Below are positions 1 through 35,748 of a stretch of DNA of 35,748 bases, in pieces. Made by a program: the position numbers and the translations under genes. Below the pieces are notes generated by a model. It made no database searches, was not told where the DNA came from, and saw only the letters and a program-made list of their open reading frames with translations. Numbering within the stretch: the stretch's first letter is position 1; the number at the start of each line of letters is the position of its first letter. This DNA is from Candidatus Cloacimonadota bacterium (GTDB lineage Bacteria > Cloacimonadota > Cloacimonadia > JGIOTU-2), in the NCBI GenBank assembly GCA_016932035.1, contig JAFGDR010000034.1:1-35748 (forward strand), written 5' to 3'.

Positions 1-36
1 CAAGCCGAAACCTTTAGAAACACTTGGGTATCATGA
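1..36 (+). CDS. Possible 3' end of an upstream gene (partial)
   Basis: Frame 1 is open from the window edge for 11 codons and ends with TGA at 34-36, forming an ATGA overlap with the queC ATG at 33. Such overlaps recur throughout this window (for example 2284 and 14737), so an upstream co-transcribed gene ending here is plausible. Frame 2 is also open at this edge, to about position 75, so the assignment is uncertain. Too little sequence is present to name a product. Confidence 0.25.
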   Translation, partial: QAETFRNTWVS

Positions 37-719
37 AAAAAGAAAAGGCAATCGTGCTTCTCAGCGGCGGAGTTGACAGTTGTGTTGTAACTGCAATCGC
101 ACAGAAAAAATATCACGTATGCTTGCTACATATTAATTATGGACAGCGAACCGATACTCGTGAAGAAAAAGCATTCCGGGATATTGCTGATTATTATAAG
201 ATTAAAGATATTCTCGATATAGATATTGGCTACTTGAGACAAATCGGTGGGTCGAGTCTTACCAATGAAGCACTGCCTATTCCTGAAAACTCGAACGAAA
301 ATTCAATCCCTTCAACATATGTGTCTTTCCGAAATGCAAATTTACTCGCGATCGCTACATCCTGGGCAGAAGTGATTAGGGCAAGTAAAATCTTCATCGG
401 CGCTATGGAGGAAGACAGCAGCGGGTATCCGGATTGCCGTGAATCCTTTTTCACTGCGATGAATGTGGCAATTAAAGAAGGGACAAAACCAGAGACATTG
501 ACCGAGATCGAAATCCCGATCATTCATAAAAAAAAAGCTGAAGTTGTTCAGCTGGGAATCAAACTGAAAGCGCCGTTACATCTCACATGGTCATGTTATC
601 AGAGTGAGGATAAAGCATGCGGAATTTGTGAAAGTTGCATGCTGAGAATTAATGCATTCAAAAAAGCTGGATACAAAGATCCAATACCATATAACATTCC
701 CATCAAATGGAATACGTAA
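33..719 (+). CDS. queC: 7-cyano-7-deazaguanine synthase QueC
   Basis: QueC converts 7-carboxy-7-deazaguanine to preQ0 with ATP and ammonia, in the cytoplasmic queuosine (7-deazaguanine) pathway. The 228-aa product has the N-type ATP-pyrophosphatase loop SGGVDS at residues 11-16 and the family's C-terminal zinc-binding cysteines at 188, 196, 199 and 202 (SC...CGICESC). Full family length. The frame is also open to a TTG at 24, but ATG 33 is preferred because it gives a typical N-terminus (MKKEKAIVLLSGG) and an ATGA overlap with an upstream frame. The 3' end overlaps the next gene by 13 nt, suggesting co-transcription with the recombinase. Other que genes are not in the window. Confidence 0.95.
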   Translation: MKKEKAIVLLSGGVDSCVVTAIAQKKYHVCLLHINYGQRTDTREEKAFRDIADYYKIKDILDIDIGYLRQIGGSSLTNEALPIPENSNENSIPSTYVSFRNANLLAIATSWAEVIRASKIFIGAMEEDSSGYPDCRESFFTAMNVAIKEGTKPETLTEIEIPIIHKKKAEVVQLGIKLKAPLHLTWSCYQSEDKACGICESCMLRINAFKKAGYKDPIPYNIPIKWNT

Positions 720-1606
720 TAGCACAATATAAGAAATATCTTATTTCCCAGAATTATTCTAAACATACTCTTCGTGCCTATCTTGGAGATGTTGAACAGT
801 TCAACGAGTTCATTAAAAAATTCTTTCCTAGTGAAAATATAAGCATAGACAACATAACAAAATCTATGTTCAGGGATTTTCTCCAACATCTTTCCGAGCA
901 AAAAGACGGTAATCGAACTCTCGCCAGAAAAGTCATTTCTATAAAGGCATTCTTCTCTTATCTCGTCCGAAATGGTTTTACAAATCATAATCCTCTTATT
1001 GAAGTTAAGATCCCGAAATTTGAGAAACATGCAGCAACCTTCCTTACAGAAAATGACATGCGCTTTGTGCTGAAGATTCCGGATCAAGAAGATCTTCTTG
1101 GCATTCGCAATAGCGCTATCCTCGAACTTTTGTACAGCACAGGTATCCGCATCGGAGAACTTGCAGGCTTGACACTCAAAGATGTCAGCTTCAAACAGAA
1201 GCAGATAAAAGTCCTTGGTAAGAGAGCAAAAACAAGGATCATACCAATGGGGAGCTATGCCATCGATGCGTTGGAAACATATCTTAAAGTTCGCAGCTCG
1301 TTTCTTAAAAATGGTGACGTACCGGAAGTATTCGTCTCCAAAAATGGTAATCCCCTGTCTTCGGATGAACTCAGATACATCGTTAATAAATACCTGAAAG
1401 TCATAGAAAAATCAAAAAATTACAGTCCTCATACACTTCGTCACACCTTTGCAACACATCTTCTCAATCATGGCGCAGACCTTCGCTCTGTTCAAGAACT
1501 TCTCGGTCATAGTAATCTGACATCTACAGAAGTATACACCCACACCTCAATGCAAAAGTTGAAAGAAGTATATATAAAAGCCCACCCTCACGGTGATGGG
1601 AAATAA
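707..1606 (+). CDS. xerD: Tyrosine recombinase, XerC/XerD family
   Basis: A 299-aa site-specific tyrosine recombinase, the size of chromosome-dimer-resolution Xer proteins. The N-terminal SAM-like core-binding domain covers about residues 1-90. The catalytic set is complete: R148 (GIRIGEL), K172 (LGKRAK), H242 and R245 (HTLRH), H268 (LGHSN) and nucleophile Y277 (VYTHTS). Numbering is within two residues of E. coli XerD. It presumably acts with a partner at dif to resolve chromosome dimers; no dif-like site was recognised here. The start overlaps queC by 13 nt and no att repeats flank it, so a housekeeping Xer is favoured over an integrase. XerC versus XerD (or a lone XerA/H) cannot be decided by eye, so the symbol is tentative. 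Confidence 0.88.
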   Translation: MEYVIAQYKKYLISQNYSKHTLRAYLGDVEQFNEFIKKFFPSENISIDNITKSMFRDFLQHLSEQKDGNRTLARKVISIKAFFSYLVRNGFTNHNPLIEVKIPKFEKHAATFLTENDMRFVLKIPDQEDLLGIRNSAILELLYSTGIRIGELAGLTLKDVSFKQKQIKVLGKRAKTRIIPMGSYAIDALETYLKVRSSFLKNGDVPEVFVSKNGNPLSSDELRYIVNKYLKVIEKSKNYSPHTLRHTFATHLLNHGADLRSVQELLGHSNLTSTEVYTHTSMQKLKEVYIKAHPHGDGK

Positions 1607-1654
1607 TCTGAAAATTGACAACAAAATCATTCAAAACATATATATGAAAGCACT

Positions 1655-2287
1655 ATGAGCAAAAATATAATTATTGGAATCGCGGGCGGTACAGGATCGG
1701 GAAAAACGACCCTCGCTGAGAGGATCATCGAAGAGCTTAATGAGCCGAATGTCATCATCATCAAGCAGGATGCGTATTACAAATCGCATGATGAACTCAG
1801 TTTTGAACAGCGGAAAAATATCAATTTCGACCATCCCGATGCGTTTGACACCAATCTTTTAATGAAGCATCTAGAAAATCTCAAGAACGATGTGCCCGTT
1901 AATATGCCGCAATATGATTTTGCAAACCACTTAAGAAAAAAGCAGACAATTCCCATCTCTCCGCACAAAGTGATCATGCTGGAGGGTATTCTTGTTTTTG
2001 AGAATAAGAAATTAAGGAATCTTTTGGATATTAAGATCTTTGTGGATACCGATGCTGACGTGCGAATTCTACGAAGGGTCAAGAGGGATATCAAAGACCG
2101 AGGTCGCACATTTGAGTCTGTGTACGGACAATATATGAACACAGTCCGTCCAATGCACCTTGAATTCGTGGAGCCCTCAAAAAAATACGCAGATATTATC
2201 GTGCCCGAAGGTGGCATGAACAGAATTGCGATCGATATGATCGTATCAAAAATAAAACACATTTTACAGGAAAGCGAGGAAAAATGA
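1655..2287 (+). CDS. udk: Uridine kinase
   Basis: Phosphorylates uridine and cytidine to UMP and CMP in pyrimidine salvage. The 210-aa protein has the P-loop GGTGSGKT at residues 11-18, the uridine-kinase segment D-A-Y-Y-K followed by NFDHPDAFD, and the LEGI(L)VF and RRVKRDIKDRGR (lid) motifs, all in the expected order. Length matches bacterial Udk. The stop codon overlaps the ATG of the next gene (ATGA at 2284-2287), so the two are probably translated from one message. The preceding gap of 48 nt contains no obvious terminator. The shorter P-loop kinase alternative (phosphoribulokinase) is excluded by length and by the DAYYK and DHPDAFD motifs. Confidence 0.95.
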   Translation: MSKNIIIGIAGGTGSGKTTLAERIIEELNEPNVIIIKQDAYYKSHDELSFEQRKNINFDHPDAFDTNLLMKHLENLKNDVPVNMPQYDFANHLRKKQTIPISPHKVIMLEGILVFENKKLRNLLDIKIFVDTDADVRILRRVKRDIKDRGRTFESVYGQYMNTVRPMHLEFVEPSKKYADIIVPEGGMNRIAIDMIVSKIKHILQESEEK

Positions 2288-3636
2288 AAAAATATATCAT
2301 ACCCTTGGTTGGTTTTCTTTTGGTCGGCACATTTGTTCTTGCTGCCACAGACATGACAGTGTATAATCAGAACTTTGCAACCGTTCGAAGCGAACTTTCA
2401 ATCGTGTTACAAAAAGGTTTGAATCTATATGATTATGATGACATCCCATCTGGCATTCAACCAACGTCAGTACATCTCGAACCGGTTCGCTCAGCAGATA
2501 AAGTTGTGATCACCATGCAAAATTTCGAGTATGATCTGGCGAATACAAGTAAGATTTTAAACAAATATCTGGATAAGAGCATCTCTGTTGTCGTCATCAG
2601 TGGTGATTTCTATAGCGGTATTCTGAAATCCTTTGATTATGATACGGTCGTGATCGAGAATTCGATGAGCGGTATTCATATGATAAACCGGGATGAGATA
2701 CAGACAGTCGATCTCGCAGAAATGCCGCAGAATTTTTATACACGGCCAACGCTGAATTGGGAATTACTCTCAAACAAATCCGGTGACACTCCATGCAAAC
2801 TTAGTTACATCACGAACGGTATTTCCTGGGATGCTCAGTATGTCGGCATTCTTGATAATGATGATAAAATGCTGAATCTGTCTTCATGGATCTCACTGAG
2901 CAATAACTCAGGAAAAGCATTTACCGATGTAACCCTTAAACTTATGGCTGGTGATGTGAACCTTGCTCCCCAATATCCAGCCATGCCTCGTGATAATCTT
3001 ATGAAGGCAGAAGGATATGGTGGATTTGAAGAACCGCAAATTACAGAAAAAGAATTTTTTGAGTATCACCTTTATACGCTGGAAAACAAAGCTGTCGACA
3101 TCAATAACAACCAGCAGAAGCAGCTTTCTCTGTTTGACCCGACCGATGTAAAGGTTGAGAAAGTATATCGTTTCAATGCAAATTATGGCAATGATATTTC
3201 CGTGCTCATTATATTCAAGAATGATGATAAATCGGGTTTGGGCATTCCTCTTCCCATGGGTAAGATACGCATGTTCAAGACACAGGATAGTGATGCGGCT
3301 GAATTTGTAGGTGAGGATTACATTGAACATACACCCCGCAATGAGGAAGTAGAACTGACAATTGGCACTGCTTTTGATATTAAGGGTGAATGTGTACTTT
3401 TAGAAAGCACCAGACCAAGTCAGAAATCCCGTGAAGAAATATACGAGTGCGAGATCCGGAACCAGAAAGATGATCCTGTTACGGTAGAGATCACTAAAAA
3501 TCTCGGCACGAACTGGTCGATCACCTCATCGGATATTTCTTACACAAAGAAGGATGCATATACAATTGAATTCGACGTTAAGGTTCCTGCAGAAGATAAG
3601 GTAAATTTTAGATTTACGGTGTTGTATAAGTATTAA
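2284..3636 (+). CDS. Secreted DUF4139-type protein of unknown function
   Basis: A 450-aa protein with an N-terminal signal peptide (about residues 1-20, ending LAA), so exported to the periplasm or surface. The sequence is beta-rich. It starts with a short repeat-like segment typical of the family (VYNQNFATVRSE...LQKGLNLYDYDDIP) and continues with a long region of the DUF4139 type: W-x-x-x-Y near residues 180-190 and a late F-x-V-R-like conserved block with EYIEHTPRNEEVELTIG at roughly 345-361. The family is widespread and mostly uncharacterised. It overlaps udk by 4 nt and is the last gene of the queC-led cluster, being followed by an inverted repeat. No enzymatic motif is seen. The family assignment is from memory of its pattern, not a search. 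Confidence 0.7.
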   Translation: MKKYIIPLVGFLLVGTFVLAATDMTVYNQNFATVRSELSIVLQKGLNLYDYDDIPSGIQPTSVHLEPVRSADKVVITMQNFEYDLANTSKILNKYLDKSISVVVISGDFYSGILKSFDYDTVVIENSMSGIHMINRDEIQTVDLAEMPQNFYTRPTLNWELLSNKSGDTPCKLSYITNGISWDAQYVGILDNDDKMLNLSSWISLSNNSGKAFTDVTLKLMAGDVNLAPQYPAMPRDNLMKAEGYGGFEEPQITEKEFFEYHLYTLENKAVDINNNQQKQLSLFDPTDVKVEKVYRFNANYGNDISVLIIFKNDDKSGLGIPLPMGKIRMFKTQDSDAAEFVGEDYIEHTPRNEEVELTIGTAFDIKGECVLLESTRPSQKSREEIYECEIRNQKDDPVTVEITKNLGTNWSITSSDISYTKKDAYTIEFDVKVPAEDKVNFRFTVLYKY

Positions 3637-3654
3637 TGTAATGAAACTCAGGGG

Positions 3655-3701
3655 TTAAACCATTGCGAAGGACGTTGTCCATTCGAAAGATTTTGGTTTA
3701 A
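3655..3701 (+). terminator. Nested inverted repeat, possible transcription boundary
   Basis: The outer arms TTAAACCA (3655-3662) and TGGTTTAA (3694-3701) pair perfectly. The inner arms CGAAGGAC (3666-3673) and GTCCaTTCG (3677-3685) pair with one bulged A around a GTT loop. It lies in the largest gap of the first 9 kb, between the DUF4139 gene and the Omp85 gene. There is no U-tract after the stem, so it is not a classical intrinsic terminator. It could be an mRNA-stabilising stem or a Rho-assisted end; rho is present in this genome. Confidence 0.4.
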
Positions 3702-3709
3702 TAAAAATA

Positions 3710-3742
3710 TTGACTTATATCATATTTCTTTAAATCTATATA
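3710..3742 (+). promoter_or_regulatory. Weak candidate promoter before the Omp85 gene
   Basis: TTGACT at 3710-3715 is a near-consensus -35. Downstream AT-rich hexamers TAAATC (3731, spacer 15) and TATATA (3737, spacer 21) are possible -10 elements, but neither spacing is ideal. The case rests mainly on position, after a hairpin and before a gene without a visible Shine-Dalgarno. Confidence 0.25.
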
Positions 3743-3745
3743 TAA

Positions 3746-5482
3746 ATGAATAGTTCCATAATCATAGTTGAAAATTGCGGAAGAATTGTACTTCAGAAGA
3801 GCTCATGGTCTAAGAAATATCTATTTGGAATTGTATTTCTCATTTATACAATCCTTTTATCAGTTTCACCCCTCTATTCTCAGGAACTGATTATCCATTC
3901 AATTGAAATCACAGGAAATTCACATTTCACTGATACTCAGATAATTCAAGCGCTCAACCTCTATCCTGAAGATGAATTCTCATATGAAACACTGAATCGA
4001 AATATTGAGAACATACTGCAACTCTATTTTGCACAGGGATTGTACCTCACAAATATAGCCCCGCCAGAAGTTATCCCTTCAAATAATGGAGATGGCGTTG
4101 ACATAACAATACATATCGAGGAAGGAAAACGTCTTTTAGTTGGTGGTATAACATTTGAAGGTAATAGGTACTTTTCTGATGATAAACTCAAGACCTATCT
4201 CTCACAGCGTAAGAACTCTCCCTTTTTCATCCAGAAGGCAAATAATGACATAAAAACCATCTCAACAGTCTATTCTGAAAAAGGATACCCTTTCTGTAAA
4301 GTCTCGATAGACAGCTTAACCATAAAAGAAGACTTGCTATATGTTACATACCGCATTCGTGAAAATAAGCTTGTCAGGATATCTGATATCATATTTGAGG
4401 GGAATAAGGTATCAAAGCATAAAACGCTCAAGCTCATCCTCAATTTCCAGGAAAATGAGATCTATGATTCCAGAAAAATCGAGCAGGCAAGACGAAATCT
4501 ACTTCAAAAAGAGTATATAGAATCGGTAGAAATAGTGCCCGTGAATGACTGGCAGATAATGGTTACCATCAAAGAGAAAAGTATGAGTCATTTCCAGGGC
4601 GTGCTTGGGTTTGCTTCATCAAAAGATGATGAACCTTTCTCGGAACGATTGACCGGATTCATCGATTTTTCATTCCTCAATATCCTTGGAACAGACCGGG
4701 AAGTCCAACTCAAATGGAACAAACTCACAGCAAAATCTTCTGAGTTTTTTATAGCATACCATGAACCATTCATTCTTTCGCAACAGATCTCTGCTGAAGC
4801 TGCTTTACGACGTAAAACTTTTGATACAACTTACGTTAATACAGACGTGCAATTCGCGTCTTTCTTTACCATGAAAAATTATAATACATTCGGGCTTCAG
4901 TACACGTACAGCAGCTCTATCGAGGATACAGCAAGCATGGAGCGTAATGGAATTGGAGTAATGTTCCAGACAAATAAGCTGGACTATGTTATTAATCCAA
5001 GAAAGGGTTATAAAAACACAACAAGCTACTCGATCCGCTGGAGAACGAAAAAGTCTTATGAGCAACTCGTTTCAGAGGAAGCAGAAGTAGTAATTCCTAT
5101 AAATTATTATAACGTTATTTATTTGAAAGGTCTTACAAAGCTCATTTTCACGAAGAATTATATACTTTCATCCTATGATAAATTCACGTTTGGGGGGTAT
5201 GAAAGCTTGCGAGGATTTGTTGACAATCAATTTGTATCAGCAAAATTCGGCATCATCAGTTTTGAGTACAGATACCTGCTATCACGTGATTCACGTGCTT
5301 TTGCATTCGTCGATTATGGTTATTGCAAAGAGTATAAAAGTTTGATCGGTGTTGGTTTGGGAGTTCGTCTCAAAAGCAAAATCGGTATTATCAAAATAGA
5401 TTACGGGATCGGTTATCAGGATGGCAAATGGACCAATCCGCTGCAGGGTACAGTGCATTTTGGACTGGAAACAGGTTTCTAA
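3746..5482 (+). CDS. Omp85-family outer-membrane protein (TamA/BamA-like, three POTRA domains)
   Basis: A 578-aa protein that probably inserts or transports outer-membrane proteins. A hydrophobic export segment lies at about residues 25-41, with cleavage near SQ at 45-46. Three POTRA-like repeats follow (about 48-125, 128-205, 208-280; each shows an I-x-x-I/G-N pattern such as ITGN, FEGN, FEGN), then a C-terminal beta-barrel. The barrel carries the conserved L6 motif GGYESLRGF at 483-491 and ends in F. Length and three POTRAs match TamA (about 577 aa) better than BamA (five POTRAs, about 800 aa). The ATG at 3746 has no Shine-Dalgarno and gives an unusually long pre-signal stretch, so the true start may be a few codons downstream. 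No TamB homologue is in the window; smc follows 20 nt later. Confidence 0.85.
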   Translation: MNSSIIIVENCGRIVLQKSSWSKKYLFGIVFLIYTILLSVSPLYSQELIIHSIEITGNSHFTDTQIIQALNLYPEDEFSYETLNRNIENILQLYFAQGLYLTNIAPPEVIPSNNGDGVDITIHIEEGKRLLVGGITFEGNRYFSDDKLKTYLSQRKNSPFFIQKANNDIKTISTVYSEKGYPFCKVSIDSLTIKEDLLYVTYRIRENKLVRISDIIFEGNKVSKHKTLKLILNFQENEIYDSRKIEQARRNLLQKEYIESVEIVPVNDWQIMVTIKEKSMSHFQGVLGFASSKDDEPFSERLTGFIDFSFLNILGTDREVQLKWNKLTAKSSEFFIAYHEPFILSQQISAEAALRRKTFDTTYVNTDVQFASFFTMKNYNTFGLQYTYSSSIEDTASMERNGIGVMFQTNKLDYVINPRKGYKNTTSYSIRWRTKKSYEQLVSEEAEVVIPINYYNVIYLKGLTKLIFTKNYILSSYDKFTFGGYESLRGFVDNQFVSAKFGIISFEYRYLLSRDSRAFAFVDYGYCKEYKSLIGVGLGVRLKSKIGIIKIDYGIGYQDGKWTNPLQGTVHFGLETGF

Positions 5483-5502
5483 AACAGTATTAAGGAGTTT
5501 AT

Positions 5503-8500
5503 TTGAAATTATCTCAACTTGAAATTGTCGGATTCAAATCCTTTGGTGAACCAATAAAATTCAGTTTTTCAAAAGGACTGACAGGAATTGTCGGTCCCAA
5601 CGGATGTGGAAAATCGAACATCTCAGATGCTATACACTGGGTGCTGGGCGAACAAAATGCCAGAAGATTGCGTGGCGGCACAATGCGTGATGTGATCTTT
5701 AAAGGAACACGCAAACGAACGGCACATAGTTTTACAGAAGTATCTATAATTATTGAAAACGATAAGAAGATCCTTCCTATCGAATATGAAGAAGTGAAGA
5801 TCACCCGAAAACTTTATAGTGATGGAGAAAGTGAATATCGCATCAACGATCAGAACTGCCGCCTAAAAGACATCCTTAATCTGTTTTATGATACAGGTAT
5901 GGGACGTCGAGCTTACTCTTTTATCGACCAATCAATGATCGAAGACCTTTTAAACAGCTCTGATGAGGATAAGCGATACCTATTTGAAGAAGCTGCCGGG
6001 ATCATGAAATATAATCAAAGTCAGCGCACCTGCGAGAACAAGCTAAATCTAGTAGAAAATGACCTTATTCGGTTGGATGATATCATCTCAGAAGTCAAAT
6101 ATCAAGTTGGTTCGCTTCGCCATCAAGTGGGAAAAGCAAAGCGCTATCAGAATCTGAACAACTCGATCAATACAATCAAGATACAACTCGCAGGCATCAA
6201 TTTTTTCAAGCTGCACAAACAACTCGTGCCAATGAATGAAAAATTCCTTGCATTGGAGAAGAAAATTACTGAAAATAATAAGGAACTTGCTAAGTATGAA
6301 GCTGACTTCACACAAAAAGAACGCGAACATCTCGCAATAGAAGAAAAGATAAAAAACGAGCAGGCGAAGCAACGATCAATCGAATATGTTATTAATTCAT
6401 ACGAAAAGCAAACCTTATTGAATAAACAACAGATAGAAAATAATAAAAATAAACTCGAAGATACTCATGAGCGTATAAAAGCAATAAAGCTGCAAAAAGA
6501 ATCCCGTTCTGATGTGCTTGAAAAAGAACACCAAAAGCTTGAAGAAACGAAAGAAGCACTTGTTGAACAGAAGAAACAAGCTGAAACAATCGAGAAAAAA
6601 TTATCAGAGATTAAAGATCAGGTAAACATACTTTATAAAGAAAATGATGAGATCTATCATAAAATCAATGAGCTTCAATCACGAAGACAGAGAATCCTGA
6701 ATCAAAAGAATGAACTCGATACCAGACAGCATCTTATTGCAGAACAAGTTGGAAGAATTTCTGAAAAAATTACCGATTATTCAAATAAATATAATAAATT
6801 CTGCGAATTGGTTGCCGATCATGAGAAAAAACAAAAAGATAATGCACTTGTTGTTAACAAACTGAGTGAAAAGAAAGATTTATTAGAGAAAGACATCGAG
6901 AAAATAAAATCCGACGAACAGACACTTATAGACGAGTCCCATGACATTACAATGCAAATAAAAGCTCTGGAAAATGAGAAACAACAGCTTGTTGAATGGG
7001 AACGTAATTTTGCCGGATATTCTGATGGCACCAAAGCAATTCTGGAAAAATTCAAACATAAAGACATCACAACGCTTGCCGAGACCATTTCTGTGAAAGA
7101 TGAGTATATTGGGCTTGTGGAACAAGCATTACGGAATATGCTTCTCTCAGCTGTGTGTGAAGAAAACGACATTCAGGAAATACTCACCTATCTGAAGGAC
7201 CAGAAACTAACTTCACAGATCATTCTAAAACATCATTCTGAAAAAATACCAAAAATCACACAAATCGAAAAAACAATTCCTCTTACTGACGTTCTTACCC
7301 TTAAAAAAGGTTTTGTACATCCCGAAATTTTCAACAATTACTATATTGTTCAGGACCTGCAAACAGCACTTTCACTTGTATCACAATATCGGGATACTGA
7401 AAATCTGCTCTATTTTATTACAAGGGATGGTGCTTTATTCTCTAATCATGGTGTTGTAACTACTCATTGGATTGACTCTTCATCAAAAGGTCTTTTAAGT
7501 CGAAAAAATGAACTCAGTGAACTTGATAAAAAAATATCCAATCTAAATAAAAAACATACTCAAGCGCATAAATCAATTGAAGATATTCAAAATCAAAAAG
7601 AAGATAAACTAAACAAACTAAAAAACCTCTCACAAGAGATTGCTCAAACATCCGATCAAATAGAAAAAGAGCGGAAACAACTTGTTAATATCTCAGTTCA
7701 ACGGGATAATTTTAAAGATCTGGTCGCTGAAAATCATGAGGAATTATCAAAACTTGAAAAACAAAAATCAGAAATTGCACAAGGATTGAAGGATATTCAA
7801 GAGAAACTTGCAGAGATTCCGGAGCAGGAAGAAGAAGAACTCCAGAAAAAACTCGAATCAGTTCAGGCAACATTGAAGACAACTCGTCGAGAGCAATACC
7901 GCCACGATGAGATGTTGAACGACCAGAAAATTGAAGTAACAAAGCTTGAAAAAGATATTGGATATATTACACAAAATATTGTTCGAATTAAAGAAACAGC
8001 ACTCTCAAACGAACAGGAGATGGCGAGACTTCAAAATTCAATTGAACCGCTTAAGCAGGATATCGAAAATCTCCAAAATGAGACTGATAAACTGGAGATT
8101 TCCTTTAAAGAGAAGTTGGACGAACTGAATAAGTTCAAAGAGAGCAATGTTTCGATCGAAAACGATTTTCATGCAATCAGGAAAGTCCTGGAAGAGATAA
8201 AAATTACGCTTCATGAACTGGAGTTTAAAAAGGATGTTTTCTCCAGTGAAAAGAGTGACGTTGAACTAAAAATCCAGGAAACAAAAATCAAGATCGATCA
8301 CCTAAAAGATGATGTCATACAGCACTATCATCATGATCTTTCCCATGACAAACCTGAGGAATATGAAAACCTTAATACGTCTGAATTGATAGCAGATCGT
8401 GAAAAACAGGAAAAACGGCTTGAAGGTCTTGGACCAATTAACCTTGCAGCGATAAATGATTATGAAACACAGAAGAAGCGATTAGAATTCCTTAACGAAC

Positions 8501-9021
8501 AGAGACAAGACCTTGTTGATTCGAAAACCAATCTCCAGGAAGCTATTTCACAACTTAATGAAACTGCTGAGAAAATGTTCATGAATACCTTCACGATCAT
8601 CCAGAAGAATTTTGATATGATCTACAAAGAGATTTTTGACGGCGGTAAAGGTATTCTTAAACTTGAAAATCCGGGTGATCCTCTTAATTCAAAGATAGAA
8701 ATTTATTCAAATCCAAAAGGAAAAAAGATCACAAATATTACTCTGCTTTCCAGTGGTGAAAAGGCATTAACCGCCATTGCACTTCTCTTCTCGATCTATC
8801 TGGTAAAACCAAGCCCCTTCTGCATTCTTGATGAGATCGATGCCCCGCTTGACGACTCAAATGTTGGAAGGTTCCTAAAACTTGTGAATAAGTTTTCTGA
8901 AAATACCCAATTTCTTATCATAACCCATAATAAACGAACGATCGAAGCTGTGGACTATCTGTACGGTATTACCATGGAAGAAGAAGGTGTCTCGAAGATC
9001 GTGTCTGTCAAACTCGACTAA
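5503..9021 (+). CDS. smc: Chromosome segregation ATPase SMC
   Basis: Structural-maintenance-of-chromosomes protein, the condensin-type ATPase that organises and segregates the nucleoid. The 1172-aa protein has the classic layout: N-terminal head with Walker A GPNGCGKS (31-38), a long coiled coil, a hinge at about 500-670, a second coiled coil, then a C-terminal head with the ABC signature LSSGEK (1082-1087) and Walker B ILDEID (D1110, E1111). Length is typical (about 1150-1200 aa). It starts with TTG at 5503; AAGGAG at 5492-5497 sits 5 nt upstream and decides this start. The ScpA and ScpB partners are not in the window. The gene is full length with no frameshift. Confidence 0.97.
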   Translation: MKLSQLEIVGFKSFGEPIKFSFSKGLTGIVGPNGCGKSNISDAIHWVLGEQNARRLRGGTMRDVIFKGTRKRTAHSFTEVSIIIENDKKILPIEYEEVKITRKLYSDGESEYRINDQNCRLKDILNLFYDTGMGRRAYSFIDQSMIEDLLNSSDEDKRYLFEEAAGIMKYNQSQRTCENKLNLVENDLIRLDDIISEVKYQVGSLRHQVGKAKRYQNLNNSINTIKIQLAGINFFKLHKQLVPMNEKFLALEKKITENNKELAKYEADFTQKEREHLAIEEKIKNEQAKQRSIEYVINSYEKQTLLNKQQIENNKNKLEDTHERIKAIKLQKESRSDVLEKEHQKLEETKEALVEQKKQAETIEKKLSEIKDQVNILYKENDEIYHKINELQSRRQRILNQKNELDTRQHLIAEQVGRISEKITDYSNKYNKFCELVADHEKKQKDNALVVNKLSEKKDLLEKDIEKIKSDEQTLIDESHDITMQIKALENEKQQLVEWERNFAGYSDGTKAILEKFKHKDITTLAETISVKDEYIGLVEQALRNMLLSAVCEENDIQEILTYLKDQKLTSQIILKHHSEKIPKITQIEKTIPLTDVLTLKKGFVHPEIFNNYYIVQDLQTALSLVSQYRDTENLLYFITRDGALFSNHGVVTTHWIDSSSKGLLSRKNELSELDKKISNLNKKHTQAHKSIEDIQNQKEDKLNKLKNLSQEIAQTSDQIEKERKQLVNISVQRDNFKDLVAENHEELSKLEKQKSEIAQGLKDIQEKLAEIPEQEEEELQKKLESVQATLKTTRREQYRHDEMLNDQKIEVTKLEKDIGYITQNIVRIKETALSNEQEMARLQNSIEPLKQDIENLQNETDKLEISFKEKLDELNKFKESNVSIENDFHAIRKVLEEIKITLHELEFKKDVFSSEKSDVELKIQETKIKIDHLKDDVIQHYHHDLSHDKPEEYENLNTSELIADREKQEKRLEGLGPINLAAINDYETQKKRLEFLNEQRQDLVDSKTNLQEAISQLNETAEKMFMNTFTIIQKNFDMIYKEIFDGGKGILKLENPGDPLNSKIEIYSNPKGKKITNITLLSSGEKALTAIALLFSIYLVKPSPFCILDEIDAPLDDSNVGRFLKLVNKFSENTQFLIITHNKRTIEAVDYLYGITMEEEGVSKIVSVKLD

Positions 9022-10104
9022 ATGATGAAAAAAATTATTATTCTGCTGTTACTACTCATTATGCATATGATACTCTTTGCACAGCAGGAACCTGATACAG
9101 TTTCGAATAATAATCAGAATAGCGACAAATTTATACTTTTTATAAACGGTTCTTATAGCTTTGAGAATAAGTTGTACGATCAAGCAATTCAAAAATTACT
9201 GGAATATGCAGAAACGGACAAGAGTAATCTCTTTGCTGCTGAAGCTATGTATCTTGTGGGTAAAAGTTATGCTGCATTGGATAGTATCGAAACTGCGATC
9301 TCAATACTTGAGCAAACGTATGAGGATTATCCTTTCGACGATTTCGGAGTTCGTTCTTTATATGAAATCGGCAATATATACTTCGCCCAAAAAGAGTATC
9401 AAAAAGCACAATTATATTACACTCGTTTTATTTATTTTAATAGTCCGTTAAAGGTAAAAGATGAGGCATTCCTTCAAATCGAAAAATGCAATTATTATTC
9501 TGGTATATATAAAAACCCGACTGAGATTTATCTCAAATTTATAGAGAAATACCCAAGAAGTTCCTTAGTTCCCAAACTTCGGTTTGAGCTGGCTAACTAT
9601 TATGTGACGATCCTTGACTATCCTACCGCGGTTAAAGAATACAATTCGATCATTGACACCTATCCTCATTGTACATGGCTCGACTCCGTTTATTACAATC
9701 TCTCTCTCGTTCATAAAACTCAGAATAACTGGGAAGAAACGGTTAATACGACAATCACACTACTCAACCGATACCCGGATTCAAAGCTGAAATCAACTAC
9801 TTACGAATTGTTCATAAATGGACTTATCGCAAATCACCAGTTCCTTCAAGCAATAGATACGCTCAATTACATTATTGAAACTGCTCCTCAACATGAAAGA
9901 AATGAATACTATCAGCTCCTTGCACAGATTTACGAAGAACTCGGACTTGTAAAAGAACTTGTTTATATTTATCAAATCATGATACAGAATGAGACAGATC
10001 CTGAAAAGGCTGCACTGTTGCGTTTAAAACTTGAACTTATCAAGGCTCAAACTGGCACAGGAGAAGACACGCTTAAACCGATCGATCACAATTTGAACAG
10101 GTAG
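9022..10104 (+). CDS. Exported TPR-repeat protein
   Basis: A 360-aa protein starting directly after the smc stop codon. An N-terminal signal peptide (about residues 1-20, ending LFAQ) predicts export to the periplasm. The rest is built of tetratricopeptide-like helices: repeated A-x-x-L-x-Y and Y-E-I-G-x-x-Y-F patterns (for example EAMYLVGKSYAALDS, SLYEIGNIYFAQKEY, RFELANYYVTILDY). The spacing resembles the YbgF/BamD-type outer-membrane-assembly TPR proteins. No catalytic motif. It could serve as a scaffold for envelope biogenesis, like the two other TPR proteins in this window (18568 and 24678), but no specific role can be assigned. A tRNA gene follows after 43 nt. Confidence 0.75.
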   Translation: MMKKIIILLLLLIMHMILFAQQEPDTVSNNNQNSDKFILFINGSYSFENKLYDQAIQKLLEYAETDKSNLFAAEAMYLVGKSYAALDSIETAISILEQTYEDYPFDDFGVRSLYEIGNIYFAQKEYQKAQLYYTRFIYFNSPLKVKDEAFLQIEKCNYYSGIYKNPTEIYLKFIEKYPRSSLVPKLRFELANYYVTILDYPTAVKEYNSIIDTYPHCTWLDSVYYNLSLVHKTQNNWEETVNTTITLLNRYPDSKLKSTTYELFINGLIANHQFLQAIDTLNYIIETAPQHERNEYYQLLAQIYEELGLVKELVYIYQIMIQNETDPEKAALLRLKLELIKAQTGTGEDTLKPIDHNLNR

Positions 10105-10111
10105 AAATAAT

Positions 10112-10139
10112 TTGACATCAAATACGACCATCGTAGCTT
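10112..10139 (+). promoter_or_regulatory. Candidate promoter of tRNA-Leu
   Basis: A perfect TTGACA -35 lies at 10112-10117. TAGCTT at 10134-10139 (spacer 16) is a 3/6 match to the -10 consensus. The predicted start would fall 1-2 nt before the mature tRNA 5' end at 10148, which is the usual arrangement for a single tRNA gene. Confidence 0.45.
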
Positions 10140-10147
10140 TTAGCCAT

Positions 10148-10234
10148 GCCGAAGTGGCGAAATTGGCAGACGCACTGGACTCAAAATCCAGCGAACCTTG
10201 GTTCGTGCCGGTTCGAGTCCGGCCTTCGGCACCA
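10148..10234 (+). tRNA. tRNA-Leu, anticodon CAA
   Basis: An 87-nt class II tRNA that folds completely by eye. The acceptor stem is GCCGAAG (10148-10154) with CTTCGGC (10224-10230), discriminator A10231 and an encoded CCA (10232-10234). The anticodon stem CTGGA/TCCAG encloses the loop CTCAAAA, placing anticodon CAA at 10182-10184 (reads UUG). A long variable arm (GAAC/GTTC) and the T-arm GCCGG-TTCGAGT-CCGGC are present. The long variable arm plus CAA gives leucine. The overlapping open frame starting at 10146 is an artefact of translating the tRNA. Confidence 0.98.
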
Positions 10235-10277
10235 GATAAAAATATATAGAAGGAGTGACATATATTGTTATTTGTTA

Positions 10278-10315
10278 GGTAATAACATAGCTCGTGATCC
10301 TCACACGGTTATACC
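10278..10315 (+). other. Imperfect hairpin between tRNA-Leu and the porV-like gene
   Basis: GGTAATAAC (10278-10286) pairs with GTTATACC (10308-10315) with one bulged A. Inside it CGTG (10293-10296) pairs with CACG (10304-10307). No U-tract follows. It may be a 5'-UTR structure of the porV-like mRNA or a processing stem for the tRNA transcript. The rest of the 134-nt gap shows only a clear AAGGAG before the next start. Confidence 0.3.
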
Positions 10316-10368
10316 GCGTTTTGAGGAACTATCCCATGAAATTTTAAATATGAAAAGGAGTTTTTATC

Positions 10369-11421
10369 ATGAAAATAAAAAATAAACTCGGCATATCGCT
10401 TCTTTTAATTGTTTTTTTTACTGTAATTTTCTCACAGTATGCTTTTGCAGGTTCAGAAGCAACATGTATTTTCTTACTTATTGAACCAGGCTCACGTCCC
10501 AACGGACTTGGTCATTCCTATGTTTCTATTGCAGAAGGCGGCTTTGCATCCTGGTGGAATCCGGGTGGTCTTGCCTTCCAAAAAGATTCTGAACTCGGTC
10601 TTATGCATTCAAACTGGTTCGGAGATGTGATCGACGATATGTATTATGAATATCTTGGCTATGCACAATATTTCGAAGGTATTGGAACTGTCGGACTCAA
10701 TATTACATACATGACTTATGGAGAGCAGGAAGCATATAATGCTGCCGGTGATCCGTTGCAGAAATTCACAAGTTATGAAATCGCTGTAGGCGGATCGTAT
10801 GGAACAAAATTGAGTGAGAATCTCGGTATTGGTATAAATCTGAAGGGTGTGATAAGCGGTTTAGCACCTTTGATTGAAGAACTGATGGATGCTGAAGGAA
10901 CCGGTTATACATTTGTCGTTGATGTCGGGCTTCTTAAAAAGAATCTCTTTATCCCAAAACTCGATCTAGGTGTTAATATACAGAATTTTGGTCCTGATAT
11001 GAGTTATGCAAACTCAGAATCAAAGCAGCCAATGCCTCTCAATCTCAAACTGGGTCTTTCTTATAGAATTTTTGATGACAAATATAATAAACTCACTGTT
11101 ACAGGTGATATTAACAAGATGATGGTCAATACTGATCCGCTCTGGAAACGAATTTTTACATCCTGGGGTGATGACGGCTTTAAAAACGAACTTGATTCAA
11201 TGATCGAAAATATCGGTGTTGAGTATAAGTACTATAACCTCATCTCACTCCGCGTGGGATATGTGAACGACGTTGCTGGTCATATACAGGGTTTCTCCTT
11301 TGGTGGTGGCATCAGTTATGAGTTCTCTAAAGATAAAGAACTCTACTTTGACTTTGCGCTTCAGCCTGCCGGTGAACTCACTGCGAATAACAAGACCTTC
11401 TCACTAGGTGTATCATTCTAA
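10369..11421 (+). CDS. PorV/PorQ-family outer-membrane beta-barrel protein
   Basis: A 350-aa protein with a signal peptide (about residues 1-27, ending AFAG). The family hallmark follows directly: PGSRPNGLGHSYVSIAEG-x-x-x-x-WWNPGGLA, where the protein binds the start of an FadL/PorV-like barrel. The remainder is alternating beta-strand sequence with aromatic girdle residues and ends in SLGVSF, as outer-membrane barrels do. In Bacteroidota, PorV shuttles type IX secretion (T9SS) cargo to the cell-surface attachment complex; related UPF0164 proteins occur across FCB phyla. The next gene encodes a protease with a T9SS-like C-terminal sorting domain, which fits a cargo/shuttle pair. Start supported by AAAAGGAG 5-10 nt upstream of ATG 10369. 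Confidence 0.8.
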   Translation: MKIKNKLGISLLLIVFFTVIFSQYAFAGSEATCIFLLIEPGSRPNGLGHSYVSIAEGGFASWWNPGGLAFQKDSELGLMHSNWFGDVIDDMYYEYLGYAQYFEGIGTVGLNITYMTYGEQEAYNAAGDPLQKFTSYEIAVGGSYGTKLSENLGIGINLKGVISGLAPLIEELMDAEGTGYTFVVDVGLLKKNLFIPKLDLGVNIQNFGPDMSYANSESKQPMPLNLKLGLSYRIFDDKYNKLTVTGDINKMMVNTDPLWKRIFTSWGDDGFKNELDSMIENIGVEYKYYNLISLRVGYVNDVAGHIQGFSFGGGISYEFSKDKELYFDFALQPAGELTANNKTFSLGVSF

Positions 11422-11497
11422 AATAAGCTTATTCTCTATAAACCATATTTATATTGATTCTACACGATAGAGTAGAAATAATAGTGGAACGTCACGC

Positions 11498-14400
11498 ATG
11501 AAATTTTTAAAAACTCTCACCTATTCGGTATTGATTCTCATGATCCCGTTTATACTTCATTCAAAAACTTCTTCTTACCAGTTTAAAAAGCTCCCCGTTC
11601 AAGATATGCATAAACGACATGAGAAATTACAGAAACTTCCATATGAAGTTCAAAAAAATATATTTAATTCAGATGGTCTATCTGAAAAATTTGTCAGTCC
11701 ATCAAAGGATGGTTTCGAAGATGTCAATCTCTTGATCCTTCTTATTGATTTTATCCCGGATGATGATCCAAACACAACAGGGGACGGCACATTCGATTTT
11801 GGCGAATGGGATTATTTTGAGATCAATGGGGTAAGAGATTCAGTTCAAACAATTGGTTCTCCACCTCATGACTCGACCTTTTACCATCAGACAGTTAAAG
11901 CAATGCAGTATTACTATCAGGATGCGAGCCTTGGTATTTTAAATAGTTTCAATCCCTTACAGGAGAAGAATTTCCATTTTAAGATCTTCCCGCATCAAGC
12001 AGATACTTCCTATCGCATGCCTCAACAAATGGCATATTACTGGCCTGATACTGAAGATTATGACCTGAAATCCGATCGATTAATACAGTATTTTAAAGAT
12101 GCGATCACCACAGCAGACACGACAGAGTTTGAATATACTCCGGATATTATTTTTTCAGAATATAACCATATCATGATCATTCATGCCGGTTCAGATTGGC
12201 AGCATGATGTTTTCTATGATACTCCCTGTGATATCCCTTCGTGTTATTTTCATCTTAGAGATGACTCAATTGCTGTAAATGACAGCACATACTTTATAAA
12301 ATCCGGAGGTAACTCTCCGGAAACTATATCTCAGGATTTCTATAAAAATAATCATTACATTTATGGGTTCGGTTCTATTAATGCGGAGCTTTTCCATGAA
12401 TTCGGTCATGGTCTTGGTTTTGTAGATCTTTATGACACCTCAAACATGTATCCTGCTGTGGGATATTGGGACATCATGGACAGCGGAGGTTTCGGATCAG
12501 CAGTACTAATCGATACTCTCCAAACACCACCCGATTCTCTTGTTATCGAAGCAGTTCTGCCAACGCTGCCCTCTGCTTGGTCGCGTATTCTGATCTGGGG
12601 AGATGAATTTGAAGATGCAGGTAAATTTATTACAGTAGAAACTCCCTCAGAGATCACTGTTTCAGCAGCAGAATTCCCTAATGCTGTACATCCTCAGTTT
12701 GTAAAAATCCCTATCAATAATAAGGAATACTTTCTCATCGAAAACCGTGAAGTTGAACTTGATAATCTTGGAGCTCCTGTTATTAAAGTTGATGATATAA
12801 CCGGACGCGTTCCTCTCTACCCGATGAATCCTGAAACCGAACAAAACAACCATGAGTTCGATTATTTCCTTCCCACATACGACCCTTATCTTGAAGCAGA
12901 GACGAACGGTGGACTGTGCATATGGCATGTTGATGATTATGTTATCTATGATGAACTCGTTTGGATCGATGATGACTGGTTCACACGTTTCGATGCGAAT
13001 ATGGTAAATGCAAATTCGACACGACGGGGAGTAAAACTGATCGAAGCAGATGGTATCGAGGACATCGGTAATCCAAGCTCCTATTTCCCCTATGGAACAT
13101 GCTATGAACCCTTCTTCAAAACAAAACCTGGCACTTGGACTCCGAGTGATACAAACCGGTTCCACAATTATCAACTAGCTCCTCATACATTCCCAAACTC
13201 ATTCAGTAATGAATCGATCAACTCTTTGCTTGAAATCAATGACATCGGCAATTATGCGGTCAATATGTCTTTTACGTTTCAATATCAAACATATGATGAT
13301 GTTGTTTCCTATAAACCAGTAAAAAAATTCAATCCTGATCATGAACTGGTGCATTTTACAAACGATATGTTCGGATCACACATTCTTGTCACTGGCTCAG
13401 ATTCACTAATAATGATCCATGACGACCTTTTTGGTGATTATTCAAGCACTCTTCGAAAACCGCTTACACAACCACTCATGCTGTTCGGGAATCAAACGAA
13501 GAAATATATCATAACATGCCAGGAAGATTCACTTTCCTTTATAGATTTTAATATCATGCATTATCCTCCAATCACGTTTTATGGTATAACACTCGATCGA
13601 TGGATAACAGACTCACCTATTCAAATTTCCGATGATTTAATCATTGTTCCATCCGATTTCGGTTTGAAAAAAATATCGTTCAATGATGGATCTCCATTTG
13701 TTGTATCACAAGAAAACACGAACATTACCTCAATTGCATATGATCCAATTGCAAAAGAGTTGATCACACTAACACATGTTAACACCATAGCAGTTTTCGA
13801 CACGTCATTAGCTCTTATCGATGAATATGCTCTTCCCTCCTCTGCTGGTAATTATTATCCGATAGTTGAAAGTATCATGAAGGATTTCGTTCAATTGCAA
13901 AGAATATATGTACAGGATAATACAGGTTCGGTGTATCATATTTCAGATGGCTCGTTAACAAAGATCTTTGATGCTTTGACCTATCCATTGACCAACCCAT
14001 CCAACATTTCTCTTGGTGATGTGAATAATGACGGTACCCATGATATCGTTTTCACCGATGAGCACAGGATTGTTGTTCTTCAACCAAATGGTTCGTTCCT
14101 CAAGAAAACTCCGTTAGCTCCTTATAATGCTTCCTATTCTGCTTCAGTTACTCCAATTATTGGACAGAACTTTGTGGCTGAAGATATTTCATTGTATCTC
14201 CCGACTTCATCAAATTGGACACAGGCAATGGATAATACTTGTTCCATCCAGGCGATGTACAGTTTTGCTAACGGTCTCGCACTTGCGTCACCTTCAATTT
14301 CACAGCAGGAGGTATCATCGATCCTCTATCTTCCAGTCTCAGATTCCCTTGTGAAAATGTTTTCCTTCACCCAGAATGATCCTTCAGGATCTGATGTATA

Positions 14401-14740
14401 TTGGAATGGATATAAAAATGGACCTGCTCGAACAGCTTGTGTAACGACAATTTCTGAGGGCAAGCCGGACTCTTCTGCGACCTTTACCATCCTTACCTAT
14501 CCGAATCCTGCAGAATCGGGAGAGGTTAGAATAAGGGTTCGGTCAAACATGGACACGAATTCCTCCATAAAAATATACAATCTTGCTGCAGATATCCTTT
14601 TCAGCGATCAGCAACAGGTAACCGCATATATTAATAATGAATATGTATGGCCCATTGATAATGTGTCTTCAGGTGTGTATTTTGCAATGGTCAAAGTCGG
14701 TGGAAAAAGCGAATTAGTAAAAATAGGAATCACAAAATGA
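11498..14740 (+). CDS. Secreted M6-family zinc metallopeptidase with C-terminal T9SS-like sorting domain
   Basis: A 1080-aa exported protease. Order of parts: signal peptide (about 1-22); propeptide; peptidase domain with HEFGHGLGFVD, giving zinc ligands H300 and H304, catalytic E301 and D310 (HExxHxxGxxD, as in immune inhibitor A/M6), and a Met-turn at WDIMDSGG; a beta-propeller-like region with an FG-GAP/VCBS-type calcium motif (GDVNNDGTHDIVF) near 838-850; and a terminal domain from about 1000 beginning TYPNP and containing SSGVYF, ending VKIGITK. YPNP...GVYF is the T9SS type A sorting-domain pattern, so surface secretion via T9SS is inferred. It follows the porV-like gene by 76 nt and overlaps the next gene by 4 nt. 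No truncation seen. Substrate unknown. Confidence 0.88.
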   Translation: MKFLKTLTYSVLILMIPFILHSKTSSYQFKKLPVQDMHKRHEKLQKLPYEVQKNIFNSDGLSEKFVSPSKDGFEDVNLLILLIDFIPDDDPNTTGDGTFDFGEWDYFEINGVRDSVQTIGSPPHDSTFYHQTVKAMQYYYQDASLGILNSFNPLQEKNFHFKIFPHQADTSYRMPQQMAYYWPDTEDYDLKSDRLIQYFKDAITTADTTEFEYTPDIIFSEYNHIMIIHAGSDWQHDVFYDTPCDIPSCYFHLRDDSIAVNDSTYFIKSGGNSPETISQDFYKNNHYIYGFGSINAELFHEFGHGLGFVDLYDTSNMYPAVGYWDIMDSGGFGSAVLIDTLQTPPDSLVIEAVLPTLPSAWSRILIWGDEFEDAGKFITVETPSEITVSAAEFPNAVHPQFVKIPINNKEYFLIENREVELDNLGAPVIKVDDITGRVPLYPMNPETEQNNHEFDYFLPTYDPYLEAETNGGLCIWHVDDYVIYDELVWIDDDWFTRFDANMVNANSTRRGVKLIEADGIEDIGNPSSYFPYGTCYEPFFKTKPGTWTPSDTNRFHNYQLAPHTFPNSFSNESINSLLEINDIGNYAVNMSFTFQYQTYDDVVSYKPVKKFNPDHELVHFTNDMFGSHILVTGSDSLIMIHDDLFGDYSSTLRKPLTQPLMLFGNQTKKYIITCQEDSLSFIDFNIMHYPPITFYGITLDRWITDSPIQISDDLIIVPSDFGLKKISFNDGSPFVVSQENTNITSIAYDPIAKELITLTHVNTIAVFDTSLALIDEYALPSSAGNYYPIVESIMKDFVQLQRIYVQDNTGSVYHISDGSLTKIFDALTYPLTNPSNISLGDVNNDGTHDIVFTDEHRIVVLQPNGSFLKKTPLAPYNASYSASVTPIIGQNFVAEDISLYLPTSSNWTQAMDNTCSIQAMYSFANGLALASPSISQQEVSSILYLPVSDSLVKMFSFTQNDPSGSDVYWNGYKNGPARTACVTTISEGKPDSSATFTILTYPNPAESGEVRIRVRSNMDTNSSIKIYNLAADILFSDQQQVTAYINNEYVWPIDNVSSGVYFAMVKVGGKSELVKIGITK

Positions 14741-15429
14741 AACATAAAATAATTCTCATTGCACTTGTTTTAATTCTTTTATCAACAGCAATAGTCAATG
14801 CTGAGCAACGTAAATCAAAGGTTCTTGCTGCATTGATGTCACTGGCTGTTCCCGGTACTGGTGAACTTTATGCAAAGAACACAGCTTCGGGTTTGGCGAG
14901 TCTTGCAGCAGAAACCTTATTATGGCTGGGATATTACAGCTTCCGTGAACAAGCAAAATGGGCTGAAAACGATTATAAAAAATATGCCGAAGCATATTCA
15001 GGCACTCATCTCACAGACACCGAAGATGATTACTACACAATGCTCCAGGACTATTATTCAAGTACAGAATATAACAACTATGTGTACCTATACGCTCGAA
15101 ACGGCTTGTATTATGGAAACTGGACTCAGGATGAGTATGATCAATTTCTTGATACCTATCTTTATATTGGAAATGCAGCCTGGGATTGGGGCTCAACTGA
15201 TGTGTGGTACCGTTACGGAGAACTTCGTCGCGAGAAAAATAAATATCTCATTATCTCTAAATTCACCGTTGCAGGTATGCTGGTTAATCGTATTGTAAGT
15301 ATGATAAAAGCTGTTTATTCTGTTCATAAATATAACAAGGGAATTACAGAAGAAAATACTCTCTCGGTCAATTGTGGGTTTGATTACATGAAGCAGAGAT
15401 TTACCCTTTCTCTTGAGAAACGATTTTGA
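14737..15429 (+). CDS. DUF5683-like membrane protein of unknown function
   Basis: A 230-aa protein with an N-terminal signal or anchor (about residues 1-22). It is followed by the pattern KSKVLAALMSLAVPGTGELYAKN and a hydrophobic helix with the glycine-rich turn at about 35-65. This resembles the DUF5683 family (P-G-x-G-x-x-Y-x-x-K/N-x-x-x-G), common in FCB bacteria and of unknown function. The central part is rich in Tyr, Asp and Trp. It begins with an ATGA overlap with the protease gene, so it belongs to the same transcript as the porV-like gene and the sorted protease. A structural or envelope role is only inferred from that company. Confidence 0.6.
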   Translation: MKHKIILIALVLILLSTAIVNAEQRKSKVLAALMSLAVPGTGELYAKNTASGLASLAAETLLWLGYYSFREQAKWAENDYKKYAEAYSGTHLTDTEDDYYTMLQDYYSSTEYNNYVYLYARNGLYYGNWTQDEYDQFLDTYLYIGNAAWDWGSTDVWYRYGELRREKNKYLIISKFTVAGMLVNRIVSMIKAVYSVHKYNKGITEENTLSVNCGFDYMKQRFTLSLEKRF

Positions 15430-15431
15430 TA

Positions 15432-17018
15432 ATGAAAACGATCTTCATTGACGGCACTTCTGTCACGCTTGAACAGATCGATCTCGTTGCATCGCAAAAG
15501 GCAAGGGTAGCTCTTACTGAAGAAGCAAAGAAAAAGATACAAACATGCCGAAAATGTGTTGATGATATTATCAATAAGAATCAGGTTGTGTATGGAGTTA
15601 ATACGGGTTTTGGCGCATTTAAAGATAAACGTATCTCGCGAGATAAATTAAAGGAACTCCAACGTAATCTCATTATCAGCCACTCAACAGGTGTTGGTAA
15701 TTACTTACCCGTAAAGGTTGTTCGTGCTACTATGCTGCTCAGGATCAATTCCTTATCAAGCGGATATTCCGGCATCAGATTGACGACGATTGAGACCCTC
15801 ATTGAAATGCTGAATAAAGGCATTCATCCTGCAGTACCGGCACAGGGATCTGTTGGTGCAAGCGGAGATCTGGCACCGATCTCTCACATCATACTCGTTC
15901 TTTCACGAGGAGAAGATTGTGAAAGAGAAGAGTACAGCGGTCGTGTGATCATTGAAGAAAATACCGATCGCGATAATTATTCTGTGAAGACAATCTCTGG
16001 TATGAAAGCCATGCACAATGCAGGTATCGAAAGAGTTGTTCTCGATGCTAAAGAAGGTCTCGCTCTGAATAATGGCACAAATGTGATGACAGCAATCGCT
16101 GCGCTTGCAATGATCGATGCAAAACTTCTTCTTGAAAATGCGATTAAGATTTTTACTGCATCTTTAGAAGGACTTCGTGGTGTATCGGATGCATTTCAAC
16201 CAAAAATCCATGAACTACGAAGACAAAAAGGGCAAATCAACATTGCAAAAAAGATAATGAAATATATTGAAGGAAGCGCTTTGATTGATTCGAGAAAATC
16301 TGAAGTGCAGGACAGCTACTCGCTTCGGTGTTTCCCTCAAGTTGTCGGTCCTATCAAAGAAACCCTTGACTTTGCTGAAAATATCATTGAACGGGAAGCG
16401 AATGCGGTTACAGATAATCCGCTTATTATTCCTGATGCAGACAGACCGATCAAAGCGTTTTCAGGAGGAAATTTCCACGGAGAACCCATTGCACAGATTT
16501 GTGACTTTTGTAAGATAGCAATTGCTGAACTTGGTAATATTTCAGAACGAAGAATATTTAAACTGACATCGCAGTTCCTCAGTCATGGCCTGCCAAGCAT
16601 GCTCACAACTGAACCCGGTTTACAAAGCGGTATTATGATCCTCCAATACACTGCAGCAGCTCTTGTATCGGAAAACAAAGTACTTGCACATCCAGCAAGT
16701 GTGGATTCCATTCCTACAAGTGAGGATGTTGAAGATCATGTGTCCATGGGTACGATTGCTGCACGGCAGTTCAGAGAAATTCTTGAGAATGTTCGAAAGA
16801 TCATTGCGATCGAATATATCACTGCATGCCAGGCACTTGACTTGCGGCTTCGCATTGATTCTGATTTTAAAGATTGTGATCCAGAAAAGACTTTTGGAAA
16901 GAAAACCTACCGCATCTATCATAAGTTGAGAGAAGCTGGAGTTGAGTTTTGGGACAGGGATAAAGTTGCATATATTGACATTGAAAAAACACTTCGACTA
17001 ATTACTACCGAATTATAA
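15432..17018 (+). CDS. hutH: Histidine ammonia-lyase (MIO family)
   Basis: Predicted to deaminate L-histidine to trans-urocanate and ammonia. The 528-aa protein has the MIO cofactor triad Ala143-Ser144-Gly145 in GSVGASGDLAP and the YGVNTGFG loop. It keeps the Ser-His pair before TGVG (LIISHSTGVG) that marks histidine-type lyases. It also keeps YSLR, GGNFHGEP and a late VEDHVSMG block holding the glutamate usually associated with histidine specificity. ATG 15432 is preferred over the in-frame TTG 15426, which overlaps the previous stop. Compared with the usual HAL an extra segment occurs around residues 160-190 (GEDCEREEYSGR...). No hutU, hutI or hutG lie nearby. A second, divergent paralogue follows after 16 nt. 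Confidence 0.87.
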   Translation: MKTIFIDGTSVTLEQIDLVASQKARVALTEEAKKKIQTCRKCVDDIINKNQVVYGVNTGFGAFKDKRISRDKLKELQRNLIISHSTGVGNYLPVKVVRATMLLRINSLSSGYSGIRLTTIETLIEMLNKGIHPAVPAQGSVGASGDLAPISHIILVLSRGEDCEREEYSGRVIIEENTDRDNYSVKTISGMKAMHNAGIERVVLDAKEGLALNNGTNVMTAIAALAMIDAKLLLENAIKIFTASLEGLRGVSDAFQPKIHELRRQKGQINIAKKIMKYIEGSALIDSRKSEVQDSYSLRCFPQVVGPIKETLDFAENIIEREANAVTDNPLIIPDADRPIKAFSGGNFHGEPIAQICDFCKIAIAELGNISERRIFKLTSQFLSHGLPSMLTTEPGLQSGIMILQYTAAALVSENKVLAHPASVDSIPTSEDVEDHVSMGTIAARQFREILENVRKIIAIEYITACQALDLRLRIDSDFKDCDPEKTFGKKTYRIYHKLREAGVEFWDRDKVAYIDIEKTLRLITTEL

Positions 17019-17034
17019 TATAAAGGAGTTGACC

Positions 17035-18564
17035 ATGGCAATTGTTTTAAATGGTTATGATTTAACGATTGAGAAGGTCGTGAAAATAGCACGCGAAAAT
17101 GAGAAAGTAGAGATCCCGCAGGAATGTATCGAACGCATTAACAAATGCCGTGCAATGCTGGAAGAGAAAATCCAGGCACATGAGATCATGTATGGTGTTA
17201 ATACTGGTATAGGTGAATTTTCAGAAGTTGTCCTTGATGACGGACAGATTGAAGATTTCCAGCGTTATCTGATATACAATCATGCAGCCGGAATCGGTGA
17301 TCCGGCACCTATTGAGTATGTACGTGGCGCAATGGCAGGAAGGATCAATGTGCTGGTAAAAGGCAACTCCGGCTGTCGTCCGGAAATCCCTCTTACTCTT
17401 GCTGAAATGCTCAATAAAGGTGTTACTCCTTATGTTTGCCAGAAGGGTTCAGTCGGTGCGTGCGGAGACCTTGCTCCGATGTCACAGATCGCACTCCTAT
17501 TTCTTGGTGAAGGAAAAGCGTATTATCAAGGTGAACTATTTGAAGGAAAAGAAGCCATGGATAGAGCCGGCATTCCAATTCCCGGACTCAAGGCGCGAGA
17601 CGGACTTTCAGCCATAAACGGCTCAAACCTGCTTACTGCGATGAGTGCCCTATTACTTTATGATGCAAACCGATGGCTTAAACAGGCAGAAATTGCAGCT
17701 GCGATGTCACTCGAAGCACTCAAGGCAAATATGAAGCCTTATACTCCGCTCTTACATGAAGCCCGAGGATTCAAGGGTGCAATCCGCTGTGCGCGATCGA
17801 TCAACAAATTAGTAAAAGGCGGTGATCTTGCAGAAGGTAGAGTAAAATGCAAAGTTCAGGATGCGTACTCCATGAGATCGACCCCACAGGTTATTGGCGC
17901 TGCTCATGATGCACTGATTTATGCACGTTCACAGGTTGAGATCGAGTTGAACGGTGTTGGTGATAATCCAGTATTCTTCCCTGATAAAAGAATACAATTA
18001 TCCGGTGCCAATTTTCAGGGATCACCTGTTTCACTGCCGATGGATATGATCGGTGCAGCGATTACTATGGTTTCCGTAATGTCCGAACGTCGCATGAACA
18101 GATTGAATAATCCAGCACTCAGCGTGGGGCTGCCTGCTTTCCTGACAAAAGGGGCAGGTATGTTCTCAGGTTTAATGCTCAGCCAATACACCGCAGACAT
18201 GCAAATCGTAGAACAGAGAATCCTTTCCGTTCCTGCATCCATACAATCTATTCCAGCTGCTGCTGATCAGGAAGATTTTGTTTCAATGGGCATGAACACT
18301 GCCATTAAGAATTTCCAGATCATGGATAATGCATATGGCATACTCGGTATTGAATTCATGGCTGCAGCACAAGCGCTTGATTTCCGTGAAGAAGAATATT
18401 CATTCGGCGATGGTGTTACAAAAGCCAAAGAAGTAATCCGCCGATATGTTGACTTCCTCGATATAGATAGACCCCTCTATCCTGATCATACAAGAATGAA
18501 AGAGCTTGTTCGATCATGCGAAATTCTTGAAGAAGTCGAAAGTGTCGTAGGCAGCTTAGAATAG
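17035..18564 (+). CDS. Divergent MIO-family ammonia-lyase/aminomutase with Ala-Cys-Gly cofactor motif
   Basis: A 509-aa paralogue of the preceding lyase. ATG 17035 is set by AAGGAG at 17023-17028; an in-frame TTG at 17029 is rejected. It keeps YGVNTGIGEF, the His of YNHAAG, NGSN, the Y and R of QDAYSMR and the Gln-Glu-Asp near DQEDFVSMG. The MIO triad, however, is Ala142-Cys143-Gly144 (GSVGACGDLAP; TGC at 17461-17463), where the family almost always has Ser. GGNFHxEP is replaced by GANFQGSP and EDHVSM by EDFVSM. From established work on P. putida HAL, a Ser143-to-Cys mutant still forms an active enzyme, so activity is plausible. The changed pocket suggests a substrate other than histidine, or an aminomutase; this is inference. 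Full length, no frameshift. Confidence 0.8.
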   Translation: MAIVLNGYDLTIEKVVKIARENEKVEIPQECIERINKCRAMLEEKIQAHEIMYGVNTGIGEFSEVVLDDGQIEDFQRYLIYNHAAGIGDPAPIEYVRGAMAGRINVLVKGNSGCRPEIPLTLAEMLNKGVTPYVCQKGSVGACGDLAPMSQIALLFLGEGKAYYQGELFEGKEAMDRAGIPIPGLKARDGLSAINGSNLLTAMSALLLYDANRWLKQAEIAAAMSLEALKANMKPYTPLLHEARGFKGAIRCARSINKLVKGGDLAEGRVKCKVQDAYSMRSTPQVIGAAHDALIYARSQVEIELNGVGDNPVFFPDKRIQLSGANFQGSPVSLPMDMIGAAITMVSVMSERRMNRLNNPALSVGLPAFLTKGAGMFSGLMLSQYTADMQIVEQRILSVPASIQSIPAAADQEDFVSMGMNTAIKNFQIMDNAYGILGIEFMAAAQALDFREEEYSFGDGVTKAKEVIRRYVDFLDIDRPLYPDHTRMKELVRSCEILEEVESVVGSLE

Positions 18565-18567
18565 AAA

Positions 18568-20772
18568 ATGAAAAGAATATTACTTCTCGTAATGCTCACA
18601 TTTCTCATGATCCTTACGAGTTGCGTGTACTATAACACATTCTATAATGCAAAGAAATACTATGCAGAAGCATTGAATGCCAAAAAGCAGAATAACGGAA
18701 ATGTATCCCCGAGTATAGACACAAAATTCGAAACATCTATTGGCAAGTGCGCATATATCATTCAGGAATACCCGACCAACAAGTGGGTTGATGATGCGAT
18801 CCTGCTTATGGGACAATGTTATTATGAGCAGGAATATTATATCAAGGCGTTGCGAAAATTCAAAGAATACGAGAAGTATTACAGTTCAAGAAAATTATAT
18901 CCTAAAGCTAAACTCTATCTCGCAAGGACCTATCTCGCCATGAAGGAATATGACGAAGCAATGAAGCAATTCTCAGCGATCTTTACCAATCCAAAATTTC
19001 AGGAAGTTCGAACTGAAGCTTATTTTGATCTGACGGATTATTATCTTGAAAAAGGAAAGTACAATGGTGCAAAGAATACCATTCTTGAACTCTTGAACAC
19101 GGATCTGAAAAAGAAAAACCATCTTAAGGCAATGTTCCTGTATGCCCAGATCGTCTATACAAATGGTGAATATAAAAGTGCGGAGCTTGCTTTCAGAAAT
19201 TTTCTGGCAGAAAAACCCACCAAACGATACAGACTAGACGCTTTGATGTATATAGGTAAAATTTTTATTGTTACTGGAAATTACAATGATGCTATCCAGA
19301 TCTTCAAGAACCTGCACGATAACGAGGTCGATTACGATAGACTCCCTGAGATAGAAATGTATATAGCACTCTGTGAGGCACATCTGGGAAAAACAGAAAA
19401 GGCCTTTGAGATGTTCGAAAGCATAAACACTGAGAATAAGGGAAAAAAAATCGTATCGGAGGTCAATTATTACTGGGGTGATATCTATTTCAGTGTGCTT
19501 CGTGATTATAACAATGCCATTGAGAAATTCAATGCGGTTATCATAAAAAACCTCGATGGTGCTTTGGTCAATGACACACAGAATAAACTGAAAGTAGCCC
19601 AGGAACTGATAAGTTTTCAGTCAGTTCAAAACAGCGACCAGATAAAGCAGATCGTTGAGTTCCAGTTCCAGCTTGCAGAATATTATAACTTTGATCTTAA
19701 TCAACCGGATTCCGCACTTGCCATGTACGATGACATTCTTGAACGTCTGCCTTTACTTCGAGATGAACTCGATTCATTAACGATCCTATTAGAAATCACT
19801 TTCCCGGAAGAAGATTCAGTTGATATATTATCAGATACTTTGTTACTCGCAGATTCTCTTCAAATCACTATTGAATCTGAAATTGAAGATTCTATAGAGA
19901 TCGTTCAACCTGTCGAAGATTCAGTTCATGCAGTAGCAGTTGACTCGATGATCACTGATAGTCTTCGAGGAATTGCTATCATAGACTCAAGTCTTTCTGA
20001 TATTGTTCTTGTTGATTCTGTCTTGACAGACAGCACACTTATTGAGCCCGAAAAACCAGTTCTCACACGATCTCAGCTTCTGGTAAAAATTGAAAATCTT
20101 CATAATATGATACATGAATTTGAAACTGAAATCATCCCGAAAGTGCTCTTTATGAAACTATGGACTTTTAAGAAAAAGTATGATGATCCTGAAATGGCAA
20201 ACGAGATGTATTTACGTCTTGAGACGGACTATCCAGGTTCAAAATACACAATCGCAGGCAAAAAACTAATCAATAATGAATCCTATCAGTTAGTCGAACC
20301 ACGAGAACATTTTGCGCATATGTATGTACAAAAAGCTTTAGATTTTTACTTTGACAGTGTCACGCTTAAGCAAAGTCATGCATATCTCGACACAGTGATC
20401 TCAATGTATGATTCAACTTCTGCATATCCGCAAGCGCTCTATCTGAAATCTTATCTTTTTGTAAAAGAAAATCATGATACAACTTCAGCAAGACCCTATC
20501 TTGAAGAATTCTTCACTGATTATCCTAATCATGAATTAAAGAAGGAAGTAACAGATTTCTTTGACGGAACACGATTTCTCTCCTTCGAGCCAGAAATAGA
20601 CTCATCATTGATTATTGACTCGACGATAGTGTTGCCTGATAGTATGAATATTGCGGATTCATTATTCGTAATAGATACCACAGATGTAACAGATTCTATT
20701 GGAGTGATCCCTCAGGATAGTATGTTTATTTTACCGGCAAATGATAATAATCTTGGAGGTGAAAAAGAATAA
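18568..20772 (+). CDS. TPR-repeat lipoprotein with Asp/Ser-rich segments
   Basis: A 734-aa lipoprotein starting 3 nt after the lyase stop. The signal peptide ends in the lipobox LTSC (Cys19), and the mature N-terminus reads CVYYNTFYNAKKYY, a pattern I associate with TPR lipoproteins of FCB bacteria. At least seven TPR-like helix pairs follow to about residue 400. Residues about 415-495 and 675-725 are low-complexity, rich in D-S(-x) pairs and aliphatics (for example DSVHAVAVDSM, VDSVLTDSTL), flanking a second TPR-like block. Probably anchored in the outer membrane facing the periplasm. SprE/PorW of the T9SS and BamD are other TPR lipoproteins; there is no sequence motif that decides between them. 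Confidence 0.72.
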   Translation: MKRILLLVMLTFLMILTSCVYYNTFYNAKKYYAEALNAKKQNNGNVSPSIDTKFETSIGKCAYIIQEYPTNKWVDDAILLMGQCYYEQEYYIKALRKFKEYEKYYSSRKLYPKAKLYLARTYLAMKEYDEAMKQFSAIFTNPKFQEVRTEAYFDLTDYYLEKGKYNGAKNTILELLNTDLKKKNHLKAMFLYAQIVYTNGEYKSAELAFRNFLAEKPTKRYRLDALMYIGKIFIVTGNYNDAIQIFKNLHDNEVDYDRLPEIEMYIALCEAHLGKTEKAFEMFESINTENKGKKIVSEVNYYWGDIYFSVLRDYNNAIEKFNAVIIKNLDGALVNDTQNKLKVAQELISFQSVQNSDQIKQIVEFQFQLAEYYNFDLNQPDSALAMYDDILERLPLLRDELDSLTILLEITFPEEDSVDILSDTLLLADSLQITIESEIEDSIEIVQPVEDSVHAVAVDSMITDSLRGIAIIDSSLSDIVLVDSVLTDSTLIEPEKPVLTRSQLLVKIENLHNMIHEFETEIIPKVLFMKLWTFKKKYDDPEMANEMYLRLETDYPGSKYTIAGKKLINNESYQLVEPREHFAHMYVQKALDFYFDSVTLKQSHAYLDTVISMYDSTSAYPQALYLKSYLFVKENHDTTSARPYLEEFFTDYPNHELKKEVTDFFDGTRFLSFEPEIDSSLIIDSTIVLPDSMNIADSLFVIDTTDVTDSIGVIPQDSMFILPANDNNLGGEKE

Positions 20773-20779
20773 TCCCTCC

Positions 20780-21421
20780 ATGTTTGACTATTTCAATCCC
20801 ATCCTAAAAATAATTTTTATACTTCTGCAGCTTATTTTTCTTTTCCTAATTCAAAAAACAATACTGCAAATATCAGTTTTCTTTCTACTCCTGATTTTTA
20901 TTCTATCAAGTCCAGGTATAATTAAGCAGATCATCTTGACCATACTTAGAATTTCACCGCTCCTGCTTTCAATCTTTCTAATCGGATATATTTTTGGAAA
21001 TACCTGGCAGAATGATGTATTCATTATTTTATCGATTCTTATGATGGTCAGCTATACTGTACTTGTGATGAAAACAACTTCTGCATATTCATTTTTATCA
21101 CAGCTCAGACGACTTTGTCCTGCAAAATCTCGAGGAAATATTATAATCTTTCTTTATGGTGTCATAAGATTTTTACCAATGATCTTTTATGAATACTCCC
21201 ACACACTTCACCTGTACAAATATCACACAGGCAGTAAGATGGGATTTCCAGATGTGTTAGATATCTTTCCCCTTGTCGTTCAAAAATCTCTTATTAAAGT
21301 AAATAGATATTCTTCTACTTCACGGACTCTTATTGACGGGCTAATCTCCCGCTCGTTCCATACGACAGATTTGCTCCTGCCATTACTCGTGATCATACAA
21401 ATCGTTCTACTCTTTATATGA
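20780..21421 (+). CDS. Polytopic inner-membrane protein, weakly EcfT-like
   Basis: A 213-aa hydrophobic protein with about five or six predicted transmembrane helices. A cytoplasmic-looking segment, SQLRRLCPAKSRG...RFLPMIFYEY, and a late ...SSTSRTLIDG resemble the coupling region of EcfT/CbiQ energy-coupling transporter subunits. The similarity is weak, and the ATPase and substrate-binding partners are absent here. The start is uncertain: the frame is open back to ATG 20741 and also contains TTG 20753 and GTG 20759. ATG 20780 gives the most natural N-terminus (MFDYFNPILK), although GGAGG at 20755-20759 is too distant from it for good spacing. It overlaps truA by 4 nt (ATGA). Confidence 0.55.
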   Translation: MFDYFNPILKIIFILLQLIFLFLIQKTILQISVFFLLLIFILSSPGIIKQIILTILRISPLLLSIFLIGYIFGNTWQNDVFIILSILMMVSYTVLVMKTTSAYSFLSQLRRLCPAKSRGNIIIFLYGVIRFLPMIFYEYSHTLHLYKYHTGSKMGFPDVLDIFPLVVQKSLIKVNRYSSTSRTLIDGLISRSFHTTDLLLPLLVIIQIVLLFI

Positions 21422-22149
21422 AAAAATATTTACTCCAATTCAGCTATGATGGTCATCCCTTTCATGGGTGGCAGATTCAAAAGGATATTATTAGCATTCA
21501 GGAAGTGATGGAAGCATCGCTTTCTCAAATCTTCAAAAGTGAGACCCAATTAACGGTTTCAGGCAGAACAGATGCAGGTGTTCACGCACTTAATCAATAT
21601 GCGCATTTTTATGCAAACACGCGAATGAAACCAGAAAATATAGTTGCTGCCATCAACAGCATCATACATAAAGCAATTTTTATTATCGAATGCTCGATCG
21701 TACCTGAGGATTTTCATACTCGATTTTCAGCAAAAAAACGCATCTATATGTACAAAATAATGAAATCTTATTCTCCTTTTGAGAGATCTTATGCATCATA
21801 TTTCCCACATATGAGGTATTCACTGAACTGTCTCCAGAGCGCATCGGATTTCTTGATCGGCACATACGACTTCAATGTTTTTGCACATGATACATCACAG
21901 CTACCATCTACCATGTGTACCGTAGAACAAGCAATGTGGAGTGAAACGGAATCTCATCTTATATTTTTGATCACTGCTAATAGATTTATGCATAATATGG
22001 TACGCAGAATAGTCGGTACTTTGCTTCATATTTGCCACAAACGGCTTGAATCTAATTTGATACAAACAATCTTAAAGACCCAGGATTGCACACTTCTTGG
22101 TACAACAGCTCCTCCTCATGGATTGTATCTTTATGACGTCACTTACTGA
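21418..22149 (+). CDS. truA: tRNA pseudouridine synthase A
   Basis: Makes pseudouridine at positions 38-40 of the tRNA anticodon stem-loop. The 243-aa protein has the TruA active-site motif GRTDAGVHA with catalytic Asp52, the N-terminal FSYDGHPFHGWQ motif and the second-half segment RFMHNMVRRIVG. Length is normal (about 240-270 aa). It starts within the stop of the preceding membrane-protein gene (ATGA 21418-21421) and is the last gene before a 133-nt gap with promoter-like elements. Confidence 0.95.
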   Translation: MKKYLLQFSYDGHPFHGWQIQKDIISIQEVMEASLSQIFKSETQLTVSGRTDAGVHALNQYAHFYANTRMKPENIVAAINSIIHKAIFIIECSIVPEDFHTRFSAKKRIYMYKIMKSYSPFERSYASYFPHMRYSLNCLQSASDFLIGTYDFNVFAHDTSQLPSTMCTVEQAMWSETESHLIFLITANRFMHNMVRRIVGTLLHICHKRLESNLIQTILKTQDCTLLGTTAPPHGLYLYDVTY

Positions 22150-22182
22150 TCGTGAGGAGTAAAAGCAAAATTCTTAAAAAAA

Positions 22183-22239
22183 TTGACGGAACGGAGTTTC
22201 TATCATAGATTTTGTTTCGAAATAAAAAAGATATATAAT
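22183..22239 (+). promoter_or_regulatory. Candidate promoter region before the cupin-tsaB-rho cluster
   Basis: Two overlapping options lie in the gap after truA. TTGACG (22183-22188) with TAGATT (22206-22211) has spacer 17. TTGTTT (22212-22217) with a perfect TATAAT (22234-22239) has spacer 16. The second would start transcription near 22246, giving a 5' UTR of about 37 nt before the cupin ATG at 22283. No regulatory operator is recognised. Confidence 0.45.
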
Positions 22240-22282
22240 TTAACATTACAATTACGTGGTGCTCAAAAATCTGGAGGTTGCC

Positions 22283-22678
22283 ATGAAAATCACTCATTTT
22301 AATGACGTTCCTATCGAAGATGTCCTTGTTGAAGGTGCCAAAAATACAAAAATTAGGTGGCTCATTTCAAAAAAGGATAATGCTCCAAATTTTGCGATGC
22401 GTATGTTCGAGGTAGAAGTTGGCGGTCACACACCCTTCCATTCTCATGAATGGGAACATGAAGTTTTTGTTTTACAAGGATCCGGTGTGCTGGTCACAGA
22501 AGAGGGAGAAAAGTCGTTTCAACAATGGGATGTTATCTTTGTAGAACCTCATGTAAAACACCAATTCAAAAACACTGATGATACACTTATGCGTTTTCTA
22601 TGCGTTGTTCCCCATACACCTCAACCTAAACAATCATCTCAGAATCCTCTTGGTGACAAACCGGTAAATAACTGCTAA
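22283..22678 (+). CDS. Small single-domain cupin protein
   Basis: A 131-aa beta-barrel cupin. Motif 1 is GGHTPFHSHEWEHEVFVLQGSG with likely metal ligands H53, H55 and H59/E60; motif 2 is DVIFVEPHVKHQFKN with ligand H93. This is the standard G(x5)HxH(x3-4)E(x6)G plus P-x(4-5)-H pattern, so a metal-binding protein. Substrate and reaction cannot be read from the sequence; such stand-alone cupins include isomerases, dioxygenases and sensors. ATG 22283 is chosen over GTG 22256 because GGAGGT at 22273-22278 precedes it by 4 nt. The stop overlaps the tsaB start (TAATG). Confidence 0.85.
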   Translation: MKITHFNDVPIEDVLVEGAKNTKIRWLISKKDNAPNFAMRMFEVEVGGHTPFHSHEWEHEVFVLQGSGVLVTEEGEKSFQQWDVIFVEPHVKHQFKNTDDTLMRFLCVVPHTPQPKQSSQNPLGDKPVNNC

Positions 22679-23364
22679 TGAATCTTCTTGCCATCGACAC
22701 ATCAACGTCGTATGAAAGTATTGCACTCTCTCGTAACGGAAACATCCTGGCAGATGTAACCATTGATGCAAAAAGAACACACTCTGAGCGCTTACTTCCT
22801 ACTATTGAGGACATTCTAGGTCAAACCGGAATGAAGCTGGAAGAACTGACGGGAGTTGCAGTATCAATTGGACCCGGCTCTTTTACCGGGCTGCGTATCG
22901 GCCTTTCGACTGCTAAGGGATTGTGTTTTGGGCTTAAAGTGCCCTTATATGTCACCTCAACACTCAAATCCATGGCCAATAATGTTTCCGGCTACACTTC
23001 GAATATATGTTCTCTTCTTGATGCTGGACGTGGTGATGTCTATTATGCTATCTTTTCTCCTGATCTCACTGAAATTCAGGGACCTTCTTTAGGTAGAATA
23101 GAACAAGTTGTAGAGCTGATTGATGATAAAACCCTTTTTGTCAGCCCGATCCTCCCAAAATTAGTAGTTGAGCTTACAGCATTGAATGAGTCTCCCAATC
23201 TTACCCGAGCTATCGATTGCTACCCGAAAGCGATTTCTCTAATCGATATGATAATAGATAAAAAAGGGTGCGATGTATATGCTGCAGATGACATCGCTCG
23301 TATTGAACCCCTATATATCAGAAAATCAGCAGCAGAAGAAAACTATAAACGAGATAAGAAATAA
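22678..23364 (+). CDS. tsaB: tRNA threonylcarbamoyladenosine biosynthesis protein TsaB
   Basis: Non-catalytic ASKHA-fold partner of TsaD, needed for the t6A modification of ANN-decoding tRNAs. The 228-aa protein starts MNLLAIDTSTSYESIAL (the phosphate-1 loop of the fold). It contains the family signature GPGSFTGLRIGLSTAKGL at about residues 65-82 and a conserved LDAGRGDVYYAIF block. Length is typical (about 220-235). The start overlaps the cupin stop by one base. TsaD, TsaE and TsaC are not in this window. Confidence 0.92.
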   Translation: MNLLAIDTSTSYESIALSRNGNILADVTIDAKRTHSERLLPTIEDILGQTGMKLEELTGVAVSIGPGSFTGLRIGLSTAKGLCFGLKVPLYVTSTLKSMANNVSGYTSNICSLLDAGRGDVYYAIFSPDLTEIQGPSLGRIEQVVELIDDKTLFVSPILPKLVVELTALNESPNLTRAIDCYPKAISLIDMIIDKKGCDVYAADDIARIEPLYIRKSAAEENYKRDKK

Positions 23365-23397
23365 TAACATAATTATTTATAATTGAATAGGAGTATT

Positions 23398-24666
23398 ATG
23401 GAAGATTTACTCGACCTGAAAGAAATGCAAAAGATGACTCTACCCGAGTTGCACAAAGTCGCAAAAAGCTTCGAGATCAAAAATTTCAAAACTATGAACA
23501 AAGAAGCTTTAATGTTCGCTATTCTCGATGCACAAGCTGCTAATGAAGGATTGGTCTTCACTACAGGTGTTATCGATCTTACACCAGAAGGTTACGGCTT
23601 TCTGAGATCCCCAAAATCAAACTACATCAGCGGTCCAAGTGACATTTATGTTTCCAAGGCACAGGTGAAGAAATTTCACATCAAGCAGGGAAATATTATC
23701 GCCGGACCGGTGCGTTCACCAAAAGAAGATGAAAAATATTTCGCACTTATACGAATCGATGCGATCAACAATGAACCACCTTTGCGAGCATATGAAACAC
23801 CGAATTTTGACTCACTTACCCCGCTCTACCCCGAAGAAAAACTCAATCTTGAAACTGATCAAGATGAACTTTCAACAAGGATCATCGACCTCTTTACACC
23901 AATTGGGAAAGGGCAGAGAGGACTTATTGTTGCTGCACCTCGAACCGGTAAAACTGTTCTGCTTCAGAAGCTCGCAAACGCTATCCTTACCAATCATCCA
24001 GAAGTGTACGTGATCATACTACTCGTGGACGAACGACCGGAAGAAGTCACAGAAATGAAACGTATTGTGAAACCCGAGAATTCCGAAGTTGTCAGCTCTA
24101 CCTTTGATGAGACTGCACATCATCATGTGCGGCTGGCTGAGATGGTTATGGCAAAAGCCAAGAGAATGGTAGAATATGGGCGTGATGTGGTTATTCTTCT
24201 GGATAGTATTACCCGTCTTGCGCGTGCATATAACACATTGATGCCAGCAAGCGGTAAAGTCCTGTCCGGTGGTGTCGATGCCAATGCATTACACAAGCCA
24301 AAACGATTCTTTGGTGCTGCACGTAATACCGAAGAAGCTGGTAGCTTAACTATTATGGCAACAGCACTTATCCACACCGGCAGCAAGATGGATACGGTTA
24401 TCTTTGAAGAGTTCAAGGGCACCGGTAACATGGAACTTGTACTAGATCGTTCGATCAGTGACCTCAGGATGTATCCGGCAATCGATCTTGTCACTTCAGG
24501 TACCCGTCGTGAAGAACTTCTGCTTGCTGAGGATGTGCGAAATCGTGTTTTTATTCTCCGCAAAATCCTCAAAAATCAGAGTCCTTATGATGCAATCGAA
24601 CTCTTGAAGAACAAGATGAAAGGAACCAAAAACAATCAGGAATTTCTTAAATTAATGAGCAGCTAA
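23398..24666 (+). CDS. rho: Transcription termination factor Rho
   Basis: Hexameric RNA helicase that ends transcription at rut sites. The 422-aa protein has an N-terminal helical Rho domain, a cold-shock-like RNA-binding domain (EGYGFLRSP...[10 protein letters not shown]) at about 55-110, and a RecA-type motor. The motor includes Walker A APRTGKT (180-186), a Walker B region [16 protein letters not shown], and the secondary-channel [13 protein letters not shown] segment. The length is normal. Start ATG 23398 is set by TAGGAG at 23388-23393; the in-frame TTG 23383 is rejected. The presence of Rho fits the scarcity of U-tracted terminators in this window. Confidence 0.96.
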
Positions 24667-24677
24667 AACTCATAACC

Positions 24678-25712
24678 ATGAAAAGAACTATTCCTCTGAT
24701 CGTAGTCCTTTTTTGCCTTTGTTCCACACCAGCTTGGGGGCAGTCTCTCTCAACGGTTTACAGTCATATTGCAAAAAATGAGTTCGAAAAGGCATTCATT
24801 CTTCTCAAACCAATGCTGGAAAAGTGTTCAAACGATGAAGAGCGAGTTGAGATCCTGTTCCTGCTTGGGCAATGCTCCGATAATTCTAATGATGCAACAT
24901 TATATTATAAGAAAATTCTGGATGAGAAACAAAATGCGTATTCAGACAGAGCACTCATTCATCTTGCAAAGATCAATTTGACACATGAAAATTGGAAAGA
25001 TGCAATAAAATATGCAAAAGAGCTACTTGCAAAGACCTTTTCCTTGTATTATTCTGATGCTCTCTTCATCGATGCTCAGGCACATTTTTGTAATGGTGAA
25101 TTTTTCCCTGCTATCACTTCATACAAAGAGTTCATTAATATTTCTCTCGACTCATCAAAAAGAGAGCTTGCAATGCTTAACTGCGGAACTGCATACTATG
25201 AATTAAAGCAATATTCAAAAGCAATAGAAAAGTTGCAACAACTGCAGGATGAGAATCCTCAAAGTAATTTCTCACCGTATATTTATTACATGCTTGGACT
25301 TTGCTATCAAAAAAAAGAACAATACGAAGAATCGATTTCCTATTATAAAAAACTCACAAATGATCATCCCTATTCCCAGTATGCTCCTCTTGCAGAGATG
25401 CAATTAGTAACCTTAATAGAGGAGGGGCATTATTCTTCTTCTTTAACATCACTTCCTCAGATCGATGAATTTCTTATTAAAAAATACATTGTTCAACTTG
25501 CCGCCCTTGAAAGTTCTACTAAAGCACACAAAGCTCAAGAGGAATATGAAGAACATGGCGTAAAAAACACTTTTATTTTCACAAAATCCGTTAACGGAAA
25601 AATATTTTACGCTGTCGGGGTAGGTCCGTATGCAACCGAAGAGGAAGCGCTCTATAAAAAAAGCCTTCTTGCACAGAAAAACATAAGCAGTTACTTGTAT
25701 AAAAAACCATGA
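24678..25712 (+). CDS. Exported TPR protein with C-terminal SPOR domain
   Basis: A 344-aa protein with a signal peptide (about residues 1-21, ending AWGQ). TPR-like repeats occupy about 30-250 (for example HLAKINLTHENWKDAIKYAKELL, YYMLGLCYQKKEQYEESISYYKKL). A SPOR-type domain follows at about 268-344 (KKYIVQLAALES...YAVGVGPYATEEEALYKKSLL). SPOR domains bind denuded peptidoglycan at division sites, so a periplasmic role in division or cell-wall remodelling is likely. The combination resembles periplasmic proteins in other FCB genomes. It lies 11 nt after rho and overlaps mutS by 4 nt. Confidence 0.8.
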   Translation: MKRTIPLIVVLFCLCSTPAWGQSLSTVYSHIAKNEFEKAFILLKPMLEKCSNDEERVEILFLLGQCSDNSNDATLYYKKILDEKQNAYSDRALIHLAKINLTHENWKDAIKYAKELLAKTFSLYYSDALFIDAQAHFCNGEFFPAITSYKEFINISLDSSKRELAMLNCGTAYYELKQYSKAIEKLQQLQDENPQSNFSPYIYYMLGLCYQKKEQYEESISYYKKLTNDHPYSQYAPLAEMQLVTLIEEGHYSSSLTSLPQIDEFLIKKYIVQLAALESSTKAHKAQEEYEEHGVKNTFIFTKSVNGKIFYAVGVGPYATEEEALYKKSLLAQKNISSYLYKKP

Positions 25713-28339
25713 CAAAGAAACCTCCAGAAACAGCAGAACATACCCCTCTTATGAAGCAGTTCCTGAAAATAAAAAAGGAACAGCCGGATGCACTGCTTCT
25801 CTTTCGTATGGGAGATTTTTATGAAACCTTTTTTGAGGACGCAAAAACTGCTTCCAGACTGCTGGGGATAACACTAACCACTAGGGACAAGAAAAAGAAA
25901 AATCCGGTTCCTCTGGCAGGATTCCCTTATCATGCGCTTGAGAACTACCTGAAAAAACTACTTGATAATGGGCTAAAAGTTGCAATCTGCGAACAGGTCG
26001 AAGATCCTAAAAAAGCAAAGAAACTGGTTAAGAGAAAAATTGTTGAAGTAATCACTCCCGGAACGATTCTCGAAGAAAATTATCTCAAAGGAACTGGAAA
26101 CAACTACCTGAGTGCCGTGTATGAAGGGCAAAACAACTGCGGCATCGCTTCGATCGACATATCGACAGGTGAGTTTTCGTGCACAGAAGTTCCGACAGAA
26201 AGAATTGTTGATGAATTAGTCAGAGTCCATCCAACTGAAATATTGATTCCCGAATCGATGGAGTTCGACTTGCAAAAAAAGATCAAAGTCTTCTACACAC
26301 CTTCTTTTACCGAATATGAAACTTGGCGATATGATTTTCCTGAATCAACCGATATTCTTAAAAAACATTTTAAAGTTCTATCCCTCGATGGATTCGGTCT
26401 TTCGAACAAGAAACAGGCTGTGTGTGCTTCAGCTGCGATCCTATCATATATTATGGATTTAAAGGAAGGTGACCTCTCGCATATCAATGCCATTACATAC
26501 TATTCAAATGACCAGTTCGTGCAGGTTGATGCGCTTTCAAGACACAACCTTGAGCTGATTGAATCCATGCGAACACGTTCGAGATATGGCACTCTCCTTG
26601 AAGTTATAGATGAGACAAAAACTCCGATGGGTGGACGAAAACTGATCAACTGGATGCTCAATCCGCTCATGGAAAAGAAGTTGATCGACAAGCGGCTGGA
26701 TAGTGTTGAGGAATTACTGGAAAGAAGTAGTGCAAGAAATAATGTGATCGAGATTCTCCAGGAAATCGGAGATATCGAACGGATTATTAGTAAACTCGGA
26801 ACGAATAAAGCGTATCCTCGTGATTTGATAGCTTTGAAGAATTACCTTGCGCTTGCACAACCACTTGGTAGCCATATTGCAGGATCAAGTTCAGAGTACC
26901 TTCAGTCTCTGTATGCATCTATACAAAATTTCGATGAAGTAATACTTATTATTGAAAATGCCCTTATCGAGGAAGCTCCCCTCACACTGCAGGATGGCGG
27001 TATCATCAAACAAGGTTATAATGATGATCTGGACGAACTGAGAAGCAAGAGTAAAACAGGAAAAAAATGGATTGCACAGCTTGAACAAAAAGAGATAGAA
27101 CGTACAAACATCCCAAAATTGAGAGTGCGTTACAACAGTGTTTTCGGCTATTATATTGAGGTTACAAAATCTTATTTGGACAAAGTTCCTGTAGATTATA
27201 TACGAAAACAGACACTGGTCAATGCAGAACGTTTTATTACACCTGAACTAAAAGAATTCGAGAACCAGGTTCTCGGAGCAGAAGAACGAAGTACTCAACT
27301 CGAATATACACTTTTCCTTGAGATCAGGGATAAATTGAAAAACTTTATTCCCAGGTTTCAACAATTTTCAGAAGTCATCTCAACGCTTGATGTCTTAACC
27401 AATTTAGCTCATAATGCATTTTACAATCATTATATAAGACCTGAAATTCACAATGGGCATGAGATCTCGATCGAAGAAGGAAGGCATCCCGTAATTGAGA
27501 AGCTATCCGCCAGCAACGAATTTATACCCAATGATACATTGCTGAACAATACATCTGATAGAATACTCCTGATAACCGGACCGAATATGGCTGGGAAATC
27601 AACATATCTTCGTCAAATCGGATTGATCATTATCATGGCGCAGATGGGCTCATTTATTCCTGCCAAATCCGGGAAAATAGGAATAGTTGATAAAATTTTT
27701 ACCCGTGTAGGTGCCTCTGATAATCTTGCATTAGGGCAAAGCACATTCCTTGTTGAGATGATCGAAACTGCGAATATACTCCACAATGCAACACCGAGAA
27801 GTGTCGTACTCCTTGATGAAATCGGACGTGGAACGAGCACATTTGATGGATTAAGCATTGCATGGGCTGTTGTCGAATATCTCCATGAAAATAAAAAAGT
27901 TGCAGCGAAAACGCTTTTTGCTACACATTATCATGAGCTAACCGAACTTTCAAATGTATATAAAGGTGTAAAAAATTACAACATAACTGCCAAAGAGTAT
28001 CAAGACAGGATTATTTTCTTAAGGAAAGTAGTGCCTGGCAGTGCAGACCAGAGCTATGGTATCCAGGTGGCAAAGCTTGCAGGTATTCCTCAGAAGGTTA
28101 TTGAACGTGCCCAGGATATTCTTGAGGAATTAGAAAAAAGTGAATTCAATGAATCCAGCATTCTTGAGAAGACAAAAAGAAAGAAAGCAGAGATAAACCA
28201 GACATCATTTATCGAAGTGCTCTCACAAAAAACCAGTAAAGAAAGAGCTTTGATCGAGGAGTTGAAAAACCTGAATGTTGATGACCTCACCCCCCTTGAA
28301 GCAATTACATTTCTTTCACAATTGAAAGAAAAACTATAA
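25709..28339 (+). CDS. mutS: DNA mismatch repair protein MutS
   Basis: Mismatch-recognition ATPase of methyl-independent or -directed repair. The 876-aa protein has the mismatch-binding motif RMGDFYE (F37 and E39), connector, lever and clamp regions, and an ABC-type ATPase with Walker A GPNMAGKST (624-632), signature STFLVEM and Walker B LLDEIGRGTSTFDG. The following HYHEL histidine motif is also present. Full length and typical of MutS1. The start overlaps the SPOR-protein stop (ATGA 25709-25712). The gene ends 4 nt before the convergent sigma-factor gene. MutL is not in the window. Confidence 0.97.
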   Translation: MTKKPPETAEHTPLMKQFLKIKKEQPDALLLFRMGDFYETFFEDAKTASRLLGITLTTRDKKKKNPVPLAGFPYHALENYLKKLLDNGLKVAICEQVEDPKKAKKLVKRKIVEVITPGTILEENYLKGTGNNYLSAVYEGQNNCGIASIDISTGEFSCTEVPTERIVDELVRVHPTEILIPESMEFDLQKKIKVFYTPSFTEYETWRYDFPESTDILKKHFKVLSLDGFGLSNKKQAVCASAAILSYIMDLKEGDLSHINAITYYSNDQFVQVDALSRHNLELIESMRTRSRYGTLLEVIDETKTPMGGRKLINWMLNPLMEKKLIDKRLDSVEELLERSSARNNVIEILQEIGDIERIISKLGTNKAYPRDLIALKNYLALAQPLGSHIAGSSSEYLQSLYASIQNFDEVILIIENALIEEAPLTLQDGGIIKQGYNDDLDELRSKSKTGKKWIAQLEQKEIERTNIPKLRVRYNSVFGYYIEVTKSYLDKVPVDYIRKQTLVNAERFITPELKEFENQVLGAEERSTQLEYTLFLEIRDKLKNFIPRFQQFSEVISTLDVLTNLAHNAFYNHYIRPEIHNGHEISIEEGRHPVIEKLSASNEFIPNDTLLNNTSDRILLITGPNMAGKSTYLRQIGLIIIMAQMGSFIPAKSGKIGIVDKIFTRVGASDNLALGQSTFLVEMIETANILHNATPRSVVLLDEIGRGTSTFDGLSIAWAVVEYLHENKKVAAKTLFATHYHELTELSNVYKGVKNYNITAKEYQDRIIFLRKVVPGSADQSYGIQVAKLAGIPQKVIERAQDILEELEKSEFNESSILEKTKRKKAEINQTSFIEVLSQKTSKERALIEELKNLNVDDLTPLEAITFLSQLKEKL

Positions 28340-28343
28340 TACC

Positions 28344-29363
28344 CTATTCCTCTCTTTCTCCTAAAAGTTGTTTTATTTTCTCTAGTTCCTCATCAGGAAT
28401 TATATGAATCCCTGTTCCATCCTCAGGATATTTTTCAAGTAAGCGTAAAATCATCTCACCTTCTTCGACACTAACTTGAAAATGTTCTTGGTGAGGAGTA
28501 GGTGGCTGAAGTACTTTCAAGGCATTATTATCAATAGTAAATGTGAAATAAAATGATTCACTTTCATCTTGTTTATTTGTAAAAACCACATGTATTGTAT
28601 AAACAGAATCATCAAGATCAACCTCATATTCCAAAACTTCCTTAATCTCAAATTTGGGATGATAATCGCTTATATCTTTTTTTGAAAAATAATAAAACAT
28701 TTTATTCAGCGTATTGTTTTCTAAGTTTTTTTTGAATCTCAAGATGAATTTTCGTACAATATCATTTATTTGAGGACTTAGAATTTTCTTTGTTGCTATC
28801 ATTCCAAGCTTTTTGTATGTTTCAGCTTTGATCTTACGATTTATTCTCGACACTCTCTGTCTAAGTACTTCATTTGATTCCCCTGTAATCTCCACCATTG
28901 ATTTTAAATTTGTTTCACATTGGATATAAAGAATGTAAGTTTGAAGCTCGCTTTGAGTTAATTTACTCTTTGCAAAGTTAACTGCTTCTATGAGATCATC
29001 TCTTTCATCATTCACAAAATTAATACTTTCAGATATTTTAGTTTGGATTTCTTGAGCCACATTACCTTGCATAACTTGCTTTAATTTAATTTCTGCTTTT
29101 ATTTTATCAAAATATTGATGACAGTAGTTCTTGCTTGTATTTATGATCCATCCTTCATGGTTAACAGTTTCAATCTTATCTCGTTTTAGTAAGTAAGAAT
29201 AGATGGTTTGTGAAGCAATGTCTTCAGCAACATCGATGCTGCCAATCTTATACAGCCCTAAGTTATATGCAAGTTTGTGGTACCTTTTCAATTTATCAGC
29301 ATCAGTTTCAATTTTTTTTTTCATTTTTGAATTTTTTTGAGTGGTGTCGTCACAAATCTGCAT
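28344..29363 (-). CDS. ECF-type sigma-70 factor with long C-terminal extension
   Basis: A 339-aa (or 326-aa) protein. Region 2-like sequence runs from about residues 25 to 90: AEDIASQTIYSYLLKRD and GWIINTSKNYCHQYFDK, matching the AED-x-x-Q and W-x-x-x-x-A-x-N patterns of ECF factors. Region 4-like sequence (LTQSELQTYILY...SNEVLRQRVSRINRKIK) covers about 135-180. Residues about 195-339 are an extra, partly beta-rich extension ending in a charged helix; ECF factors with NTF2-like extensions exist, but I cannot confirm the fold. No anti-sigma gene is adjacent. Its first 11 codons from ATG 29361-29363 are the antisense of a repeated promoter-like element, so ATG 29322-29324 (MKKKIETDADKL) may be the true start. 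It opposes the small-gene array. Confidence 0.78.
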   Translation of the reverse strand: MQICDDTTQKNSKMKKKIETDADKLKRYHKLAYNLGLYKIGSIDVAEDIASQTIYSYLLKRDKIETVNHEGWIINTSKNYCHQYFDKIKAEIKLKQVMQGNVAQEIQTKISESINFVNDERDDLIEAVNFAKSKLTQSELQTYILYIQCETNLKSMVEITGESNEVLRQRVSRINRKIKAETYKKLGMIATKKILSPQINDIVRKFILRFKKNLENNTLNKMFYYFSKKDISDYHPKFEIKEVLEYEVDLDDSVYTIHVVFTNKQDESESFYFTFTIDNNALKVLQPPTPHQEHFQVSVEEGEMILRLLEKYPEDGTGIHIIPDEELEKIKQLLGEREE

Positions 29364-29386
29364 TTTTCATGATATAAAAGTAAATA
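29333..29386 (+). promoter_or_regulatory. Repeat element copy 1, candidate promoter of small gene 1
   Basis: A T-run (29333-29338), then GAGTGGTGTCGTCACAAATC (29339-29358), then a variable dinucleotide, ATTTTTCAT and GATAT at 29371, ending GTAAATA. The same order and phasing occur at 29704 and 30082. GTGGTG-to-GATAT distance is exactly 30 nt in all three copies. This is a rigid two-box arrangement, as in a promoter for an alternative sigma factor. This copy also covers the start of the opposing sigma gene. Confidence 0.7.
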
Positions 29387-29521
29387 TCTTGAATGATTTC
29401 AAGTCGATATTATCAATTTGTTCTCGCATCATTTGTTGCAGTTGTGTTTCATTATGATATTGATGTTTATTTCATGGTTTTAATAAAGTAATTTATAGTC
29501 TTGGACTGTTATATCATGAAA
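29365..29521. repeat. Separated 13-nt inverted repeat
   Basis: TTTCATGATATAA at 29365-29377 (inside repeat element copy 1) is matched by its exact reverse complement TTATATCATGAAA at 29509-29521. It could form a long-range stem in the leader of small gene 1, or supply a -10-like box for the - strand sigma gene. On the - strand TTGACA lies just upstream of it, but with a 13-nt spacing that is too short for a standard promoter. Confidence 0.45.
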
Positions 29522-29573
29522 TTATCTGTCAATATTTGATAATCTAATAATTTAATAAAGAAAGGAGTATTGC

Positions 29574-29669
29574 ATGATTATAAAAAAAATTTATGATGGT
29601 AATGGTGGTTTGTATACCGTAATAATATCCGATGGAAAAGTATTCCTCGGTCATGACAAAAAGAAATAG
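29574..29669 (+). CDS. Small paralogous protein 1 (31 aa), unknown function
   Basis: A 31-codon gene preceded by AAAGGAG 7 nt upstream of ATG 29574. It shares 22 of 31 positions with both other small proteins of this array, including DGNGG (8-12), VIIS (16-19) and GKVFLGH (21-27), and ends in KKK. Codons for conserved residues differ at wobble positions between copies, which argues for selection on protein. Predicted to be a small charged, beta-hairpin-like cytoplasmic peptide; no signal sequence. It begins 235 nt after repeat element copy 1. I do not recognise the family. Confidence 0.75.
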   Translation: MIIKKIYDGNGGLYTVIISDGKVFLGHDKKK

Positions 29670-29703
29670 CAATGACATTCTATTTATTTACCTAATTTAC
29701 TTA

Positions 29704-29757
29704 TTTTTTGAGTGGTGTCGTCACAAATCGGTATTTTTCACGATATATAAGTAAATA
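29704..29757 (+). promoter_or_regulatory. Repeat element copy 2, candidate promoter of small gene 2
   Basis: The T-run and GAGTGGTGTCGTCACAAATC core (29710-29729) are identical to copy 1. GATAT begins at 29742, again 30 nt after GTGGTG, followed by GTAAATA. It starts 35 nt after the stop of small gene 1. The surrounding sequence is not conserved, so the element itself is under constraint. Confidence 0.7.
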
Positions 29758-29945
29758 ATTTAAAATCTATAGTATGAACAGAATTAAATGAAAATTAAAA
29801 AATCAACCTAAACATTGTTTTTGCAATATGTTAATAATTTTGTTTAGCGGATTATAATTCAATGTTCTCGGTATGAATCTATGAAAAATGAATCTATTAA
29901 GTTGTTAAATAGTCTGAATAAAAATAAATCAATAAGGAGAACGAC

Positions 29946-30041
29946 ATGACTATTAAAAGAATTCACGATGGTAATGGAGGTGAATATATTGTAATTATTT
30001 CAGAAGGAAAAGTGTTTTTAGGTCATGAAAAGAAAAAGTAA
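29946..30041 (+). CDS. Small paralogous protein 2 (31 aa), unknown function
   Basis: A 31-codon gene with AAGGAG 7 nt before ATG 29946. It is identical to small protein 3 at 27 of its first 31 residues and to small protein 1 at 24 of 31. It starts MTIKRIHDGNGGEY and ends GHEKKK. It lies 236 nt after repeat element copy 2, matching the 235-nt spacing of unit 1. The leader between them has no ORF of note. Function unknown; coding status is supported by synonymous wobble changes relative to its paralogues. Confidence 0.77.
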   Translation: MTIKRIHDGNGGEYIVIISEGKVFLGHEKKK

Positions 30042-30081
30042 TTAACAATAATAAAGGAATCCATACCATTATTTTTTTCTA

Positions 30082-30131
30082 TTTTTTGAGTGGTGTCGTC
30101 ACAAATCGACATTATTTATGATATTATTAAA
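30082..30131 (+). promoter_or_regulatory. Repeat element copy 3, candidate promoter of the secreted protein and small gene 3
   Basis: T-run, then the GAGTGGTGTCGTCACAAATC core at 30088-30107, and GATAT at 30120, again 30 nt after GTGGTG. Downstream of GATAT it diverges from copies 1 and 2. It starts 41 nt after small gene 2 stops and lies 65 nt (core start to ATG) before the secreted 96-aa gene. Confidence 0.7.
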
Positions 30132-30152
30132 ACAACAAGAAAGGTGTAAGAC

Positions 30153-30443
30153 ATGAAAAAGAAAGTTTTAGCAATATGTTTAGTAACAGCCATCGTGCTA
30201 TTATTTAATTCTACTGTATATGCAATGACAGGCAATGAACTTCTAACCTTATGTAATCCAGATGATGCGGAAATCATTACACAATACCTTGATTTGAATA
30301 GTGATTATCCTGTTATCACAGAACCAATTTTAACCAGTTACAATAGTGACGATATTATCTATGAAGCCGCTGTTAATACTCCAAATGGACAAAAGTATAC
30401 TATCATTATTGTTAATGGCGTTATTCACGTTCTAAAAGTATAA
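30153..30443 (+). CDS. Secreted 96-aa protein with C-terminus resembling the small proteins
   Basis: A 96-aa protein with a clear signal peptide (residues 1-24, cleavage after VYA) and a 72-residue mature part. GAAAGGTG precedes the start. Residues 78-94 (NGQKYTIIIVNGVIHVL) align without gaps with residues 10-26 of the small proteins (N-G-x-x-Y-x-x-I-I-x-x-G), so the two may share one short beta-hairpin unit. One cysteine (C34) in the mature protein. Probably co-transcribed with small gene 3, 16 nt downstream. I recognise no family; function unknown. Confidence 0.72.
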   Translation: MKKKVLAICLVTAIVLLFNSTVYAMTGNELLTLCNPDDAEIITQYLDLNSDYPVITEPILTSYNSDDIIYEAAVNTPNGQKYTIIIVNGVIHVLKV

Positions 30444-30459
30444 TATATAAGGAGCAAAC

Positions 30460-30570
30460 ATGACTATTAAAAGAATTTATGATGGTAATGGTGGAGAATA
30501 TGTTGTGATCATTTCTGAAGGAAAGGTTTTCCTTGGACACGAAAGAAAATCAGCCGAGGTAAAGGCATAA
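30460..30570 (+). CDS. Small paralogous protein 3 (36 aa), unknown function
   Basis: A 36-codon gene with AAGGAG 6 nt before ATG 30460. It matches small protein 2 at 27 of 31 positions, then carries a 5-residue extension (AEVKA) in place of the KKK tail. It follows the secreted 96-aa gene by 16 nt and precedes the response-regulator gene by 17 nt, so it may be part of a three-gene transcript from repeat element copy 3. Function unknown. Confidence 0.77.
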   Translation: MTIKRIYDGNGGEYVVIISEGKVFLGHERKSAEVKA

Positions 30571-30587
30571 TATAATTCTTAAAATGT

Positions 30588-31115
30588 ATGAAAAAAATTA
30601 AGATATTGATCGTTGAAGATGAAGCTATAATCGCACTACATCTGAAAAATCTGGTTCTTCGTCTGGGAGACTACGAATGCGCATCTGTTGGAAGTGGGGA
30701 AGATGCTGTTGAGATATCAGAGACCATGAATCCTGATGTTGTATTCATGGATATTAATCTCAAAGGTTCCATCGACGGCATTGAAGCAGCGCGTCAAATT
30801 TGTAGAGAGAAATACATACCGATCGTTTTCGTTTCTGCATACAGCGATGAGGAGACGATCGAAACAGCCAAACAAGTCAATCCTGCAGGTTATCTCACAA
30901 AACCCATACATGCTCATGTTCTTCAAAGAACGTTGGAGTCTCTTTTAAAGGAAAATTTTGAAGAAGAAGTTATAGAAACCTACGAGGTACAGGATGTGAG
31001 CACTAAGGAGTATGGAGGTATTTTAGAGACCCCAATCATGGCACTCCCGCATTCATTCTTCACCCCGAAGAATGAATGCGGGAGCTCTCTCCCTGAATAT
31101 AGAAGAGTTGGATAA
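30588..31115 (+). CDS. Single-domain response regulator (CheY-like) with an odd C-terminal tail
   Basis: A 175-aa protein with a REC domain over about residues 1-122. Acidic pocket E10, D11; phospho-acceptor D55 (VVFMDINLKG); conserved S83 and K105 (LTKPIH). There is no DNA-binding output domain. Residues about 123-175 have no domain I recognise, and codons 153-166 are formed by a perfect inverted repeat (see next entry), suggesting the C-terminus was extended by an inserted element. No histidine kinase in the window. It starts 17 nt after small gene 3 and lacks a clear Shine-Dalgarno; an ATG at 30584 is out of frame. Confidence 0.85.
   Translation: MKKIKILIVEDEAIIALHLKNLVLRLGDYECASVGSGEDAVEISETMNPDVVFMDINLKGSIDGIEAARQICREKYIPIVFVSAYSDEETIETAKQVNPAGYLTKPIHAHVLQRTLESLLKENFEEEVIETYEVQDVSTKEYGGILETPIMALPHSFFTPKNECGSSLPEYRRVG
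31044..31084. repeat. Perfect 17-bp inverted repeat inside the response-regulator tail
   Basis: CTCCCGCATTCATTCTT (31044-31060) and AAGAATGAATGCGGGAG (31068-31084) pair perfectly around a 7-nt loop (CACCCCG). An alternative 5-bp stem GGGAG/CTCCC (31080-31093) uses the right arm. No U-tract follows, so it is not a standard terminator; it looks like a REP- or MITE-type palindrome inserted near the 3' end of the gene. Confidence 0.75.
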
Positions 31116-31143
31116 TCTTTTAGAAATCGAATAGTATTTATTC

Positions 31144-31172
31144 TTCTAAGATTGATTATATGTGGATATAAT
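31144..31172 (+). promoter_or_regulatory. Weak candidate promoter before aroQ
   Basis: A perfect TATAAT at 31167-31172 with a poor -35 (TTCTAA, 31144-31149, spacer 17) in the 158-nt gap between the response regulator and aroQ. Expected start near 31179, giving a leader of about 95 nt. Nothing else is seen in this gap. Confidence 0.3.
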
Positions 31173-31273
31173 GTATATTCAGAAAACTTAAAAAATAATT
31201 AACACCATTCTGGAGTGAATATATATAGCGCAAAATCTTGACACAAAATTTATTAAATTTGACCTCAATCCCT

Positions 31274-31708
31274 ATGAGTAAAAATATACTAATTATCAAC
31301 GGACCAAATCTCAATTTCCTGGGGAGATCGGAAATGAGTATCTATGGAAAAGAAACACTCGCTGAACTTCATTCAATAATATACCAGTGGATTTCAGAAC
31401 AGGAATGGCAAGCACGTTTCTTCCAGAGCAATAGCGAAGGTGAGATCATCGATTACATTCAAAATAATTTTGAATGGGTTGACGGAATTGTAATTAATCC
31501 CGCTGCACTCTCGCACACCAGCATTGCGATCTATGACTGCCTGAAATCGATCAGTGTGCCGGCTATTGAAGTTCATCTATCAAACATTTATCACAGGGAG
31601 GAATTCCGCAGAACCTCGATCACAGGGCTGGCATGCAGGAAAGTGATTGCAGGTTTAGGAGTACAGGGATACATCGAAGCATTAGAGGATCTCCAGAAAA
31701 TTCTTTAA
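31274..31708 (+). CDS. aroQ: 3-dehydroquinate dehydratase, type II
   Basis: Dehydrates 3-dehydroquinate to 3-dehydroshikimate in the shikimate pathway. The 144-aa protein has the type II signature INGPNLNFLGRSE...IYG with the catalytic Tyr, FFQSNSEGEIIDYIQ, INPAALSHTSIA (usually NPGAYTHTS; catalytic His kept) and EVHLSNIYHREEFRRTS. Length is typical (about 145). ATG 31274 is chosen because TTG 31238 would add 12 residues before the conserved N-terminus; no convincing Shine-Dalgarno is visible for either. The stop overlaps the next ATG (TAATG). Confidence 0.93.
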   Translation: MSKNILIINGPNLNFLGRSEMSIYGKETLAELHSIIYQWISEQEWQARFFQSNSEGEIIDYIQNNFEWVDGIVINPAALSHTSIAIYDCLKSISVPAIEVHLSNIYHREEFRRTSITGLACRKVIAGLGVQGYIEALEDLQKIL

Positions 31709-32364
31709 TGAATGTATGCCGTGAATTGAACCAGATCTACGATCTCCTGCTTGATCGTTACGGACCGCAGTATTGGTGGCCGGGTAAAACACGAGACGAG
31801 ATCATCATCGGGGCGATTCTGACTCAAAACACTAACTGGAAGAATGTTGAGAAAGCAATCAATAGTCTAAAATCGGAAAACCTTCTAGCGCTTTATTCGA
31901 TCGAACATTCATCATTAGATCTGATATCAAAGTGCATCAGATCTTCCGGGTACTACAATCAAAAGGCAAAGCGCTTGAAATCTATCGCACATTACTTTAA
32001 TCAATATGGCTATCAAGTTTTTATTGAAAAATCTATCACTAATTTCCGTAGTGAACTCCTCTCCATTAATGGTATTGGACATGAAACAGCTGACTCGATC
32101 CTCCTTTATGCGTTTGATAAACCAATTTTTGTCATTGACGCATATACAAAAAGGATATTCCACAGACTTGGCTTTTTACCAAAATCCCCTTCATATGATG
32201 ATGTTCAAAGATTCTTTATGAATAACATTCAGAAGGATGTAAAACTCTTTAACGAATATCATGCTTTGATTGTCCGCCATGCAAAAGAATGTTGCCAGAA
32301 AATTCCTCAATGTTCAAATTGTGTTTTATTAAATTCGTGTAAAGTTAAGAAGAAAATAGTATGA
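31708..32364 (+). CDS. Endonuclease III-family DNA glycosylase (likely monofunctional, MagIII-like)
   Basis: A 218-aa HhH-GPD DNA glycosylase with a C-terminal [4Fe-4S] cluster loop C-x6-C-x2-C-x5-C (CCQKIPQCSNCVLLNSC). The helix-hairpin-helix reads INGIGHETADSILLYA. Where E. coli Nth has the catalytic Lys120 (GVGRKTA) this protein has Glu (GIGHETA), while the catalytic Asp is kept (FVIDAYTKR). That fits a glycosylase without lyase activity, like H. pylori MagIII (3-methyladenine) or related enzymes, rather than true Nth. The frame extends back to 31633 within aroQ; ATG 31708 in the TAATG overlap is preferred. Confidence 0.85.
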   Translation: MNVCRELNQIYDLLLDRYGPQYWWPGKTRDEIIIGAILTQNTNWKNVEKAINSLKSENLLALYSIEHSSLDLISKCIRSSGYYNQKAKRLKSIAHYFNQYGYQVFIEKSITNFRSELLSINGIGHETADSILLYAFDKPIFVIDAYTKRIFHRLGFLPKSPSYDDVQRFFMNNIQKDVKLFNEYHALIVRHAKECCQKIPQCSNCVLLNSCKVKKKIV

Positions 32365-33230
32365 TCTCTGAGAAAAACTCATCAAAAACACGTCACATTT
32401 TTATCGTATCCGATGCTACAGGTTCGACCTGCGAAATGGTTGTCAAAGCAGCTCTCAGCCAGTTCAAGACAACGAATGTGTATATTCATCGTGTTCGATA
32501 TGTACGAACAAAAAAAGAGATCAAAGACGTAATGAATGAAGTCATGGAAGTTGATGGGATCATTGCTTACACACTAGTATCAGACGAACTGAGGGATCTT
32601 ATCTTTGATGAGAGCAGAAAATGCGCAGTACCTTCCATCGATGTTATGGGACCGCTTCTGAGCAGGTTTACCGATTATCTTGAAATTTCCCCAATGGCAA
32701 TCCCCGGCATGTTTAGAAGTCTGGATAAAAGTTATTATGAAAGAATCGAATGCATCGATTTCGCAGTCAAACATGATGATGGCAAGAAAGTGAACGATCT
32801 CTATAAAGCTGATATAATCATCGTTGGACCCAGCAGAACCTCAAAAACACCCATCAGCATTTACCTTGCGTACAGGGATAACAAAATTGCCAACATACCA
32901 GTCATCCATGGCATTGATCTCCCCAAAGAATTATTCCAGGTTGATCAATCTAAAATTGTTGGTTTGACAATCTCACCGAGTCGTCTAAAAACAATTCGTG
33001 AGGTGCGTGCAAGCAGATATAAACATGTTCAATTGTCAAAATATGTTGATATCGACATCATCAAAAACGAAGTTAAAGAGTGCATGCAATTGTACAATAA
33101 ATATAGCTGGAAAGTAGTCGATGTTACCTCAAAATCAATTGAAGAAGCTGCGACTGAGATCATGCGTTTATTTAGTAACAGAAAGTTTGACAGCACCTAT
33201 GATGAAAAATTGAGTGACGAAGATGAATAG
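32361..33230 (+). CDS. Pyruvate, phosphate dikinase / PEP synthase regulatory protein (DUF299)
   Basis: Bifunctional serine/threonine kinase and pyrophosphorylase family that switches PEP synthase or PPDK off and on in response to ADP and Pi. The 289-aa protein starts with the family motif HIFIVSDATGSTCEMV and has a P-loop GPSRTSKT (156-163), then ISIYLAYRDNKIANIP, and a later GLTISPSRLKTIREVR block. All are standard for DUF299 (PpsR/PDRP). Length normal. It overlaps the glycosylase gene by 4 nt. The regulated PpsA or PpdK gene is not in the window, so which target it acts on is not known. Confidence 0.92.
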   Translation: MISEKNSSKTRHIFIVSDATGSTCEMVVKAALSQFKTTNVYIHRVRYVRTKKEIKDVMNEVMEVDGIIAYTLVSDELRDLIFDESRKCAVPSIDVMGPLLSRFTDYLEISPMAIPGMFRSLDKSYYERIECIDFAVKHDDGKKVNDLYKADIIIVGPSRTSKTPISIYLAYRDNKIANIPVIHGIDLPKELFQVDQSKIVGLTISPSRLKTIREVRASRYKHVQLSKYVDIDIIKNEVKECMQLYNKYSWKVVDVTSKSIEEAATEIMRLFSNRKFDSTYDEKLSDEDE

Positions 33231-34431
33231 AAAAAAGAGTTGCTTCCTAATAATTCTTGTTACAATCCTCATTATTGGATGCACAACGAAATTCGATAAA
33301 GCGCAAAGGGAAAAACAGGAAGCAATCACGCTATCGGTTTCGGAAAAAATCTCAACAAACCTTGATGAACTCATAAACATTCTTCTTAAGACATTACAAG
33401 AACCAGCTGATATAAATACACAAAATTTCAATTTACTCTCTCAAGGTTTTCCCGAAATCACAGCACTCTTTCTCTATGACAACAATCTCGAACTCACAGG
33501 AAAAGTCCCTTCTGCTGTCATCGATGACGATATCATAGAAAACTGCTTGACTCATCAAAACATCAAAAACATCTCATCAATAACAAAACCTTTGATCGGG
33601 CATTCGCTTAATAAAAATACTGATGTTTTTATTTGTATTACGATTCCTTTTCTATCGGATAAAACTGAAAAAAGAGATATTATCATTGTTCTTGTCAATA
33701 CGGAAAAATTCTTCTCCCGTATAGAAGATGACTACATTACTCCCTACCCTTATTCGTTGGTTGTCATTAATGATGAGCAGGATGTGGTATATGATTCTGA
33801 TCCAATGAGGATTGGCAGAGACTTTTTAACGAAGAAGGATTCAAATGATTATGATCTTGCTCTGGGAAATCTTTATAACATGATGACGGAGAATGCTAAT
33901 GACTTTTTCATCACAAATATTCAAGAGCAAGAGCAAACACTGAAGAAGATTTATACATGGAATACGATTTATCCTTATGGTGAGACATTCTATATTACCC
34001 TTGTAAGAAATGTAAGTAGAAATACATCAAAAAAGACCAAGAATATTTTTTTACTGTCATCGCTCCGCAGTTATGCAATCCAGGATACTCTTATTGACCC
34101 TATCATCGATGACGAACCCGAACAAGTTCGCATGCTACTGAGACACATTTATGATAATAATCCTGAAGCATATGTCATTCAACTTGCTGATACAACAGGC
34201 ACAATTATTAATGGTTGGCCGTCATGCAATTCCATCGTTGGTTATTGCAATGCACAGAAACGTAACAAATCCTTTGACAATGCGCTATTTGAGGTAATAA
34301 GCACAAAAAAAGAGATCATTACTACATCTGCCTTGCTTGAGGGAGGAGAAGGAAAAGTAATGTTTATTCCCATACTTGTGCACGAAGAACTTTATGGTGT
34401 ATTGATCGCTATTGAACCGGAAGGAAATTAA
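33223..34431 (+). CDS. Lipoprotein with Cache-like sensor regions
   Basis: A 402-aa lipoprotein: signal peptide with lipobox IIGC (Cys20). The body has two PDC/Cache-like segments: about 60-215 (ALFLYDNNLELTGKVPS; SLVVINDEQDVVYDSDPMRIGRDF, the characteristic 'v-d-x-x-x-v-v-y-d-s-d' element) and a later region at about 305-400 (YVIQLADTTGTIINGWPS; EGKVMFIPILVHEELYGVL). There is no transmembrane helix after the lipobox and no output domain, unlike membrane Cache receptors. It may be a periplasmic ligand-binding subunit for an unknown partner. ATG 33223 is chosen over GTG 33214. Overlaps the DUF299 gene by 8 nt. Confidence 0.6.
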   Translation: MNRKKSCFLIILVTILIIGCTTKFDKAQREKQEAITLSVSEKISTNLDELINILLKTLQEPADINTQNFNLLSQGFPEITALFLYDNNLELTGKVPSAVIDDDIIENCLTHQNIKNISSITKPLIGHSLNKNTDVFICITIPFLSDKTEKRDIIIVLVNTEKFFSRIEDDYITPYPYSLVVINDEQDVVYDSDPMRIGRDFLTKKDSNDYDLALGNLYNMMTENANDFFITNIQEQEQTLKKIYTWNTIYPYGETFYITLVRNVSRNTSKKTKNIFLLSSLRSYAIQDTLIDPIIDDEPEQVRMLLRHIYDNNPEAYVIQLADTTGTIINGWPSCNSIVGYCNAQKRNKSFDNALFEVISTKKEIITTSALLEGGEGKVMFIPILVHEELYGVLIAIEPEGN

Positions 34432-34432
34432 T

Positions 34433-35548
34433 ATGATCACAGTTAGAAAAGTAGAAACAAAAAAAGATTGGAAGGATTTCATCGATCTTCCGTTCAAGTT
34501 GTATAAAAATGATAAAAATTGGGTACCTCCTTTGAAGAAGGACATGCTTTTTAAACTTGATACAGAAAGGCATCCTTTCTGGGAACATGCTATCCGAGAA
34601 GTGTTTCTTGCTGAAAAAGACGGTCAAATTGTTGGGAGGATTGGAGCAGTTATTGATTTTAATTATAACGAGTTGTGGGATGAACACATGGGTGCGTTCG
34701 GCTTTTTTGAGTGCATTAATAACGAAAAGGTCTCACACGCTCTTTTCGATGCTGCGTATAATTGGCTCAAAGAGCATAGAGCAGAGAAAATGCGCGGACC
34801 GCTCAGTCCCTCACAAAATGACGAATGTGCATTTCTTCTTGAAGGATATGACTCACCTCCCGTCATGATGATGCCCTACAATCCGCCTTACTACCTGACA
34901 CTTACAGAAAAATACGGGATGAAAAAAGGAAAAGATCTGTATGCTTTTTTTAAATCACATACCACACCACCATCTCCCCAGATACAGACTGCTGTTGATC
35001 GACTCAAGCATAATCCAAGTATTTCGACTAGGCATGTTAACCTGAAACAAATGAAGGAAGAAGCTCACATTATCAAAGAACTTTATAATGAAAGCTGGCA
35101 GAAAAACTGGGGTTTCTCACCCATGACTGATAAGGAATTCGACCTCATGGTTGAAGAACTCGCAAAAATTGCCGATGATCACCTTGTGTGGTTTGCCTAT
35201 TACAAGGACGATCCAGCCGGTGTTTCAATAACGCTTCCTGATTATAATCCTGTTTTTAAGAAGCTTAAAGGTACACTCAGTCCGATTAGTATTATTAAAT
35301 TCTTATATTACAGACGAAAAATCGTAGGAACCCGTGCAATAGTATTTGGTTTCAGGCAGAAATATCGAAGGTTCGGATTACCAGCACTCCTCTATCATGA
35401 AACTGAACAAGCGGGTTTGAAACGAGGATATGAGTGGTGCGAACTCTCATGGAATCTTGAGGACAATGACCTTATTAATCAGTTCGATGAAAAGGTCGGG
35501 GGTAAAATTTATAAGAAATATCGAATTTACGAGATGCCCATTTCGTAA
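34433..35548 (+). CDS. GNAT-family N-acetyltransferase-like protein
   Basis: A 371-aa protein of the GNAT-like type that carries an N-terminal GNAT half followed by a long second half. N-terminal motif FWEHAIREVFLAEKDGQIVGRIGAVIDFN, then GAFGFFECINNEKVSHALFDAAYNWLKEH, GPLSPSQNDECAFLLEGYDSPPVMMMPYNPPYY, and a terminal region with a second GNAT-like W-C-E-L-S-W-N-L-E-DN-D motif. This conserved family is common in FCB and other bacteria; acceptor unknown. AAGGAA lies 7 nt before ATG 34433, one base after the preceding stop, so co-transcription is likely. TTG 34412 in frame is rejected. Confidence 0.75.
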   Translation: MITVRKVETKKDWKDFIDLPFKLYKNDKNWVPPLKKDMLFKLDTERHPFWEHAIREVFLAEKDGQIVGRIGAVIDFNYNELWDEHMGAFGFFECINNEKVSHALFDAAYNWLKEHRAEKMRGPLSPSQNDECAFLLEGYDSPPVMMMPYNPPYYLTLTEKYGMKKGKDLYAFFKSHTTPPSPQIQTAVDRLKHNPSISTRHVNLKQMKEEAHIIKELYNESWQKNWGFSPMTDKEFDLMVEELAKIADDHLVWFAYYKDDPAGVSITLPDYNPVFKKLKGTLSPISIIKFLYYRRKIVGTRAIVFGFRQKYRRFGLPALLYHETEQAGLKRGYEWCELSWNLEDNDLINQFDEKVGGKIYKKYRIYEMPIS

Positions 35549-35603
35549 TGATCATGTTTTGATATACTTGTAAAATTGATATTAATAAAAGTACAAGATT
35601 GAT

Positions 35604-35748
35604 CTAATAAAACAATTTCTGCCCGGGATAAATAAAGACAATATATTTTCCGTTTCTCATTGTCGAGGACAGGTCATTCATCTTGATCAGGCGGTCAGAG
35701 GAAATATTGAGCTTCGAAGATATTGAAGAAAGTGTATCACCATTTTTA
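35604..35748 (-). CDS. LysM-domain protein, C-terminal fragment (5' part beyond the window)
   Basis: On the - strand 47 codons are open from the window edge to a TAG at 35604-35606. The translation KNGDTLSSISSKLNISSDRL followed by IKMND and PGQKLFY is a complete LysM peptidoglycan-binding repeat (GDTL-x-x-I-x-x-x-x-x-I-x-x-x-x-L-x-x-x-N...GQ-x-L). LysM proteins bind cell-wall glycans, so this is likely an exported amidase, lytic transglycosylase or similar wall enzyme, but the catalytic part is off the window. It converges with the GNAT gene over a 55-nt gap. Confidence 0.82.
   Translation of the reverse strand, partial: KNGDTLSSISSKLNISSDRLIKMNDLSSTMRNGKYIVFIYPGQKLFY

What the first reader, a model, noticed from the sequence alone, without database searches (positions are those of the whole stretch)
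29333..30570. Tandem array of three tiny paralogous genes facing an ECF-type sigma factor
Three 31-36-codon genes with good Shine-Dalgarnos share 22 of 31 positions and differ mainly at synonymous wobble bases (for example in the codons for VIIS and GKVFLGH). That is strong evidence of selection on the proteins. They sit on the strand opposite an adjacent extended sigma factor, each unit starting with the same promoter-like element. I know no described system made of an ECF factor plus repeated 31-aa cytoplasmic peptides and a secreted relative. Inference: the sigma drives the array, and the peptides may act as regulators, anti-sigma-like factors or effectors.
Basis: partly seen in the sequence, partly recalled or inferred. 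Interest (0 to 1): 0.9.

Follow-up and report, generated by a model that had tools for sequence, protein, structure and literature searches.

The report
Sigma-factor switch with repeated tiny peptides
In bacteria of the phylum Cloacimonadota, the tiny genes belong to a conserved, apparently undescribed gene switch: a sigma factor, its own promoter motif, a small secreted protein, 24-36-residue peptides and a response regulator, which together probably turn on surface proteins exported by the type IX secretion system.

Summary
Three 31-36-codon genes share 22 of 31 residues and are under strong purifying selection (pooled pS 0.70, pN 0.11). Three near-identical promoter-like elements face away from a divergent ECF-type sigma gene.

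The array is a local expansion of a module found across Cloacimonadota: sigma (C-terminal extension, possibly NTF2-like) | divergent element | small secreted protein | micropeptide (24 aa elsewhere, 31-36 aa in this genus) | REC-only response regulator. The micropeptide resembles the secreted protein's C-terminal hairpin. At 19 readable orthologous loci, micropeptide and REC occur together (15) or are both missing (4).

The element (T-tract, GTGGTGtCGTCAC, usually 17 nt, GATAT) lies beside 19 of 20 readable sigma orthologues. Strong genome-wide matches track the sigma (Fisher p 3e-13); two same-genus genomes without the sigma have none. Distal copies precede large secreted proteins, mostly with type IX sorting tails; this genome has SprA and PorV.

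Best reading: an ECF regulon for type IX cargo and its own regulators. The micropeptides' role is inferred: probably cytoplasmic modulators acting with REC on the sigma. Closest analogues are PorXY-SigP and PhyR-NepR-EcfG; membership in either is not met. There are no transcription, translation or binding data.

The parts
28344..29324 (-). ECF-type sigma factor, 326 aa, with a C-terminal extension of about 140 residues (helices + four-stranded sheet + helices)
   Evidence: weak NCBIfam sigma-70/ECF matches, ECF chains top the Foldseek list, homologues in 41 of 125 Cloacimonadota genomes
29333..29384 (+). promoter-like element 1, beside the sigma start, facing the array
   Evidence: (E 6.8e-16)
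29574..29669 (+). micropeptide gene 1, 31 aa (MIIKKIYDGNGGLYTVIISDGKVFLGHDKKK)
29704..29755 (+). promoter-like element 2
   Evidence: (E 1.9e-15)
29946..30041 (+). micropeptide gene 2, 31 aa (MTIKRIHDGNGGEYIVIISEGKVFLGHEKKK)
30082..30132 (+). promoter-like element 3, directly upstream of the secreted gene; the counterpart of the single element in other families
   Evidence: (E 3.4e-12)
30153..30443 (+). small secreted protein, 96 aa, signal peptide plus compact domain ending in a beta-hairpin that resembles the micropeptides
   Evidence: pLDDT 84; no Pfam, NCBIfam or significant PDB fold match
30460..30570 (+). micropeptide gene 3, 36 aa, the ancestral operon position; orthologues in G002, G004 and G008
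30588..31115 (+). REC-only response regulator with conserved acidic pocket, Asp55 and Lys105; homologues end earlier, at the stem-loop
   Evidence: Pfam Response_reg 1e-22; best NCBIfam match is the PhyR REC region
31044..31084 (.). perfect 18-nt stem-loop overlapping the end of the REC gene, candidate operon terminator
   Evidence: I2; the G008 copy is followed by a T run

Best explanation
The locus is the control centre of an ECF-type sigma regulon in Cloacimonadota. The sigma, whose C-terminal extension may be NTF2-like, reads the element (T-tract, GTGGTGtCGTCAC as -35 region, 17-nt spacer, GATAT as -10). From there it transcribes its divergent operon (small secreted protein, micropeptide, REC) and distant genes for large surface proteins with type IX sorting tails. 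The micropeptides are cytoplasmic beta-hairpin modulators that act together with the phosphorylatable REC protein on the sigma, possibly by docking on its beta-rich C-terminal extension, as a minimal partner switch. In this genome the micropeptide gene has been duplicated twice with its own element, which would raise its dose in a feedback loop. Shown by sequence: module, element, co-occurrence, selection, cargo association. Inferred: recognition of the element by the sigma (about 0.85). Hypothesis only: direct action of peptide and REC on the sigma (about 0.4).
For: Element beside 19 of 20 readable sigma orthologues, in fixed orientation and with a 17-nt gap in 25 of 28 copies. Strong element hits track the sigma across 125 genomes (Fisher p 3e-13); sigma-less G005 and G007 of the same genus have none. 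Distal elements precede secreted, mostly type IX-sorted proteins; type IX machinery is present. Purifying selection on the peptides. Micropeptide and REC present together at 15 loci, both absent at 4. Foldseek places the sigma among ECF factors, with SigG1 (SnoaL extension) on top.
Against: No transcription, translation or binding data. The element model was trained on sigma-adjacent copies, so only the distal copies and the genomes without sigma are independent tests. G090 and G115 have strong elements but no detected sigma (77% and 86% complete). The sigma has no Pfam match and only sub-threshold NCBIfam matches. The four loci without micropeptide and REC are about two clades. A distant homologue (G104) has REC without a micropeptide.
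Confidence: 0.6

Rival explanations
1. Same regulon, but the micropeptides act with the secreted protein rather than the sigma: they are spare copies of its C-terminal hairpin that cap or chaperone that aggregation-prone strand before export.
For: The micropeptide follows the secreted gene directly and resembles its C-terminal hairpin.
Against: G009, G100, G105 and G107 keep the secreted protein without a micropeptide, while micropeptide and REC come and go together. In the window two extra copies exist without an extra secreted gene.
Confidence: 0.2
2. Same regulon, but the hairpin is a signal: the secreted protein reports the state of the envelope or of export, and the micropeptides are its intracellular counterpart, comparable in role to PorA in the PorXY-SigP pathway.
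For: A small secreted protein is encoded beside almost every member of the sigma family, also distant ones, so it is the most constant partner. PorA, a surface protein, feeds into PorXY-SigP signalling (PMC7712824).
Against: No receptor, importer or sensor kinase is encoded beside the locus; no homology to PorA was tested or seen.
Confidence: 0.2
3. The element is read by another sigma factor or is bound by another regulator, and the divergent sigma gene is merely its neighbour or target.
For: The conserved stretch is longer than a usual -35 box and contains an imperfect palindrome (GTG....CAC); recognition by this sigma is not shown.
Against: Tracking of the sigma across genomes, including absence in two same-genus genomes; ECF-like constant spacing.
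Confidence: 0.12
4. The small ORFs are leader peptides or translation-coupling devices whose sequence does not matter.
For: They lie upstream of longer genes; decayed copies of the unit exist in G002 and G008.
Against: Strong amino-acid-level constraint and a conserved hairpin sequence across families.
Confidence: 0.05

Closest known systems
PorXY-SigP (with PorA), control of type IX secretion in Porphyromonas gingivalis (PMC4800418, PMC7712824)
   Same: An ECF sigma factor and a response regulator linked to type IX secretion; a small surface protein feeds into the pathway.
   Different: Here the response regulator is REC-only (PorX has a PglZ domain), the genes form one locus, the element marks cargo genes rather than secretion-machine genes in the sites read, and there are micropeptides.
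PhyR-NepR-EcfG general stress response of Alphaproteobacteria (PMC4814048)
   Same: ECF sigma, a small cytoplasmic protein and a REC-containing protein encoded together; the PhyR REC region is the best NCBIfam match of the window's REC protein.
   Different: No sigma-like domain on the REC protein; the micropeptide is 24-36 aa and matches no known family; the regulon read here is surface proteins.
ECF factors with SnoaL/NTF2-like C-terminal extensions (ECF41, ECF56; PMC8999054, PMC7730460)
   Same: sigma2-sigma4 followed by a 120-150 residue extension; SigG1 of ECF56 (7qh5) is the top Foldseek hit.
   Different: No SnoaL family match by sequence; the fold match is weak; no micropeptide or REC partner is described in the passages read.

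Membership tests
ECF sigma factor | sigma2 and sigma4 regions without sigma3, as in ECF structures | tested here: met
   Model with two helical domains; ECF chains dominate the Foldseek list, although at E above 0.001; homologues match ECF models at up to 8.8e-8
ECF sigma factor | Score above a curated family cut-off | tested here: not met
   Pfam none; NCBIfam best 1.5e-4 for the window protein, below all cut-offs
ECF41/ECF56 with SnoaL extension | SnoaL/NTF2-like C-terminal domain | tested here: inconclusive
   Foldseek hits to SigG1, TraM and AtzH, TM-score to target 0.21-0.51, E 0.005-0.3; no Pfam SnoaL match
Any published ECF group | Match to the ECF classification models | not testable with these tools
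   Those models are not among the libraries offered
PorXY-SigP | PorX: REC plus PglZ domain | tested here: not met
   REC only; NF052313 (PorX) matches the REC part only, 49.7 bits against cut-off 300
PorXY-SigP | Sigma acts on genes of the type IX machine | tested here: inconclusive
   Elements read here precede cargo genes; machine genes were not systematically checked
PhyR-NepR-EcfG | PhyR: sigma-like domain fused to REC | tested here: not met
   REC protein matches only positions 138-248 of the PhyR model
PhyR-NepR-EcfG | NepR anti-sigma protein | tested here: not met
   No Pfam match for any of the three peptides
Type IX secretion cargo (regulon genes) | C-terminal Por_Secre_tail or FlgD-like sorting domain, with the machinery in the genome | tested here: met
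   Seven of nine first genes after distal elements; SprA and PorV present

The most novel reading that the evidence does not exclude
A 24-36 residue stand-alone beta-hairpin, resembling the tail of a co-transcribed secreted protein, is one of the smallest natural regulators of a sigma factor. It works with a REC-only protein as a three-part switch, and its tandem duplication tunes the regulon that decorates the cell surface through type IX secretion.
Probability: 0.25. Interest if true: 0.88.

Novelty: new variant of a known kind. Interest (0 to 1): 0.72.

Why it matters
It defines, from sequence alone, a sigma factor, its probable promoter sequence and its regulon in a largely uncultured phylum, and links them to type IX cargo outside the Bacteroidota, where type IX regulation has been studied. 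It adds a conserved family of 24-36-residue proteins that annotation pipelines are likely to skip. If they bind the sigma or the REC protein they would be unusually small transcription regulators, and the locus is compact enough to rebuild and test in a laboratory host.

Tried and rejected
RNA family: no Rfam match in 28300-31300. Sigma-54 promoter: considered because the first element reads GTCAC-N5-TGCAT, rejected because the TGC part is not conserved between copies. Mobile or decoy repeat: rejected because of the near-constant spacing, the orientation towards genes and the tracking of the sigma. Known family for the small proteins: none in Pfam and, for the secreted protein, none in NCBIfam; no PDB fold match at E <= 0.001 for the secreted protein. 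The genome-contig scan found only 8 loci, far fewer than the phylum search, so it says little about spread outside the phylum. A classical -35/-10 pair for the sigma gene was not resolved. Literature searches returned no description of this system among the titles and abstracts listed; PMC8542988 on Ca. Celaenobacter does not contain the word 'sigma' in its main text.

Full report
Observation. Twenty-two of the first 31 residues are identical in the three peptides. Pooled over the three pairs, synonymous differences are 38 of 54 sites and non-synonymous 22 of 207. The pair W2-W3 has 13 synonymous and 4 non-synonymous differences. Such short genes give imprecise ratios, but every computable pair in the window and genus has omega at or below 0.20. 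The 24-aa homologues in other families also show pS above pN in every pair compared. Translation of the peptides is therefore very likely, although not observed.

Organism. The nearest named relatives are Cloacimonadota metagenome-assembled genomes, including Candidatus Celaenobacter antarcticus.

The module. Same-genus relatives G002, G004 and G008 keep sigma, element, secreted protein of about 94 aa, a 36-aa peptide and a REC protein; in G003 and G006 the contigs end too early to tell. In G008 the sigma and the operon are about 6 kb apart, with large secreted proteins between them. The REC gene is found only in genomes with the sigma (not in G005 and G007). A search of 125 Cloacimonadota genomes found the sigma family in 41. 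In the other families the layout recurs with a 24-aa peptide such as MKKIYEDQKYFIIIIDGEIYIIKK. This peptide resembles the last residues of the secreted protein before it (EYIIIVVDGTIYIILK). The 31-36-aa peptides of the window are taken as the genus version because they hold the same operon position and the same kind of hairpin. A profile search with the peptides also finds the secreted proteins of relatives (the window's secreted protein was one of the profile's own rows). More distant sigma homologues also have, divergent from them, a small secreted protein with a hairpin-like end.

Micropeptide and REC. At 19 orthologous loci that can be read beyond the secreted gene, 15 have both and 4 (G009, G100, G105, G107) have neither. 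The Fisher value computed for 14 against 4 is 3e-4; G081 was added afterwards. The four negatives are about two clades, so this is suggestive, not a firm test. REC without a micropeptide occurs beside a distant homologue in G104.

The element. Twenty-eight sigma-adjacent and distal copies share the GTGG-N4-GTCAC core and a GATAT-type box, most with a T-tract in front; the gap is 17 nt in 25 and 15 nt in 3 (the -10 box was located by pattern, so the 2-nt shift in those three could be a matter of definition). Such a fixed gap is what an ECF promoter would show. A sequence model of twelve sigma-adjacent copies was searched against 125 genomes. Of 24 genomes with E <= 1e-4, 18 have a strong sigma orthologue, and of the 101 others 4 do (Fisher p 3e-13; table typed in). 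Of the six exceptions, four have a fragment or a more distant homologue of the sigma, and two (G090, G115) have none detected. G005 and G007, same genus, 93% and 96% complete, lack the sigma and have no strong element.

Regulon. Distal elements were followed in 20 fetched regions. For 15 of them the first sizeable gene was read; nearly all begin with a signal peptide by inspection. Nine first-gene proteins were sent to Pfam: seven match Por_Secre_tail and/or FlgD_ig, some slightly below the curated cut-off; one (L102) is a truncated frame with FG-GAP repeats; one (L113) has no match. Background: 103 sorting-tail matches in this genome and about 150 in some relatives, about 5-6% of genes if roughly one gene per kilobase is assumed. 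A binomial value of 1e-5 for 7 of 15 uses 6%. The sites were not a random sample. The genome has SprA and the window itself has PorV and a type IX-dependent M6-like protein, so the type IX context is real.

Structure. The sigma model (mean pLDDT 72, pTM 0.40) shows sigma2 and sigma4 helices and, after residue 184, two helices, a four-stranded sheet and two helices. Foldseek's best match is SigG1 of Streptomyces tsukubaensis, an ECF factor with a SnoaL domain, followed mainly by ECF factors and, for the extension, NTF2-like proteins. None reaches E 0.001, so the NTF2-like label is a lead. The secreted protein's model is better (pLDDT 84) and has no PDB match at E <= 0.001.

Mechanism. Shown by sequence: the module, the element and its link to the sigma by genome, constraint on the peptides, association of the element with type IX cargo. 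Inferred: the sigma reads the element. Hypothesis: the micropeptide and REC control the sigma, by analogy with PhyR-NepR-EcfG (PMC4814048) and with PorX, which binds SigP directly (PMC4800418). C-terminal extensions of ECF factors are known to regulate them (PMC8999054), which offers a possible docking site for a hairpin. Extra units in the window would raise peptide dose. G002 and G008 carry decayed copies of such units, so the extra copies are not always kept.

Comparison. The system works like a sigma-plus-response-regulator circuit, but fails defining features of both nearest systems: no PglZ domain, no PhyR sigma-like domain, no NepR match. It is filed as a new variant of ECF regulation, with an unexplained peptide component.

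Noticed in passing
window 10369-11421 and 11498-14740: PorV/PorQ family protein (NCBIfam E 8e-78) followed by a type IX-dependent M6-like protein with a sorting tail.
   Followed up: partly
window 15426-17018 and 17029-18564: Two adjacent genes that both look like histidine/phenylalanine ammonia-lyase or aminomutase family members, by eye from the translation.
   Followed up: no
L014 about 1650-1745; L015 minus strand about 9711-9610: Decayed copies of the micropeptide unit after element 1 in G002 and G008, with stops or frame loss.
   Followed up: partly
window + strand about 29524-29533; G002, G003, G008 upstream of the sigma gene: TTGACAG about 200 nt upstream of the sigma start, on the sigma's strand, is conserved in four genomes of the genus; possibly the sigma gene's own promoter, which would make its leader overlap the array's first leader.
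   Followed up: partly
L061-L064, L066, L068: Distant sigma homologues have a small divergent secreted protein and, in some, a different CGTC-containing motif in front of it, perhaps separate promoter specificities.
   Followed up: partly
G090:C346:8417-8752 and L138 (G084:C115): Runs of two to four element copies in tandem upstream of one gene.
   Followed up: no
L101, L104, L106, L108: Several distal elements are followed by a short stretch like GGTGATAAAATG with a very short frame before the first real gene; possibly leader ORFs or remnants of a copied unit.
   Followed up: no
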